A DNA stretch of 64,000 nucleotides from Candidatus Vesicomyosocius sp. SY067_SCS001 (lineage in GTDB: Bacteria; Pseudomonadota; Gammaproteobacteria; PS1; Pseudothioglobaceae): assembly GCF_014706615.1 (NCBI RefSeq), contig NZ_CP054877.1, forward strand, positions 682,001 to 746,000, written 5' to 3'. Position 1 is the stretch's first letter. Each line of letters starts with the position of its first letter. A program made the translations under genes and the position numbers. Positions 1 through 64,000 of this stretch are shown here, in pieces. The notes under the pieces were generated by a model, which was not told the origin of the DNA, did no database searches, and worked only from the letters and a program-made list of their open reading frames with translations.

Positions 1-1811
1 GAAAAATTATCACCTAACTGCTCTACTGCCCAAGCCAACAAAGACACTGCTTCTTGTGATAGTTCTAAAATAGTTTGTCCAAATTTACCAACAACTTTAT
101 TTAATGACTCCGATAAATCTAACAACAATAATACTGACACACTGCGAGAATCATGTTCAAAATCAACATTAATTCTAGTATCAGGCTGAGAACCATTTTT
201 AATATCAATCACACTGCGTAATGCAATATCAAGGTCTAACTCAGCACCCTCTTCTTGATAACGAAGACGTTTCTTATTTTGTGGTTTAAGCAAATCTAAT
301 ATTTTTTTAAGCTGTTTAACCAAAGCTGAGTGCTTGTCAAGAATTCTATCAATCTTTGATGCATCACTGTGCGAATGTAATCGTTCATATACAGCTACCC
401 AATCTGGCTTATAAGCTTCATAAGAATAATCCCATTCGTCATAATAATGCGGAGGTATTACTTCAACTTTATCCTCGTCTTCCTCTTCAGATTTTTTTTG
501 ATATTCAAAAATATTATCTTCTTCATCAAATTTTTCAATAAACAACCACATTGAACGGTTATCATCTCGATAAGTCACTTCAGTATTTTCAAAATACATA
601 TTAGCTAACGCATCTGAGGCACTTCTTGTTTTAATTAAATATTTTAAAGCAAGTTTTAAACTATCTGATGTACTTGTTTTCCCTGTGTTCATTAATGTCT
701 TAAATTTTTCAACATAATCTAAGAGAATTTTATTCTTATAATGGTGATTATCATCAAGTAAAGCGTATGTAAGCATAATAGCACGATGTCGTAAGCAAGA
801 TTGATGCTTATCATCACAATCAAATTCATCTACTATTGGAATTAAATTTAACCATAAATTTTTTAAACCAGGATACTCTTGCATAGCTAAATATTCAACA
901 CGAGCATCTTCAAAAATTTCAGTAAAAAATCGTTGCTGCGGTGAAACATTATCAGCAACGATCTTAGTGGTAAATTGATGATGTGCAATCAAATGTGCTA
1001 TTAAAGCCATATAACGCTTGCAAGCATTAACACCATTAAATAATTCATAAACATCTGGCAGACGAATAATATTACCTTCTAAATAAGGACGAAAGTGTTC
1101 TAGTTTTTCAAAGTCTGGAGAATACGGTGCATACATGAATTCTGTTTTCCAAAGTGCACGCTGAAATAAATTAATTTTCCGCTCAACATCAATAAACAAC
1201 AAACCCTTTCTTTGCCGTTGAAATACAGCTTTTGAATCAGCACTTAATAATGAAAAATATTCCTCTTGTCGTTTAGGATGGTATTGAAAATATCTTAAAC
1301 CATAATTAATCCACTTATAAATACCTTCAAATTCTAATTGTTCCAATAACAAATGCATATTAGAAAGCATGGCTAATAATGATGGAGAAGCGTGCGTATC
1401 ATGAATGCCATGTATTGAAAATGTAGTTTTATTCAGATGATATTCAATTAGATTCAAGTACTCATCAAGTTGATCATTATTTGTATGTTCAATAACATCA
1501 ATAAAACTGTGTAAAAATGGTTTAACTGCATCTTTATTAGGTGTCCTAGATATCTTTTGATAAGCAAAATTTACAATTTTTTGAATACTACCATCACCAT
1601 AAAATTCACCTACCCAAGGCATTGTTTTTAAAAAAACAATAGACAAAGTATCGCCTTGACCAATTTTTGCTAAAAATTCAGTGCCTTTATAATACTCAAT
1701 TAAACCTTGTTCTGAAAGTCTTCTGGCAGCTTGTTCAATATTTTCAATAAATACTCTTTGAATCGTATTAAAAGCACAATTTAAGGGTTTATATTGACTT
1801 ACTTCAGGCAT
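1..1811 (-). CDS. cbbO: CbbO, RuBisCO activase subunit with von Willebrand A domain (3' end outside window)
   Basis: The frame is open from the ATG at 1811 to the window edge, giving about 603 residues; the C-terminus is missing. CbbO proteins pair with the AAA+ protein CbbQ to strip inhibitory sugar phosphates from RuBisCO in an ATP-dependent way. The sequence is a long helical region, then an acidic stretch (roughly residues 465-485, rich in E and D), then the beginning of a vWA domain whose MIDAS signature LLLLDLSESLNK (DxSxS) is encoded around 100-135. This matches the family layout of a long N-terminal region followed by a C-terminal vWA metal-binding domain that docks on RuBisCO. It lies 14 bp downstream of cbbQ on the same strand and completes a cbbM-cbbQ-cbbO operon. 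The identification is firm from context and MIDAS motif; the end cannot be judged. Confidence 0.88.
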   Translation of the reverse strand, partial: MPEVSQYKPLNCAFNTIQRVFIENIEQAARRLSEQGLIEYYKGTEFLAKIGQGDTLSIVFLKTMPWVGEFYGDGSIQKIVNFAYQKISRTPNKDAVKPFLHSFIDVIEHTNNDQLDEYLNLIEYHLNKTTFSIHGIHDTHASPSLLAMLSNMHLLLEQLEFEGIYKWINYGLRYFQYHPKRQEEYFSLLSADSKAVFQRQRKGLLFIDVERKINLFQRALWKTEFMYAPYSPDFEKLEHFRPYLEGNIIRLPDVYELFNGVNACKRYMALIAHLIAHHQFTTKIVADNVSPQQRFFTEIFEDARVEYLAMQEYPGLKNLWLNLIPIVDEFDCDDKHQSCLRHRAIMLTYALLDDNHHYKNKILLDYVEKFKTLMNTGKTSTSDSLKLALKYLIKTRSASDALANMYFENTEVTYRDDNRSMWLFIEKFDEEDNIFEYQKKSEEEDEDKVEVIPPHYYDEWDYSYEAYKPDWVAVYERLHSHSDASKIDRILDKHSALVKQLKKILDLLKPQNKKRLRYQEEGAELDLDIALRSVIDIKNGSQPDTRINVDFEHDSRSVSVLLLLDLSESLNKVVGKFGQTILELSQEAVSLLAWAVEQLGDNF

Positions 1812-1825
1812 ACTGTTAAGTAATT

Positions 1826-2635
1826 TTAGTCAAAAATAGCATCAATTGCACTACTCATAGTGGTACGAATTTCTACATCATCAGTAATTGGGCATACTAA
1901 TGCCATATTACAAGCATCTTTTACTGCAACACCTGAAGCAATCAATGTACCTGCATAATTAAGCAAACGAGTTGATGCACCTTCATCAATACCATGTCCT
2001 ACTAAATTACGAGTAGCCTGTGCAAGTTTTACTAATTTAGTTGCAATATCGCTATCAACACCAGACTCTCTAACAACAATACTGGTTTCTAATTCAGCCG
2101 ATACATAATCAAAATCCATACCAGTAAAACGTTGCTTAGTTGATTGTTTAAGGTCTTTCATAAGTGATTGATAAGCTGGGTTATATGAAATCACCAATTG
2201 GAAATCCGAATGTGCTTTTACAAGCTCACCTTTTTTATCTAACATTAACTCACGTCTATGGTCAGTAAGAGAATGGATAACAACCATAGTATCTTGGCGT
2301 GCTTCTACAATTTCATCAAGATAACAAATTGCACCATGACGTGCTGCTAATGTTAACGGACCATCTACCCAACGGGTACCATTGGTATCTAGTAAAAAAC
2401 GACCAATCAAGTCTGACGCAGTAATATCTTCATTACAGGATACCGTAATAATAGGCTTGTCTAATTTATAGGCCATATATTCAATAAAACGAGACTTTCC
2501 ACAACCTGTTGGTCCTTTAATCATCACTGGTAATCCTGAATTATATGCTGCAGTATATAATTCTACTTCAGTTGATTGAGCTTTATAAAAAGGCTCTAAT
2601 TCAATTTTAAATTGGTTGATATCGAAATTTGACAT
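1826..2635 (-). CDS. cbbQ: CbbQ, AAA+ MoxR-type RuBisCO activase ATPase
   Basis: A 269-residue AAA+ ATPase of the MoxR branch, normal length for CbbQ. Walker A is GPTGCGKSRF at residues 41-50, and a Walker B-like CYLDEIVEA lies near residue 105. CbbQ forms hexamers that, with CbbO, remodel inhibited RuBisCO; NorQ is the close paralogue in denitrifiers, but position directly after cbbM and before cbbO decides for CbbQ. An intrinsic terminator sits in the 86 bp between cbbM and this gene, so it is probably expressed below the level of RuBisCO itself by read-through. Nothing in the ORF looks damaged. Confidence 0.93.
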   Translation of the reverse strand: MSNFDINQFKIELEPFYKAQSTEVELYTAAYNSGLPVMIKGPTGCGKSRFIEYMAYKLDKPIITVSCNEDITASDLIGRFLLDTNGTRWVDGPLTLAARHGAICYLDEIVEARQDTMVVIHSLTDHRRELMLDKKGELVKAHSDFQLVISYNPAYQSLMKDLKQSTKQRFTGMDFDYVSAELETSIVVRESGVDSDIATKLVKLAQATRNLVGHGIDEGASTRLLNYAGTLIASGVAVKDACNMALVCPITDDVEIRTTMSSAIDAIFD

Positions 2636-2670
2636 AACTCTATCCTAAATGTATCTTTTTTAAATTTTAT

Positions 2671-2700
2671 AAAAAACCTCTGTTTGCAGCAGAGGCTTTC
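2671..2700 (-). terminator. Intrinsic terminator between cbbM and cbbQ
   Basis: Read on the minus strand, a perfect 6-bp stem CCTCTG/CAGAGG (arms 2690-2695 and 2677-2682) with a 7-nt loop is followed by a run of six T (2671-2676). It lies between the cbbM stop (2722) and the cbbQ start (2635). A partial terminator here would let most transcripts stop after cbbM and a minority continue into cbbQO, a common way to make far more RuBisCO than activase. The structure is seen; the read-through is inferred. Confidence 0.75.
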
Positions 2701-2721
2701 ATTAACTATTTACTACAAATT

Positions 2722-4104
2722 TTACTTGTGAACGCCTAATTTATCTCTCCAACCAGGATATAAAGAATCAGCATCTCCTGGAAAAGATTCAAATGCACGA
2801 GCAAATTCATTATTATCTCTAGCAAACTCAATTGGATCAGCTTTAGCCATCCAACAATCATATGCTTGACGTAATGACTTAGCTCCCGCTGAAGGCGAAT
2901 CAATATGACCATAAGAACCGCCACCAGAAGTGTTAATTACATTACCATGACCAAGGTTTTCAAAGAAGCCAGGAAGACGCAACGCATTCATACCACCAGA
3001 AATAATTGGTGTTGTTGGCTTCATACCAAACCATTCTTGATGATAAACTGGACCATCAGCACTATCTCGCTCGATCATATATGCAATGTTTCTATCATCA
3101 GCACCACCTTCCATCTTGCCATAACCCATTGTACCCACATGGATACCAGAAGCACCCATAAGGCGAGAAAGTTTAGCAAGAACCAGTGCCGTATAACCAC
3201 GAACTGAACTTGGAGATGTAATTGCACCATGACCAGCTCTATGATAATGTAGATACTGACTAGGGAAGTTACGACGTGCAGTAGTAACCATACCACAACC
3301 ACCAACATAACCATCAACTAAAAAAGCAACATGATGCGCATTCTCGCCAAAAGCTTCTAAAATATATTCACCACGAGCAATCATTTCATGATAGTCATCA
3401 GCAGTAATATTAGCAGAGAAAATTTTAGCTTCACCGGTTTCGTCTTGTGCACGCTTCATGGCATCAGAAACTAAAGGCATTACATCCTTCATACGGGCAT
3501 ACACTTGGTTACCTTGAGGTTCATCATTCTTAATAAAGTCACCACCTAACCAGAATTGATATGCTGCTTCAGCAAAAGGCTTAGGACGTAAGCCCAACTT
3601 AGGCTTAATAATCGTACCAGCGATATACCCCCCATTTTTACGATCACGGCCCAATAGATTCCATAAATCTGTAATATCAACAGAGGGACCATCAAAAATA
3701 TCTAACATTTGCTTAGGAACGTGGAAATCAATCATTTGCGCGCATTTCACATCACCCATACCTTGATTATTACCAATGGCAAGTGTTAAGAAAGATACAA
3801 CCATTGCACGACCGTCAATTAAATTACGATCGAATAAGCCACATGGATAAGCAATCTTCATAATACCTTTAACTTCATCAATCTCATAAACCATAGCATC
3901 TAAATCTTTAGTAAAATCATCTGTAGTTGATACTTCAACATTTGTACCAGTAGATGATTCCGCTGCAAAGTGAGCAGCAGTTTCTAAATAACCACCAAAA
4001 TTAGGCATTAGGGTCATTGTGTAGGCAACAAGAATATGCCCGCCTTCAGCTAATAGCGTATCTTCGTCTAATGACAAATCTGCATATCTATTTGATTGAT
4101 CCAT
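2722..4104 (-). CDS. cbbM: Form II ribulose-1,5-bisphosphate carboxylase/oxygenase
   Basis: A 460-residue form II RuBisCO, the usual length for the family, with no small subunit nearby. It carboxylates ribulose bisphosphate in the Calvin cycle. Visible active-site elements are the KPKLG motif with catalytic K167 and the [10 protein letters not shown] motif in which K192 is the carbamylated lysine and D194/E195 bind magnesium; this numbering is one off the Rhodospirillum enzyme. The C-terminal half keeps the HYHRAGHGA segment and the [11 protein letters not shown] phosphate-binding loop. It heads the operon cbbM-cbbQ-cbbO, and its upstream 101-bp region is shared with the remains of the regulator cbbR. 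Form II enzymes suit low-oxygen, high-CO2 settings and are typical of thiotrophic symbionts. Confidence 0.97.
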
Positions 4105-4205
4105 AATGGACTCCTATTTATTAAATAAACGTTCATGATACAAGACACTATCAATAATGTAAAATAATATTTATTTATGATTTTATACAAATATATCTTA
4201 ACGAT

Positions 4206-5070
4206 ATGATCAACTTCACATTAAAACAGCTGTACAGTTTTGAAGCAGTAATCCGTCTATCTAGTTTTACCAAGGCCAGCAAAGAACTTAATATTACTCA
4301 ACCTGCTGTGTATATGCAAATTCAACAACTACAAAAAAATATTGGCTCTGATTTAGTTAATATTAAAGGCAAGAGTATTCATCCTACTTTTATTGGAAAT
4401 AAACTATACCAAACTTGCTTAAAGGTTATTAACAAACTAGAACGAACCAAATCTGATATTGAGAAAACACTAAATATAAACTCTAGACACCTATAAATTG
4501 GGTTTATCAGCACAACCAAACTCATTCATTAGTCATATCTTGGTAAGATTTAAACAGAAACATCCCAAAAGAACCCTTCACTATAGAAGTAACTAATCGT
4601 GAATTACTACTTGAAAAACTAAGTAAAATTAGAATTAATTTAATCGTTATAGAAAGACATCAAGATATATAACTAACAACAAAACTCTTTATGGATAATC
4701 CACATCTCTATTGCTTATCCTAGATATTTAATACTTACCAATAATTATAAGAGTATCAATACAATTATACGTGAAACTTTAATTACCTACGAATAAAATT
4801 CAAACACACACGTTACTATTAGTAATGTAATAACAGATACACAATTTAATTCCAATTAAGTAACCATTAAATCAGTTTAAACAAGCTTAAATATTGAGTT
4901 TATCTATAAAAATACGGTTAGGTTAGAATTATAGAGTGGTATTATTAAATATCTTAATATTAAAAATATTCCCTCATTATTAGTTACTGGTATATGGTAC
5001 AAAATAATAATGACACTCTCTCTCGCCTATTGTAAAATATTTTAAAGCGTTTATCATTAAAAATAATTAA
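4206..5070 (+). pseudogene. cbbR: Decayed LysR-type regulator, probably cbbR
   Basis: An ORF of 96 codons (4206-4496) encodes only the winged-helix DNA-binding domain of a LysR regulator (TKASKELNITQPAVYMQIQQ at residues 23-42). It stops before the effector domain, but the rest can still be read in broken frames. The segment after the stop gives LGLSAQPNSFISHILVRFKQ, and a C-terminal stretch near 4903-5000 gives FIYKNTVRLEL, a stop, then SGIIKYLNIKNIPS. The last piece, LSPIVKYFKAFI, runs to a stop at 5068-5070. The total span of about 288 codons equals a full LysR protein. It is divergent from cbbM, the classic position of cbbR. The HTH fragment might still be translated and bind DNA, but it has no ligand-sensing domain. 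Confidence 0.85.
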
Positions 5071-5388
5071 AACAATAATTTTTTAAAAGAATCGCTACTA
5101 CAGTAAGAGACATCAACAATACCTATACAAATACAATAGTTTTATTATGAACAATTAATACCCAGATATTCTATGTGATATTGCAAGCCTTTTACTAGCA
5201 TAATTTTTTCAATTTATTGTCATACATAGAAAATATGTTGCTCTAAAGTAAAGTATTATTCAATAATTGAATTTTCGTCTAACACGCTAGTAACATCAAT
5301 AGCAAATTACACCAGTTAACTTAACACCAAATTATTTAGCTTATACATATAGAAATGAAATTAAAAGTCTATAAACACTCATACTAAT
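5071..5388. other. Gene-free stretch between the cbbR relic and argJ
   Basis: About 318 A+T-rich bases with stops in all frames. No promoter, hairpin or recognisable gene remnant was seen. Confidence 0.6.
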
Positions 5389-6606
5389 TTAGGTTCGATA
5401 TGCTGAGTTAATTTTTATATAATCATAAGAAAGATCAGTTGTCCATACACTTTCTGTTAATTCACCTTTGCCAATCTCAATAGTAATAACAATTTCAGAT
5501 TTCTTCATTTGTGCCTCACCTTGAGCTTCAGTGTAATAAACATTCAACTCTCCAGCTTTAATTAAACAAACCTTACCTAAATAAATACTCACATCCTCAA
5601 TTCTCAAATACTTGATATTAGCACGCCCTACTGCTGCTAAAATTCTCCCCCAATTTGCATCAGAAGCAAATAAAGCGGTTTTAACCAAAAGTGAATGCGC
5701 AACCGTATAGGCCACTTTAAGACAATCCTTAACACTTATTCCACCCTTAACACACACTTCAACGAACTTGGTTGCACCTTCACCATCCTTAATAATTTTA
5801 TGTGCTAATATCTTGGTTACAGTATTTAGAGATTGTTGAAACTTTTCCATACAATCATTAATTTTAATACTAGACACACCAGTAGCACTTAATGTGCACG
5901 CATCATTAGTAGAAGTATCGCCATCTATAGTAATACGATTAAAAGATTGATTCACTGCCTTTGTTAAACAATTTTGTAGCTCAGATTGCGTAGCTTTAAT
6001 ATCGGTAAAAATAAAACTAAGCATGGTTGCCATATCAGGACGAATCATGCCAGAACCCTTAGCAAAACCAGTAATAGTAATCAAATTATCGCCTATTTTA
6101 AATTGTTCAGAATACACCTTGTCAACTGAATCAGTCGTCATAATAGCTTGCGCTACTTGGGGCAAATTATCTATTGCTAAGTTAGAAACTAATGTAGATA
6201 TATTATTCTCAAAACAAGCCATAGGCAATAACTGACCAATTACACCTGTTGAAAATGGCAACACTTGTTCAGCCTTAATACCTAGCTCTTTTGCCACCAA
6301 GTCACAAACTTTATAAGCATTTTTAAGTCCTACCAAACCAGTACCTGCATTAGCATTACCACTATTAATAACCAATGCTTTAATAGCATGATTAAGATGA
6401 TTCTTTGCTACTAATATAGGTGCAGCGCAAAATATATTTTTTGTAAAAACAGCGGCAGTTTGTGTGCCTCTTTTCAAAAAAATAATAGACAAATCTAACT
6501 TTTTAGTATCTTTACTACTTAAATTTTCTGAAAAATTTTGCACATACTTAATGCCAGAATTAATTGCTGCACAAGTAATACCGTTAATGTTTAACATATT
6601 ATCCAT
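5389..6606 (-). CDS. argJ: Bifunctional ornithine acetyltransferase / N-acetylglutamate synthase
   Basis: A 405-residue ArgJ, the normal size. It transfers the acetyl group of N-acetylornithine to glutamate, closing the cyclic arginine pathway in the cytoplasm, and may also use acetyl-CoA. The precursor cleaves itself before a threonine in the motif KGSGMIRPDMATMLS; here ATML is at residues 193-196, so T194 should be the nucleophile and new N-terminus of the beta chain. The NSGNANAG motif at 81-88 is also conserved. The start MDNMLN is the first in frame; M4 is an alternative. It stands alone, 102 bp after the iron transporter genes on the same strand, with no shared function evident. Confidence 0.94.
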   Translation of the reverse strand: MDNMLNINGITCAAINSGIKYVQNFSENLSSKDTKKLDLSIIFLKRGTQTAAVFTKNIFCAAPILVAKNHLNHAIKALVINSGNANAGTGLVGLKNAYKVCDLVAKELGIKAEQVLPFSTGVIGQLLPMACFENNISTLVSNLAIDNLPQVAQAIMTTDSVDKVYSEQFKIGDNLITITGFAKGSGMIRPDMATMLSFIFTDIKATQSELQNCLTKAVNQSFNRITIDGDTSTNDACTLSATGVSSIKINDCMEKFQQSLNTVTKILAHKIIKDGEGATKFVEVCVKGGISVKDCLKVAYTVAHSLLVKTALFASDANWGRILAAVGRANIKYLRIEDVSIYLGKVCLIKAGELNVYYTEAQGEAQMKKSEIVITIEIGKGELTESVWTTDLSYDYIKINSAYRT

Positions 6607-6708
6607 ATCATAATAGAAATCCTAATCGATTAAAACTTGTTTCTTAGTACTATTAAAATAGGTAAGTAACATAATAAATTATTTCTTAATACTCCATTTT
6701 AGAAATTT

Positions 6709-8304
6709 TTAAAACTTTTTGTCTAGATATTGAAAAATAATCATTAGTACGGAACCAAATAAAACCATTATAAGCGCTGGTATAGCGGCTCGTTCAAATA
6801 AACCTTCAGCACTTAATTCATACACTTGAATTGCCAATGTATCCCAACCAAATGGGCGTAATAAATAGGTAGCTGGCAATTCTTTCATTACATCAACTGC
6901 AACTAACAAACTACCTGCCAAAATACCTGGAGTCATCATTGGTAAGTATATTTGCCAAATAAGTCGCAAGCGTGACACGCCAAGTAAGCGTGCACTTTGA
7001 GTAAACATAGGCTTAATCTGCTCAGCATTGGCTTTAATTGAATTATAGCCAATTGCCATAAAACGAGATATATAAGCAAATAATAATAAAGTAATAGAAC
7101 CAAAAATAACCTGATTAATACTTTGTCCACCAAAATATATACTAACTGCTGACACTTGATTAATACCATATAATAATCCAACTGCCATAATTGAACCTGG
7201 TAATGCATAACCTAATGTCGCTATATTTATCACACCTTTAAGCCAAGAACTATTTTTTTTACAATGATTTGGTAATGCTAATATAGTAGCAATACCAACC
7301 GTTATTAAAGTAGCTGATACAGTTAGAATTAAAGTTGAAATAATCAAATCAGTATACTTAACACTCCATTCATTACCTGAGTACGTCCAACCCCAAATTA
7401 TCAATTGTAACATAGGCATGGCAAAAGCAAGCATAAATACGCTAAATATAAAAATACTAATTAACCAGCCCATAACACCAAAAGCACGATAAGGCTTTTT
7501 ATTAGCCACATCGTTTGAATAATATTTTGCTTGTCCCCGTGCTTTTTTCTCAAAATAAATCAAAAAAAATGCTACTAACACTAATAATGATGCCAATTGC
7601 GCTGCCAATTCAATAGAACGAAAATCACCCCAGGCAGAATAAATTGCCGTAGTAAACGTATCAAAATTAAACAAACTAACCACACCAAAATCAGCTAATA
7701 TTTCCATCATTGTTACTAGTAATCCAGCTGCTGCTGCTGGACGTGCTAAAGGCAAAGATATCTTAAAAAACGTACGCAAAGGACCAGTGCCTAACAAGCG
7801 ACCAGCTTCGATTATATTAACCTTTTGACGTTTAAATGAGGCTCGTGCCATCATGTATACATAAGGATAAAACACCAGTACAAAAGTTAGAATAATTGCC
7901 CAGGATCCGGTACGGATATCAAACCCTGATAAACCTAGCACTTCACGCATCCAAACTTGTACATAACCAGAATAGTCAAATACACCTAAATATACAAAAG
8001 CTAATACATATGCAGGAACAGCAAAAGGCAAAAATAACGCCCATTCTAACCACTGTCTACCAGGAAATTCAACCATTACCACTAAATATGCTAAAATTGT
8101 ACCTAAAAAAGTAACACCTACACCTACCCCAATAAGTAAAACTACAGTAGCACTGATTAAATTTGGCAATAAGATAGTAGAAAAATGCGCCCACAGTTCA
8201 CGTTCTGGAAATAACCACGACACAGCCACAACAAGAATTGGCATAGCTACCAATAGCGCTAAACCACTGATCCAAACTTTTGATTTAAGGCAATTTTTTT
8301 CCAA
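6709..8304 (-). CDS. fbpB: Ferric iron ABC transporter, fused double-domain permease (FbpB/SfuB type)
   Basis: A 531-residue inner-membrane protein built of two homologous permease halves, each with about six hydrophobic segments. Each half carries an EAA-like loop: one around residues 160-185 (IEAGRLLGTGPLRTFFKISL) and one around 430-460 (QSARLLGVSRLRLIWQIYLP). Such duplicated permeases belong to Fe(III) importers (FbpB, SfuB, FutB) and to the related thiamine permease ThiP. Neighbouring fbpA and fbpC and the Fur-like sites upstream favour iron. It is the last gene of the fbpC-fbpA-fbpB set, 89 bp after fbpA. It would carry ferric iron released by FbpA from the periplasm into the cytoplasm. 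Confidence 0.88.
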   Translation of the reverse strand: MEKNCLKSKVWISGLALLVAMPILVVAVSWLFPERELWAHFSTILLPNLISATVVLLIGVGVGVTFLGTILAYLVVMVEFPGRQWLEWALFLPFAVPAYVLAFVYLGVFDYSGYVQVWMREVLGLSGFDIRTGSWAIILTFVLVFYPYVYMMARASFKRQKVNIIEAGRLLGTGPLRTFFKISLPLARPAAAAGLLVTMMEILADFGVVSLFNFDTFTTAIYSAWGDFRSIELAAQLASLLVLVAFFLIYFEKKARGQAKYYSNDVANKKPYRAFGVMGWLISIFIFSVFMLAFAMPMLQLIIWGWTYSGNEWSVKYTDLIISTLILTVSATLITVGIATILALPNHCKKNSSWLKGVINIATLGYALPGSIMAVGLLYGINQVSAVSIYFGGQSINQVIFGSITLLLFAYISRFMAIGYNSIKANAEQIKPMFTQSARLLGVSRLRLIWQIYLPMMTPGILAGSLLVAVDVMKELPATYLLRPFGWDTLAIQVYELSAEGLFERAAIPALIMVLFGSVLMIIFQYLDKKF

Positions 8305-8393
8305 AATACTCTTTTTTAATCTTTAATAACTATTTTAAAAATAAAAAACTCAAGACTGTTTAAGTCTAGCTTTCTTGCTACTAAAATAGAAAC

Positions 8394-9404
8394 TTATCTA
8401 TAGCCTTTTGTTTGCATGAGCTTTACTGCATCAGCTTGTAATATACCTGTTTGTTCTAAATTCATTTTATCTTGCTTGAACGATCCCCAACTCGATACCA
8501 CTTCATCTGAAACAACGTTCTGATTAGCTGGATATTCTTTATTAAGCGATGCATAAATAGCTTGTGCTTTAGCATTTGACAACCATTCTAATAATTTAAT
8601 AGCGCCCTTAACATTAGTAGCATATTTTGTCACACCAGCACCTGATATATTTACATGTACACCTGTGGTGTCTTGATTTGCCCAAAATAACTTCAATGGT
8701 ACATTAGGATTTTTAGTAATTAAACGAGCAAAATAATAAGTATTTATCAAACCAATATCACATTGTCCTGAAATAATTGCATTCATGATATGAGAATCTT
8801 TAGCATTAGGTGTAGCTGCCAAATTATTCACCCAACCACTAATAATATCACTCGCTTTATTTATTCCATGATGATAAATCATGGATGCCACTAATGACTT
8901 AGTGTAAATTTTTTTACTAGTTCTTAAACACAATCTACCTGCCCATTTTATATCTGCCAAATTCTCATAAGTGGATAGATCGACTGGATTAACACGCTCA
9001 GTACTATAAACAATGGTTCTTGCACGCACTGATAGTCCTGTCCACAAGCCTTTAGAATCTCTTAAATGGCTTGGAATATTATTTTCTAACGTTTGTGTTT
9101 GTACCTCTTGAAATAAATCTTGCGTAGCAGCGTACCAAAGATTACCTGCATCTACAGTCATAAACATATCAGCGTTAGTGTTTTTACCTTCTAATTTCAA
9201 ACGCTCAATCAATGCACCACCTTTACCTGTTAAATACGTAACTTGAATGCCTGTATCTTTTGTAAAAGATTCAAATAAAGGTTTAATTAAATGTTCTTTT
9301 CTAGAACTATATACGGTTACTAAATCTTCACTTCTTGCTCGGGCTATACCAACACTAGTTACTATCAGTACCAATGCTGATAGTAACCATATTTTTATAT
9401 TCAT
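8394..9404 (-). CDS. fbpA: Periplasmic ferric iron-binding protein of ABC importer
   Basis: A 336-residue substrate-binding protein of the FbpA/FutA family. The chosen start is the ATG at 9404, not the upstream one at 9464, because it is preceded by a strong AAGGAG and directly opens a signal peptide (MNIKIWLLSALVLIVTSVG, cleavage near ARA-RS). The mature protein begins LVTVYSSRKEHLIKPLF, the family's N-terminal strand with the H/E iron-ligand region. The segment LINTYYFARL contains the paired tyrosines that hold Fe(III) in FbpA proteins. It should collect ferric iron in the periplasm and deliver it to FbpB/FbpC. It sits between the ATPase and the permease genes. Confidence 0.9.
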   Translation of the reverse strand: MNIKIWLLSALVLIVTSVGIARARSEDLVTVYSSRKEHLIKPLFESFTKDTGIQVTYLTGKGGALIERLKLEGKNTNADMFMTVDAGNLWYAATQDLFQEVQTQTLENNIPSHLRDSKGLWTGLSVRARTIVYSTERVNPVDLSTYENLADIKWAGRLCLRTSKKIYTKSLVASMIYHHGINKASDIISGWVNNLAATPNAKDSHIMNAIISGQCDIGLINTYYFARLITKNPNVPLKLFWANQDTTGVHVNISGAGVTKYATNVKGAIKLLEWLSNAKAQAIYASLNKEYPANQNVVSDEVVSSWGSFKQDKMNLEQTGILQADAVKLMQTKGYR

Positions 9405-9460
9405 CCTTATTTTTCTCCTTATAAAAAAACTGACTAAGGTTATATAATTGATGCATATTA

Positions 9461-10111
9461 TCAATTAATAGTCAATTTCTTATTTTTAATTACTCCTACT
9501 TTATCAGCAAAAATAGTCGCTTCATATTTGTCATGTGTTACTAGAATTGAAGTGATATTAGTTTTCTTTAAAATGCCTCTGACCTGCAATACTAATTGTT
9601 CTTGATGGTTCTTATCTAGACTAGAAAATGGTTCATCTAATAATAATAATTTTGGTGATGGGGCTAATGCACGAGCTAAGGCAACACGCTGTTGCTCTCC
9701 ACCTGAAAGCTGGTGTGGATATTTTCTCTCGATACCTTTCAAACCAATCATCGAAAGCAATTCTTCAACCTTAATTTTCTGTTCACTGTTTGATAAATTA
9801 TAAATACCAAAAGAAATATTTTTTTTTACATTCATATGCGGAAATAACGCATAATCTTGAAAAACCATTCCTATTTCTCTTAATTCTGGTACTACATTAT
9901 GTGTACCATTATTAGATAATTGTTTACCATTTAAAACTACCTGGCCACTTTGCGCCTCATCAAGTCCAGAAATAAACCTAAGTGCTGAACTTTTTCCACT
10001 ACCACTATCACCTAATAAGGCAAAAATATCGCCTGTAGCAAGACTTAAATCAAAATCATTTAAAATTTGAGTGGTTTTATAGGAAATTGATAAATGATTA
10101 ACTAATAACAT
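9461..10111 (-). CDS. fbpC: ATPase subunit of ferric iron ABC importer
   Basis: A 216-residue ABC ATPase with Walker A GDSGSGKSS (about residues 35-43), Q-loop region VFQDYALFPHMN, signature LSGGEQQRVALARALAP, and Walker B LLLLDEPFSSLD followed by the H-loop VTHDK. It lacks the C-terminal TOBE/regulatory domain of about 130 residues found in many FbpC proteins, so it is the short form. First gene of the fbpC-fbpA-fbpB unit; two Fur-box-like palindromes lie just upstream, suggesting iron repression. The fold is certain; iron specificity is inferred from its partners. Confidence 0.88.
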   Translation of the reverse strand: MLLVNHLSISYKTTQILNDFDLSLATGDIFALLGDSGSGKSSALRFISGLDEAQSGQVVLNGKQLSNNGTHNVVPELREIGMVFQDYALFPHMNVKKNISFGIYNLSNSEQKIKVEELLSMIGLKGIERKYPHQLSGGEQQRVALARALAPSPKLLLLDEPFSSLDKNHQEQLVLQVRGILKKTNITSILVTHDKYEATIFADKVGVIKNKKLTIN

Positions 10112-10122
10112 TTAATAATAAA

Positions 10123-10146
10123 AATGATAATGATTCCTATCATTAT
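10123..10146 (-). promoter_or_regulatory. Fur-box-like palindrome upstream of fbpC
   Basis: Left half AATGATAATGAT, right half TCCTATCATTAT, 12 bp before the fbpC ATG. It carries the GATAAT-type repeats of Fur operators and ends in inverted AATGATA/TATCATT. A Fur gene is present at 31894-32301. Confidence 0.6.
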
Positions 10147-10158
10147 ATAAGATATATC

Positions 10159-10172
10159 AATGATAATATCAT
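10159..10172 (-). promoter_or_regulatory. Second Fur-box-like palindrome upstream of fbpC
   Basis: AATGATAATATCAT, whose last 13 bases (ATGATAATATCAT) are almost perfectly palindromic, lies 12 bp upstream of the first site and next to the multicopper oxidase stop codon. Paired sites at one promoter are typical for Fur. Confidence 0.5.
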
Positions 10173-10177
10173 ATTAA

Positions 10178-11869
10178 CTAAATTTTACAAAAAGACTTTA
10201 ATGGAATTCTTTTGTTATTATTAATATCTGTCATGACAGTATCAAAATCCTCTGGTTCTACCACCAGAAATTGTCCCATCATTCCTGCGTCTTCATGTTC
10301 CAATATATGACAATGATACATATAAGGGTATTGAGTATCTGCGTAGTGATCAAATTTGGCAACTACTCTTACAGTTTCTTCTGGCATAAGTAGTACGGTA
10401 TCTTTCCAACCACTTTCATTTTCATTTGGCGGTGTTGGATCTGAACCATCTCCTTGTTCTCTATCAAGGATTTGAAATTGAATATCATGAATATGAAAAG
10501 GATGAGTAGTATGTGCACCGTTGGTAATTCGCCAAATTTCAATATCACCTTTTTTAACTACTTCATTAATCACATTCATGTCCATTTGAACACCATTAAT
10601 TAGATGTAACATATACTCACCTTCAAGTACAATACCATTAATAACTTTAAACATGGAAGTGAAAACTCGTTTGTTGATTTTAAAACCACTCATAACTGTT
10701 AATCCAAAATTCCTAGTTTTAATAGCATCTGACTCTTTTAATCGGACTATTTTAGTGAGTTTATTAGGAATTTTTCTAACAACATTAGTACTTGATTTAT
10801 TAACGTAAATACTCATGACATCAAAATTAACTTTATCTAACGTATCTACCGAATCCGACAAACGGCCTGTACCACCTACTTTAAACGGTCCACCAAACTG
10901 ATGACCGTTAAGTTTTTGTTTATCATAATATTCAGCACTAAAACTCTTAAACCGTAAAATTGTATTCTTGCTATTACTCAAATCAAGCAAAATTTCTACT
11001 CGTTCTGCAGGACCTAGCAATACCCTAGTAAGTAAAACTGGTTTTTCTAAAAAACCACCGTCACTAGCAATTTGATAAAACTGAATATCTCCTTCAAAAC
11101 CTAAATTGTAGATTCTTGCATTAGAGCCATTAAGTATTCTTAGTCTAATCACTTGGGCAGGTACATTTAAAATAGGTACATGCTTACCATTTACCAAAAT
11201 TGTATAGCCTTTCATTCCACCTGATTTATCAAAATCACCTTTATTTAAATAAAGCAATTGGGCTTTTTCATCAAACCTCCTATCTTGAATAACCACAGGT
11301 AAATCATCAACGCCATAAGTTTTAGGAATATCTAATAATCTAGAAGTTTCATCATCAATTAAGAAAAAACCTGCCATACCCTTATACACTTGTTCACCCG
11401 TATAACCCTCAAGATGAGGGTGATACCATTGAGTTGAAGCTAATTGATTAATACGCCAACTAGGTTTCCATGTTTTATTAGGTGGAATAATTTGATACGG
11501 ACCACCATCTTCTTTAGCCGGCAAATGCAATCCATGAAAATGTACGGTGGTATTAACTGATAAATAATTAGTTATTTCAAAACCCACATTATCCATATTA
11601 TCCACCCGAATAGTTGGACCTAATAGACTATCACCATAACCTAATACACATGTTAACTTACCTTTAAAAATTTCTGTTGTATTATAATTAATTGAAAATT
11701 TAAATATTCTTTTACCGTTAACAACTATAGGTTTAATAAGTGGCGGAACAATAAAAGATCTGTCTGCATAATCAGGATGAATAAATTTATCAGAATGCTT
11801 ACCACTACAGCCCACTACTAGTGCACTAGTAGACAAAATAGATGTTTTAATAAAATCTCTACGTTTCAT
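10178..11869 (-). CDS. Multicopper oxidase, CueO/bilirubin oxidase-like, exported
   Basis: A 563-residue three-cupredoxin oxidase. The N-terminus MKRRDFIKTS carries a twin-arginine motif, followed by LVVGC, which looks like a lipobox with C21, so it may be a folded, Tat-exported lipoprotein. All copper ligands are visible: HFH at 110-112, HPH at 150-152, HPFHIH near residue 455, and HCHILEHEDAGMM at 519-531, with type-1 copper ligands C520, H525 and probable axial M530. CueO-like enzymes oxidise Cu(I) or Fe(II). There is no methionine-rich CueO insert, which argues for ferroxidase rather than copper-detoxifying activity. The genomic neighbours (imelysins, Fbp importer) point the same way. Substrate is inferred, copper chemistry is well supported. 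Confidence 0.88.
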   Translation of the reverse strand: MKRRDFIKTSILSTSALVVGCSGKHSDKFIHPDYADRSFIVPPLIKPIVVNGKRIFKFSINYNTTEIFKGKLTCVLGYGDSLLGPTIRVDNMDNVGFEITNYLSVNTTVHFHGLHLPAKEDGGPYQIIPPNKTWKPSWRINQLASTQWYHPHLEGYTGEQVYKGMAGFFLIDDETSRLLDIPKTYGVDDLPVVIQDRRFDEKAQLLYLNKGDFDKSGGMKGYTILVNGKHVPILNVPAQVIRLRILNGSNARIYNLGFEGDIQFYQIASDGGFLEKPVLLTRVLLGPAERVEILLDLSNSKNTILRFKSFSAEYYDKQKLNGHQFGGPFKVGGTGRLSDSVDTLDKVNFDVMSIYVNKSSTNVVRKIPNKLTKIVRLKESDAIKTRNFGLTVMSGFKINKRVFTSMFKVINGIVLEGEYMLHLINGVQMDMNVINEVVKKGDIEIWRITNGAHTTHPFHIHDIQFQILDREQGDGSDPTPPNENESGWKDTVLLMPEETVRVVAKFDHYADTQYPYMYHCHILEHEDAGMMGQFLVVEPEDFDTVMTDINNNKRIPLKSFCKI

Positions 11870-11906
11870 AACTATTCTCTTTTAATCTTTGGAACCAAAA
11901 TAATCT

Positions 11907-11950
11907 CATAAAATATGACATAAAATATGACATAAAATATGACATAAAAT
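11907..11950. repeat. 12-nt tandem repeat, about 3.7 copies
   Basis: The unit CATAAAATATGA is repeated perfectly three times (11907-11942) and begins a fourth time (CATAAAAT to 11950). It fills the 83-bp space between the multicopper oxidase start and the stop of the next gene. Copy number is likely to vary by replication slippage and would change the spacing upstream of the oxidase. Confidence 0.9.
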
Positions 11951-11952
11951 TC

Positions 11953-12861
11953 TTACTTTTTTATTTGTTTATAGATAACAATAAAAGGAAATAATAACAA
12001 ATCTTTCAAACTTTTAAAGTTTCTCATCTGTGTTCTTTCTAAGCCAAATTTAATTTTAGTTATATTGTTTGAAAGAATTAATGTACCAAATAAATAGTCC
12101 CAAATTGACAAAAAACCACCAAAATTAGTATTCATATGATTCTTAGAATGATGAATTTGATGTTGTAGAGGAGAGATTAAAAATAGCTCAATCACATTTC
12201 CAAAACCTAGCTTGATATGAGAATGTCTAAGATTAGAACCTAATAATGAAAATATAAAAACAAACAAATTAACACCTAAGATATCATAGATACTCACCAA
12301 ACTGCCAAATAAAAATACAAAAACACCTGTCACAAAACCGATACTTAAAGAATAGCGAAAACCGAACAACAAAAATTCAATAGGATGCACTCGATAAAAC
12401 GTAAGTGGATTTAAAACTTTAGCACTATGGTGTACTTTATGAAACACCCATAGCCATGGCACAAAGTGTAATAAACGATGTAACCAATAACGGGTAAAAT
12501 CACTTAAAATAAACAAAATAAATGTAAATAGCACCATTACTTGTGTATAAGAGAAAGTTTCTATTCTCACAAAACCGTATTGATTTAACAAGACAATATT
12601 AACAAACAATGCAACTTCTTTAGCACTTATGATCACTGGTAATATAATCATAACTCTAAAGAGTATAGAAAAAATAAAATAACTATAATCCAACAAACTA
12701 GAAGGATGTAGCCAAAGTTTTTTTGATAACACAATACGTTTTTGTTCTGGATGAAACTTTAAAAAAACAAACGCAATCATCAATGAACTTAGTAAAAATA
12801 ACCAATAAATTCGCCTATGTGGATCCATTAAGTATTCAAACGGATTAATCTCCATCAGCAT
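11953..12861 (-). CDS. Fatty acid hydroxylase / sterol desaturase superfamily membrane protein
   Basis: A 302-residue integral membrane protein with several hydrophobic spans and the three histidine clusters of the di-iron hydroxylase superfamily: HRLLH (128-132), HKVHH (141-145) and HQIHH (234-238), plus H159 in the sequence YRVHP. Family members use a di-iron centre and oxygen to hydroxylate or desaturate lipids. Here the gene is embedded between a multicopper oxidase and imelysin genes, its start overlapping the upstream imelysin gene by 17 bp, so it is translated within the iron cluster. Whether it modifies a lipid or contributes otherwise to iron handling cannot be told from sequence. 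Its true substrate is unknown. Confidence 0.82.
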   Translation of the reverse strand: MLMEINPFEYLMDPHRRIYWLFLLSSLMIAFVFLKFHPEQKRIVLSKKLWLHPSSLLDYSYFIFSILFRVMIILPVIISAKEVALFVNIVLLNQYGFVRIETFSYTQVMVLFTFILFILSDFTRYWLHRLLHFVPWLWVFHKVHHSAKVLNPLTFYRVHPIEFLLFGFRYSLSIGFVTGVFVFLFGSLVSIYDILGVNLFVFIFSLLGSNLRHSHIKLGFGNVIELFLISPLQHQIHHSKNHMNTNFGGFLSIWDYLFGTLILSNNITKIKFGLERTQMRNFKSLKDLLLFPFIVIYKQIKK

Positions 12862-13810
12862 CTAACACCTTAGAGACAAATCCCAATTTATCCATTAAAG
12901 AGATATAATAAGCTTTCATAAGCCTATTGGTTGATTGATATAAAAGTTTACCTTTATCGTTAATAAAATCAAACTCAGACATATTATTAGCATTAGCAAT
13001 TGAATCATTTAATGCACTAATAGCCTGGTCGATCTCTTTTCTTGCTTTAAATTGACGCGATATATCACCAAAATCTTGATAATCTGGTGAATTAATAACC
13101 TGAACTTGTGTTTCAAGAATAGCTTTAATAGCATTGACACTATTACCACTAGTTGCATACTCTGCTCTATAATTGTTGGGTTTATTCTTAAATTTTTTAC
13201 TCAAACCAGCTACATCACCAACGCGCCACTCTTTAAGTTTATAGGTACCAGCAATTAAAGTATTTAGCAAAATTGCACTAGCATATTGCTCACTTTCAAG
13301 GAATTTTGACTGATACATTTTATAACCATCTAAAATTTCTAACAAATAGTTTTTGATTGACTTAGCAATTATTAACGCCATATTTTTAACTCTCGGATGA
13401 AACAAATCTTTTGTAAAAAGAATATATTCCAAAGCATTAATAGTTTTGTGTGAATACTTATACATAGCATTAAATAGCTCATCATTACTATTAATAATTA
13501 AATCTAATTGAGGTTTAATATCCTCGTTATTCCCATGAAATATATCAATGTATCTTGGTATATCTAAATAATCTTCATTTAAATCACCTAATAAATAAGT
13601 AGTTTCGACTTTTTTCCAACTTGAAACTAAGTTACCAAATTGCATTTTAATTCTTGTAGAATTAGATTGATTAATATCATCAATTAATAGCTCAACATTT
13701 TTAATAGCTAACATAATATTGACAATAATAACTTGGTTAAAAAATTTTTCACCGACTGCGTTTACAACAATCGATACAAACAAAATAATAACAACTAAGT
13801 ATCTCATCAA
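12845..13810 (-). CDS. Imelysin-like periplasmic protein with degenerate motif
   Basis: A 321-residue protein beginning with a hydrophobic export segment (MMRYLVVIILFVSIVVNAVG) and then helical sequence typical of the imelysin (peptidase M75-like, EfeO-related) fold. The family motif GxHxxE is present only as TINALE at residues 123-128: the glutamate stays but the histidine is asparagine, so any metal site must differ. It lies 6 bp downstream of the di-haem protein gene and overlaps the following hydroxylase gene. Pairs of imelysins flanking a di-haem oxidoreductase are a recurrent arrangement in iron-regulated loci. Most likely an accessory iron-binding or docking protein rather than a peptidase. 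Confidence 0.75.
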   Translation of the reverse strand: MMRYLVVIILFVSIVVNAVGEKFFNQVIIVNIMLAIKNVELLIDDINQSNSTRIKMQFGNLVSSWKKVETTYLLGDLNEDYLDIPRYIDIFHGNNEDIKPQLDLIINSNDELFNAMYKYSHKTINALEYILFTKDLFHPRVKNMALIIAKSIKNYLLEILDGYKMYQSKFLESEQYASAILLNTLIAGTYKLKEWRVGDVAGLSKKFKNKPNNYRAEYATSGNSVNAIKAILETQVQVINSPDYQDFGDISRQFKARKEIDQAISALNDSIANANNMSEFDFINDKGKLLYQSTNRLMKAYYISLMDKLGFVSKVLDADGD

Positions 13811-13816
13811 CTTACC

Positions 13817-15184
13817 CTATATCTCATTCAAAAATTGCAATATTTTACCTCTACTACTAACAGGTAAATTCATAAACAAAGTTTTAGACTTACCAGACTC
13901 ACCACCATGCCAAATAATTGCCTGTTCTAGGTTGCGTGCACGACCATCATGCAAAAAATTCTTATTATCTTTAAGTATTAAAGAGACTCTGCCCAATCTC
14001 CACAATGGAGGTGTGCGCCATTCATTACCTAAAGCATCAAATTCTGAACGACCATCTGCTAAATCCTTTCCCATGTCATGTAATAGAAAATCACTATATG
14101 GATATATAGTAATATTAGGCAATAAATAACTTGGAACATGACATTGTGAACATCCTATTTTAGAGAATAGTCTTTGTCCTTGATATTGGCTAATAATAGA
14201 TTTTGGTAGTTTCAAATGTGTCAAATAATAACTAATAGCATTTAATCTTTGCGCTGTTAGCTCATGTTTTTCTCCATCTTTTGATGAATTAATACATTCA
14301 ACTTGCATTAATGTGCACGACTGATGTTCGTAAATAGGATTAGTTAAACCCATATCATTAACAGCAGCATTGGCTGATTGATACTTTACTGTTGGTGCAG
14401 AAGCTTTCCAAGCATAACGACCAATCTCAATTTTATTAGTCTGTTCTGACCAAACCCTATTAGCTTTACCAGAAATACCATCATGATTAGCATCATTAAT
14501 ATCTTCATTAGCTAGAATTTGTTCATCAGTAATTTGTTCTAATAACCCCAAACCCACAAGTGCTGGTGCAATTCTAGCAGAAATAATTGTATTAGGAAGC
14601 AAATCACCATAACCCAATTTCTCTAATTTAACTATTGGTTGTTGCAAACTGATGATAGTGCCATCAGTATAATGAATATTTTTAGTTGAATAATGCACCA
14701 AAGACTTAGCTTCAAAAGGCACACCAGGAACTCCATTAATACTAATTTGAACACCATAATTAGGTTCAGGAATAAAACCAAGTTTAGCTATTATTCCTTG
14801 ATGCTCATCAGTACCATTTGAAGGTATGGATAAGTGTATTACGTGCGACTTATCAACAATATTATTTACTTCAAATACTTTTCCACGACCATTTTTTGCA
14901 TGGCAATTAATACAAGTATTAGCACTAAATAATGGACCTAATCCATCACGTGCTGTTGTTGAACTAGGAGCCTCTACCCAAGGAATACGAAAAAAACTTT
15001 TTCCTAAAATAAACTTATCCAGTTTATCATTACTTAAATTAGGTTGAACTTGCGTAAAAGATTGATTTAACTCGTAAGTTGATAAATTACTAAAATCATT
15101 AGCAAAAACCATTTCCATTAGACTAATAACAAGCAATAGTATGATTAAAACTGCTAAATATTTATAGTTTAATTTCCCCAACAT
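13817..15184 (-). CDS. Di-haem oxidoreductase (DHOR/DUF1111, cytochrome c peroxidase-like)
   Basis: A 455-residue exported protein with an N-terminal hydrophobic segment (residues 8-28) and two c-type haem motifs, CINCH at 91-95 and CSQCH at 345-349. It also has the family sequence near its C-terminus FLHDGRARNLEQAIIWHGGE. This family is annotated as putative thiol oxidoreductase or di-haem peroxidase and is repeatedly found beside imelysin genes. Its start overlaps the end of the upstream imelysin/IrpA gene by 23 bp, so translation is coupled. Haem attachment needs the Ccm system, of which ccmA and ccmB are in this window. A periplasmic redox role in iron uptake is an inference from context. 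Confidence 0.85.
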   Translation of the reverse strand: MLGKLNYKYLAVLIILLLVISLMEMVFANDFSNLSTYELNQSFTQVQPNLSNDKLDKFILGKSFFRIPWVEAPSSTTARDGLGPLFSANTCINCHAKNGRGKVFEVNNIVDKSHVIHLSIPSNGTDEHQGIIAKLGFIPEPNYGVQISINGVPGVPFEAKSLVHYSTKNIHYTDGTIISLQQPIVKLEKLGYGDLLPNTIISARIAPALVGLGLLEQITDEQILANEDINDANHDGISGKANRVWSEQTNKIEIGRYAWKASAPTVKYQSANAAVNDMGLTNPIYEHQSCTLMQVECINSSKDGEKHELTAQRLNAISYYLTHLKLPKSIISQYQGQRLFSKIGCSQCHVPSYLLPNITIYPYSDFLLHDMGKDLADGRSEFDALGNEWRTPPLWRLGRVSLILKDNKNFLHDGRARNLEQAIIWHGGESGKSKTLFMNLPVSSRGKILQFLNEI

Positions 15185-16469
15185 CCATTATATTTCCAAC
15201 TGTTAAATCAATACCATTTGATTTTGCTACATAAATCATTTGATCACCAATGGCTCTTAACTCATTTTTAAGTTTTTTTATTTGCCTAGCTTGAGAATCA
15301 TTCGGACGAATTTGATAATCAAAATGACGGCTTACTTGTGCCAATGTATTCATTTGATTAATTTTAGTATTTACTGATGCAATTAAACCCATTAACTTAG
15401 TCTTATCTTTCATAGCATCAATAAGTGCTACACCATAGTCAAAACTATTATAAGTACCGAACAACAAATTCTTAAAACCTTGAAAATTTTGCGTTATATC
15501 ACGATGTGTATTATCAGAAAAACAACTATGCTCATCTTCTTCAGATGGTGTTAATACTGCTATTGCAATACGTTCATTAGCAAGTTCAGATTTAATAAAA
15601 ATACCTAACCCAGAAAAAATTTGCTTAAGTGCCACCTTTGCATTAATATTCTTAGTCACATCAGAATTTTTACCCAATAATGCTGCTTTATAATTAGTAC
15701 TATCGCCATCTGCCCAAGCCGAAGTTATTGACTCTAAATCAGCAATAATTAGACTTACTGCTGCATTTAAATATTGTTTACGACGATCAGCATTTGCATT
15801 AATCGTATAATCAGTAAGTGCTCTCTGACCTGCTAACAAAGCACCATGAGTTACATTATCTTTTATAAAATTAGCATAATCCTGATCTTGACCCCATAAT
15901 AAAAACTCAATAACGTGATAACCTGTTGCAACATTAGCATAACCACCATTTCCATTAAGCGCTGCTAACACGTCAGAAGTAATTATACTTACATCAATTA
16001 ATAAAGGATTTTCCCCGCCTGGATTAAACATACCTGGGGTGTCAATAATATTACCTGATGTTTTTCTACCCTTGGAATTGGTTATATAGTCAATCATATT
16101 TTCATCTAATGGCCAAGCATTTAATCGCCCTTCTGGTGCCCCATAAGATGTATGCCAACCTTCCTCTACATCAATAGGCCCATTAGACAATCTAAACGCT
16201 TCAGTTTGACCATAAGATTCACGAGCATTCAGCCATGCAGCTTTTGCATTTCCCATTGTTTCTATTGTAGGATTGTTTGTAAAATCTTTCAGTTTTGTCC
16301 CTAATTTTTTGGCATCATTCAGAGCATCCATATAGTTTACAGTTGCAATATTTGCATAAGTGATTAACAACGGATTAATCTCATCTCTACTCAAGAATAC
16401 ACTTGCAGCAGAAATTATCATTACCACTGTTAAACCAAATGAAATCATCAATTTTTTTTGAATTGTCAT
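15162..16469 (-). CDS. irpA: Imelysin/IrpA family iron-regulated periplasmic protein
   Basis: A 435-residue protein with an N-terminal signal sequence (MTIQKKLMISFGLTVVMII) and the canonical imelysin motif GYHVIE at residues 183-188 (G183, H185, E188), followed by FLLWGQD, a hallmark of the IrpA/ICMP branch. IrpA was described in cyanobacteria as an iron-regulated protein, and the related EfeO imelysin binds iron in E. coli. This is the first gene of the minus-strand run that continues through the di-haem protein, a second imelysin, the hydroxylase and the multicopper oxidase. It has a well-placed AAGGAG 10-12 bases before the ATG. No clear Fur box was seen immediately upstream. Confidence 0.87.
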   Translation of the reverse strand: MTIQKKLMISFGLTVVMIISAASVFLSRDEINPLLITYANIATVNYMDALNDAKKLGTKLKDFTNNPTIETMGNAKAAWLNARESYGQTEAFRLSNGPIDVEEGWHTSYGAPEGRLNAWPLDENMIDYITNSKGRKTSGNIIDTPGMFNPGGENPLLIDVSIITSDVLAALNGNGGYANVATGYHVIEFLLWGQDQDYANFIKDNVTHGALLAGQRALTDYTINANADRRKQYLNAAVSLIIADLESITSAWADGDSTNYKAALLGKNSDVTKNINAKVALKQIFSGLGIFIKSELANERIAIAVLTPSEEDEHSCFSDNTHRDITQNFQGFKNLLFGTYNSFDYGVALIDAMKDKTKLMGLIASVNTKINQMNTLAQVSRHFDYQIRPNDSQARQIKKLKNELRAIGDQMIYVAKSNGIDLTVGNIMDVGEIKL

Positions 16470-17238
16470 GTATATTTTCTCCTTACACTTATAAAAATTC
16501 TATAGTTGTTATTATTAACACACAAAAGCGTGTTAATAAACTATAAATTGATTTTTATCTGTCCATTTTATTATTTTCAATAAGATAATTACACCTTATA
16601 ACTGATCAAAAACTATAAGCTAAGACCTAAAAATCATTCAACCTAAACCATTGCCTAAATTAGACCTTAAACGATAAGGATTAGAACTAGCATAACCCGT
16701 TATATCATTTTTAAAATAATTCACGCCAATAACAATAATATATCAACCACTGTATCTGTAATAATATTCATATACTTAATACTATTTATCCTATATATTT
16801 TAATTATAAATATCTACAAAACTACTTCTGCAGACTTGATGCCTGTGTATATTACTATTAATACACCTTCTTTTATTTTATGAAAAGAGTTAATTTCTTC
16901 AAGTTAATAAATGATATCAGTTATTATTTGCATTTATAATAAAATATAAAAATTATGTAATATATCATTTTCTTAGCTATTAAGAAAAAATAAAACCTCT
17001 TAAATACCAAGCTATGCTATTCATTAAATTAATTGCCATAGATCTAGCATTTGGATTTGATTTTATGATTTATATTATTAACAGTACATTTATTACAAAA
17101 TCAAATTTATCTTAAAATTATATAAGCTCTACTTTTGATTTATTTATATGCTATACAGAAAAAAGTATGAATAAATTATTATCACCTCTGGATATATCTT
17201 AACTAATTGCATATTATAAAAATATAACATAAAATAAA
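16470..17238. other. Gene-free stretch upstream of irpA, possible short relic
   Basis: About 770 bp without an intact gene. On the minus strand around 16645-16730 a stretch reads GVNYFKNDITGYASSNPYRL and ends SNLGNGLG, which looks like former coding sequence (perhaps the end of an outer-membrane protein), but it is too short to name. The rest holds promoters for the divergent irpA and the cation transporter at most. Confidence 0.35.
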
Positions 17239-18405
17239 ATGGTCATTATTCATCTTTTTACCACTTTGGATTTAACTAAACGTACTCAAGCCAGTCAAAA
17301 AGTTACTCTTGTAGGTATTGCTGTTGATTTTTTATTAGCCATATTGAAAGTTATTACAGGTTCTATTGGAAATTCTGGTGCTTTAATTGCAGATGGTGCC
17401 CACTCATTTTCTGACTTATTATCTGATGGATTAGTTCTATATGCAACTAAACATTCAACCCTTGATGCTGACGAAGAACACCCTTATGGACATAATCGGT
17501 TTGAAACAGTTGCTATTCTAGGTCTTGCAATTATTTTAACCATTGTTGGTTTAGGTATTATTTTAAATGCAATAATTAAATTAACTAACCATATGACACT
17601 TTCACACAGTGCCTTGCTTTTAAATATTACTATCTTATCAATTTTTTCTAAGGAAGCTTTATATTGGTATACTCTAAAAGTAGCTAATGATTATGAATCT
17701 GATTTATTAAAAGCCAATGCTTGGCATCATCGTTCAGATGCATTATCTTCAATTGTAGTACTAATCGGCATTCTTGGCAGTTTAAATAATTATCCATACT
17801 TAGACAGTATTGCAGCTATCGTTGTGGGTGTTATGATTATTTATATTGCTTGGAAATTAGGTTTAAGTGCAACTAAAGAACTAGTAGACACCTCTATTGA
17901 TGCACAACAAGTAGCAGAATTAAAGAACGCACTAGTACAAATTAATGATGTTAATAGTGTTCATTCTCTACGTACTCGCAAAATTGGACACACTATTTCT
18001 TGTGATGTACACATACAAGTTGATCCTTTTTTAAGTGTTAGCGAGGGACATATGATAAGTATTAGTGTTGAACGTGTAGCTAAAAAATGCTTAAAGAACT
18101 TAAACGATGTAACAGTTCATATTGATGTAGAAGATGATGAAACTAATTCTCCTTACAAAATATTGCCAGAACGTTCAGAAGCATTAGTAATTCTAACTAA
18201 AGCCCTACTTAATAAAAAATACAGCAGTGAAATTAGTCGTATTCAATTACATTATTTAGAAAGTAAAATTCATGTAGATTTTTACTTACCGCTTAAATGC
18301 ATTCAAACTGACAATACTGCTGATAAAATACTCTCTAAATTACAAGAAATTGTTAACAATCTTGATAATTTTGGAAAGATTAAGGTTTATTTTAGCCAAA
18401 ATTAA
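17239..18405 (+). CDS. Cation diffusion facilitator family metal exporter
   Basis: A 388-residue CDF protein with six predicted membrane spans and a cytoplasmic C-terminal domain. The metal site of transmembrane helix 2 is seen as ADGAHSFSDLLSD (DxxxD spacing) and that of helix 5 as HRSDALSS. The N-terminal copy has the conserved GSIGNSGALIADG. CDF exporters swap cytoplasmic Zn(II), Fe(II), Mn(II) or Cd(II) for protons. Helix 2 here has D in the first position where zinc-specific members often have H (HxxxD), so iron or manganese export is possible. C-terminal tail of about 100 residues is longer than FieF. It is transcribed divergently from the iron island, so it may balance that import. Confidence 0.88.
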   Translation: MVIIHLFTTLDLTKRTQASQKVTLVGIAVDFLLAILKVITGSIGNSGALIADGAHSFSDLLSDGLVLYATKHSTLDADEEHPYGHNRFETVAILGLAIILTIVGLGIILNAIIKLTNHMTLSHSALLLNITILSIFSKEALYWYTLKVANDYESDLLKANAWHHRSDALSSIVVLIGILGSLNNYPYLDSIAAIVVGVMIIYIAWKLGLSATKELVDTSIDAQQVAELKNALVQINDVNSVHSLRTRKIGHTISCDVHIQVDPFLSVSEGHMISISVERVAKKCLKNLNDVTVHIDVEDDETNSPYKILPERSEALVILTKALLNKKYSSEISRIQLHYLESKIHVDFYLPLKCIQTDNTADKILSKLQEIVNNLDNFGKIKVYFSQN

Positions 18406-18911
18406 AAGACAACGATAAGTATGTTAATAGCACTTAATAATGTACCTACTACACCCTATCTGGAGTCTTTTAATAATCTCTTCGCACCATAAATAATGCC
18501 TATTCTTTTAACATCGTGTTATTTTTCCCACAATAGTTTTTAATTGAATTAGAAACTATACTCAACTATTACCTTGATAATTTATACCTGTTACTAAAAT
18601 AATAACACCTCGATATACTCAAGTTTAATTACTATATTAAAATTTAAACGATTATAACTCATAAAAAGAACATTTAATGACTATAACATCAGACTAATAT
18701 TTTGAAAAAATTTACTAGATTTATATAAAAATAGTCCTAATATACTCAACCAATATCTATAACCATTAAATTTAAACTTATTAGACTCAAATAAACCAAA
18801 ATCAACCCCTAAAATTTCATTAAAAATATTTAATAATTTTTCTAGGTTTATCTGACACATATTACACCCTTATGATATACTTTTATTTTTTAAATTTTAA
18901 GGATTAAACAA
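18406..18911. other. Gap before trxA with one short minus-strand reading frame
   Basis: Roughly 500 bp. A 59-codon minus-strand frame (18681-18860) opens with MCQINLEKLLNIFNEI and may be the remaining front of a lost gene, but I cannot assign it. A -10-like TATGAT at 18871-18876 lies about 35 bp before the trxA start. Confidence 0.35.
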
Positions 18912-19271
18912 ATGGCAGTATTAGAACTAAATCTAAGTAATTTTGATGAAACCATTCAAAATAATGACATTGTTATACTAGATTTTTGGGCTCAATGGTG
19001 TGGTCCTTGCAAACAATTTGCACCCACTTATGATGAAGTTTCTAACAAAGTAGATAATGTTATTTTTGCTAAAATAAACACCGAAGATGAACAAAAACTA
19101 GCAAGTAATTTTCAAATTCGATCCATCCCTACTCTAATGATTTTCAGAGAACAAATTGAAGTATTCTCTCAACCAGGAGCAATGTCAGGTTCTAATTTAG
19201 AAGATGTTATCGCTAAAGCTAAAGCATTTGATATGAACAAAATACGTGAAGAAATTAAAGAGAAAAAATAA
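18912..19271 (+). CDS. trxA: Thioredoxin
   Basis: A 119-residue thioredoxin with the redox motif WAQWCGPCK around residues 29-37 and the conserved cis-proline segment IRSIPTLMIF. It reduces disulfides in cytoplasmic proteins such as ribonucleotide reductase and PAPS/APS reductase. Length is about ten residues over E. coli TrxA because of a lysine-rich C-terminal helix (AKAFDMNKIREEIKEKK). A good AAGGA precedes the ATG. It is monocistronic here and converges with the minus-strand YffB-like gene six bases beyond its stop. Confidence 0.92.
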   Translation: MAVLELNLSNFDETIQNNDIVILDFWAQWCGPCKQFAPTYDEVSNKVDNVIFAKINTEDEQKLASNFQIRSIPTLMIFREQIEVFSQPGAMSGSNLEDVIAKAKAFDMNKIREEIKEKK

Positions 19272-19277
19272 TTATTA

Positions 19278-19604
19278 TTATAACTTTAAATAATTTTTTT
19301 CACTAAATCCAACCATGATATCATCACCAATTATCAATATTGGGCGTTTGATAATTGTTGGGTTTTTCAATACTAATTCTAAAGTAATATTACCTTTCTC
19401 TTTATTATTTAAATTTCGATAAGTAGTAGAACGCTTATTAATAAGATTTTCCCAAGTGACTTTATCTACAAATGTTTGCAACTTAGTTTTATCAATCGGA
19501 TTATCACGAAAATCAATAAATTCAAAATCAACCTTATGATTAATTAAGAATTTTTGTGCTTTTTTAATGGTATCGCAATTTTTAATCCCATACATTGTAA
19601 TCAT
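19278..19604 (-). CDS. ArsC/Spx-fold protein, YffB type
   Basis: A 108-residue member of the arsenate-reductase/Spx thioredoxin-fold family. The single conserved cysteine lies in MYGIKNCDTIKKAQ (C10), typical of YffB, which has a lone cysteine and is thought to use glutathione; arginine-dependent arsenate reduction needs additional residues (RTR triad) that I do not see. RPILIIGDDIMVGF near the end is the usual cis-proline segment. Its start overlaps the preceding gene by 4 bp (ATGA), so the two are translationally coupled. Function in the cell is not established. Confidence 0.8.
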   Translation of the reverse strand: MITMYGIKNCDTIKKAQKFLINHKVDFEFIDFRDNPIDKTKLQTFVDKVTWENLINKRSTTYRNLNNKEKGNITLELVLKNPTIIKRPILIIGDDIMVGFSEKNYLKL

Positions 19605-20233
19605 TGAACTACCTCATTATAAAATTCTAAAATTTCTTTATTATCATTATCAATAATGATACGTACACCTTTGATTAAATAATACAAATACGATACACTC
19701 TGACTAACCAATTCCACTCTACTAGGTTCACCAAATAGATTAATAATCATCTCTTTTGATAAATCTACTTTAGGTATAAAGGTTAATGACTTAATTTTTA
19801 GATCTAACATTGATATTTTAGTCATCAAATTAAACGTTGTTTTCCTAACGCCTGAAGGCATAACTCTTAATTCTTTAATGTTGTTATTTAAATATTTAGT
19901 GTCTTTTTGATCAAATATTAAATTTAAAATAACACTAGCATTAATACCACCTACTTTTGTGTTAGAAAAAAATACTTCTAATTCTTGCTCTTTACTATCA
20001 CTTCCAAACATAGCAATCTCAGCCTCAGAACCAAATAAATGTATTGCGTCGATAAGACTACTATGACCCATGGTTAAATTAAACACAACCGTATTACCTT
20101 GACTATTAATAAAACTTTGCCAAGGCAAAGATTGATTCTGTGGCATTTGTATGTTACGAGTCAATAGGTAAAATAGAGTAAATATTACTACTGCTAGTAA
20201 TAATGTTATTGATATAATTTTACTTTCTATCAT
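19601..20233 (-). CDS. Unknown exported or membrane-anchored protein
   Basis: A 210-residue protein I do not recognise. Residues 7-25 form one hydrophobic segment, likely a signal anchor, with the rest predicted outside the cytoplasm. A recurring sense of SmpA/OmlA-like pattern is given by NLFGEPSRVELVSQSVSYLYY near residues 165-185 (a small-protein motif that resembles a GxP turn followed by a tyrosine-rich strand) but this is not diagnostic. It lies 3 bp after the PGPGW-like gene and overlaps the YffB-like gene by 4 bp, so the three form an operon. The reading frame is clean, which implies selection. Confidence 0.6.
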   Translation of the reverse strand: MIESKIISITLLLAVVIFTLFYLLTRNIQMPQNQSLPWQSFINSQGNTVVFNLTMGHSSLIDAIHLFGSEAEIAMFGSDSKEQELEVFFSNTKVGGINASVILNLIFDQKDTKYLNNNIKELRVMPSGVRKTTFNLMTKISMLDLKIKSLTFIPKVDLSKEMIINLFGEPSRVELVSQSVSYLYYLIKGVRIIIDNDNKEILEFYNEVVQ

Positions 20234-20236
20234 TAA

Positions 20237-20650
20237 TTATCGCTTAAATGGAGGTTTGTTAGCTTTAAAACGTAACCAATTAAGTGTTTTAAAGGTTAAG
20301 TTATGATTGATTAATTTAAGTTCTAGTTGTCGCTTACCTGGAAACTCCATTAAAAATAAACCTAATAAAATTGATATTAATCCTTGGCCTGGTGTCACTA
20401 ACATAATAATACCAATAATTAATAATATTAAACCCATTAGTGTCTTAAGTATCAATTTAATCAAATTAAAAGGTCTTCTTGTTTTTAATTTATTTTCTGA
20501 ATTTTTTAGAAAATAATTTAATGGCATTAGCCCTAATAAATAAGGTATTAACAATAAACTAATGATAAAAATCACTCCAGAAATTATACCTATAATTACT
20601 AGTATATCTTCTAATTGATTTATAAGTATTACTATACTATCTAATAACAT
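20237..20650 (-). CDS. Small membrane protein of the PGPGW type
   Basis: A 137-residue protein with hydrophobic spans at about residues 17-38 and 68-100. The motif TPGQGLISILLGLFLMEFPG around residues 85-104 resembles the PGPGW family of putative transmembrane proteins, whose name-giving motif is PGPG followed by a hydrophobic helix. No biochemical function is known. It is the first gene of a three-gene minus-strand operon with the unknown protein and the YffB-like protein. Its basic C-terminal tail (RFKANKPPFKR) should be cytoplasmic. Confidence 0.65.
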   Translation of the reverse strand: MLLDSIVILINQLEDILVIIGIISGVIFIISLLLIPYLLGLMPLNYFLKNSENKLKTRRPFNLIKLILKTLMGLILLIIGIIMLVTPGQGLISILLGLFLMEFPGKRQLELKLINHNLTFKTLNWLRFKANKPPFKR

Positions 20651-21077
20651 AACAATAAAAATATCATAGGCCTATCCATTGGTTAAAGATACCTGTATAT
20701 TAGTACCAAAAATACCACTAATAATCAACTCTTAATTTTAGTCAAAAATAATCAAGCAATGCTTTGGCTTTCCTTAATAACCTAGCGGTAGAAGAACCAG
20801 CTCTTATGCATAAATTTAGTATTAGCTACTAGAGTTAATTAAAAATTAATCAATAATGCCCTACCCGATATAACTTTAACCAATAAACTCATCCTTTTGA
20901 TTCGCGTCATAATATACCTAATATAAATAACAATGATTTAATCATTTTATCTGTTTTTACTTGTTTATCATATTTTTCAACATCAATAAAACTAACAATC
21001 ATTGATTGATTTTTTCCATAATTCACTATTTACTTTAACTTTAGCGTTCGTTACATGTTAAATTAAGGTTTTCATTA
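20651..21077. other. Gap with a short plus-strand relic
   Basis: About 430 bp without a gene. From 20755 to 20832 a plus-strand frame reads ALAFLNNLAVEEPALMHKF, which has the look of real protein, flanked on both sides by stops. It is probably a fragment of a lost gene; I cannot name it. Confidence 0.35.
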
Positions 21078-23111
21078 TTAAGCAAGATATGAAATATCAG
21101 CAACTGATAAAAATAAAGATCTAACCCAGTTAATTAAATTTAAACGCTCTTGTCTTAATGCAATATCATCAGTATTAACCATAACTTTATCAAAAAACTC
21201 ATCAATCATACCCTTGAGGGCAATAAGTTCTTTCATATTTTTTGTGTAATTAATAGAATTAGAAATGCGTTTAGCGAGTATTTTTGTTGCCTTAAATAGT
21301 GTTTTTTCCGCTGTTTCTATCAAAACTGAATCATTAACTTTGATTGATAAGTCCGAGCAATTCTTCAATATATTAGTAATACGTTTATTTATTTCAATCA
21401 GATTTTCTAATTCTTGATTGTTAGTAAATGTATTAAGCGCTCTAACACGTAGATGAAAATCATAAGGTGATTCTGGACACACTGCCAAAACTGCATCAAA
21501 AACCTGCATACTAACCTGATGCTTCTTGTAATAAGCCCGCAAACGCTCCATCATAAATTGATAAATATCGTTAGCTTTATTAGTATTTACAACAGATAAA
21601 TGAGCATTTAATGATTTACTAATCAGTTCTTTAAGATTAATATGAAATTTTGACTCTAACATAATCCTTAATAAACCTAATGCCATCCTTCTAAGTGCAT
21701 ACGGATCTTTAGATCCAGTTGGGTCCTGGCCAATACCAAAAATACCAGTAATTGTATCTAATTTATCAGCAATCGAAACTACTAAACCTTCGCTTGTATT
21801 TGGTAAAAAATCACCTGAAAATTTTGGCTGATAATGTTCACTAATAGCCACCGACACTGCTTTATTTTCGCCATCATTAAGAGCGTAATACCCCCCCATT
21901 ATACCTTGAAGGTCAGCAAACTCACCTACCATATTTGTAACCAAATCACTTTTACAAAGCAAGCCAGCACGACTACTGTCTTTAACATTGGCACCAATAA
22001 CGCCAGCAATATATCCTGAAAGCATCTCAATACGTTTAGCTTTATCACCCATGGAGCCCAAAGATTTCATAAACAAAACTTGGTTTAACCTATCTAGACG
22101 AAATTCAAGGGTGTATGCCTTATCTTGTATCCAAAAAAATTCTGAATCATTTAAACGGGAACGAATAACACGCTCATTACCATCAATAATAACTGATAAG
22201 TCACTAGACTCAATATTAGCAACTGAAATAAATGATGGCATCAAATTGCCATTCATATCTAACATATGAAAATATTTTTGATGCGATTTCATCACAGAAA
22301 TAAGCACTTCTTCCGGAATATCCAAAAATTTAGATGAAAAACTACCTGAAAATGCACATGGATATTCAACCAATGCACAAACTTCATCAAGTAAAGGTTC
22401 ATCAATAACCGCCATAGCGTTGTTATTTTGCGCTACCTCAGTTACCTGTTTACGAATAATAGCCTTACGCATATTAAAATTAACCTCAATTTGAGCCTTT
22501 TCAAGAATAATTTTCTGATAATCTTTAGCGCAACTAATATCAAAAATACATTCACCTGTGAAACGCAACCCCCTGGTTATGTTTCTAGAAATCAAACCCA
22601 TGATTGAGGCTGGTACGACATCAGATCCTAACATCATAATCAACCAATGTATTGGACGTACAAAATACGTATCCAAATTACTCCAGCGCATTGGCTTGGC
22701 AATAGGAATATTCTGAATAGCAGTATTAACAATAGATTCAAGTAAATCTATCGTTTTTAAACCTATTTGTTGTTTGGTAAAGAAATAATATTGCGTCTTG
22801 CAAAATGATTTTTGTGTTAACATATTCTTATCAACCCCACAGGATTTAGCAAAGCCTTCAATGGCTCTATCAAGCTCACTAATTAATGGCCCTTTACGTT
22901 CAATAGTTTGATTATTTTGCTGAAGTTGAAGGTCATTAACCAATACCGCTAAACGACGAGGCGTGGCAAAAGACTCAACTCTTGAATAAGACAACTTAAG
23001 ATTATCAAATTCAGTAGTTAAGTTGTATGTAAGCGCATTAGATAGATGTTGCAGGCTTTTCGGTGGAAGTTCTTCACATCCTAATTCTAATAAAAAGTCT
23101 TGTGTATTCAT
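21078..23111 (-). CDS. glyS: Glycyl-tRNA synthetase beta subunit
   Basis: A 677-residue GlyS, close to the 689 residues of E. coli. With the alpha subunit it forms the alpha2-beta2 glycyl-tRNA synthetase; the beta chain binds and positions tRNA-Gly. Recognised by the N-terminal [15 protein letters not shown], the central [11 protein letters not shown] and the [18 protein letters not shown] segment with its HD-domain neighbourhood. In most bacteria glyS directly follows glyQ; here glyQ is at 37943-38866 on the other strand, so the two subunits of one enzyme are unlinked. The frame is intact and downstream of it lies a long gene-poor stretch. Confidence 0.95.
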
Positions 23112-23791
23112 AAAAGTTTGAATGTATATTTTATTTAAATAATTTAAAATCTAAACTTTCAGACTAATAAATCGATCATCACTCTATCTGATAAGCGCAA
23201 TATAAATCTCTTATAAGTATCAAAAATAAAGATTAATTGTACGTTAAAAGACTGAAAAGATTATGCTTTCCTTATTATCCTGAATACTAATAAGCAAATA
23301 CATTTACAGCTCTTTATAAATTATAAATATAGCTAAACGATATAACTACAGTACTTCTATTTAATCTTATCTAAAATAATCAGATCAAAAAATTCACTTC
23401 ATTAATCAAACTTTTATATGCTATATATAAATTTATCCTGACATAAAATTAACATTATTTTAATTATTTTTAAACTTGTCTTAATTTTGTTAAATTTTAA
23501 ATAGCTAAATAAATCTGGAATAAAGCTTAGAAAAATAGATCAAATCTGGTTTATCTAAGCGAATTCCCACTACTGCCATATTATTTTGCATCAATATTTT
23601 AACCAATACTGCTAAATCATTCGTATATAAATGTTATCCCCTAATTTAGGGGATAACAGGTACATATTGTTCTGTCTATTGTCACAACCTAAAGTACTAA
23701 TTTCTTGTACTAATGTATCGATATCATTCATATGCACTCTTGAGATGCATAAAATGTCTTAGTCTTAGTTTTAGTTTTAGTTTTAAATTAA
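23112..23791. other. Gene-poor stretch with a decayed minus-strand gene and a palindrome
   Basis: 680 bp without an intact gene. On the minus strand, segments between about 23720 and 23510 read MNDIDTLVQEISTLG and, in another frame, NDLAVLVKILMQNNMAVVGI followed by RLDKPDLIYFSKLYS. This is clearly former coding sequence; it is faintly like the MinC N-terminal domain, but I do not insist on that. A perfect 12-bp inverted repeat, GTTATCCCCTAA and its complement with one central base, spans 23633-23657 inside it. Confidence 0.45.
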
Positions 23792-24184
23792 TTAATTTTT
23801 CCATCCTTGTGTACAATCTAAAAAATACCAAACGCGCATCATACCAGTATCACCACTTAACATAAGTTCCAATGGGGTTTTGTGTTTAAATTTTTTAACC
23901 GGGCGCTTTAACCAAATTGTTCCATATTCTTTATTAATTGGAAAAGTTGTACCCAAAGACTCGTTAATACCTAAAATTATTTCAGTACGTTTTATCAACC
24001 TCTCATCAAAATCAAACGATTTATATAAATTCCTATACAAACGCAAATGTCTGGACTTAATAACCCCATGCAAATCTAATAGCTTCAGTTGCTCAATATC
24101 TTCTAAATGCCAATTCTCTAAGATTTTAAACAAATACAAAATAAGATTTGATTGAGCCTTAGAATCTAACTTTAAAATATCCAT
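23792..24184 (-). CDS. DUF2384 (Xre/MbcA/ParS toxin-binding domain) protein
   Basis: A 130-residue protein whose C-terminal half matches the toxin-binding domain of MbcA/ParS/Xre antitoxins: a helix with TEIILGINESLG, then WLKRPVKKF, then KTPLELMLSGDTGMMRVWYF, a hallmark. No RES-domain toxin is encoded next to it, so it is either an orphan or serves another role. Its ATG overlaps the stop of the tolA pseudogene (TAATG), so it was once the distal gene of the tol operon and now follows four pseudogenes. The ORF itself is clean. Confidence 0.72.
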   Translation of the reverse strand: MDILKLDSKAQSNLILYLFKILENWHLEDIEQLKLLDLHGVIKSRHLRLYRNLYKSFDFDERLIKRTEIILGINESLGTTFPINKEYGTIWLKRPVKKFKHKTPLELMLSGDTGMMRVWYFLDCTQGWKN

Positions 24185-24980
24185 TAATTAACCTTAAAGT
24201 AAAACAAGACTTGTGCATCAAATATACTACTATCAGGAACATATGATAACGGAGAAGCTTTATAAACAGCACGCTCAATTGAATCTTTAAATGATTGTAC
24301 CTTGATACTACTATCAATATTACAAGATTTAAGGTTAGCACTCTTTAACTTGGTCATCTAAATCTTGCAAAATCTGCACATCACAACTCCAACTATCTTT
24401 AGCGTCTTGATAATGCCATTTTTCTTTTATTCTTAACGCGATTTGATTATTGATATAGTTTAACTTTAGCTCATTTAAAATATATTCTTGAGCAATAAGT
24501 CTATCTTGATCTTCTTCAGCCTGAACTTCTTTTTTTAAAAAAGAGTTTAATTTGTTCTTTTTTTAATTTTTAGCTTCAAGAGCTTATTTTCCAACTTGTT
24601 TTCTCTCAATTTCAGCAATAATTTTAGCTTTCTTTTCTTGTTTAATCTTAGTCTTTAGTTGTTTCAAATGTTGCTGTTCCTTGTAACGCTTATTCTCAAC
24701 TTTTTTCTATACACTGTAGTTCTTCAAGGCGCTTTTCTCGCTTTTGCTTAATATTAATTAACCGTTGTTTTTCTTTTTTAATTTCAGTTAAATCAATTAT
24801 CATTGCTTTTGGTATTTAGCCTAACTTAACAGTCTGTTTTGGAATTTTCCAGCATTGAACATTTGAGTATAACAAACCAACAACCAACCCAACATGAAGA
24901 ACAATTACCACCCAAAAAACAATAGGATATTGTCTAATAATTTTAGGTAATTTAACTTCTTTAAAGAAATTAAATTTCAT
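24184..24980 (-). pseudogene. tolA: tolA, decayed
   Basis: The minus strand from 24980 reads MKFNFFKEVKLPKIIRQYPI followed by a membrane span, the TolA N-terminal anchor; then a lysine/glutamate-rich helical part broken by stops (KAMIIDLTEIKKEKQR, QLKTKIKQEKKAKIIAEIER); then a C-terminal domain in shifted frame: KVQSFKDSIERAVYKASPLS and DSSIFDAQVLFYFKVN before the stop at 24184-24186. TolA bridges the inner membrane and Pal. Several in-frame stops and at least two frameshifts make it non-functional. It overlaps tolR and the DUF2384 gene as TAATG, the intact operon's old stop/start couplings. Confidence 0.85.
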
Positions 24981-25460
24981 TATCTAAAATCTAGAGATTC
25001 AATCACAATACCAACTTTATCAACCCCATTTTTTGTAAAATAGACATTAAAGATACAACAGTACCGTAATCCACTGGTCTATCGCCATGAACAAACACCT
25101 TTATTTTCGGATAAATCTCAAGCCTAACATTAACATAACCAACAATAACACTTAATGGTAGTTTTTCACCTATAACAACATCATAATCTACATCATTAAG
25201 TGAATTAATAAAATATTTACCTTGTTTATCAATGGTAATAATCGTAGGTTATTGCGTAAAATACACGATTTTTGCCTCAGCAAAAGGTGAGTCAACTTCA
25301 ATACCTTATTCAATAATAGACGTAGTCATCATAAAAATTACTAATAACACTACCATCACATCAATATATGCTACAGTATTAATTTGTGCATCTATAGCAA
25401 GTCTGTAACGTTTTAGTAAAAAATCATTGTCTATTTTTAACTTATTTTTTGTCTTGGGAA
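24980..25460 (-). pseudogene. tolR: tolR, decayed
   Basis: Minus-strand translation gives INTVAYIDVMVVLLVIFMMT, the TolR/ExbD transmembrane helix with the proton-pathway aspartate in YIDVM. It is followed by an in-frame stop where SIIE*GIEVDSPFAEAKI appears, another stop after YFTQ, and then an otherwise good periplasmic domain (ITIDKQGKYFINSLNDVDYD, KIKVFVHGDRPVDYGTVVSL). The end reaches 24980, with TAATG coupling to tolA. At least two premature stops remove the function, since TolR is needed with TolQ to power TolA. Confidence 0.85.
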
Positions 25461-26101
25461 CAAAATAAATAATTGTTCAATAAAAGCTGAATATTTATTA
25501 TTAATTAGACCTACTTGAGTAAATTAAACAATTATAGGTAATAGTAGCAGGAATAGCGAAAAATAAACCAAATACCGTTGCAATAAGTGCTTCAGCAATT
25601 CTATAAGCAACAATGGTGATGGTTGCCTACTTTACTGATGCCAAGCCAATAAAAGAATGCATAATCCCAAAACTATACCAAATAAACCAATATATGGGCT
25701 AGATGAGGAAATTCATAGCTAAAACACTTAAGACGTCATCTAGATAATCAACTTCATTATTAGCTATAATATTCATGCATACGATAAGCACTCTCAGCAT
25801 TTATTACTAATTCTTGGTTAGTATAATTAAGCTCCTAATAACCTGCGTTAAAAATACACTCTATTGAACTTTGATTAGTATCTTTTTAGAAAGTTTGGTA
25901 TGCTAATTTTTTCTAAATTAACATTAGTTGAAAACTTTTAATAAAAAATTTAATACCCTTGCTAGTATCAATCAAGATTTTCTTTTTTGATAAAATAAGC
26001 GTCCATGAATAAATACTCATAAATACCAAAATAAACATCACTACTTGCACAACAAAATCCGCACTAAGAATTAAGCTAAAAATTGATAAACTATCATCCA
26101 T
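25437..26101 (-). pseudogene. tolQ: tolQ, decayed
   Basis: Only the first 62 codons remain in one frame: MDDSLSIFSLILSADFVVQV with the first membrane span ending WTLILSKKKILI, characteristic of the TolQ N-terminus. The rest, to a stop at 25437-25439 (final residues FIEQLFILFPRQKIS), is full of stops and frame changes although fragments such as TVFGLFFAIPATITY can be made out. The 665-bp span equals the normal 230-residue TolQ. It is preceded by GGAGAA as ribosome-binding site. Loss of TolQ inactivates the Tol motor. Confidence 0.85.
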
Positions 26102-26109
26102 TGATTTTC

Positions 26110-26500
26110 TCCAAAATTACACTAGTAATATCACAAATATTTAGGACTAATTACATTCAAATAAGGCATAGTTATTTGCGTTCTAAATAATACCTTATTT
26201 TGCTCTAAACCCATTATTTTTGCAAAAAATCAAAGATTAACACATTATGATTTTTTTTCAAAATAAACGATTAATAAATCATTAAATTTGACTAGAAATC
26301 AACACTCAGAACATAAATAATTTGACAGTAAAAATAATAGCTTGATGCTATATTAATCGATCTTACTCAAAACCTAACTATCATGAAAATTTTCTACGTC
26401 CTCTTTAAATAAATCTAAAAGAATAATAAAAATACAACAGCATTAACAATATTCTCATATATAAACAAGAATATTTAACTTACTTATTAATTAAATAAAT
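26110..26500 (-). pseudogene. ybgC: ybgC (acyl-CoA thioesterase of tol operon), decayed
   Basis: Between ruvB and tolQ, minus-strand fragments in several frames follow the order of a YbgC protein: RGRRKFS (cf. the family ERARTE region), LGFE, DRLI, HQAIIFTVK, KFNDLLIVYFEKKS and finally GLEQNKVLFRTQITM. Many stops intervene. YbgC is the first gene of the tol operon in gammaproteobacteria and sits exactly here, after ruvB. Boundaries are approximate. Confidence 0.7.
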
Positions 26501-26518
26501 CATTCACCTTTAAACCCG

Positions 26519-27466
26519 TTAGTTAGTTAAGCCTAAATGTGCATAAGCTGCATCTGTAGTACTACGACCACGTGGTGTACGAATAATAAAACCCTGTTGA
26601 ATCAAATATGGTTCTACCATATCTTCTAAAGTTCCACGTTCTTCACCAATAGAAGTTGCTAGTGTATTCAAACCAACAGGGCCACCAGAAAATTTATTCA
26701 TAATAATAGATAGATAATCACGGTCTAATTGTTCAAGTCCAGCTTCATCTACCTTAAGTATTACTAACGCTTCTTTAGCAATATCTTGATGAATCATACT
26801 ATTGGCTTTTACATCGGCAAAATCACGAACACGACGTAATAACCGATTAGCAATTCTAGGTGTTCCTCGAGAACGCTTAGCGATCTCTAATGCGCCTTTT
26901 GATTCAATTTGAATCTCTAAAATATCCGCCGAACGTTCAACAATCATTCTTAAATCTTCAACATTGTAAAACTGTAAGCGTTGAATAATACCAAAACGAT
27001 CTCTAAGAGGTGAGGTTAGCATACCAGCACGAGCAGTAGCGCCAATTAACGTAAAAGGTGGTAATTCAAGTTGTACAGAATGCGAAACCGAGCCTTCACC
27101 AACCATAATATCTAATTTAAAATCTTCTAAAGCTGGATAAAGGATTTCTTCAACTACAGAGTTAAGGCGATGAATTTCATCAATAAATAAAACATCATAA
27201 GGATTAAGTTTTGTCAAAATTGCTGCTAAATCTCCTGAACGCTCTAATGCTGGACCAGAGGTTTTCTTAATACCTGTAGACATTTGATTGGCAATTACAT
27301 TTGCCAATGTAGTTTTACCTAAACCAGGAGGACCATAAATTAAACAGTGATCTAATGTATCCTTACGTTTTTTTGCTGCTTTAATAAACAGCATCATTTG
27401 CGACTTAACATCATTTTGCCCAATATAATTATCTAAAGAATTTGGACGTATAGAAGTTATTACCAA
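26519..27466 (-). CDS. ruvB: Holliday junction branch-migration ATPase RuvB, N-terminus shortened or frameshifted
   Basis: A 315-residue AAA+ ATPase with Walker [10 protein letters not shown] (about residues 45-53), Walker [10 protein letters not shown] and sensor-1 IGATARAG, and the C-terminal winged helix. RuvB drives branch migration with RuvA. The frame used here begins with TTG at 27466. Normal RuvB has about 20 more N-terminal residues, and the upstream DNA still encodes them in two frames: an ATG at 27516 gives MIEEDF, then after a run of five T (27498-27502 on the plus strand as A) the frame shifts into [13 protein letters not shown], joined to the main ORF. One missing base in this run would explain it. 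Alternatives are a sequencing error, transcriptional slippage, or TTG initiation (AGGA lies upstream). Confidence 0.85.
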
Positions 27467-27562
27467 ATCTTTATTATCCTGGGCTTTTTCATCTATTAAA
27501 AATCTTCCTCTATCATGCTAAATTACTTAATTATTTATGCTATTTTAACCGATTAAAACTCA

Positions 27563-28045
27563 TTAATTAGTAGTTTGATTTTAATAGGTTCGATCGTATT
27601 ATTAAAACGAATCACCTTTGGATATTGAATAATATCAATCAAATTGATAACAACTAATTTTAGTTAGCCAATAACAAGTACTATTTATCTCATTTTTAAA
27701 CAATATCTTTACTAAAATATCAATAGACAAGTACCATACTATTTTACTCCCCATTCATTGATTAAAAGTTATCCTAATTAGCTCAACATTAATCAATATT
27801 TTTCTGACTAGACTCAATCTAAGTAAAAACCAAAGGCTATGCTTTAATGTAGATTTATAATCATGGTAGTGAAAATTCACTTCAGAATCTAATATTTATG
27901 TATCATTATTAACGCTCACACTCAATCTATCATAAATTTTCCAAATACTTGGTAAAGTTTGTTGAAATGCTAACTTTATAGATTGGACCTTAGGTACTGA
28001 TAAACTTGATAAAAACAAGGTATAATTATTATTATATCGTTTCAT
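27563..28045 (-). pseudogene. lolB: lolB-like outer-membrane lipoprotein receptor, decayed
   Basis: A minus-strand reading from ATG at 28045 gives MKRYNNNYTLFLSSL, then QTLPSIWKIYDRLSVSVNND (LolB has a W-K-x-x-G-R-L-S-V-S pattern here), a stop, and further pieces such as SEVNFHYHDYKSTLKHSL and NSTCYWLTK before the final stop at 27563. At least five in-frame stops are present. The position, divergent from hemA, is that of lolB in gammaproteobacteria. LolB inserts lipoproteins into the outer membrane. Similarity is weak per residue, so confidence rests on position plus the RLSVSVNN motif. Confidence 0.65.
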
Positions 28046-28123
28046 ATAAGCAATCCTATTGTAGCGTGAAACTTGTCATTTGGGTATAATTAAGCATTTA
28101 TTTGAGTTAGTTTTGCTGAATTT

Positions 28124-29374
28124 ATGTCGCAAATTGCAATTTTAAGTATCAACCATCAACTTGCACCTGTTGAAGTGCGAGAAAAAGTCGCTTTTACACC
28201 AGATAAATTAACTCAAGCATTGAGTGATCTTCATGGTATTTATGGTATTTATGCTTGCATTATTTTGTCTACCTGTAATCGTGTAGAGATTTATGTTAAT
28301 TCTGACAATGAAAACCCTAAAGAAGTATTAAGTAACTATCTTGCCAAAATACACGATATCACACGTGACAGAATTAACCCTTATTTAAATTATTTTGAGG
28401 ACAATGAAGCGCTTACGCATGTTTGCAATGTTGCTACAGGTCTTGATTCATTGGTACTAGGAGAGCCTCAGATTCTAGGCCAATTAAAAGATGCATACCA
28501 TATAGCAAAAGAAGCTAAAACCTTAAATAAATTATTAGAAAAACTATTCCAACACGCATTTTCAACGGCTAAAAAAGTACGTACTGATACTCAAATTGGT
28601 GTTTCACCTGTTTCAATTGCTTATTGTTCGGTTAAACTTAGTGAAAAGATCTTTGAACGTTTATCTGAACAAACTGTTTTACTTATCGGCGCAGGAGAAA
28701 TGATTGAATTATGTGCACAATACCTAAACAAAAAAAAGGTGAGTAACATGATTATTGCTAATAGAACCATTGAAAATGCACAAAAAATTGCTAACTTATA
28801 TCAGGCACAAGCTATTAGCTTAAAACAATTTTCATCTATTATACACAAAGCAGATATTATTATTTCTTCAACAGCAGCTTCAGTACCTATTATTGGCAAA
28901 GGACTGATTGAAAGTGCCTTAAAAAAACGCAAGCATAAACCAATATTTATGCTTGATATTGCCATACCTCGTGATATTGAACCTGAAGTAGGACAATTAG
29001 ATGATATTTATTTATACACTATTGATGATTTAGAACAAGTGATTAATGATAACATTGGCAATAGAGAAAAAGAAAAAAACCTAGCACAGGAAATTATAAT
29101 CAAACAAAACCAAGTGTTTAATCAATGGTTGAAAGTTTTACCTAATGAACAATTAGTACGATCTTATCGTTCTAATGCTAACTTAATTAAAGATAAACTC
29201 TTAGAAAAAGCCATAAAACAGATTAAACATAGTGGAAATTATGAGAATATTATTCGTAAATTTGCTGATCAACTAACTAACAAACTATTACACTTGCCTT
29301 CTAAAAATATAAAACAAACCTCTGCTAATAATCTATCTCAGTGCGAAGGTTGTATACCCAATATTAAAAAATAA
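28124..29374 (+). CDS. hemA: Glutamyl-tRNA reductase
   Basis: A 416-residue HemA, normal length. It reduces glutamyl-tRNA-Glu to glutamate-1-semialdehyde, the committed step of haem synthesis. The catalytic cysteine is in [13 protein letters not shown] (C about residue 49), the nucleotide-binding core is [12 protein letters not shown] and the dimerisation helix follows. The first residues [20 protein letters not shown] are family-typical. A good -10 (TATAAT at 28085-28090) lies 34 bp before the start. It overlaps prfA by one base (TAATG), the usual gammaproteobacterial arrangement. Haem is needed here for the c-type cytochromes encoded nearby. Confidence 0.96.
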
Positions 29375-30459
29375 TGAATTCATCTATCCTGGCTAAATTA
29401 GAGCAATTATCAATGCGTCTTGAAGAAATAAGTATTATGCTATCTGATCCAGAGATAGTTAGTAATGTTAAAAAGTTCACAAAACTATCCATTGAATACG
29501 CTCAATTAACCCCAGTCAACCAACAATTTCAAACCTATTTATCACATCAAAAAAACCTAGAAGATGCACAATTAATGCTATTTGAAGACGACATGGAAAT
29601 CAAAACTATGGCTAAAGAAGAAATACTTAATACTAAAAAAATTTTAAGTCAACTTGATCTAAAACTTAAGAAATCTATCTTACCAAAAAACCCTAACGAT
29701 TCTCGAAATATTATTATTGAAATTAGAGCAGGTACAGGCGGCGATGAAGCCAGTATTTTTTCAGGTGATTTGTTTAAAATATACTGTCGATACAGCGAAA
29801 AGCAAAAATGGACAATAGAAATTATTAGCTCTAGTATTGGTGAACACGGCGGTTTTAAAGAAATTATTGCTCGTATTAGCGGAATAAATGTTTACTCAAA
29901 ATTAAAATTTGAATCTGGTGCACATCGTGTACAACGCGTACCAACAACTGAAAACCAAGGTCGAATACATACTTCTGCTTGTACCGTTGCCATCATGCCT
30001 GAAGTTAAAAATATTGAAGAAATCAATATTAATATAAATGATGTTCGTATCGATACTTTCAGAGCCAGTGGTGCAGGCGGTCAACATGTTAATAAAACTG
30101 ATTCTGCTGTACGTGTAACACATCTTCCAACTGGAACTGTAGTTGAATGCCAAGATGGTCGTTCACAACATAAAAATAAAGCCCAAGCAATGTCAGTATT
30201 AGCATCACGCATTCTTGATGCACAACAACAAGAACAACAAGAACAACAATCATCAACTCGTAAAGAGTTAATAGGTAGCGGCGATCGATCACAACGTATC
30301 CGTACCTATAATTACCCGCAAGGACGCATTACCGACCATCGCATTAATCTAACCTTATACAAACTAACAGAAATTATGGAAGGTGATTTAAATGCAATAA
30401 TTAAGCCCTTAATTATCGAACAACAAACTAATCAACTAATTGAATTAAATAATCCTTAA
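29374..30459 (+). CDS. prfA: Peptide chain release factor 1
   Basis: A 361-residue RF1. It recognises UAA and UAG stop codons and triggers peptide release; the GGQ catalytic motif is in [18 protein letters not shown] (about residues 228-245), and the anticodon-like PxT element lies near [10 protein letters not shown]. Coupled by one-base overlap to hemA. In many relatives prmC (the methyltransferase that modifies the GGQ glutamine) follows directly; no such gene is seen in the next 640 bp. Otherwise intact. Confidence 0.95.
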
Positions 30460-31099
30460 AAAATACTATACCAATCAAATATAGAAAAACCATACTTATA
30501 GTAAATAGCTACCACTATGATTATTTAGATAAAATAAGAAAATATAATCAATTGTTAATATTTAGATCTTTAGATAGATTTTATACGGTTCTTAACCTAT
30601 TACTACCTCTTAAAAGAGCTCAATCAAAATATTAAAATAACCAAAACTTTTTAAACAAAAATATTATTATTGGTAATGGCAGATTAAGATACAAATAGGG
30701 GTAGATACAAACACATATACACAACAGTAATCTAAGTTAGTAAACAATAAATATAATTTTACTTAAAAGTTCTTTCCACCTAAAAAAGAATTAACACAAA
30801 CATTCTATTATTCATAACTATACTTCCTTTAATCTTACTGGACAAGAAGGCTAAATAATGTTTTTATTAAAATTATTCCCACAATATAAGTGAATATAAT
30901 ACTTTGACAAATCTATAAGATATTATTCACATTTTTTTAAAAGATGTGTCTTATTCTTCCTCTTTCTAAATATAAATAACTCCTTGAGTATTTATTTAAA
31001 GCAAAAAAATAATAATTATAATAAAATTCTAGATACTTCCTAAATTTTTTAGAAGAAATAATGGTCGTTTTATAAACTTCATAAGTTATATTAATCTCT
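30460..31099. other. Gene-free stretch after prfA
   Basis: 640 bp of very A+T-rich DNA. It is the expected place for prmC, but I could not recover any convincing prmC fragment in either strand. It contains no obvious hairpin with a T run. Confidence 0.55.
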
Positions 31100-31903
31100 T
31101 TAAATTAATTTTTTATATGCAAGTTGTGATAATAAGAATAACCCACCTAGAGTAATTACAATCGCTGGTCCTGTTGCTACATCATAAAACATTGAAACAC
31201 TAATACCAATAGTAACTGCAACCATAGAAATAATAACTGACTGAAATACCATGCCGCTAGGTGTATTAGAAAATGCTCTAGCAACGGCTGGTGGAATAAT
31301 CAATAAAGAGGTAATTAAAAGCACACCTACAATTTGTACTGAAACAGACACAGCTAACGCAATCATTAACATAAATAACAACTGATAAAAATCTCTATTA
31401 AGACCTTGTGCAACTGCTAATTCTTCATTTAAAGTTAGTAATAATAAACGCTGCCAAAAAATAATGAGTAGTAATCCAAGTACTGTCAAAATTACATACA
31501 CCCAAATAATATCAGAGTTAGTGATAGATAAAATATCACCAAATAAGAGTGAAAAATAGTCCGTATTAGTTTCGCCAATAAAACCTAAAACGACAATACC
31601 TAACGATAAAAAAATATGTGAAAAAATACCTAAAATAGTATCGTTAGATAAAAAATTTTTTCGTTGCAAGATAACAATAAATATTGCAAATATTATACCT
31701 ACCATTACCAAGCCAAAATGCATTCCTAAGCCACTAACAAAACCTAAAGATGTACCCAAAAGTGCTGAATGTGAAATAGATTCTGAGAAATAACTCATAC
31801 GTTTCCAAATAACAAAACAACCCAATGAACCTGAAATAATTGAAATGCCAATGGCTGCTAAAATAGCCCTAAAAATAAAATCTTCCAAATGGATTAGTGA
31901 CAA
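31100..31903 (-). CDS. znuB: ABC-type zinc/manganese transporter permease (ZnuB family)
   Basis: A 267-residue membrane permease of the ABC-3 family with about eight hydrophobic segments. The start MSLIHLEDFIFRAILAAIGI and the segment GCFVIWKRMSYFSESISHSA (ZnuB-type) identify it. It would form the channel of a ZnuABC Zn(II) importer, but neither the binding protein nor the ATPase lies in this window. Its start overlaps the end of fur by 10 bp on the same strand, so it is translated from the fur message. A comparable zur-znuC-znuB order exists in Pseudomonas and relatives, which raises the question of what the regulator senses. Confidence 0.88.
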   Translation of the reverse strand: MSLIHLEDFIFRAILAAIGISIISGSLGCFVIWKRMSYFSESISHSALLGTSLGFVSGLGMHFGLVMVGIIFAIFIVILQRKNFLSNDTILGIFSHIFLSLGIVVLGFIGETNTDYFSLLFGDILSITNSDIIWVYVILTVLGLLLIIFWQRLLLLTLNEELAVAQGLNRDFYQLLFMLMIALAVSVSVQIVGVLLITSLLIIPPAVARAFSNTPSGMVFQSVIISMVAVTIGISVSMFYDVATGPAIVITLGGLFLLSQLAYKKLI

Positions 31904-32301
31904 CCCTTACAAAAACCGTATAAATACAAGCAATGATCGGTCAGTTGGTAACCATATTTATTAGCAATATCATGCTGATGTTGCTCAATTACCTCATCAG
32001 AGAATTCATCAATTTTACCACACTTAACGCATACTAGATGATCGTGATGTTCTACATTTGATAGCTCAAACACACTTTGACCATTATCAAAGTTAAGTTT
32101 ATTTACCATGCCTGCCTCTTCAAACTGAGTAAGTACTCTATAAATCGTAGCTACACCCACTTCTGCACCTTGCATCATCAAAGTACGATAAATATCCTCG
32201 GCGCTCATATGATGATTATCACTAGTTTCTAAAATTTCCAAAATTTTTAATCTTGGTAGTGTAACTTTAAGCCCCGCACTTTTTAAATCCTGAGCATCCA
32301 T
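31894..32301 (-). CDS. fur: Fur family metal-dependent repressor
   Basis: A 135-residue regulator. The beginning SAGLKVTLPRLKILEILE is close to E. coli Fur and the winged helix contains GVATIYRVLTQFEEAGMV. Metal sites include VEHHDHLVCVKCGKIDEF, with the first CxxC pair, and a second cysteine pair in FCKGCH at the C-terminus. Upstream and divergent is bamE, the usual partner of fur in gammaproteobacteria, so I call it Fur rather than Zur. The overlap with znuB keeps Zur as an alternative. The Fur-box-like palindromes at 10123-10172 are plausible targets. Confidence 0.87.
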   Translation of the reverse strand: MDAQDLKSAGLKVTLPRLKILEILETSDNHHMSAEDIYRTLMMQGAEVGVATIYRVLTQFEEAGMVNKLNFDNGQSVFELSNVEHHDHLVCVKCGKIDEFSDEVIEQHQHDIANKYGYQLTDHCLYLYGFCKGCH

Positions 32302-32366
32302 ATCTAATATCCTTAATGTAAAATTAGTTAATAATTTTCAACTATTTTAAATTAAAAAACCAGTAA

Positions 32367-32864
32367 ATGAACAAATTAACTTTGATTGTATTCTTAATTC
32401 TATTTCTATCTGCATGTTTACCTAAAATACCAGGCATATCATTACCAATATTATATAAAAATGACATCCATCAAGGATCAATACTGGAAAGATTTAAAGT
32501 TAATCAATTAAAATTAGGAATGTCAAAAGATGAAGTACAAAATCTAATTGGTTCACCAAGCATTATTGATACTTTTCATAACAATCAGTGGGATTATATT
32601 AATCACTCTACTTTACATAAAAAAAACAATATTCATTATCGCCTGATATTGAAGTTTAATAATAACAATTTGATACATATCAATACCAGTGGTATTAGCT
32701 CATTATCACAGTTAACTGACAAAGAAAGAAAAATAGAAAACAAACGTATTAGAGATAAACAAACATCAGAAAAAGCTAAAGTAGTAGTAAAAATTACTAA
32801 AGAAAAAGCTTTGTCTAAAACTAAAATATTAAAGAGTAATTCAACCACCATATTCATAAATTAA
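32367..32864 (+). CDS. bamE: Outer-membrane assembly lipoprotein BamE (SmpA/OmlA)
   Basis: A 165-residue lipoprotein. The signal MNKLTLIVFLILFLSAC ends in a lipobox with C17. The core KVNQLKLGMSKDEVQNLIGS (about residues 48-67), followed by WDYINH, is the SmpA/OmlA signature. BamE is a small lipoprotein of the BAM complex that folds outer-membrane beta-barrels. E. coli BamE is 113 residues; this one has a basic, lysine-rich C-terminal extension of about 50. Divergent from fur, as in Pseudomonas and others. Intact despite decay of lolB elsewhere, which would be needed for outer-membrane localisation of lipoproteins. Confidence 0.88.
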   Translation: MNKLTLIVFLILFLSACLPKIPGISLPILYKNDIHQGSILERFKVNQLKLGMSKDEVQNLIGSPSIIDTFHNNQWDYINHSTLHKKNNIHYRLILKFNNNNLIHINTSGISSLSQLTDKERKIENKRIRDKQTSEKAKVVVKITKEKALSKTKILKSNSTTIFIN

Positions 32865-32943
32865 CAAATTAAATAGAAAATATTGTCAACAAATAAATAA
32901 GTTGTTAATATAAAAATACCTTGGTATAAATTCTAATAATTAA

Positions 32944-33891
32944 CTACCTGTAAAATCCAATTAAATTTTTAGATATTAACTTATCACTAATAGCCAATGC
33001 AATACCATTAATACTTACTTCAGTTAATTGTTCTAATAGAGTCTTTTCTTTTTCAAATAAAACTCTTGAATCAATACCAATAATATGTTTAGCAACATAA
33101 TTCGTATCTGCAATACCATCTATTAACCCTAATTTATTAGCATCTTGACCTAGCCAAATCAAACCTGTAAACAAATCTTTATGTTTTGATAGCTTGTCAC
33201 CTCTACCTGCTTTAACAGCATTAATAAAATTTTGATGCAATTTATCTAATACATGAGTTTGAATGTGCTCTAATATTTTTTCATTTTCTGGAGAAAAAGG
33301 GTCTAACAAGCCCTTATATTTTCCTGCGGTATAGAGCCGTCTTTTAATACCTAATTTTTTAATGGCATCAACTGCGCCAAAACTAGACATAATAACACCA
33401 ATACTACCAATAATTGAAGATTCATCGGCATATATTTCATCAGCAGCTGAAGCGATATAATAACAACCTGAAGCACAAACATCTTCAACCACCACATAAA
33501 ATTTTTTATCAAATTGTTTTTTTAAACGAATAATAGCCTTATAAATCCTACTGGATTGTACAGGCGAACCACCTGGTGAATTAATTCTTAAGATAATAGC
33601 TTTTGCATTTTCTGACTTAAATGCACTACGTAATAACTCAATAGTCTCATCAGCATCAATTGAACCTGAACTTTGAATGGTGCCACTTAGCACTACTTCA
33701 GCAATAAAAGGAGATTCTTTTTTAAGTGCTATCTTTAATACGCCATTTTCGCTCACACCAATATAAGATATAAAAATAAAATAACTAACAAATAATATAC
33801 TAAATATAATACGCCAACGATATTTGGATTTATTTTGACGTACAAATTCTTGTGCAATATCGGCTAGTTGTTCATCAGCGGTACGTTTCAT
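32944..33891 (-). CDS. sppA: Signal peptide peptidase SppA, 36K-type (S49)
   Basis: A 315-residue membrane protease. An N-terminal anchor (residues 26-46, IIFSILFVSYFIFISYIG) precedes the protease domain. The nucleophile serine is in VVEDVCASGCYYIASA and the general-base lysine in AGKYKGLLDPF, the order known for the short single-domain SppA. It cuts leftover signal peptides in the membrane after export. It converges to nothing and its 5' end is divergent from ccmA by 15 bp, so shared regulatory sequence there is short. No sign of damage. Confidence 0.9.
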   Translation of the reverse strand: MKRTADEQLADIAQEFVRQNKSKYRWRIIFSILFVSYFIFISYIGVSENGVLKIALKKESPFIAEVVLSGTIQSSGSIDADETIELLRSAFKSENAKAIILRINSPGGSPVQSSRIYKAIIRLKKQFDKKFYVVVEDVCASGCYYIASAADEIYADESSIIGSIGVIMSSFGAVDAIKKLGIKRRLYTAGKYKGLLDPFSPENEKILEHIQTHVLDKLHQNFINAVKAGRGDKLSKHKDLFTGLIWLGQDANKLGLIDGIADTNYVAKHIIGIDSRVLFEKEKTLLEQLTEVSINGIALAISDKLISKNLIGFYR

Positions 33892-33906
33892 ATATAATCT
33901 TCATTT

Positions 33907-34503
33907 ATGTTAAAAGTAGATAATCTTAGTTGCCAAAAAGGCTACAACCTTTTATTCAGCAATCTTTCTTTTAAAGTTAACTCAGGTGATATTTTACGCA
34001 TTACTGGAACTAATGGTAGTGGTAAAACTTCACTTCTTAAAATTCTAGCCGGGCTTGATGTCCAAGAACAAGGTAATGTTTTTTTAGACAATCATAAACT
34101 CAAGTCAGAAGCCTACCAAAAAGAAATTTTTTATTTAGGCCACTTGTCAGCACTCAGTCAAGAATTAAGCACTCTTGAGAATCTTGAATTTTTGACAGAG
34201 CTTAATAAATCTACCAAACAAATACAATTAACTAAAGCATTAAAAAGTATCGGTTTAAAAGGTTATGAAAATGAATACTGTGACAAGCTTTCAGCAGGGC
34301 AGAAACGACGTGTTATCCTAGCAGGCTTATTCATTTCTAATGCGAAAATTTGGCTATTAGATGAACCTTTTACTGCACTTGATACTGAGGGGGTAACAAT
34401 CATTGAAAGTAGAATTACAAAACACTGTAAGCAAGGTGGATTATGCTTATTTACTACACATCAAAATTCAAACCTCCTTAATCAAAAAGTGTTAGAACTA
34501 TGA
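33907..34503 (+). CDS. ccmA: Cytochrome c maturation ABC ATPase CcmA
   Basis: A 198-residue ABC ATPase with Walker A GTNGSGKTSLL (about residues 37-47), signature LSAGQKRRV and Walker B IWLLDEPFTALD. CcmA with CcmB powers release of haem-loaded CcmE in the cytochrome c maturation pathway. The stop codon overlaps the ccmB start by 4 bp (ATGA). Only ccmA and ccmB are in this segment, with ccmC and the remaining genes elsewhere. C-type cytochromes that would use it include the di-haem oxidoreductase at 13817-15184. Confidence is high because of the ccmB partner. Confidence 0.9.
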   Translation: MLKVDNLSCQKGYNLLFSNLSFKVNSGDILRITGTNGSGKTSLLKILAGLDVQEQGNVFLDNHKLKSEAYQKEIFYLGHLSALSQELSTLENLEFLTELNKSTKQIQLTKALKSIGLKGYENEYCDKLSAGQKRRVILAGLFISNAKIWLLDEPFTALDTEGVTIIESRITKHCKQGGLCLFTTHQNSNLLNQKVLEL

Positions 34504-35165
34504 ATATTTACCTACAAGCATTAAAACGTGACTTACGTATTGCTGTTCGCAACCCTTCTAGTATACTAAACCCTTTGTTATTTTTTATAATATCAGTATC
34601 ATTATTTCCCTTAGCTATTAGCTCTGAGGCTGCTATACTCTCCACAATTGGATCAGGCATTATCTGGGTTACTTCAATGCTCTCCATGTTACTTTCACTT
34701 AATGCTTTATTTCATCATGATTTTGAAAATGGTGTTTTAGAACAAATAGTGATTTCTCACCATTCACTACCTTTACTTATTCTATCAAAAATTACCGCTC
34801 ATTGGATTTTGACTGGTATTCCTATTATTCTATTATCTCCTTTATTTGGATTATTTTTATTTCTTGATAACAATGGTGTTTATGTATTAATGATAACGCT
34901 ATTATTAGCCACTCCAAGTTTAAGTCTTATTGGAGCTATTGGGGCTTCACTTATTGTTGGTATAAAAAATTCTGGCATGTTATTATCTTTGCTGATACTA
35001 CCTTTGTATATTCCTATTCTTATTTTTGCTTCAAGTGCTGTCTCTCAAGCACAATTTGGTTTAGTAATTACAGGTCAATTGTATTTTTTAGCTACCATTC
35101 TCATATTAAGTTTAATGAGTGCACCATTTATTAGTGGTATTGCTTTAAAGATAAGCCTAGAATAA
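34500..35165 (+). CDS. ccmB: Cytochrome c maturation ABC permease CcmB
   Basis: A 221-residue membrane protein with six hydrophobic spans, beginning MNIYLQALKRDLRIAVRNPS, a family-typical amphipathic N-terminus, and containing the family segment NGVLEQIVISHHSLPLLILSK. It pairs with CcmA. It overlaps ccmA by 4 bp. The riboswitch and terminator leading metK follow directly; ccmC, which normally comes next, is absent here. Frame is clean. Confidence 0.9.
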   Translation: MNIYLQALKRDLRIAVRNPSSILNPLLFFIISVSLFPLAISSEAAILSTIGSGIIWVTSMLSMLLSLNALFHHDFENGVLEQIVISHHSLPLLILSKITAHWILTGIPIILLSPLFGLFLFLDNNGVYVLMITLLLATPSLSLIGAIGASLIVGIKNSGMLLSLLILPLYIPILIFASSAVSQAQFGLVITGQLYFLATILILSLMSAPFISGIALKISLE

Positions 35166-35191
35166 TCAGTTATTTGTGCTATAATTTTAAC

Positions 35192-35262
35192 TATCACGCT
35201 GATTTGTCCCGATTGCTAGCGTTGCTACCAAAATAGGAAGCTAAAACAAGCTAAAGTAGGTG
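35192..35262 (+). promoter_or_regulatory. SAM-II-like riboswitch upstream of metK
   Basis: Leader RNA carries the SAM-II core in order: P1 stem ACGCT (35196-35200) with AGCGT (35218-35222), the conserved GATTTG (35201-35206) directly after the first arm, then TCCC and ATTGC in the loop, and the downstream conserved GCTAAA (35250-35255) preceded by CAA that can pair with TTG of the loop; GG at 35259-35260 can pair with CC (35208-35209). A second AAGCTAAA at 35238-35245 is a near repeat. It sits before metK, which makes S-adenosylmethionine. SAM-II is a small H-type pseudoknot class. SAM-V, which shares the same core, is an alternative. Confidence 0.7.
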
Positions 35263-35277
35263 TTCTCCTTTATTTGG

Positions 35278-35300
35278 AAACCCGCTTTAAGGGTTTTTTT
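35278..35300 (+). terminator. Intrinsic terminator between riboswitch and metK
   Basis: Stem AAACCC (35278-35283) with GGGTTT (35291-35296), 7-nt loop, followed by a T run to 35300. It lies 22 bp before the metK ATG and 15 bp after the riboswitch. The most likely output is SAM-dependent premature termination. Confidence 0.75.
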
Positions 35301-35321
35301 GTTTTTATAAAGGAGAAAAAA

Positions 35322-36455
35322 ATGATATTCACTTCTGAATCTGTATCCGCTGGACACCCTGATAAGATTTGTGATCAAATTTCTGATGCTATCTTAGATG
35401 CAGCATTAACACAAGATAAAAACTCACGTGTTGCTGTTGAAACATTAGTTAAGGGTAATCATGTCGTACTAGCTGGAGAAATTACCACAGGCGCCAATAT
35501 TGATTATGAAAAAATTGTGCGTAATACTATTATTGATATTGGTTATGACAAACAAGAGTATGGTTTTAACGGCAACACTTGTAATATTACCAATTTACTA
35601 GGCGAACAATCTCAAGACATTGCTATAGGTGTTAACGAATCATCTAATCACGAACAAGGGGCAGGAGACCAAGGTTTAATGTTTGGTTATGCTTGTAATA
35701 CAACTGATACATTGATGCCAGCCCCTATTCTATATGCGCATCTTTTGGTTGCGCGTCAAGCGAAACTAATGAAAGATGGTGTATTACCTTGGTTACGCCC
35801 AGATGCAAAATCTCAAGTATCCATGATATATAACGGTCATAAAATCGTAGGTATTGATGCCGTCGTTTTATCAACCCAACATGATAATGATATTTCGCTT
35901 ACAGATTTACGAAAAGTTATCTTAGAAAAAGTAATAAAACCCGTACTACCTAGTAAATGGCTAAGTAATAAAACTCAATATCACATCAACTCAACAGGTC
36001 ATTTTGTCATTGGTGGTCCGGTAGGTGATGCAGGCTTAACAGGTCGTAAAATTATTGTCGATACTTATGGGGGTATGGCCAGACATGGTGGTGGTGCATT
36101 TTCTGGTAAAGACCCATCAAAAGTTGACCGTTCTACAGCATATGCAACACGTTATATAGCTAAAAATATTGTTGCTGCTGGTTTGGCTGATAGATGTGAA
36201 ATTCAAGTCTCTTATGCTATTGGTGTAGCAGAACCTATCTCAATTAATGTAGAAACCTTTGGTACAGGAAAAATCAGTAATCAAGCAATTGAACATTTAA
36301 TACATAAACACTTTGATTTACGTCCTAAAGGCTTAATTGAAATGCTTGATCTTAAACGCCCTATCTATCAACAAACCGCTAGTTATGGCCACTTTGGACG
36401 TACAGAAAATGACATTAGTTGGGAAAAAACTGATCGCGCTCACTTACTAAGATAA
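35322..36455 (+). CDS. metK: S-adenosylmethionine synthetase
   Basis: A 377-residue MetK, close to the 384 residues of E. coli. The start is the ATG at 35322, preceded by AAAGGAGAA; an upstream in-frame extension would run through the terminator hairpin and is rejected. It joins methionine and ATP to S-adenosylmethionine. Visible motifs are [16 protein letters not shown] near the N-terminus, [12 protein letters not shown] and [20 protein letters not shown]. It is followed after 25 bp by ahcY, giving a compact activated-methyl-cycle operon under the SAM-II-like riboswitch. Intact. Confidence 0.96.
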
Positions 36456-36480
36456 AAATATTATTGGTATAATAATCAAA

Positions 36481-37851
36481 GTGAATAACTCAACCTTAAA
36501 TAATAAAGATTACAAAATCGCTGATATAAAACTAGCTGATTATGGTCGTAAAGAAATAGAGCTTGCAGAAGCGGAAATGCCAACACTTATGGCACTTAGA
36601 GAAAAATATAAAAATAAACAACCTTTAAAAAATGCTAAAATTATTGGCTGTGTTCACATGACTATTCAAACCGCTGTTTTAATTGAAACACTAATCGATT
36701 TAGGTTCTCAAGTACGTTGGTCAAGTTGCAATATTTTCTCCACTCAAGACCACGCTGCTAGTGCTATGGTAGTAGCTGATATCCCAACCTTTGCCTGGAA
36801 AGGCGAAACTGAAGAGGAATTTTTATGGTGTATTGAACAAACTATTTTAAAAAATGGTAAACCTTGGGCGGCCAATATGGTGATTGATGATGGTGGAGAT
36901 TTAACCCAAATATTACACGAAAAATATCCAGAAATGTTAGCTAACATTCACGGTATTTCTGAAGAAACCACAACAGGTGTCCATCGCTTATTAGAAATGA
37001 TGAAAAAAGGCTTACTTAAGGTCCCTGCTATTAATGTAAACGACTCAGTGACTAAGTCAAAAAATGACAATAAATACGGTTGTCGTCACTCTCTAAATGA
37101 TGCTATTAAACGTAGTACTGATATGCTCATGTCAGGCAAAAAAGTACTAATAATTGGATATGGCGATGTTGGTAAGGGATCTGCACAAAGCCTACGTCAA
37201 GAAAACATGATTGTTAAAATCAGTGAAATTGACCCAATTTGTGCAATGCAAGCTTGCATGGATGGTTTTGAAATTATTTCTCCTTATATCAACGGCATCA
37301 ATACAGGTTTAATTAACGACATTAATAAAGATCTGCTAAATACAACTGATTTAATCGTAACCGCTACAGGTAATATTAATGTTTGTGACAATGCCATGCT
37401 ACAAACCCTTAAATCAGGAGCAGTAGTTTGCAATATTGGACATTTTGATAATGAAATTGACACTCAATATATGCGTGATAATTGGCGTTGGGATGAGATC
37501 AAACCTCAAGTTCATCGTATTTTTAGAACAGACAATAAAAATGACTATTTAATTTTACTGTCCGAAGGTCGTTTAGTAAATTTAGGCAATGCAACAGGAC
37601 ATCCAAGCCGTATCATGGATGGCTCATTTGCCAATCAAGTCTTGGCACAAATTTACTTGTTTAATGCAAAATTTGCCGATAATGGAGGTAATATTTATGT
37701 TAAAGTTCTTCCTAAAAAACTAGATGAAGAGGTAGCTGCAGGTATGGTGAGCGGTTTTAATGGCGTACTTACGATACTGACAGCTACTCAAGCTCATTAC
37801 ATTAATGTCCCAAAAAATGGTCCGTTCAAGCCTGAGAGTTATAAGTATTAA
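36481..37851 (+). CDS. ahcY: S-adenosylhomocysteine hydrolase
   Basis: A 456-residue enzyme with GTG start (36481). It splits S-adenosylhomocysteine into homocysteine and adenosine. Motifs include [14 protein letters not shown], the NAD-binding [14 protein letters not shown] and [10 protein letters not shown], and the C-terminal end KPESYKY with the catalytic-site lysine and tyrosine. The 40-residue insert seen in proteobacterial forms is present. Follows metK directly, so the methyl donor and its inhibitory product are managed by one transcript. Confidence 0.95.
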
Positions 37852-37942
37852 GCTATATTAAGTATTTCACAAAAAATACTCTGGTGCAGGACTTTTATAA
37901 TAATTTTACGGTAAAATTTTTTATTATTTTTATTAAATTAAT

Positions 37943-38866
37943 ATGTCAATTCAAAATTTGGATACTTGTGTTTCATTCCAAAATTTAATCTTAAAACTAC
38001 AAACTTTTTGGAACTCAAAAGGATGTGCTCTATTGCAACCTTTTGATATGGAAATGGGGGCTGGAACCTTTCACCCTGCTACATTTCTAAGAGCTATTGG
38101 TCCTGAACCTTGGAAAGCAGCTTATGTACAACCATCCCGTCGCCCTACCGATGGCCGCTATGGAAAAAATCCAAATCGATTACAACATTATTATCAATTT
38201 CAAGTGTTACTCAAACCATCACCAATAAATATTCAAGATTTATATTTAGAATCTTTAGCTAAAATTAATATTGATTTAACTAAGCATGATATACGCTTTG
38301 TAGAAGATAATTGGGAATCACCAACTTTAGGAGCTTGGGGTTTGGGTTGGGAAGTTTGGTTAAACGGTATGGAAATTTCTCAATTTACCTACTTTCAACA
38401 AGTTGGCGGCTTAACTTGTAAACCTATATCAGGGGAACTTACTTACGGATTAGAACGTTTATCTATGTACTTACAAGGTGTTGATAGTGTATTTGATTTA
38501 ATTTGGGTTGAAGGAATTAGTTATTCTGATGTGTTTCATCAAAATGAAATTGAACAATCGCAATATAACTTTGAGATTGCTAATACCGAAGTATTATTCA
38601 GGCAATTCGATGAAGCAGAAACTATGCATGAAAAACTAATTGAAAGATTATTGCCCTACCCTGCTCATGAGCAAGTCATTAAAGCTTCACATTTATTTAA
38701 TTTACTTGATGCGCGTCATGCTATTAGCGTAACAGATCGCGCACGGTTTATTCGTAAAGTACGTGCTATGAGTAAAAAGGTGGCACAAACTTATTACGAC
38801 TCACGTAAAGCTTTAAACTTTCCAATGCTTAAACAACTCACGAAAGTCAAGCCAAGTAAGAAATAA
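37943..38866 (+). CDS. glyQ: Glycyl-tRNA synthetase alpha subunit
   Basis: A 307-residue GlyQ, normal size. It is the catalytic subunit of the two-chain glycyl-tRNA synthetase. Motifs are [20 protein letters not shown] and [15 protein letters not shown], a class II signature, and YTFFQQ-like [10 protein letters not shown]. glyS, its partner, is 15 kb away on the opposite strand, whereas in most bacteria the two are adjacent. Directly followed, with 1 base between, by yqaA. No damage. Confidence 0.96.
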
Positions 38867-38867
38867 T

Positions 38868-39440
38868 ATGAATATATTTGCCAAAATTTATTTAAGGATT
38901 CTTAACTTGGTTGAAAGCAAATATATCATTTACTACTTATCAGTAGTTAGTTTTTTAGAGTCTAGTATTTTACCTTACCCACCACCTGATATAATACTAG
39001 CGCCAATGACACTCAAACACCCTGAAAAAGCTTACTATTTTGCTTTTATTTGTACTATTTTTTCAGTATTAGGCGGCTTAATCGGGTACTTTATAGGTGA
39101 GATATTATTACAATTTTTGCTAAATTTTGAACTTATCAAACCAGAATCAGTCACATATATAAAGACATCTTTTAATACTTATGGTATTTGGGCAGTTGGT
39201 ATTGTAGCATTTAGCCCTATTCCTTATAAATTGGCTACCATTACTGCTGGTATTATGTCCATGGCATTATTGCCATTTATTATTATTTCAATCATTACAC
39301 GTGCAACTAGATATTATCTAGTTGTTTCACTAATCAAAGCTTATGGTCAACAATATGATCAGTGGCTAAAAAAATATATCAATCATTTAGGCTATATTTT
39401 AATTATAGTTATTGCACTAGGTGCTTGGTATGCCAGTTAA
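38868..39440 (+). CDS. yqaA: YqaA/DedA-family membrane protein
   Basis: A 190-residue membrane protein with about four to five hydrophobic spans. The core SFLESSILPYPPPDIILAPM and the GYFIGE pair with the second core FSPIPYKLATITAGIM, typical of the DedA/SNARE-associated superfamily. These proteins are linked to lipid carrier and proton-motive-force homeostasis, including undecaprenyl phosphate flipping in some members. Adjacent to nlpD, as in other gammaproteobacteria (surE-pcm-yqaA-nlpD). Overlaps the nlpD start by eleven bases. Confidence 0.85.
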   Translation: MNIFAKIYLRILNLVESKYIIYYLSVVSFLESSILPYPPPDIILAPMTLKHPEKAYYFAFICTIFSVLGGLIGYFIGEILLQFLLNFELIKPESVTYIKTSFNTYGIWAVGIVAFSPIPYKLATITAGIMSMALLPFIIISIITRATRYYLVVSLIKAYGQQYDQWLKKYINHLGYILIIVIALGAWYAS

Positions 39441-39906
39441 ACTTTTAACTCTTGGGCTAAGCTTGTTATTAATAACAAGTTGTTTTTATCCTCAACAAGA
39501 AGTTATAATTATTGAGAAATCTACCAATCTACAAAACATTAAAAAGATAAACAAAAAAATCAATATATGGTCTATGCCAGTTGAAAGTAATATAAGCAAG
39601 ACCTTCTCAATAAAAAATAAACATTTAGGATTAACTTTCAATACCAATACTGGAAAAAATGTACGTACTATTCGTAATGGTGAGGTAGTCTATGCTGGTG
39701 ATAAAATAAAAAATCACGGGAAAATGATTATTATTCGTCACCCTTTTGGATTTTACAGCTCATATACACAAAATAAGACTTTAATGGTGAAAAATGGAGA
39801 TTCTGTTACCAAAGGACAAATAATTGCCATTACTGGTAATGTTCCATTCTACTTTGAAATGAAAAAGTTTCAACAAACAATTAACCCACTCAAGTATCTA
39901 AAATAA
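39430..39906 (+). CDS. nlpD: NlpD-like lipoprotein with degenerate LytM domain
   Basis: About 158 residues. The ATG at 39430 is preferred over GTG 39421 because it opens the lipoprotein signal MPVKLLTLGLSLLLITSC with lipobox C18. A M23/LytM domain follows: KHLGLTFNTNTG at about residues 69-80, RNGEVVYAGD, HGKMIIIRHPFGFYSSY, then VPFYFEMKK. Active M23 enzymes have HxxxD and HxH zinc ligands; here the D of HxGxD is T and the HLH is FYF, so the fold is kept but zinc catalysis is not. That is what amidase activators of the NlpD/EnvC class look like. LysM, which NlpD normally has, is absent. Adjacent to yqaA as in the usual nlpD locus; rpoS is missing after it. Confidence 0.78.
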   Translation: MPVKLLTLGLSLLLITSCFYPQQEVIIIEKSTNLQNIKKINKKINIWSMPVESNISKTFSIKNKHLGLTFNTNTGKNVRTIRNGEVVYAGDKIKNHGKMIIIRHPFGFYSSYTQNKTLMVKNGDSVTKGQIIAITGNVPFYFEMKKFQQTINPLKYLK

Positions 39907-40056
39907 TAAACTAAAAATTAATTAAAATAAAATCAATGAATGATTTTTTAAAAAACATAATATCTTATCAGACTATTGCTCAAATTATTCAAAATACAGT
40001 ACTGAAATTTATTACCCAACACAAATACTACAACTTCTCACTAAAGGATGCATAAG

Positions 40057-41394
40057 ATGCAAAATAACCATTGTATAAATAAATTATACATTCGTACTTT
40101 TGGGTGTCAAATGAATGAATATGATTCTAATAAAATGGTTGATATACTTAAACATTCCCATGACCTAACACTAACTGATGATGCAACTAGTGCTGACGTA
40201 TTATTACTTAACACTTGTTCAATTCGTGAAAAAGCCCAAAATAAATTATTCCATCAGCTTGGTCGTTGGAGTAAGTTAAAAGACAAAAATCCTAATTTAA
40301 TTATTGGAGTAGGCGGTTGTGTCGCTTCACAAGAAGGTAAGTTAATCCTTAAACGTGCACCTTATGTGGATATTATTTTTGGTCCACAAACCTTGCATAG
40401 ATTGCCAAAGATGCTTAATGATACACTCAATAATAAGAAAACTAGTATTGATATTTCATTTCCAGAAATTGAAAAGTTTGATCATCTACCAAAACCAAAA
40501 ACCAATTCTGTTACCGCTTTTGTCTCAATTATAGAAGGTTGTAGTAAATATTGTACATTTTGTATTGTACCTTACACACGCGGTGAAGAAATATCACGTC
40601 CATTTAATGATGTCATAAATGAAGTTAAAATTTTAGCCAGTCAAGGTGTTAGAGAGGTTAACTTGCTTGGACAAAATGTCAATGCATATCAAGGTTCTAT
40701 GAATGATGGAGAGATTTCTGATCTGGCGCTGTTAATCAATATTATAGCACAAATTAGCGGCATTAAACGTATTCGATACACTACCTCACACCCAACTCAA
40801 TTTAGTGATAGTTTAATAGAAGCTTACGCTGAAGTACCAGAATTAGTTTCACATTTGCACTTACCTGTTCAAAGCGGCTCTGATAAAATTCTTAGATTAA
40901 TGAAGCGCGGATATATGTCTATTGAATACAAATCTAAAATTAAAAAATTACGTAAAATTCGCCCAGATATATCTATATCAAGTGATTTTATTATCGGTTT
41001 TCCAGGCGAAAATGAAAAAGATTTTCTTGATACCATAACACTGATTGATGAAATTGGCTTTGATAAATCATTTAGTTTTATCTATTCCCCCCGACCTGGC
41101 ACACCAGCTGCAAGTTATCCTGATAATGTCGATATGCAGGTTAAAAAACAGCGTCTAGCACTGATACAAAAAACAATAAACAACAACACTGAACACATCT
41201 CTAAATTAATGATTGGTAGTATACAAAAAGTATTGGTAGAAAATATAACTAAAAGAGGAAATGAATTATTTGGACGTACAGAAAATATGCGTAACACGCA
41301 TTTTAAAGGTGACAAATCTCTAATTGGTCAAATTGTCAATGTAAAAATCACCAAAGGTCGTGGTAATTCTTTAATGGGTGATTTGCTAACTTAA
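40057..41394 (+). CDS. miaB: tRNA-2-methylthio-N6-isopentenyladenosine synthase MiaB
   Basis: About 445 residues. The ATG at 40057 is chosen because AAAGGA lies 8-9 bases before it; an upstream ATG at 40048 is also in frame. N-terminal UPF0004 part: [17 protein letters not shown] with cysteines for the auxiliary 4Fe-4S cluster; radical SAM cluster [15 protein letters not shown] (about residues 154-168); a C-terminal TRAM domain. It thiomethylates i6A37 of tRNAs. The partner enzyme MiaA, which makes i6A, is encoded at 57822-58739. Fully intact. Confidence 0.94.
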
Positions 41395-41637
41395 ATTTAG
41401 ATAGGTTTTTAAAGAAAAAAGACTTTCCAAGTATTCTCCTTATAACCATGATTATGTTGTAAAATTAATGTACTTTTACTAAGTAAATATAAAACAAAAG
41501 ATTTTTTATATTGTTTTTGTGAATTAAGATGACAAATTATAGTTAATTTACCAATAAACCTTATATCTATCTATTATAAGAATCAATATGTTTTTAAAAT
41601 GCATAATAACAACATTTTATGTACTAATATTTATATT

Positions 41638-42318
41638 TCAATAATTATTAATGATAAATTCAATATCATCTGCAATTTTAATCGGGTCATGCGGAGTAGG
41701 AAAGCCAGCAAATATTTGCCCATCTGGATTGAGTAGATAAATCCAAGCGGTATGATTAATTAAGTAGCCAGATTCTAGAATATCTTTTGATAAAAGCTTA
41801 TCATTTTTAAATATTATTAACTTACCATTTTTTTCATAAACCACCCGTTCATAATATACACCAAATGGTCTAATAAGCTGATTAATTTGTACTTGATCAC
41901 CAGACACGCCTAAAAAGTCCTTATCAAAATGAGTCACATAAGTTTTTAACACACTAGGTGTATCTCTAGCTGGATCAAAGGTAATAGCAACAAGGTTTGG
42001 TATAATACTTACACCTCTTTTAATCAAAGTAGACTTGAGTATTGACATATCCATTAATACAGTAGGACATACATCTGGACAGTGTGTATAAATAAAGGAT
42101 AGTAACGTCCATTTTCCTTTAAAGTTATTATTATCAAATTTATTATTGTTATGGTCAACTAACGAAAAAGAAGACAATTTTTTATCAGGATTATGAAGGA
42201 TATAAGAAACTTTAAGTTGTTTTTCTAAATCTTGATAACCTTTACTAGAGTTTACAAAATATAATGTAGAAATGACCAACACAACTACCACAATACCACT
42301 AAATAATTTATTATTCAT
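41638..42318 (-). CDS. SCO1/SenC-family copper chaperone
   Basis: A 226-residue protein with an N-terminal anchor (residues 8-22) and a thioredoxin-like domain. Copper ligands are CPDVCPT (FIYTHCPDVCPTVLMD) and the distal histidine in YLINHTAWIYLL. Such proteins deliver copper to the CuA centre of cytochrome c oxidase. Another copper-handling gene, PCuAC, lies 410 bp upstream on the same strand, a common pairing. The protein is of usual length and its frame is intact. Confidence 0.9.
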   Translation of the reverse strand: MNNKLFSGIVVVVLVISTLYFVNSSKGYQDLEKQLKVSYILHNPDKKLSSFSLVDHNNNKFDNNNFKGKWTLLSFIYTHCPDVCPTVLMDMSILKSTLIKRGVSIIPNLVAITFDPARDTPSVLKTYVTHFDKDFLGVSGDQVQINQLIRPFGVYYERVVYEKNGKLIIFKNDKLLSKDILESGYLINHTAWIYLLNPDGQIFAGFPTPHDPIKIADDIEFIINNY

Positions 42319-42728
42319 AAGACTAATACATAATGATTACTCATTATATTTCCTTAATTATATAAGATTTTACTTTATTGGAGAACTACCAAGAAATGGT
42401 TTTAACTTTCAACTATAGGATTAAATAATAACTTTGAAATAAATTCTATATACTTACTATTTCCACGCTATTAATCAAATTAGCATATTCAAATATAACT
42501 ATTTTTGAATATGCAACAACTACAATAATTATCTTTGATAAAACTCTTAAGTAAATATTAAACAGATTTACTCCTAACAAGAAATAAATCATCTTTTAGA
42601 GACTTTTGCATAAGTAAGCGATAATGGTGTAATTATTACTTTAATAAAAAAGTTAAAACTTTTAGTATATACCTCTGTACTATTTTATAGCTTAATATTA
42701 ATTAAGCAAAATCTTTTTAATATATTTC
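42319..42728. other. Gap between copper chaperone genes with inverted repeat
   Basis: 410 bp without a gene. It contains a perfect 11-bp inverted repeat, GCATATTCAAA (42483-42493) and TTTGAATATGC (42504-42514), separated by 10 bases. There is no T run after it in either direction, so it is not a typical terminator. Confidence 0.6.
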
Positions 42729-43229
42729 TTACTCGTGCATTATACTATGGTGATTATCTATCGTTTTCTTTCCTGTTCTAACTTCAGCATGTACAATTTT
42801 TGTCAAACCATTGTCAAAGATCAACTCAATCATCACTATATCACCTTTATGTAACACTAACTTAGGACTAATCAACATAATGTGCCAACTCCCTGGTTTT
42901 AAATGTAGCTTACCTTTAGCTGGAATTATCATAAATTTCTGTTTAACCATTTTCATCATATCATCTTGTGCCACAGTTCTGTGCAATTCAATACTCTTAT
43001 AGTCACTAGAATTTACAGAAAGTAATTTAATATCATTATTGGTATTATTATTAATTTGCATAAAAAGACCCAATACTGATGCATTAGTTGGTGCTAAACG
43101 TATCCATGGATCATTTATCATAATTTCAGATGTAATCTGGTTCATTTGATGATGTTCCATTGTAATGGATACATACAAGATTATTAAAATAATAAATGCT
43201 AATATAAGTTTCTTTACTTTATTAAACAT
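42729..43229 (-). CDS. PCuAC-family periplasmic copper chaperone
   Basis: A 166-residue protein with an N-terminal hydrophobic signal (residues 8-22) and the Cu(I)-binding pattern of PCuAC: ELHRTVAQDDMMKM and, further on, LKPGSWHIMLI (H, then M...M, then HxM). PCuAC passes copper to CuA/CuB of cytochrome oxidase or to Sco proteins. It is on the same strand as the Sco gene. The C-terminal tail is rich in histidines (NHHSIMHE), possibly extra metal binding. Confidence 0.87.
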   Translation of the reverse strand: MFNKVKKLILAFIILIILYVSITMEHHQMNQITSEIMINDPWIRLAPTNASVLGLFMQINNNTNNDIKLLSVNSSDYKSIELHRTVAQDDMMKMVKQKFMIIPAKGKLHLKPGSWHIMLISPKLVLHKGDIVMIELIFDNGLTKIVHAEVRTGKKTIDNHHSIMHE

Positions 43230-44525
43230 AATTTTTACCTTTATTAAAAATTAAAGTTGTTACTGTTATTCTGCTCTCAAATTAGAAACAGAATAACAAA
43301 ATATCTTCGTATTTATGCCTATTAAAAACGCAAAAAAGTAGCATGCTCCAATCTAGCTACTTATAGCATATCATATTACCATAAACTATACTATAATCAT
43401 TAATATAAAGGAAATACAAAGGTTTTTAAAGGAAATACAAAGGTTTTATTATGATGTCAACAAAATAGACAAGACATGAATAATTAAAACTGTTACAACA
43501 TTTTAACTGAATATTATTTTGAATGACTACTGTAAAAGAGCTACATATATGTTTATCTATAAAATCAAAATAATATTTTGCGTTAGCAATTATAATGTCC
43601 AATACCTTGATATTTAATAAATATTAACGACAGCCTAAGCCTAATTCAACAAAATTTTGATTGTGCTGTTTATTGTCCGAATTAATACACACTTGTTTAT
43701 AGCTCTATATCAAATATATTGTAAAAACTTACCACTTTGTTACATAAATAATATACACTCTATTTTTATTAACATAAATCATCTATGCATATATGCATAC
43801 TTTATTCTTCAATATTATTAAAAATCAAATATGATGTTAATTATGCAAAGCTTTCTATTTAATTAATATCCATCTACACATATACAAAAATAATGGTTTT
43901 AAATGATAAAATATACACAATGTAATTTCATCTTTCAAATTAACAACACAAGAAAATTAATCAGATATTTTTGACTAGAACTTAAACCCCATTATAAATA
44001 GTTTAGGTATTTATATTACCAATAATAAGGATATATAATATTATAGAAAATAAACAACGCATGATCACTCATGTATTATAATATTTAGTGAAATTATTTA
44101 AGAAATAATACTATTATGATACATTAAGTGGAAATAATTATTAATACTCACTCAAAATAATAACTTAACAAAATAATGGTTATTCATATTAATAATTAAA
44201 ATTAGCAAAACTATATAAATAACATTAAAAACTATAAAGGTACTAAACTTATTTTTCAGTAACACGCACCATTAAAACAATATATTCTAAATGATTAGAA
44301 TACGTTCTGTAATTGAGGCATAAATTAGATTTTTACCTAGCAATATGAATAAAAAATTGACTCTTAATTTGTGCCTTATTTATGATGAAGTGTATGAAAT
44401 AATGAACTTAAATTCCTGGATAAAATATAATTGAGATCGTACCACTAATATTTATACTAGGAAAAATTTTAAATAAGACAAGAAGTACCACTATAGAATA
44501 AAATTCTATTTTATTATTTTAATGT
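43230..44525. other. Longest gene-free stretch in the window
   Basis: 1.3 kb without an ORF that looks real. Apart from a tandem duplication at its start, I found no relic that could be named. A faint minus-strand piece (VCINSDNKQHNQNFVELG) lies near 43640-43695. The region is very A+T-rich, consistent with old, fully decayed genes. Confidence 0.5.
43407..43447. repeat. 20-21-nt tandem duplication
   Basis: AAAGGAAATACAAAGGTTTT occurs twice in tandem (43407-43427 including one extra T, then 43428-43447). It lies about 200 bp upstream of the PCuAC gene in otherwise unstructured DNA and may mark a recent slippage event. Confidence 0.9.
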
Positions 44526-45614
44526 ATGAAAAATTTAAATAAAAATACTAAAGTTATAGTTGGCTTATCAGGCGGAGTTGATTCTTCAGTAACTACGCTA
44601 TTATTACTTAAACAGGGCTACCAGGTAGAAGCATTGTTTATGAAAAATTGGGAAGAAGATGACAAAGGCAGATATTGTAGTGCTAAACAAGACTTATCTG
44701 ACGCACAAAGTATTACCGATAAACTTAACATAAAATTACATACTATTAACTTTTCAGTAGATTATTGGGACGATGTATTTACACATTTTCTAAAAGAATA
44801 CAAAAAAGGTCGAACACCTAATCCTGATATTTTATGCAATCAAAAGATTAAATTTGGAGTATTTTTAAAACATGCTATATCACTGGGTGCAGATAAAATT
44901 GCTACAGGCCATTATGCTCGTATTGCTAAAAAAAATGGAACTTATCAACTCAAAACAGGCTTGGACCACAACAAAGACCAAAGTTATTTTTTACATCTTT
45001 TAAGTCAATATCAACTCTCAAAAAGTCTATTCCCTTTGGGTGATACCAATAAAATTGATGTACGTAATATTGCTACAGAAAATGGCTTTGTCACCGCTAA
45101 AAAGAAAGATTCAACTGGCATTTGCTTTATTGGTAAACGTAAATTTTCTGAGTTCTTAGCAAACTATCTACCAAAACAACAAGGTAATATTGTAGACGAA
45201 CAAGGGCAATTTATTAAGCACCATCAAGGTTTGGCTTTTTATACAATAGGTCAGCGCAAAGGCTTAAAAATTGGTGGAGGTTTTGGTAAATCAGGTAAAC
45301 CCTGGTTTGTAGCAGATAAATGTATTGAACGTAATGAGCTAGTAGTTGTACAAGGTGATCATACACTGTTATATTATCAAACCTTAAATACTTCTAAGCC
45401 TTATTGGATTAACACACCCCCAACACTACCACTGACATGCAATGCCAAAATACGCTATCGTCAGCAATCACAATCTTGTATGATTAGCCAGAATAATAAC
45501 AAGCAATTAAAAATTATTTTTAAGCAATCCCAACGTGCCATTACTCCAGGACAATCCATTGTTTTTTATGATGATGAAACTTGTCTTGGCGGCGCAATTA
45601 TTGAGTACAGATAA
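44526..45614 (+). CDS. mnmA: tRNA-specific 2-thiouridylase MnmA
   Basis: A 362-residue MnmA. It uses sulphur relayed from IscS/Tus proteins to thiolate U34 of Lys, Glu and Gln tRNAs. P-loop: VGLSGGVDSSVT (about residues 13-24). The catalytic cysteines lie in NPDILCNQKIKFG and DSTGICFIGKRKF. The next gene hflD begins 1 base after the stop, the usual mnmA-hflD order. Intact. Confidence 0.95.
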   Translation: MKNLNKNTKVIVGLSGGVDSSVTTLLLLKQGYQVEALFMKNWEEDDKGRYCSAKQDLSDAQSITDKLNIKLHTINFSVDYWDDVFTHFLKEYKKGRTPNPDILCNQKIKFGVFLKHAISLGADKIATGHYARIAKKNGTYQLKTGLDHNKDQSYFLHLLSQYQLSKSLFPLGDTNKIDVRNIATENGFVTAKKKDSTGICFIGKRKFSEFLANYLPKQQGNIVDEQGQFIKHHQGLAFYTIGQRKGLKIGGGFGKSGKPWFVADKCIERNELVVVQGDHTLLYYQTLNTSKPYWINTPPTLPLTCNAKIRYRQQSQSCMISQNNNKQLKIIFKQSQRAITPGQSIVFYDDETCLGGAIIEYR

Positions 45615-45615
45615 A

Positions 45616-46227
45616 ATGAATAAATTACACGAACAAACTCTGGCACTAGCTAGTATATTACAAACTACAACACTAATTGATCAACTTGCTTCAACTGGCA
45701 CTTGTGATGCAAATAGCAATCAAGCTAGCTTAAAAAGTATAATTACCAGTAGTACCAAACTTGAAGAGGTTTTTAATCAGAAACAAGATTTATTAGTTGG
45801 TATCGATGCGTTAAAAGTTGTATTAGGTAATAAAACTAAATGCATACAACATATAATATTTTACGCATTGGCCTTGATTAACCTTGAAAAGAAATTGATG
45901 AAAAATCAAAAACTACTCAATCAAATTACTTTAGAAATTGACTTAATTAAAAATCAAGATTTTTTTGAGATTTCTCATATAAACTCAGTAGCACGTTTAG
46001 CTAAACTTTATAAATCAACCTTAGGTGGTTTAAATCCTAAAATTATGATCAACGGACAACAAATTTACTTATCTAATAAACATACTTCAAATCACATTAG
46101 AGCGTTATTATTAGCTGGTATTCGGGCAGTATCTTTATGGAAATCTCAAGGTGGTAAAACTTGGCATTTATTACTAAATAAGAAAAAGATACTTAATTTA
46201 ATTAATACCTTAGAAGGATTAAATTAA
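45616..46227 (+). CDS. hflD: HflD-like protein (YcfC)
   Basis: A 203-residue protein starting at ATG 45616, two bases after the mnmA stop; a longer in-frame version beginning inside mnmA is rejected. It matches HflD, which in E. coli affects phage lambda lysogeny through CII; its role in bacteria without lambda is unclear. The start MNKLHEQTLALASILQTTTL and the run LGGLNPKIMINGQQIYLSN are family-like. Partner gene order mnmA-hflD is conserved in gammaproteobacteria, which supports the assignment. Confidence 0.88.
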   Translation: MNKLHEQTLALASILQTTTLIDQLASTGTCDANSNQASLKSIITSSTKLEEVFNQKQDLLVGIDALKVVLGNKTKCIQHIIFYALALINLEKKLMKNQKLLNQITLEIDLIKNQDFFEISHINSVARLAKLYKSTLGGLNPKIMINGQQIYLSNKHTSNHIRALLLAGIRAVSLWKSQGGKTWHLLLNKKKILNLINTLEGLN

Positions 46228-46241
46228 TAATACCGACACTC

Positions 46242-46270
46242 TATAGACTTTTATCGTTGAAGAGTCTATA
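46242..46270. other. Inverted repeat between hflD and rpsT
   Basis: TATAGACTTTT (from 46242) and AAGAGTCTATA (to 46270) form an 11-bp stem with one mismatch and a 7-base loop. No T run follows on the plus strand. It might act as a bidirectional terminator or an RNA stability element. Confidence 0.55.
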
Positions 46271-46313
46271 ATCACATCCATATTCAATATATTTTATTAC
46301 TTTATTTAACATA

Positions 46314-46574
46314 ATGGCTAATTCAGCAAGTTCTAGAAAACGCGCAAGACAAGCGGTTAAACGCAATAAACACAATTCACAAATTCGCGCTAAAGTTCGC
46401 ACTTTTATTAAAAAAGTTACTTACGCTTTAGAAGCAGGTAATAAGGAACAAGCACAGAATTATTTTACAATGATGCAAAAGATGATTGACCAAGCAACTA
46501 ATAAAGGGTTAATACACAAAAACCAAGCGGCTAGAAAAAAATCACGCTTAAATTCACAAATCAAAGCATTATAA
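46314..46574 (+). CDS. rpsT: 30S ribosomal protein S20
   Basis: An 86-residue basic protein, right size for S20, starting MANSASSRKRARQAVKRNKH and ending AARKKSRLNSQIKAL. It binds 16S rRNA early in 30S assembly. It is a single gene here. Its upstream region has an inverted repeat and its 3' region two perfect hairpins, which may stabilise or end the transcript. Confidence 0.95.
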   Translation: MANSASSRKRARQAVKRNKHNSQIRAKVRTFIKKVTYALEAGNKEQAQNYFTMMQKMIDQATNKGLIHKNQAARKKSRLNSQIKAL

Positions 46575-46626
46575 AATTAGCAATAAAATTATTAAAAACC
46601 TACTTTTAATAATTTTTGATGTTCTC

Positions 46627-46646
46627 GTTTATACAATAGTATAAAC
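46627..46646. other. Perfect hairpin downstream of rpsT
   Basis: GTTTATAC (46627-46634) and GTATAAAC (46639-46646) with a 4-base loop AATA, no T run. With the next hairpin it probably protects or ends the rpsT mRNA. Confidence 0.6.
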
Positions 46647-46650
46647 CATC

Positions 46651-46674
46651 TTTGAAAAGGTATAACTTTTCAAA
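46651..46674. other. Second perfect hairpin downstream of rpsT
   Basis: TTTGAAAAG (46651-46659), loop GTATAA, CTTTTCAAA (46666-46674). On the plus strand it is followed by AAA and on the minus strand by no clean T run. Four bases separate it from the preceding hairpin. Confidence 0.6.
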
Positions 46675-46724
46675 AAATTAGTTATACTAATATCTCATCA
46701 TAATCAATTTTAATAGAAAGTATC

Positions 46725-47207
46725 ATGATAAGCAAGTCAGACAAAATATTATTTAGAAATACCATTAAAAACAGTGCCCCTATTAATAAAGACAAAATCG
46801 CACCTCAAAACTTAGCTAAGAAAAAAGCGTTTAAAGCCTATAACTATATTACTCACGGCAGTTTAACTGGGTCAGCTGTAATTAACTATGCCAAAAATAG
46901 CGTTTCACCAAAAATAATCAAAAGAATGAAACAAGGTAATATCAATTACGCACCAATATTAGATTTACACGGTCAAACTACCATTGAAGCCTGTCAATCA
47001 TTATCTGAATTTATTCACTATCATCAACACCAGAAATTTATCCATATTATTCATGGAAAAGGTTATAATTCTAGCCAGGATAATGGGCTTTTAAAAAGTC
47101 AAGTAGTTAGTTTTTTAAGTCAACATCCTGAGGTATTAGCTTTTAATTCTTGCCCACCCAAAGATGGTGGAACAGGTGCAGTATTTACCCTTTTAAAACA
47201 AAACTAA
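46725..47207 (+). CDS. Smr-domain protein
   Basis: A 160-residue protein with a basic N-terminal half and a C-terminal Smr domain. The signature LDLHGQTTIEACQSLSEFI (about residues 80-98) and the HGKGYNSSQDNGLLKSQVV region (HxGxG, near residues 115-133) are visible. Stand-alone Smr proteins (YdaL/SmrA types) can be DNA- or RNA-acting endonucleases, for example in ribosome rescue. GTG start of the next gene lies 4 bases after the stop, so co-transcription with xseA is likely. Confidence 0.87.
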   Translation: MISKSDKILFRNTIKNSAPINKDKIAPQNLAKKKAFKAYNYITHGSLTGSAVINYAKNSVSPKIIKRMKQGNINYAPILDLHGQTTIEACQSLSEFIHYHQHQKFIHIIHGKGYNSSQDNGLLKSQVVSFLSQHPEVLAFNSCPPKDGGTGAVFTLLKQN

Positions 47208-47211
47208 GTTT

Positions 47212-48612
47212 GTGTTTAATATTGATGAGATTTACACAATCTCTAGTTTTCTATCTATCTGCAATAAAACCATTGAAAATAATATTCCTATTTGCTGGCT
47301 ACAAGGAGAAATATCTAATTTAACACGACCAACATCAGGTCATTGGTATTTTTCTCTCAAAGATAATACAGTTCAAGTTCATTGTGCTTTATTTCGGTTC
47401 AATCAACGTTATATTAAGTTTAACCCTAAAAATGGAATGGAAGTTTTAGTTCGTGTTGTGCCTACCTTGTATGAAACTAGAGGTGACTTTCAGCTCGTTA
47501 TCCAACGAATTGAACAAATAGGTATTGGTAATTTAAATCTTGCCTTTAAACAATTAAAAAAAGACCTTGATGATGAAGGTTTGTTTGATAATATCCATAA
47601 AAAACCATTACCTAATACTATTAACACTATCGGTGTTATTTCTTCATCCACAGGTGCAGTTATTCAAGACATTATTAAAGTATTGAATAACTGCTATCCA
47701 TTTGTTAAAATTTTGTTATTTGACTCAATAGTTCAAGGTCAAAATTCAATAGAAAAATTTACAAATGCCTTGAATATAGCTGACCAATCTAGAAAGTGTG
47801 ACGTTATTATTATTGCCAGAGGTGGAGGTTCATTAGAAGACCTGCAGGCATTTAATGAAGAGATATTAGCAAGAGCAATCTTTAACGCAAACACTCCAAT
47901 TATCAGTGCAATTGGGCATGAAACTGACACTACAATTGCTGATCTTGTTTCTGATATTCGTGCACCTACACCAAGTTTTGCCGCCATGTTAGTTACGTCT
48001 AACCGATTAGAACTGCTCTCCAATACTCATAAATTATACAAGCAACTACATCAATCTTATCGACAGGCCTTATATTATTACCAATCTCGTCTTAATCAAC
48101 TTAAATTAAAAATACCAAACCCAAACAAACAAATTGATTTTTTAAATCAAAAACTTAATTATTTAAGTACTAATCTTACTACTTGCAAAGAATCGATATT
48201 CACTTTAAATAATGCTAAACTTAATTCTCTTTTCACCACTTTAAAGCAACACTCTCCTATTAAAACAATTAAACACGCCAAGTCTTTGAATCAAATATCT
48301 TTGAATAAAATTAAAAACCAAATTAAGCAAATAATCAACACTAATAATAATATTCTATATTTAGTAACTGAAAGACTTCAAAATATAATTACAGCTCTAA
48401 CTAATAAACATAAAACCAGATTATCTATTCAAGCCAACTCACTTCATCACTTGTCGCCACTTAATATACTTGCACGGGGTTTTAGTATTACTAGTAATAC
48501 TAAAAATCAAGTATTATCATCAGTAACTAATATTAAAATCAATCAAACCATTATCACTCAAATAGCTAACGGAACACTCTACTCTAACATTGAAAAAATT
48601 GAAAAAAATTAA
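47212..48612 (+). CDS. xseA: Exonuclease VII large subunit
   Basis: A 466-residue protein with a GTG start. N-terminal OB fold: CWLQGEISNLTRPTSGHWYF. Catalytic core segments ARGGGSLEDLQAFNEEIL and SAIGHETDTTIADLVSDIRA are hallmarks of XseA. It is followed by a lysine/asparagine-rich helical region. With XseB it degrades single-stranded DNA. The small subunit gene is not in this window. Confidence 0.94.
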   Translation: MFNIDEIYTISSFLSICNKTIENNIPICWLQGEISNLTRPTSGHWYFSLKDNTVQVHCALFRFNQRYIKFNPKNGMEVLVRVVPTLYETRGDFQLVIQRIEQIGIGNLNLAFKQLKKDLDDEGLFDNIHKKPLPNTINTIGVISSSTGAVIQDIIKVLNNCYPFVKILLFDSIVQGQNSIEKFTNALNIADQSRKCDVIIIARGGGSLEDLQAFNEEILARAIFNANTPIISAIGHETDTTIADLVSDIRAPTPSFAAMLVTSNRLELLSNTHKLYKQLHQSYRQALYYYQSRLNQLKLKIPNPNKQIDFLNQKLNYLSTNLTTCKESIFTLNNAKLNSLFTTLKQHSPIKTIKHAKSLNQISLNKIKNQIKQIINTNNNILYLVTERLQNIITALTNKHKTRLSIQANSLHHLSPLNILARGFSITSNTKNQVLSSVTNIKINQTIITQIANGTLYSNIEKIEKN

Positions 48613-49610
48613 CTTTATTATCCTGATTTTATGACAATATCTATCTATATTCAGCATATCAATACTTTCAAAAACAAGAAAGAAATACATTAATTATTAA
48701 AGATTTTACTACTATAAAAATTACTTTTACAGTACAAGCGCCACGCTAGTAAAAAGAAAAAATATTTCAATAAGCCTTAAACCTTAAACATATCAATCAA
48801 ATTAAACACAAATTCCTTTTTATCAAAGACCAAAAAGCTATTTGCTTAAAAATCCTTATTTAATGGTAAATTTATCTAAATTTGTTAAAGACATTATTAC
48901 CAGCCCATTTTTTTAGACTTAAATATTTTTATAATAAACAACCATATCTGCCAAACCTTCTAAAGAATATAAATACAAGCCCATCAGAAAATAATAAATG
49001 ATATTAATAAAGTATTAACGATAACACTATATTTATTAACTACAAACAAGACTGGATCAGTGTTTATATTCACATACATAAACACCTAATAAAACAAAGT
49101 TAATTAGTTAAACAAGGAAATAAAATTAGCACTATTAGACAAGCTAGACGCGCCATAGTTCATCACTTACATTGATGTATTTATCTTAATCAAAATATAA
49201 TGAATTCAGAATTGTTACTAAACACTAAATTAAAAATAATAAACGCTATGTCGTATGATGTTATCTTAGCATTTGCTTTGGTAAAAACACTAAATAGCAA
49301 CTTTGTTTTATGTAATAACTCATATAAATCTTAACTCTATTATGAGTTAACAATGCTAGAAACCACTAAGCATGAAAGCTTAAAGGTTAAAAATTACATA
49401 AACAACAACAATATTACTCACAAATAAATGTCAATATAATTCTAGTTATATAGTTTAGATTTTTATATCAATTTTTTTGATAAAAGAAATAGAGTATTAC
49501 ACTACAATATTTCTAATATGATTTTATCAAAAATTGATTTGTATTAACATTACCAATAAAAAACCTATGCTATAATGATTATATATTATACAAGATATTG
49601 GGGATAAAGA
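48613..49610. other. Gene-free stretch of about 1 kb
   Basis: No intact gene. Plus-strand fragments such as SKFVKDIITSPFF (near 48885) and IRQARRAIVHHLH (near 49135-49175) hint at lost genes but are unassignable. No RNA gene or long repeat noticed. Confidence 0.5.
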
Positions 49611-49850
49611 ATGAGTTCAACTATTGATAATAGTAATATAAGAGGCAATATTCTTATGTTAAGCACCTTAATTATAACTTTAATATTACCGCTAACATTA
49701 ATTATCTTATCTTATATCGGTATTATCTCTGGTACGTCTGAATATATCTATGCATTTGCAGTCATAATATCTATGATTTATATTATTGGAGGTACCATTT
49801 GGATGTTTACCCAAGATTTAAAAGATAGTAAACAACTCTTTGACGGCTAA
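49611..49850 (+). CDS. Small two-span membrane protein, unknown
   Basis: A 79-residue protein with two hydrophobic helices (about residues 13-40 and 46-67), a short basic/acidic tail QDLKDSKQLFDG, and a GGGGATAAAG-like ribosome site in front of the ATG. I do not recognise the family. It stands alone between two gene-poor areas. The ORF is clean, whereas decayed neighbours are not, so it is probably a real gene. It could be a component of a membrane complex, but this cannot be shown from sequence. Confidence 0.55.
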   Translation: MSSTIDNSNIRGNILMLSTLIITLILPLTLIILSYIGIISGTSEYIYAFAVIISMIYIIGGTIWMFTQDLKDSKQLFDG

Positions 49851-49924
49851 TATTATCGCTTGTTCAGTTGAATATCAAAATATTTATACAGTTTATCCAA
49901 GTGTAGAAAAAACCAAATAATCTA

Positions 49925-50135
49925 TTTATATTTTTTATAATTATCAGTCAGATTATAATTATTCTCTTAGTGTCATTAATTATACTAGTTAGTTTAAACG
50001 CTTGATAAAAAAATAAACAACTATCAATTAATCTTAAAACTAAATCAGAAGCAAATTTTAGAATCTATTGATAGATACAAATTTGAACTAATTAAAAAAG
50101 ATGAGAAATATTATCCATTGAATCAATCAAGATAA
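49925..50135 (+). pseudogene. ftsB: ftsB, decayed
   Basis: Directly upstream of ispD, the usual place of ftsB. Plus-strand fragments in two frames give the membrane helix SLIILVSLNA, two consecutive stops where a tryptophan-containing turn is expected, a coiled-coil part KNKQLSINLKTKSEANF, and, after a frameshift, the C-terminal signature ESIDRYKFELIKKDEKYY (compare FtsB ARxxLGMIKxxEhhY). The stop is at 50133-50135. FtsB forms the FtsQLB complex of the divisome. The relic is shortened. Confidence 0.72.
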
Positions 50136-50149
50136 AATTTAATTGAAAA

Positions 50150-50878
50150 ATGTCTAACGATTATTATTTAATTATTCCTGCTGGTGGTATAGGTACACGT
50201 ATGCACTCTGAAAAGGAAAATATTAACAGGAAAATTAAAATTTCTAAACAATACCTAAAATTATATAATGGACTAACTATACTCGACCAAACATTAAAGA
50301 TATTACTTAGTATTGATAAAATCAAAGGCTGTATTATTGCACTTGCAAATAAAGATTATTTATTCAATAAATCAATATTTAATAACCACTCAAAATTAAT
50401 AACAACAGTTATTGGTGGAAAAGAAAGAATGAACTCTGTTTTTAATGGACTTAAAGCACTCACATATTTTGCTAAAGACGATGATTGGATATTAGTTCAC
50501 GATAGTGTTCGTCCATGTGTTAAAGCATCAGAAATAATCAATTTAATGAACCAACTAGAACATCACGAAACCGGTGGATTACTTGCAACTAAGGTTGTAG
50601 ATACCATTAAACAAGCTAGCAATAATATTGTCAATACTACTATTGACAGGTCAAATCTTTGGCAAGCTCAAACACCACAAATGTATCGTTTTAGCGTGTT
50701 ATTAAAAGCCTTAAATACTGTTATTAATGATGGTATAAATATTACCGACGAAGCCAGTGCTATTGAATATTTAAGACTGAAATCGGTCTTGGTTAAATCT
50801 AGCAAAAGCAATATTAAAATTACTAACTCAGAAGATTTAGAACTAGCAAATTTTTACTTAGCCCAATATAAAGAATGA
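50150..50878 (+). CDS. ispD: 2-C-methyl-D-erythritol 4-phosphate cytidylyltransferase
   Basis: A 242-residue IspD, normal length. It attaches CMP to methylerythritol phosphate in the non-mevalonate isoprenoid pathway. The N-terminal loop PAGGIGTRM (residues 10-18), the VHDSVRPCV motif and NIKITNSEDL near the end are diagnostic. Its stop overlaps the ispF start by four bases (ATGA), the conserved ispD-ispF arrangement. No damage despite the ftsB relic 15 bp upstream. Confidence 0.95.
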   Translation: MSNDYYLIIPAGGIGTRMHSEKENINRKIKISKQYLKLYNGLTILDQTLKILLSIDKIKGCIIALANKDYLFNKSIFNNHSKLITTVIGGKERMNSVFNGLKALTYFAKDDDWILVHDSVRPCVKASEIINLMNQLEHHETGGLLATKVVDTIKQASNNIVNTTIDRSNLWQAQTPQMYRFSVLLKALNTVINDGINITDEASAIEYLRLKSVLVKSSKSNIKITNSEDLELANFYLAQYKE

Positions 50879-51348
50879 AAATAAAAACTGGACTAGGACA
50901 AGATTCCCACGCATTTTGTGATACAAATAAACTGCTTATTTTGGCAGGTGTTGTGTTTGACTATCCAAAAAGTCTTAATGCTAATAGTGATGGTGACGTG
51001 GTTTTTCATTCAATTACAAATGCTATTTCTTCTATTACTGGTATTAACATATTAGGCAATAAAGCAGATACTTTATGTAAACAAGGCGTAACTGATAGTG
51101 TTGAATATTTAAAATTAGCATTTAATGATTTAAAAAAATGGAAAATTCAACATGTTGCTATTTCCATTGAATGTTTACATCCTAAAATTTCACCCATGAT
51201 TGGAAAAATGAAACTTAGTATTTCTAAATTACTAAACATTGCACTTGAAGATGTGGGCATTACTGCCACTACTGACGAAGGACTAACTGAGTTTGGAAAA
51301 GGTAATGGAATTCAAGTTTTAAGTATTGTTACGGTGATAAAACAATGA
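50875..51348 (+). CDS. ispF: 2-C-methyl-D-erythritol 2,4-cyclodiphosphate synthase
   Basis: A 157-residue IspF. It cyclises the diphosphate intermediate. The metal-binding GLGQDSHAF (D10, H12) and the segment KADTLCKQGVTDSVEYL are visible, and TTDEGLTEFGKGNGI carries the CMP-binding TTxE region. The start overlaps ispD and the stop overlaps murC by four bases, so three genes share one transcript. In other gammaproteobacteria truD often follows ispF; here it is murC. Confidence 0.95.
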   Translation: MKIKTGLGQDSHAFCDTNKLLILAGVVFDYPKSLNANSDGDVVFHSITNAISSITGINILGNKADTLCKQGVTDSVEYLKLAFNDLKKWKIQHVAISIECLHPKISPMIGKMKLSISKLLNIALEDVGITATTDEGLTEFGKGNGIQVLSIVTVIKQ

Positions 51349-52754
51349 AAGATTTGCGCATGGTGTTTAAATCTAGAATAACCAATATTCATTTTGTTGG
51401 TATTGCTGGCTCTGGTATGAGTGGTATTGCTGAGGTGTTGCATAACCTTGGTTATGGTATATCTGGTTCAGATATTAGCCAAAATAAAATTACCGACAGA
51501 TTGAAAGAAATGGGTTGTCAAATTTATTATAACCACCATCAGGATAATATAAAAAATGCACAAGCGGTTGTTATTTCTAGTGCAATTAAAGATAACAATC
51601 CAGAAGTAATAAAAGCACATCAACTCAATATCCCAATTGTGCCTCGCGCAGAAATGTTGGCAGAATTAATGCGTTTTAGATTTGGTATAGCAATTGCAGG
51701 TACTCATGGGAAAACCACCACTACCAGTATTATTACCCATATTCTTAATATGGCTGAACTTGACCCAACTTATATTATTGGGGGAATATTAAATTCAAGT
51801 GGAATTAATGCCAAATTAGGTGAAAGTGACTATTTAATTGCTGAAGCAGATGAATCTGATGCTTCATTCTTACACTTACAATCCATGTTAAGTGTAATTA
51901 CCAATATTGACCATGAACATATGGCAACTTATGACAATAACTATCAAAACTTAAAAGATGCCTTTGTTAGTTTTAGTGCTAATTTACCGTTTTATGGTAC
52001 ATGTATTATATGCATAGACGATAAAGGCGTAAAAGAAATATTAAGCGAAATTCATAGACCAATCATCACTTATGGTTTTAATAATGATGCTGATATTCAA
52101 GCCATTAATGTCAAGCAAGTTGATATGCAAATGTATTTTGATATTATTTATGATAAATATACAAAACCATTTCCTATTAAGCTAAATTTAATTGGTAAGC
52201 ATAATATTCTTAACACATTAGCAGCCATTGGTATTTGCTGTGAACTTAATATTAAGATTAATATCATCCAAAAAGCATTGGCTAATTTTTCTGGCGTTGC
52301 TAGACGACTTGATTACCATGGAAAATTAAATATTAATAATCTCCAAATATCTTTGTTTGATGATTATGGTCATCATCCAAAAGAAATAAGTGCTGTATTT
52401 GAATCACTTAAAAATACTTATCAAAATAAACGTTTAATTGTTATTTTCCAGCCACATCGCTATTCTAGAACACAGGATTTATTTGATAATTTTACCCATA
52501 TACTTAGCACTGCTGATGCACTCATATTACTAGATATATATCCAGCCCAAGAAAAACCAATTGCTCATATTAATTCTTCCACCTTAGCTGATGCAATTAG
52601 AAAATATTCTAGCCTAAATCCAGTGGTGATAAAAAACCCAAAAAAAATCTTAACTATATTACCTAACATTGTGCACAATAACGACGTACTATTAACTTTG
52701 GGTGCAGGCGATATTCATACATTACCTGAGTTGCTAAAATTCAACTATACCTAA
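51345..52754 (+). CDS. murC: UDP-N-acetylmuramate-L-alanine ligase
   Basis: A 469-residue Mur ligase. It adds L-alanine to UDP-MurNAc, the first amino acid of the stem peptide. N-terminal domain: HFVGIAGSGMSGIAEVL; ATP loop GTHGKTTTTSII (about residues 120-131); ligand motif AEADESDASFLHL; and the Mur signature FDDYGHHPKEI. M6 is an alternative start. Coupled to ispF by ATGA and followed after 11 bp by murB and ddl, a piece of the division-and-cell-wall cluster. Confidence 0.95.
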   Translation: MKDLRMVFKSRITNIHFVGIAGSGMSGIAEVLHNLGYGISGSDISQNKITDRLKEMGCQIYYNHHQDNIKNAQAVVISSAIKDNNPEVIKAHQLNIPIVPRAEMLAELMRFRFGIAIAGTHGKTTTTSIITHILNMAELDPTYIIGGILNSSGINAKLGESDYLIAEADESDASFLHLQSMLSVITNIDHEHMATYDNNYQNLKDAFVSFSANLPFYGTCIICIDDKGVKEILSEIHRPIITYGFNNDADIQAINVKQVDMQMYFDIIYDKYTKPFPIKLNLIGKHNILNTLAAIGICCELNIKINIIQKALANFSGVARRLDYHGKLNINNLQISLFDDYGHHPKEISAVFESLKNTYQNKRLIVIFQPHRYSRTQDLFDNFTHILSTADALILLDIYPAQEKPIAHINSSTLADAIRKYSSLNPVVIKNPKKILTILPNIVHNNDVLLTLGAGDIHTLPELLKFNYT

Positions 52755-52765
52755 AAATAACTGAT

Positions 52766-53599
52766 TTGATATTATGTAATGAACCCATGAATTCACATTG
52801 TTCATTTAGAACAGGTGGATTAGCACAATATTTTTTTATCCCAAACGATTTAAAAGATTTATCTAATTTTCTTAAAACCAACACCAAGCCACTGTTATTT
52901 TTAGGGTTAGGAAGTAATTTACTTATACGTGACCAAGGATTTAAAGGTGTAGTAATTAAGTTGAGCAACTTCAAACAAACAAAAGTTGAAAAAAATACTC
53001 TATGGGTTGAAGCTGGTGTAACATTGGCAAAACTATCTAGGTTATGCTATGAAAACTATCTATACGGTGGTGAGTTCTTATCTGCCATTCCAGGTACTGT
53101 TGGTGGAGCACTAATGATGAATGCAGGGGCATTCGGTTTTGAATTTTGGCAACATGTTGTTAGTGTAACTACTATTAATCAATTAGGCGTTGTATTTAAA
53201 CGAACAAAAGGTAATTTTGATATTGGATATCGACATGTTCACTCTCAACACTCCAACGAATATTTTATTAATGCAACATTAAAGTTTAATCAAACAAAAC
53301 CACAAATAGATATCAAACAATTACTAGATAAGCGTAATCAATGCCAGCCTACTGGTAAGGCAAGTTGTGGCAGTGTATTTAAAAATTCAAAAAATTATTT
53401 TGCAGCAAAGTTAATTGAAGATAGCCAATTGAAAGGTGTTTGTATAGGTGGTGCTTGCATATCAAACAAACATGCTAATTTTATCATCAATCAAAATAAA
53501 GCCAGTAGTTCTGATATTATAAATTTAATTACGCACATTCAACAAACCGTAAAATCGAACTTTGATATTGACTTAGAGTTAGAGGTAATAATTAAATGA
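52766..53599 (+). CDS. murB: UDP-N-acetylenolpyruvoylglucosamine reductase
   Basis: A 277-residue flavoenzyme with TTG start (52766); ATG at 52787 would begin only at the end of the NEPM motif. It reduces the enolpyruvate to UDP-MurNAc. FAD-binding segments are FLGLGSNLLIRDQGF and SAIPGTVGGALMMNAGA; the proton-donor serine lies in GKASCGSVFKN. Overlaps ddl by 4 bp. Part of the same murein precursor run as murC and ddl. Confidence 0.93.
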   Translation: MILCNEPMNSHCSFRTGGLAQYFFIPNDLKDLSNFLKTNTKPLLFLGLGSNLLIRDQGFKGVVIKLSNFKQTKVEKNTLWVEAGVTLAKLSRLCYENYLYGGEFLSAIPGTVGGALMMNAGAFGFEFWQHVVSVTTINQLGVVFKRTKGNFDIGYRHVHSQHSNEYFINATLKFNQTKPQIDIKQLLDKRNQCQPTGKASCGSVFKNSKNYFAAKLIEDSQLKGVCIGGACISNKHANFIINQNKASSSDIINLITHIQQTVKSNFDIDLELEVIIK

Positions 53600-54477
53600 T
53601 TGCAGTACTAATGGGAGGGAATTCCGCAGAAAGAGCAATTTCTCTTAGAAGTGGCGAAGCTATTTATCAAACACTCAGCAATCAAAATATTGATTGTTTT
53701 ACATTTGACTGGTATGGGGATAACTTATCAGAACTTTGGAAACAAGAATTTGACCAAGTATTTATTATACTACATGGTCGTGGTGGTGAAGACGGGTATA
53801 TTCAAAAACAACTAGAAGACCGAGGTATTTGTTATACAGGATCTGATTCGAATTCTAGTCATAACAGCATGGATAAAGCACGTACCAAAATAATCTGGAA
53901 ACAGCACGATCTTACACTTGCACCTTCTATTATTGCAAATATTCACCGACCTATTAATCCTATTAGCTTTCCATTACCTTGGGTAGTTAAACCCACTTTA
54001 GAAGGTTCCAGCATTGGCATTAGTAAAGTTGATAATCAAATACAATTAAATGATGCATTAATGCTTGCCTGGCAATATGCTCCATATGCTTTAATTGAGC
54101 AATGGATTAAAGGTGATGAATATACAGTAGCAATTTTAGGTGATAAAGCCTTACCAGTTGTGAAAATTATAACTGATCAAAATTTTTATGATTATGAGTC
54201 AAAATATCACTCAAATAAGACTCAATATTTATGCCCTTGTGATCTAAGCCCAACTCAGGAAAAAGAATTACAAGACATTGCACTTAAAGCATTTTTTGCT
54301 ATTAATGCCAAAGGATGGGGGCGAGTAGATTTCATTATTAATCAACATAATAAACCTTATTTATTAGAAATAAATACCGTTCCTGGTATGACTTCACATT
54401 CATTAGTTCCTATAGCGGCAAAAGCAATAGGCATAAACTTTAATAAACTAGTAACATCAATTATTAATGAAATATAA
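53596..54477 (+). CDS. ddl: D-alanine-D-alanine ligase
   Basis: A 293-residue ATP-grasp ligase, slightly shorter than E. coli DdlB (306). N-terminal MGGNSAERAISLRSG, ATP-binding VKPTLEGSSIGISKV, catalytic loop and the metal site LLEINTVPGMTSHSL. It joins two D-alanines for the stem peptide. In gammaproteobacteria ftsQ, ftsA and ftsZ normally follow ddl; none does here. The stop codon overlaps a possible vestige of the ftsQ start (ATG 54467). Confidence 0.94.
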   Translation: MIAVLMGGNSAERAISLRSGEAIYQTLSNQNIDCFTFDWYGDNLSELWKQEFDQVFIILHGRGGEDGYIQKQLEDRGICYTGSDSNSSHNSMDKARTKIIWKQHDLTLAPSIIANIHRPINPISFPLPWVVKPTLEGSSIGISKVDNQIQLNDALMLAWQYAPYALIEQWIKGDEYTVAILGDKALPVVKIITDQNFYDYESKYHSNKTQYLCPCDLSPTQEKELQDIALKAFFAINAKGWGRVDFIINQHNKPYLLEINTVPGMTSHSLVPIAAKAIGINFNKLVTSIINEI

Positions 54478-55053
54478 AAGTATAAATAGTTTAAAAACCT
54501 ACTTATCAACTAATATTCAAAATATTTTCTACTATTCCATTTGAACTTGTTATATAAAATATAGAAAATACTCATATAAATGAATTCTTAAAAGTTGATA
54601 TTTGATTGGAAAATTGATAAAAAACTTTTAATTTCATAACAAGCATTAATACAATAAATATTATCCTTTATCACTAAAATATATCAACTAGAGCAATAAG
54701 ATAATCTAAAAAATAGATAAAAGTTAAATTCTATTTAAATATCTAAAGGCCAATCGATAGAAATATTGATAAAATTCCAAGTGGTTATAATAACTAAAAA
54801 ATACATATTTAATTGAATGTATTACATATACCACAAAATTAACAATAAAATATATCATTGATATTATCAAATAACTTCTTTTTCTACTTAAATATTATTC
54901 ATTCTGATAAGAATATCAGAGAAACTATAAAAAATAGAGCGTTAAGTCGGTACTAGTAGTATAGAAATTTACAGTATATATTTTAAATTCATAAATAAAA
55001 AAGTAACACTCTTAACGGTATTATCTTAATTAATCAGCAATACATTCATATTT
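54478..55053. other. Former ftsQ position, no intact gene
   Basis: 576 bp after ddl. A reading starting inside ddl (ATG 54467) gives MKYKSINSLKTYLSTNIQNI and FYYSI before a stop, and then only broken frames. This would be an ftsQ start by position, but no FtsQ motif (POTRA, WV) can be made out. ftsA and ftsZ are absent. Confidence 0.4.
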
Positions 55054-56520
55054 TTATTTTATATTAGAATTAATAACATTAATAATAACAATTAATTTTT
55101 GTCTAGGCTGTAATGGTTGTTCATCTATCAATTGATTCCATTTTTTAAGTTGACTAATTCGCACACCAAATTTATGTGCAATGGTAGACAAATTATCGCC
55201 ACTTTTAACATAATAAATAATTTTCCTATCAATGCTTATGCCTACATTGATTAATTCTGACAAATCTTTAGACTTTCTTGAATTGGGTTGCCATAATACC
55301 AATTTTTTACCTACTTTAAGTAGTCTTGTTTTAGTAATATGATTCCACTTTGCGATATTATCCACATGAATATTATATTTTCTAGCGATACTCCATAAAC
55401 TATCGCCGTTCACAACCCTATGAACTACTTTAGTACCAATTTTTTCCGGATTTATTTTTTGAACTTCTCTTTTTTCTTTTGAGATAAAATAATATTTATC
55501 ATGTTTTTGTGAAACTGGCACAATCAAATATTCATCTACTTTAACCATGTTATTATGCAAATTATTCACACTTTTTATCTGACTTATTGTAGTGTTAAAT
55601 AGATGAGCAATCTTACTTAGACTATCACCATAATTAATCTGATAACGTACCCATTTCACTCTATTACTTTTTGGATATTTGGACAAATTTTCTTTAAAGA
55701 TTGCAACTTTATCAATCGGTAATAGTAAATTATAAGAACCATCGCTTGGTGTTGCCCAGCGTTTAAGTCCTGGATTTAAAGTATATAACTGTTCTAAATC
55801 TAGTTGTGCCCATTCAGAAATTAACACTAAATCAAATTGCGAATCAAGCTTAATAGCTTGAACTTTAGGTGTATTGTTAACTACTGTGAGTATTTGTCCG
55901 TATTTTTTAGGATTCTTGATAAGTTCTGCTACTGCCAATAATCTTGGTACATAGCCTCTAGTTTCTTCTGGTAAATCTAGATGCCAAAAATCAGCTAGTT
56001 TACCTTGTTGTTTATTTTTAGTAATAGCTTTTTGTACACGCCCTGGACCTGAATTATAAGCAGCAATTGCTAATAACCAATCTCCATTAAATAGTTTATT
56101 AAGATTTTTTAAATACTTAACTGCCGCCTTAGTTGAAGCAAGTACATCACGACGAGCGTCATACCACCAATTATTTTCTAAACCATAGAGTTTTCCAGTC
56201 GAAGGAATAAATTGCCACAAACCTGAGGCCATACCATGTGAATAAGAAAATGGATAATAAGCTGATTCAATAATTGGCATTAAAGCAATCTCAATCGGCA
56301 ACCCAGCAAGTTCTACTTCCGTTTTTACTAAATACAAATAAGGACGTGCACGCTTAGTAATACGCGTTAAATAGTCAGGATTTTTTTTAAACCAATCAAT
56401 ATGCCAAAACAATTCTTTTTGACTGGGTACGCTTAACATATAACGATTGGAAATATAACACCATAAATCCTTCTCAATAACCAAGTTATTAATAGTATTA
56501 ATTTGTATAGGATTTGGCAC
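55054..56520 (-). CDS. mltD: Lytic murein transglycosylase MltD, start codon in doubt
   Basis: A 488-residue transglycosylase. The SLT domain has the catalytic glutamate in LMPIIESAYYPFSYSHGMAS and the family GLWQFIPSTGKLYGL; three LysM repeats follow (near residues 310-355, 368-410 and 438-480). MltD cuts glycan strands to anhydro-muropeptides. The only standard start is GTG at 56520, which lacks a signal peptide. In frame upstream a signal-like LFFFIFFLLFGVCEGA is preceded by ATC (56613-56611) where ATG is expected, giving 31 more residues. So the ancestral start may be lost, or ATC may be used. Overlap with bolA's end would make this start overlap the stop of bolA. Confidence 0.85.
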   Translation of the reverse strand: MPNPIQINTINNLVIEKDLWCYISNRYMLSVPSQKELFWHIDWFKKNPDYLTRITKRARPYLYLVKTEVELAGLPIEIALMPIIESAYYPFSYSHGMASGLWQFIPSTGKLYGLENNWWYDARRDVLASTKAAVKYLKNLNKLFNGDWLLAIAAYNSGPGRVQKAITKNKQQGKLADFWHLDLPEETRGYVPRLLAVAELIKNPKKYGQILTVVNNTPKVQAIKLDSQFDLVLISEWAQLDLEQLYTLNPGLKRWATPSDGSYNLLLPIDKVAIFKENLSKYPKSNRVKWVRYQINYGDSLSKIAHLFNTTISQIKSVNNLHNNMVKVDEYLIVPVSQKHDKYYFISKEKREVQKINPEKIGTKVVHRVVNGDSLWSIARKYNIHVDNIAKWNHITKTRLLKVGKKLVLWQPNSRKSKDLSELINVGISIDRKIIYYVKSGDNLSTIAHKFGVRISQLKKWNQLIDEQPLQPRQKLIVIINVINSNIK

Positions 56521-56606
56521 TACTTTTGTAAGAGTATTTAAAACTATAGCACCCTCACAAACACCAAATAATAGGAAAAAAATAAAAAAAAATAGTTTAC
56601 AAAACT

Positions 56607-56915
56607 TTAAGATGTTGAACTACCTACACATTTAGGCGAGTCTGGCACACCATTTTTCATCTGCCACTCAGCAGATGTATAAGTATGTATTGATAATGCA
56701 TGAATATAAACCATCTCTTCTTTAAATAATTGGTTAATAAAACGATGCCTTTCAATCAGTTTTAAATCATCAAAATAATCACTCACTACAATTAACTTAA
56801 AATGAGATTCCCTACTAGGGCCAGAATGGTTATGAGATTCATTAAAAACCTTAAGATAACTTGGACTTAATGCTATTTGTAATTGTTCAGTTAAATATTG
56901 TTGCATATTACTCAT
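56607..56915 (-). CDS. bolA: BolA-family protein
   Basis: A 102-residue protein of the BolA fold. Its beginning MSNMQQYLTEQLQIALSPSY, the NHSGPSRESHFKLIVVS stretch with the loop histidine, and LKLIERHRFINQLFKEEM with the C-terminal conserved HALSIHTYT are family features. BolA proteins work with monothiol glutaredoxins in Fe-S cluster or iron sensing. Located upstream of mltD on the same strand; the mltD signal-like reading runs through its final codons. Confidence 0.88.
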   Translation of the reverse strand: MSNMQQYLTEQLQIALSPSYLKVFNESHNHSGPSRESHFKLIVVSDYFDDLKLIERHRFINQLFKEEMVYIHALSIHTYTSAEWQMKNGVPDSPKCVGSSTS

Positions 56916-57821
56916 ATCACACTACCTTCAAAAAAATTCAAAATTATCAGAGAATAAATTTTCTCTAAATACGTCTTGTTTCACAAAAATATCCACTATA
57001 GTTTTAACTATTGACAATAGTTCACAAGCATAAATCTTATAATCACTAAACAATCAAAATTAGCTAACACACCTTCGTACATATAACCTACTTTTACCTT
57101 ACAAGTATTATTTGCTTATGATAATATAGGAATAAGGTTAATATTTTTATGGTTTTTAGACTATTATTTAGTCAAATCTATCTTATCTCTAACACCCCAC
57201 AATAAATATATATTATTCTCCTAAATTTAATATCAATTTACAAGCTTGACCATCACTATAATAGGGCTAAACTCAGTTTCTACAGCTACTAAAATAACTA
57301 ATTTTTTATTTTTTCTATAAGATAAAAATTCCATTTAGGTTCTTTAATTTTAAGTAATGATGATTTTTATTACAACTTCTTAAAGAAAAAATTGGTAAAT
57401 CTTCAATTAAACGAATGCGAAATTCAATCAAATCACTGTCACTAGATACATTAACAATAGAAAACAATAGAAAAAACATGAATATCAAAATCAGGATGGA
57501 CTAAATCAATCTATTGCCATACTAAATATTCTAACAAATTAGAGCTAAGAATTTTTAAAAATATTTAAACTATATCATAAGGCAGTATTATCACTTTAAT
57601 ATCTACAATATTTCCTAAAACCCAACTACTACCAAATAAACATTAGTTTTTACTCCATAAACCAATCCATCATTTATAATATTATCCTCAGTATCAGGTT
57701 GGAGAATACTACTCTTGAATTAATCTTCAATTGTAAACATATGTTTATCATTTAATAAATTTGACACTGACATTATAATGTAGGTTATATTTCATTAATA
57801 CCTAATAATTAAAAGCTTTTT
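56916..57821. other. Gene-free stretch with unassigned minus-strand relic
   Basis: About 900 bp. Minus-strand frames from about 57775 down to about 57150 show MSVSNLLNDKHMFTIED, LVHPDFDIHVFSIV, then NVSSDSDLIEFRIRLIEDLP and RSCNKNHHYLKLKNLNGIFI, each separated by stops or frame changes. It once encoded a protein of at least 150 residues. I cannot name the family. The expected gene before miaA, mutL, is not recognisable here. Confidence 0.45.
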
Positions 57822-58739
57822 ATGCCAATCCAAATCAATAAAACTGTAATATTTTTAATGGGTCCTACCGCTTCAGGTAAGACTAATTTAGCCATTAAAT
57901 TAAGCCAACAATTTAAAACTCGGCTTATTAGCGTTGATTCTGCTCTTATTTACAAAGGAATGAACATTGGCACTGCCAAACCAGATAAGGCAACCTTAAA
58001 AAAATATCCTCACCACTTAATTAATATTTGCAATCCAGAAAGTTCATATTCAGCCTTTGATTTTATACGTGATGCTAACAAACAAATCAAAACCGCTTTT
58101 GCTAGAAATGAATTACCCATTTTAGTAGGTGGTACCTCATTTTATTTTCATGTACTAGAACACGGATTATCCAATTTACCAGAATCAAGTGCTAAATCAA
58201 AAAAAAAATTCAACCAATTACTTAGGAGTAAAGGTGCAATTGAACTACACCAGGACCTTAAAAAAATTGACCCTCAAGCAGCTAATAAAATTCACCCAAA
58301 CGATTCACAAAGAATCATACGTGCACTTGAAGTATTTAACCTAAGTGGAAAAACAATTAGTGAATTACAAGGCAACAAAAAACCTATTATTGACCATCCC
58401 ATTAAAAAAATTATTCTCATGCCTAAACGAAACGAACTACATGCAAAAATTGAAACTCGCTTTTTATTAATGATGAAGAATGGTTTTTTAAACGAAGTTC
58501 AACATCTTAAACAAAATCCAAACATACACCAAAATTTATCTTCAATTCGTTGTGTTGGCTACCGACAAGCATGGCAATATTTAAACGGGAAAATAGATAA
58601 AACAGAAATGATAGAAAAAATTATCATCGCCACTCGACAACTGTGCAAACGCCAAAGCACTTGGCTAAAAAATGAAAAATACGCCTTAGTTTTAAACAAT
58701 TCCAATCTTACTAAAGCAGTTACATTCATCAACTCATAA
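57822..58739 (+). CDS. miaA: tRNA dimethylallyltransferase
   Basis: A 305-residue MiaA. It transfers the dimethylallyl group to A37 of UNN-decoding tRNAs. P-loop GPTASGKTNLA (residues 14-24), the catalytic aspartate region SVDSALIYKGMNIGTAKP, and the ATP/tRNA contact VGGTSFYFHVLEHGL are visible, as is RCVGYRQAW near the C-terminus. The product is modified further by MiaB in this same window. Not followed by hfq, which normally comes next in gammaproteobacteria. Confidence 0.95.
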   Translation: MPIQINKTVIFLMGPTASGKTNLAIKLSQQFKTRLISVDSALIYKGMNIGTAKPDKATLKKYPHHLINICNPESSYSAFDFIRDANKQIKTAFARNELPILVGGTSFYFHVLEHGLSNLPESSAKSKKKFNQLLRSKGAIELHQDLKKIDPQAANKIHPNDSQRIIRALEVFNLSGKTISELQGNKKPIIDHPIKKIILMPKRNELHAKIETRFLLMMKNGFLNEVQHLKQNPNIHQNLSSIRCVGYRQAWQYLNGKIDKTEMIEKIIIATRQLCKRQSTWLKNEKYALVLNNSNLTKAVTFINS

Positions 58740-58867
58740 AATAATCGCAGAAATAGAACAACCTATCTCTTAGATTTTTGTTTTTCTTACCAATGAAATA
58801 TACTTCTCATAAAGTCCATCTTTTATATTAACCAAAGCTATCCTAGTAGGACTTTTTAAAATCTAAA

Positions 58868-60160
58868 CTAAACACAATCTTTAAACACACGTCCTCTATG
58901 CTCAAAATTATCAAACATATCAAAACTAGCACACCCTGGAGATAATAGAATTACACCCTTATTAATCATTGAACGAGCAATATTAACAGCCTCTTGCATG
59001 CTGTTGGCATAGATAAAGTTGTTAGTGTTAATTTCTTGCGAAAATTGGTAGGTACTTTGCCCTATAAGGACGACTCCAGTAATGCCCTTATTGATGAATT
59101 TGAATAATAGAGTGTAGTCTTCTTTTTTGGCAATACCACCTAGAATTAATACGATATTTTGATATTTGTACATTAAAGCTTGTATTGCTATTATGGTAGA
59201 GGTTGCATTAGTAGCTTTTGAATCATTGTAATAATCAATGTTTTGTTTTTTAGCTACCCATTCAAGTCGATGTTCTAATGCTTTAAAATTTTTAATGCTT
59301 TGTATCATAGACGATATTGGTAGCTTTATTTGGTCGCCTAAAGCAAGGGCTGCAAGTATGTTCTTTATATTGTGTTCCCCAATTAGTTGTACTTCATCAA
59401 TACTCATCAATGTATTATCACCTTTAAGTAAATAACCAATATTATGGCAAGTAACCGTACCAAAATCATTTGCTTTTTTAGGTATATTAATACCAAAATA
59501 TTTAACATTAGTTTGTTTAGGAATAAGCGGTTCGTCTAAATTAACTACCGAATATTGACAATATTGATATAGACTTAATTTAGAATTAATGTAATACTTA
59601 AAACTTTTGTATCTATCAAGATGATCAGGTGTAATGTTAAGAACAACACCTGTTATTAGATTCAAGTGATAGCTGTAATCTAATTGATAACTAGATAATT
59701 CTAATACGTAATATTCTATTTTTTCATTTAAACAATCCAGTACAGGAATACCAATATTGCCACCTATAGCAACTAACATACCTGAATCAGCAATCATTTG
59801 TGTTAACAATTTAGTCACAGTAGATTTGCCATTAGAACCTGTAATACCAATGACAGGCGCTTTTGCAAACCTTGAAAATAATTCAATATCACTAATAATA
59901 GGAATGTTCTTTTTCATTGCCAAACGAACAATCATTTCACTCTGAGCAATACCAGGAGAAATAAAAATCTCATCTACTTCTGTTAGAAGACTTAATGTCC
60001 ACATCCCAAGAATGGGTTTTGACTTGAAAAACAAGCTAGTATATTTATATAAAAAAGGCGGGTTCATGCGACTATCAGCAATTTTATAATTAATATTTTG
60101 TTCTGATAAAAAACGAGCAATTGAAAATCCTGTTTTTCCTAAGCCTAAAATCAATTTCAT
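58868..60160 (-). CDS. murD: UDP-N-acetylmuramoyl-L-alanine-D-glutamate ligase
   Basis: A 430-residue Mur ligase, a little shorter than the E. coli enzyme (438). It adds D-glutamate to the stem peptide. N-terminal ILGLGKTGFSIARFL, ATP loop GITGSNGKSTVTKLL (around residues 106-120), the lysine-carbamylation neighbourhood, and YYNDSKATNATSTI with LILGGIAKK. It stands alone, away from the dcw-like cluster murC-murB-ddl. Frame intact. Confidence 0.95.
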   Translation of the reverse strand: MKLILGLGKTGFSIARFLSEQNINYKIADSRMNPPFLYKYTSLFFKSKPILGMWTLSLLTEVDEIFISPGIAQSEMIVRLAMKKNIPIISDIELFSRFAKAPVIGITGSNGKSTVTKLLTQMIADSGMLVAIGGNIGIPVLDCLNEKIEYYVLELSSYQLDYSYHLNLITGVVLNITPDHLDRYKSFKYYINSKLSLYQYCQYSVVNLDEPLIPKQTNVKYFGINIPKKANDFGTVTCHNIGYLLKGDNTLMSIDEVQLIGEHNIKNILAALALGDQIKLPISSMIQSIKNFKALEHRLEWVAKKQNIDYYNDSKATNATSTIIAIQALMYKYQNIVLILGGIAKKEDYTLLFKFINKGITGVVLIGQSTYQFSQEINTNNFIYANSMQEAVNIARSMINKGVILLSPGCASFDMFDNFEHRGRVFKDCV

Positions 60161-60218
60161 ACAGCTATTTATCTGTAAAATAACTATATTTTATACTTTC
60201 AAATACAGGACATAATTC

Positions 60219-60878
60219 ATGAATACAAAAGTCAATACTCAAATACGTGACATTAACATTAATAGTATTTTAAAAAATACTTACCAATTACTATCTGCAA
60301 CCTTGTTATTTAGTGGACTAATGGCATATTTTGCTATGTCTTTAAACCTACCAAACTTTGGTTTTTTAATCACCATTGGTGGTTATTTTGGATTACTATA
60401 TTTAACCAATAAATTGAAAAATTCAAGTTACGGAATTTTAGCAGTATTCGCATTAACGGGCTTTATGGGACTAACATTAGGACCTATTATTGGCGCTTAT
60501 ACAACAACTTTTTCAAATGGCTCTGAACTAATTGCTATGGCAATGACAGGTACTGGTCTTATCTTTTTATCTTTGTCTTTTTATGCTGTTACTTCAGGTA
60601 AAGATTTTAGCTTTTTATCTGGTTTCTTAACAGCAGGTATTATTGTAGCATTTTTAGCAGGAATTGCCGCTTACTTTTTTACTATACCAGCATTATCATT
60701 GACTGTATCTGTAACATTTATTTTATTAATGAGTGGATTAATTTTGTTTGAGACTTCAAACATTATCCACGGTGGTGAAACTAATTACATTATGGCAACA
60801 GTAACACTATTTATTTCAATTTATAACTTATTTTTAAGTTTATTACAGTTGCTAGGGGTGTTTTCTGGAGAAGATTAG
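60219..60878 (+). CDS. yccA: Bax inhibitor-1/YccA-family membrane protein
   Basis: A 219-residue protein with seven hydrophobic spans, starting with a polar N-terminal stretch (MNTKVNTQIRDININSILKN). Core segments LALTGFMGLTLGPIIGAYTT-like FALTGFMGLTLGPIIGAYTT and LFETSNIIHGGETNYIMATV mark the BI-1 (UPF0005) family. E. coli YccA interacts with the FtsH protease. Function here unknown. Its start and the murD start are divergent with 58 bp between. Confidence 0.88.
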   Translation: MNTKVNTQIRDININSILKNTYQLLSATLLFSGLMAYFAMSLNLPNFGFLITIGGYFGLLYLTNKLKNSSYGILAVFALTGFMGLTLGPIIGAYTTTFSNGSELIAMAMTGTGLIFLSLSFYAVTSGKDFSFLSGFLTAGIIVAFLAGIAAYFFTIPALSLTVSVTFILLMSGLILFETSNIIHGGETNYIMATVTLFISIYNLFLSLLQLLGVFSGED

Positions 60879-61347
60879 TTTTTAACAAAAAAGTAATCTG
60901 GATACCGAACTAATATTGGAATTATTGTTAACAATAATAAACGATTTTTCTCAGAAAATACTTTAAAACAAGATTAATGATAATTATCATTTTAACTAGA
61001 GTAAATTGGATACTATTTTTCAAGATTTATATGGGTAAATTGAATACTATGGATATATAAACGTTCTTAACAAATAGTAAAATAGTTACGCTACGATTTA
61101 CTTGATTATCATATTAGACATAAACAAAAACTTATGTGTATATATCAGAAAAAAAATAAAGCTTAGTGATTTATTACATTATTACCCCAGATGATAAAAT
61201 ATCACACTTTCACAAGTAGAATTCGATAGTTAGATATAAGTAAATTATTAACACATTATTGAAAATAGAATTAACTTTAAATTAATAAATTACTTACCCA
61301 TTAATAACTAATGTACACATAAATATCCTGTGAGTATAATGTAGCAT
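60879..61347. other. Gap upstream of hom
   Basis: About 470 bp without a gene. It holds the Fur-box-like palindrome listed separately and, near 61340-61375, the start region of hom. Confidence 0.5.
60976..60991. promoter_or_regulatory. Perfect palindrome AATGATAATTATCATT, Fur-box-like
   Basis: A perfect 16-bp palindrome, with the TGATAAT and ATTATCA elements typical of Fur operators, 98 bp after yccA. It is not just upstream of an intact gene, so it may be a leftover of a lost iron-regulated gene. Confidence 0.4.
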
Positions 61348-61377
61348 TTGATTGTATTTAATATAGGAATGTTGCTT

Positions 61378-62655
61378 GTGAATATTGGAATTTTAGGACT
61401 AGGCACTGTCGGTGGTGGTGTAGTAAACGTATTAAATAAGAACCAAAAACAGATTATACGTCGATCTGGTAATAATATTAATGTAACTCATGCGGCTGTG
61501 AGAGATATAACTCAAACACGAATTTGCCCTACTAAAAATATTAAACTTACTCAGGACCCGTTTAAAATTGTAAATGATAATGATATTAGTGTCGTTTTAG
61601 AATTAATAGGTGGCGTAGGATTAGCTAAAAACTTAATCGAACAAGCAATTAAAAACGGCAAACATGTTGTAACTGCTAACAAAGCTCTAATTGCTACATA
61701 TGGTAACGAATTACTATCCTTAGCAAAAGATTACAACACATATCTTTTATTTGAAGCAGCCGTTGCTGGTGGTATTCCTGTTTTAAAATCTTTAAAGGAC
61801 GGATTAAGTGCTAATCAAATTGAACTAGTTGCTGGAATTATTAATGGAACAAGTAACTTTATACTAACTGAAATGCACAACAAAGACAGAAATTTTCAGG
61901 ATGCCCTAAAAGAGGCGAAATCACTTGGTTATGCTGAAGCTGACCCTACTTTTGATGTAGAAGGGATTGATACAGCGCATAAATTAGCAATTCTTGCCTC
62001 AATGGCATTCGGATGTGAATTACAATTCAATCAAATTACAACCGAAGGAATTAGCAATATAAGTAGCGAAGATATTACTTATGCAACTAAACTAGGTTAT
62101 ACCATTAAACATATCGGGATTGCTAAAAAACTAGACGATAAATTACAAATGCATGTGCGACCAACTTTAATACCTACAACACATTTACTATCTAATGTTA
62201 ATGGGGTAATGAATGGTATATTAATCAAAGGAAATGCAGTTGGTGAAACACTTTATTACGGTGCTGGTGCTGGTGATGAAGCGACGGCAAGTAGTGTTAT
62301 TGCTGATTTAATTGATATTATCAGAAATACTGCAAACCATGATATTTTTGGTTGGAAATCATTAATTAGTATTGCAAATTGCAATACTAATAGTATTGCA
62401 AGTATTTTCTACTTACGTTTATTAGTCACTAATAAACTAGGGGTATTAAAAGATATTAAAAAAACTTTAGCTAATTATGATATTAATATAGAGGCTTTTT
62501 TTCAAAAGAAGATTAACCAGAAAAATAATTTACATATTGCCCTTATTACTAACCTTACTAATAACAGTAAAATAAACAAGGCAGTAACAGATATTCAAAA
62601 ATATGATTACATTTTAGATAAGATTAAAATAATTTTTGTTGAAACACTTAATTAA
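61378..62655 (+). CDS. hom: Homoserine dehydrogenase
   Basis: About 425 residues from the GTG at 61378, chosen because an AGGA lies nine bases upstream and the protein then begins with the NAD fold MNIGILGLGTVGGGVVNVL; TTG 61348 and ATG 61369 are upstream alternatives. It reduces aspartate semialdehyde to homoserine. Motifs: GIINGTSNFILTEM, ADPTFDVEGIDTAHKLAIL, and a C-terminal ACT domain (YLRLLVTNKLGVLKDIKKTL), which would bind threonine as feedback inhibitor. Followed after ten bases by thrC. The homoserine kinase gene is not adjacent. Confidence 0.93.
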   Translation: MNIGILGLGTVGGGVVNVLNKNQKQIIRRSGNNINVTHAAVRDITQTRICPTKNIKLTQDPFKIVNDNDISVVLELIGGVGLAKNLIEQAIKNGKHVVTANKALIATYGNELLSLAKDYNTYLLFEAAVAGGIPVLKSLKDGLSANQIELVAGIINGTSNFILTEMHNKDRNFQDALKEAKSLGYAEADPTFDVEGIDTAHKLAILASMAFGCELQFNQITTEGISNISSEDITYATKLGYTIKHIGIAKKLDDKLQMHVRPTLIPTTHLLSNVNGVMNGILIKGNAVGETLYYGAGAGDEATASSVIADLIDIIRNTANHDIFGWKSLISIANCNTNSIASIFYLRLLVTNKLGVLKDIKKTLANYDINIEAFFQKKINQKNNLHIALITNLTNNSKINKAVTDIQKYDYILDKIKIIFVETLN

Positions 62656-62665
62656 GGAATATATA

Positions 62666-63730
62666 ATGAGATATACAGGTTTAATTGAATACTATAAAGA
62701 TAGACTCCCTGTGAATGATAAAACTAAACTTATTAGTTTAGGAGAAGGGAATACACCACTTATTAAGTTGGTAAATTTACCTAAAGAATTAAGTAAAGAT
62801 GTTGATATTTATATCAAATATGAAGGTCTGAACCCTACAGGTTCATTTAAAGATCGCGGTATGACTATGGCAGTTACTAAAGCGGTAGAATCTGGCTCTA
62901 AAGCAATTATTTGTGCTTCTACAGGCAATACTTCAGCATCCGCAGCAGCTTACGCAGCACGTGCTGGTATTAAGGCGTTTGTACTAATACCTGAAGGTAA
63001 AATTACACTAGGTAAATTAGCTCAAGCAATGATGCACAGTGCTATTATTATTCAAATCAAAGGTAACTTTGATGATGGCATGCGTTTGGTTAAAGAAGTA
63101 TCCAAACATGTCTCTGTATCTATTGTCAATTCAATTAATCCGTTTCGTTTACAAGGTCAAAAAACTGCTGCCTTTGAAATTATAGAAGAACTTGGATTTG
63201 CACCAGATTATCATTGTCTACCTGTTGGAAATGCAGGGAATATTTCATCACATTGCATAGGATATTCAGAATTATATAAAGAAGGAAAGGTAAACAATAT
63301 GCCTAAAATGATAGGCTATCAAGCAGCAGGATCTGCACCTTTTGTTCAAGGAATTATGATAGATAACCCTGAAACTATTGCAACTGCTATTCGTATTGGT
63401 CACCCTCAAAACTGGGATTTAGCACAAAAAGTTAAGAAAGAATCAAAAGGATGGTTTAGTTCATTAACTGATGAAAAAATTCTAAGAACACAAAAATTAC
63501 TGTCTGAAAAAGAGGGTATTTTCTGCGAACCTGCTTCAGCAACTGCACTAGCAGGTGCAATACATGATATTAAAAGCGGAAAAATTGTAAACGGTTCTAA
63601 AATAGTATGTACACTAACAGGTCATGGTTTAAAAGACTCTGATACAGCAATTTCACAATGTAACAATCAAATAATCAATATTAACCCAATAATAAGTGAA
63701 GTCAAAAATGCTATTTTTAACAATATGTAA
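62666..63730 (+). CDS. thrC: Threonine synthase
   Basis: A 354-residue PLP enzyme starting at ATG 62666, behind AAGGAA; an in-frame extension into hom is rejected. It converts O-phosphohomoserine to threonine. PLP lysine is in PTGSFKDRGM, phosphate-binding loop in CASTGNTSASAAAYAARAG, and the C-terminal part has EPASATALAG. Short, single-domain form typical of the non-E. coli class. It is the second gene of hom-thrC. Confidence 0.94.
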   Translation: MRYTGLIEYYKDRLPVNDKTKLISLGEGNTPLIKLVNLPKELSKDVDIYIKYEGLNPTGSFKDRGMTMAVTKAVESGSKAIICASTGNTSASAAAYAARAGIKAFVLIPEGKITLGKLAQAMMHSAIIIQIKGNFDDGMRLVKEVSKHVSVSIVNSINPFRLQGQKTAAFEIIEELGFAPDYHCLPVGNAGNISSHCIGYSELYKEGKVNNMPKMIGYQAAGSAPFVQGIMIDNPETIATAIRIGHPQNWDLAQKVKKESKGWFSSLTDEKILRTQKLLSEKEGIFCEPASATALAGAIHDIKSGKIVNGSKIVCTLTGHGLKDSDTAISQCNNQIININPIISEVKNAIFNNM

Positions 63731-63748
63731 CTCCAACTAAAAAAAGTT

Positions 63749-64000
63749 ATGATATTCAAAACTATTGAACAAACCATTGGCAATACACCTTTAGTAAAAC
63801 TACAACGTCTAAACCCTAATTCATCAAACACCATCTTACTTAAACTAGAGGGTAATAACCCTGCAGGATCAGTTAAAGATAGATCTGTACTTAACATGGT
63901 TTCAAATAGTGAAAAACGAGGTGAAATATCTCCTGGCGATACCCTAATTGAAGCCACCAGTGGTAATACTGGTATTGCATTAGCCATGATAGCAGCTATT
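63749..64000 (+). CDS. cysM: Cysteine synthase B / O-acetylserine sulfhydrylase (3' end outside window)
   Basis: The ORF begins at ATG 63749 behind AAAAAGT and is open to the window edge (84 codons). It shows the CysM/CysK start MIFKTIEQTIGNTPLVKLQR, the PLP-lysine motif NPAGSVKDRSVLNM and EATSGNTGIALAMIAAI. The short N-terminus and the substitution pattern PAGSVKDR favour the CysM (B) form. It would make cysteine from O-acetylserine and sulphide or thiosulphate. Lies 18 bp after thrC and may be in the same transcript. Confidence 0.9.
   Translation, partial: MIFKTIEQTIGNTPLVKLQRLNPNSSNTILLKLEGNNPAGSVKDRSVLNMVSNSEKRGEISPGDTLIEATSGNTGIALAMIAAI

What the first reader, a model, noticed from the sequence alone, without database searches (positions are those of the whole stretch)
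6709..16469. A contiguous iron island joining imelysins, a di-haem protein, a multicopper oxidase and an Fbp importer
Eight genes on one strand, nearly all overlapping or with short gaps: irpA (canonical imelysin), DHOR di-haem protein, degenerate imelysin, di-iron hydroxylase-like membrane protein, Tat-type multicopper oxidase, then fbpC-fbpA-fbpB with two Fur-like boxes. Seen: motifs GYHVIE, CINCH/CSQCH, three His boxes, all copper ligands, ABC parts. Known: imelysin plus peroxidase plus permease is the EfeUOB theme, and Fet3-Ftr1 uses a multicopper ferroxidase. Inferred: an outer-face system that binds Fe(II), oxidises it via copper and haem proteins and hands Fe(III) to FbpA. Its retention amid heavy decay suggests it is essential to the host-symbiont iron economy.
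Basis: partly seen in the sequence, partly recalled or inferred. Interest (0 to 1): 0.8.

Follow-up and report, generated by a model that had tools for sequence, protein, structure and literature searches.

The report
Clam-symbiont iron island with swapped oxidase
A shrinking bacterium living inside deep-sea clams keeps an iron-uptake gene cluster in which a multicopper oxidase sits exactly where its relatives carry a haem peroxidase, a natural swap that hints at what the missing chemical step in this poorly understood kind of iron uptake is.

Summary
The eight genes are real, intact and under purifying selection, but not one ancient unit. The Fut/Fbp importer, with its own Fur-like box, is older: intact in 12 of 12 clam-symbiont genomes, its binding protein found in 56 of 83 family genomes. 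Upstream lies a module. Outside this genus it reads imelysin, di-haem DHOR, second imelysin, membrane hydroxylase, MauG-type di-haem peroxidase; MauG follows in 12 of 12 readable loci, all five genes being present in 11. In the clam-symbiont genus the peroxidase is gone and a Tat-type multicopper oxidase, with no ortholog found elsewhere, takes its place. Loss is ordered: second imelysin and hydroxylase fail together (6 of 12 genomes, three to four events); imelysin, DHOR and oxidase fail together (2 of 12); the importer never. Elsewhere the module adjoins cupredoxin-FTR1 (one genome) or another ABC importer (one genome), and one genome fuses a related hydroxylase to a FutA-type protein. The imelysin-DHOR-imelysin trio is known; the extended module, the peroxidase-to-oxidase swap and the stepwise loss were not found in the papers searched. 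Iron oxidation by the oxidase is inferred. That the whole island is essential is not supported.

The parts
15162..16469 (-). imelysin 1, ICMP type, GYHVIE motif; N-terminal signal read by eye
   Evidence: PF09375 194 bits; best solved structure by sequence 7xrx ICMP
13817..15184 (-). DHOR di-haem oxidoreductase, putative peroxidase, two CxxCH
   Evidence: PF06537 241 bits; CINCH and CSQCH
12845..13810 (-). imelysin 2, IPPA type, motif degenerate (TINALE), C-terminus LDADGD
   Evidence: PF09375 44 bits; model (mean pLDDT 61) closest to 3pf0, Z 20.5, rmsd 3.2, 271 aligned, then 7xrx at Z 19.1; alignment
11953..12861 (-). membrane hydroxylase, OlsE-like, three His boxes
   Evidence: PF04116 88 bits; OlsE 45.5 bits, far below cut-off 475
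10178..11869 (-). Tat-type multicopper oxidase standing in the MauG position
   Evidence: Cu-oxidase domains; CueO 373 bits, below cut-off 525; RR motif and copper ligands in 10 of 10 orthologs; TatC in genome
9461..10111 (-). futC/fbpC ABC ATPase
   Evidence: PF00005
8394..9464 (-). futA/fbpA ferric-binding protein
   Evidence: best solved structure 7li0, 337 bits; Tyr187, Tyr243, Tyr244 aligned with tyrosines of 7li0 and 2pt1
6709..8304 (-). futB/fbpB two-domain permease
   Evidence: PF00528, two stretches
10122..10142 (-). Fur-like box overlapping a TATAAT, promoter of futCAB
   Evidence: box at the same place in 12 of 12 genus genomes and a box in 11 of 11 other family loci scored; the window's own copy is matched by 18 of 200 shuffles; sequence
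16909..16929 (-). Fur-like palindrome, left from the promoter of the decayed porin gene
   Evidence: 16 of 20 positions, one of 4 such 21-mers in the window; 17-18 of 20 upstream of the porin in 5 of 5 readable g8/g9 loci
16641..16739 (-). remnant of the porin gene that heads the module in relatives
   Evidence: 33-residue match, 58% identity, E 7e-8 in a search of this stretch alone, to the whole porin of G043
31894..32301 (-). fur, the likely regulator
   Evidence: NF006999 198 bits, above cut-off 146

Best explanation
It is a Fur-controlled periplasmic iron module placed upstream of an older Fut/Fbp ferric importer. Iron that gets through the outer membrane is bound by the ICMP-type imelysin; the di-haem DHOR and the multicopper oxidase set its oxidation state, and Fe(III) is passed to FutA and imported by FutBC. 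In relatives the last enzyme is a MauG-type di-haem peroxidase; in the clam-symbiont genus the multicopper oxidase has taken its place and most likely does the same job, an oxidation, with O2 instead of H2O2. Imelysin 2 and the membrane hydroxylase form a separate, dispensable pair. Shown: gene content, the positional swap, order of loss, purifying selection, boxes shared with relatives. Inferred: iron as substrate of the oxidase, direction of electron flow, hand-over to FutA, Fur binding.
For: MauG follows the hydroxylase in 12 of 12 readable module loci outside the genus, in Gammaproteobacteria and one Arcobacteraceae. The MCO is there in all 10 genus genomes that keep the module; MauG is absent from all 12 genus loci, and PF03150 from 11 of 12 genus genomes, the twelfth holding broken pieces elsewhere, 26-42% identical to the module's MauG. 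No MCO ortholog outside the genus in 83 family genomes or in 274 class genomes (none at E<=1e-120). Joint fates: imel1, DHOR and MCO share one state in 12 of 12 genomes, imel2 and hydroxylase another in 12 of 12. Importer links elsewhere: cupredoxin-FTR1 in G621, Fut-type importer with imelysins and DHORs in G291, hydroxylase-FutA fusion in G738, FeoB and futCAB in G069. dN/dS of the eight genes 0.08-0.31. FeoB_C found in 0 of 12 genus genomes, no TonB plug in this genome. The island MCO is poorer in Met than the family's CueO-like paralogs and has an acidic loop.
Against: No expression or biochemical data. Adjacent genes can be lost together without being linked in function, though in three genomes separate frame breaks, not one deletion, hit imel2 and hydroxylase. 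CueO, which acts on Cu(I), is the best-scoring named family. Xu 2011 found no specific ferric or haem binding by two imelysins. futCAB has its own promoter and outlives the module. In G763 the neighbouring ABC importer is of the SBP_bac_6 class but its binding proteins gave no match to the window's FutA, so its substrate is open. A related hydroxylase is fused to a creatininase in G513, and most related hydroxylases fetched have no module gene beside them. Importers other than FeoB and TonB receptors (FTR1, NRAMP, ZIP) were not searched in the genome.
Confidence: 0.45

Rival explanations
1. The MCO is a copper-detoxifying cuprous oxidase that happened to land in the island; as the only MCO left in this genome it protects the periplasm from copper.
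For: Best NCBIfam match is CueO at 373 bits; only one MCO match in G000 at E<=1e-20; the Asp-x-Met stretch aligned with CueO-type proteins is kept (its role is recalled).
Against: Below the CueO cut-off; poorer in Met than family paralogs, though two of these (L047, L048) have no denser Met stretch than the island MCO; the CueO-like paralog of the family is a different protein, about 46% identical, seen in G043 and as pieces or with stops in G036, G038, G039 and G044; the island MCO is kept and lost with imel1 and DHOR.
Confidence: 0.2
2. The module defends against peroxide and ferrous-iron stress when iron is short; it does not feed the importer, whose genes merely sit next door with their own promoter.
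For: Separate conserved box and -10 of futCAB; the Leptospira imelysin-peroxidase-imelysin genes are induced by H2O2, and its two imelysins also under iron limitation (PMC7567364, passages); the importer outlives the module.
Against: Links of the module or its hydroxylase to FTR1, to Fut-type importers and a gene fusion in other genomes; an O2-using oxidase would not replace a peroxide scavenger.
Confidence: 0.2
3. MauG or MCO and the hydroxylase modify a partner: MauG-type enzymes oxidise protein side chains and OlsE-type enzymes hydroxylate membrane lipids (both recalled), so the module matures an imelysin or remodels the membrane under Fur control.
For: MauG of two module loci scores nearest the MbnH family, below its cut-off; hydroxylase nearest OlsE, far below its cut-off.
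Against: A multicopper oxidase is not known (recalled) to do MauG-type side-chain chemistry; the hydroxylase is lost while the MCO stays.
Confidence: 0.15

Closest known systems
[quoted passage not shown] 2011, PMC3143127; passages and one section seen)
   Same: ICMP-type imelysin, DUF1111/DHOR di-haem protein, IPPA-type imelysin without the His
   Different: Here a hydroxylase and an MCO follow and an importer is attached; no DUF1513 gene (that PA4373 is DUF1513 is recalled)
EfeUOB / EfeUOBM ferrous importer
   Same: Imelysin domain plus haem protein near an iron permease; G621 carries the module behind cupredoxin and FTR1
   Different: No FTR1, cupredoxin domain or DyP peroxidase among the eight genes; the importer is of ABC type
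Fbp/Fut ferric ABC importer
   Same: Binding protein, two-domain permease and ATPase, Fur-like box
   Different: The upstream redox module is not part of the classical system
Fet3-Ftr1 of yeast
   Same: Multicopper oxidase beside an importer that takes Fe(III)
   Different: No Ftr1; ferroxidase activity unproven; imelysins and DHOR added
CueO
   Same: Tat-type MCO with the copper-ligand blocks
   Different: Under the family cut-off, few Met, extra acidic loop and C-terminal extension

Membership tests
Imelysin-DHOR-imelysin operon (PA4370 type) | canonical imelysin with GxHxxE | tested here: met
   GYHVIE at residue 183, PF09375
Imelysin-DHOR-imelysin operon (PA4370 type) | DHOR with two haem motifs between the imelysins | tested here: met
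Imelysin-DHOR-imelysin operon (PA4370 type) | second imelysin of IPPA type, His lost, Glu kept | tested here: met
   TINALE; 3pf0 is the only Foldseek match at E<=0.001 and tops the Z list; model mean pLDDT only 61
Imelysin-DHOR-imelysin operon (PA4370 type) | Fur regulation | tested here: inconclusive
   Fur-like palindrome shared with relatives, but one of 4 such 21-mers in the 64 kb window and no binding data
Imelysin-DHOR-imelysin operon (PA4370 type) | DUF1513 gene (recalled) | tested here: not met
   none among the eight genes
EfeUOB | FTR1/EfeU permease in the locus | tested here: not met
   no PF03239 among the eight genes; the rest of the genome was not searched for it
EfeUOB | EfeO with cupredoxin plus M75 domain, and EfeB of DyP type | tested here: not met
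   no such domains among the eight genes; that EfeB is DyP is from an abstract listed, while Xu 2011 calls it DUF1111
Fbp/Fut ferric ABC importer | FutA-type binding protein, two-domain permease, ATPase | tested here: met
Fbp/Fut ferric ABC importer | ferric-iron ligands (tyrosines) | tested here: inconclusive
   three tyrosines aligned; the H-Y pair of 2pt1 is K-E here and A-D in 7li0; which residues bind iron is recalled
CueO | NCBIfam equivalog cut-off 525 bits | tested here: not met
   373 bits
CueO | Met-rich segment | tested here: inconclusive
   15-17 Met in 563-564 aa in 10 orthologs against 22-29 in 473-508 aa in nine family paralogs; but the densest 60 residues hold 5-7 in three island copies and 6-10 in the paralogs, so the ranges overlap
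Fet3-type ferroxidase | acidic iron-site residues and Fe(II) activity | not testable with these tools
   MCO model unusable, mean pLDDT 28
OlsE ornithine-lipid hydroxylase | NCBIfam cut-off 475 bits | tested here: not met
   45.5 bits

The most novel reading that the evidence does not exclude
Bacteria have a modular periplasmic iron-oxidation unit whose last enzyme is exchangeable: an H2O2-driven MauG-type peroxidase in most carriers, an O2-driven multicopper ferroxidase in clam symbionts, delivering Fe(III) to whichever importer is at hand (FTR1, Fut or other ABC type). The swap identifies the reaction that the poorly understood imelysin systems need, and the clam symbionts hold a bacterial counterpart of Fet3 coupled to an ABC importer.
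Probability: 0.25. Interest if true: 0.75.

Novelty: new variant of a known kind. Interest (0 to 1): 0.55.

Why it matters
What imelysins and their di-haem partners do is still open. A natural case in which one redox enzyme of the module is exchanged for another, together with a nested order of gene loss in twelve related symbionts, splits the island into three layers and makes the missing reaction testable with one soluble enzyme. It also bears on how an endosymbiont without FeoB may still obtain iron.

Tried and rejected
Rejected: 'one conserved eight-gene operon'. In 83 family genomes DHOR matched 19 at E<=0.001 and reached its cut-off in 17: 10 of 12 in the genus (g1), 5 of 12 in g8 as a shorter form, 2 of 12 in g9, 0 of 29 in g5; the two weak ones are in g6 and g7.

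Rejected: a Fur box right in front of imelysin 1. None is conserved within 150 bp in the ten genus genomes that have the gene; the box lies further up, where the porin used to start.

Controls against my reading of the boxes: 24 positions, both orientations counted, reach 14 of 19 in the 64 kb window and 4 reach 16 of 20, the module box being one. Of 200 shuffles the futC box was matched by 18 in the window, 19-21 in the three nearest relatives, 30 in G043 and 0-8 in the other seven genus genomes, against 0-4 in the 11 other family loci. Two family loci read were left out: L069 (same place as L113) and L076 (16 upstream bases only). The module palindrome in the window's form was seen in 6 of the 10 genus genomes with imelysin 1; in G037, G038, G039 and G044 the two best matches are other boxes. 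The porin start of G069 lies at a contig end and could not be read.

Led nowhere: structure of the MCO (mean pLDDT 28; six near-identical sequences); PDB sequence searches for imelysin 2 and DHOR; plasmid search for the hydroxylase (no match) and the MCO (54 records, all under 60% identity, best row 42%); anti-phage library. The origin of the MCO stays open. Hydroxylase searches: 369 class genomes, 191 matches at E<=1e-10, 30 loci fetched, 27 of them outside the family, one with the module (G230) and one with an imelysin and a DHOR beside it (G092); 32 genomes of G230's order, 3 matches, all with the module or most of it; 398 phylum genomes, 26 matches at E<=1e-40, 20 loci fetched, three outside the family with the module (G230, G763, G621). 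Rows dropped: matches under 25% of the query, under 35% identity, cation-efflux, cbbM, argJ and porin rows; the Met counts leave out one partial paralog, L053.

In print, as far as searched (open-licence PubMed Central only): imelysin with multicopper oxidase, 3 papers, one seen in passages and two as abstract starts, none on symbionts by title; imelysin with sterol desaturase, none; imelysin with MauG, 2 Leptospira papers, one seen in passages; DUF1111 or imelysin, 31 papers, 25 listed; symbiont, multicopper oxidase and iron terms, 278 papers, 15 listed; a last mixed search listed nothing relevant in its top 10 of 2,322. PMC5520373 has a multicopper-oxidase group shared by R. magnifica and V. 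okutanii in a table (passage). In PMC2642828 the word 'iron' occurs once, in a reference, 'multicopper' and 'imelysin' not at all.

Full report
WHAT IS THERE. The eight ORFs at 6709-16469 are complete and identified. In transcription order: imelysin 1, DHOR, imelysin 2, hydroxylase, multicopper oxidase (MCO), futC, futA, futB, with gaps of -23 to 89 bp. The window lies in a genome of 1,032,764 bases in one contig. The nearest named relatives are Candidatus Vesicomyosocius symbionts, 92-93% identical in DHOR; that these live in vesicomyid clams is from papers listed. I call the genus g1; 12 genomes of it are held.

SELECTION. Pairwise dN/dS for the island genes among intact copies is 0.08-0.31 over the eight genome pairs computed (seven for imelysin 2 and the hydroxylase); the MCO lies at 0.08-0.15. 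So the genes are under purifying selection, including the degenerate imelysin.

THE IMPORTER IS OLDER THAN THE ISLAND. The binding protein is found in 56 of 83 family genomes and in 12 of 12 of g1. Its best solved relatives are iron-binding proteins (7li0, 6g7n, 2pt1). In other family genomes futC follows FeoB (G061, G076), or stands back to back with the cation-efflux gene (G067, G079), or follows an M24 peptidase gene (G007), without the module. A TATAAT overlapped by a Fur-like box precedes futC at the same place in 12 of 12 g1 genomes, and a box was found in 11 of 11 other family loci scored; the family loci beat at least 196 of 200 shuffles, the window's own copy 182 of 200. futCAB therefore probably has its own promoter behind the MCO.

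THE MODULE. DHOR reaches its cut-off in 17 of 83 family genomes: 10 of 12 g1, 5 of 12 g8 (a shorter protein, with two CxxCH in the two read), 2 of 12 g9, 0 of 29 g5. In g8 and g9 the order is porin, imelysin 1, DHOR, imelysin 2, hydroxylase, MauG-type di-haem peroxidase; then futCAB in G056 and G053, FeoB and futCAB in G069, FeoB up to the contig end in G071, and contig ends in G059 and G054. Outside the family I found the module in one Arcobacteraceae genome, G230, G452, G458, G763 and G621. MauG follows the hydroxylase in 12 of 12 loci where the fetched DNA allows a look: G056, G053, G059, G054, G069, G071, the Arcobacteraceae, G230, G452, G458, G763, G621; imelysin 2 is missing in G452, and the hydroxylase reading frame is interrupted in G458. 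A thirteenth locus, G057, was fetched too short to tell. An Algibacter locus has imelysin, DHOR and imelysin only.

THE SWAP. No MauG match lies in any of the 12 g1 loci, and PF03150 is absent from 11 of 12 whole g1 genomes; the twelfth, G040, has two pieces about 325 kb away, 26-42% identical to the module's MauG. The MCO stands in its place in the 10 genomes that keep the module. MCO orthologs (86-100%) occur only in g1; in 274 class genomes nothing outside g1 reaches E 1e-120. Other MCOs of the family, some also in g1, are 39-48% identical over their longer matches, up to 55% on short end pieces. Compared with nine of them the island MCO has fewer Met, an acidic loop and a C-terminal extension. 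It has the Tat motif and copper ligands in 10 of 10 orthologs, and TatC is encoded. The lipobox Cys, read by eye, is present in 9 of 10 (missing in G035; preceded by Asp in G037). MauG shows a lipobox in the seven Thioglobaceae and Arcobacteraceae copies, none evident in G230, G452, G458 and G621, and its start is unclear in G763. DHOR needs haem attachment: ccmA and ccmB are in the window.

ORDER OF LOSS. States in 12 g1 genomes: futC, futA, futB intact in 12; imelysin 1, DHOR and MCO intact in the same 10 and lost in the same 2 (G036, G041, with MCO fragments left); imelysin 2 and hydroxylase intact in the same 6 (G000, G034, G035, G042, G039, G043), broken or gone in the same 6. In G038, G040 and G037 both are broken by separate frame breaks between intact neighbours; in G044 one deletion removed most of both. 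On a tree of futCAB and argJ these are three to four events: G040 stands with intact G039 (support 97), G038 with G036 and G041 (100), G037 apart (92), G044 weakly placed. Intact means one ORF covering over 93% of the window's protein. The porin is whole only in G043, broken in G038, G039 and G040, traceable in G035, G037 and, as 33 residues, in the window. The Fur-like palindrome that stands before the porin in g8 and g9 (17-18 of 20 in 5 of 5 readable loci) is left in the window at 16909-16929 (16 of 20) and in five other g1 genomes.

LINKS TO IRON ELSEWHERE. G621 has cupredoxin, FTR1, then the module. G763 has two SBP_bac_6 proteins, permease and ATPase, then the module; these binding proteins gave no match to the window's FutA, so the substrate is open. 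G291 has imelysin, DHOR, imelysin, FutA, FutB, FutC, DHOR, DUF1513, imelysin, hydroxylase. In G738 one 674-residue ORF holds the hydroxylase and a FutA-type protein, followed by a permease. In G799 and G692 a DUF4856 protein, an imelysin and a TonB receptor precede the hydroxylase. Against: G513 fuses a similar hydroxylase to a creatininase, and many related hydroxylases have no module gene within the fetched flanks.

HOW IT PROBABLY WORKS. FeoB_C is found in 0 of 12 g1 genomes and 15 of 83 in the family; the TonB plug is absent from this genome and present in 4 of 12. Iron then probably crosses the outer membrane passively and is captured in the periplasm. Work on EfeUOB and Fet3-Ftr1 (PMC9174327, passages) makes an oxidation coupled to uptake plausible. 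A peroxidase and an MCO have little in common except that both oxidise donors; that one stands where the other does while the rest of the module stays makes Fe(II) oxidation the simplest common job. FutA takes the product. This is inference. Imelysin 2 and the hydroxylase are a second layer that several of these symbionts do without.

COMPARISON. The trio imelysin-DHOR-imelysin is the known Fur-regulated PA4370 operon type (PMC3143127, passages, one section), and imelysin 2 is closest to its IPPA structure (Z 20.5; ICMP 19.1). Leptospira has a comparable run responding to H2O2, with its imelysins also responding to iron limitation (PMC7567364, passages). New, as far as I searched, are the five-gene extension with its MauG partner in two phyla, the MCO in its place, the loss order and the importer pairings.

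Noticed in passing
window 12845-12862, and L035, L110, L034, L114: Imelysin 2 ends in LDADGD in all 10 imelysin-2 sequences aligned, from Thioglobaceae to Arcobacteraceae and G230: an invariant acidic C-terminus of unknown role.
   Followed up: partly
L156:5345-7369: One ORF encodes a membrane hydroxylase joined to a FutA-type iron-binding protein, with a permease gene overlapping it.
   Followed up: partly
L161:5666-7504: A related hydroxylase fused to a creatininase domain.
   Followed up: no
L110:5424-6482 and other g8 loci: The g8 DHOR is about 100 residues shorter than in g1 (352-354 against 455 aa) yet keeps two CxxCH motifs in the two read.
   Followed up: no
L129:2114, L128:16710, L032:7031, L112:13612, L107, L108: A second Fur-like palindrome (17-19 of 20) further upstream in the Ruthia-like part of the genus, including the two genomes that lost the module; the gene it served is unclear.
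   Followed up: partly
window 41638-43229: SCO1 and PCuAC copper chaperones lie about 25 kb away and could bear on copper supply.
   Followed up: no
L157, L158: A DUF4856 protein, an imelysin, a TonB receptor and a hydroxylase form another recurrent run.
   Followed up: partly
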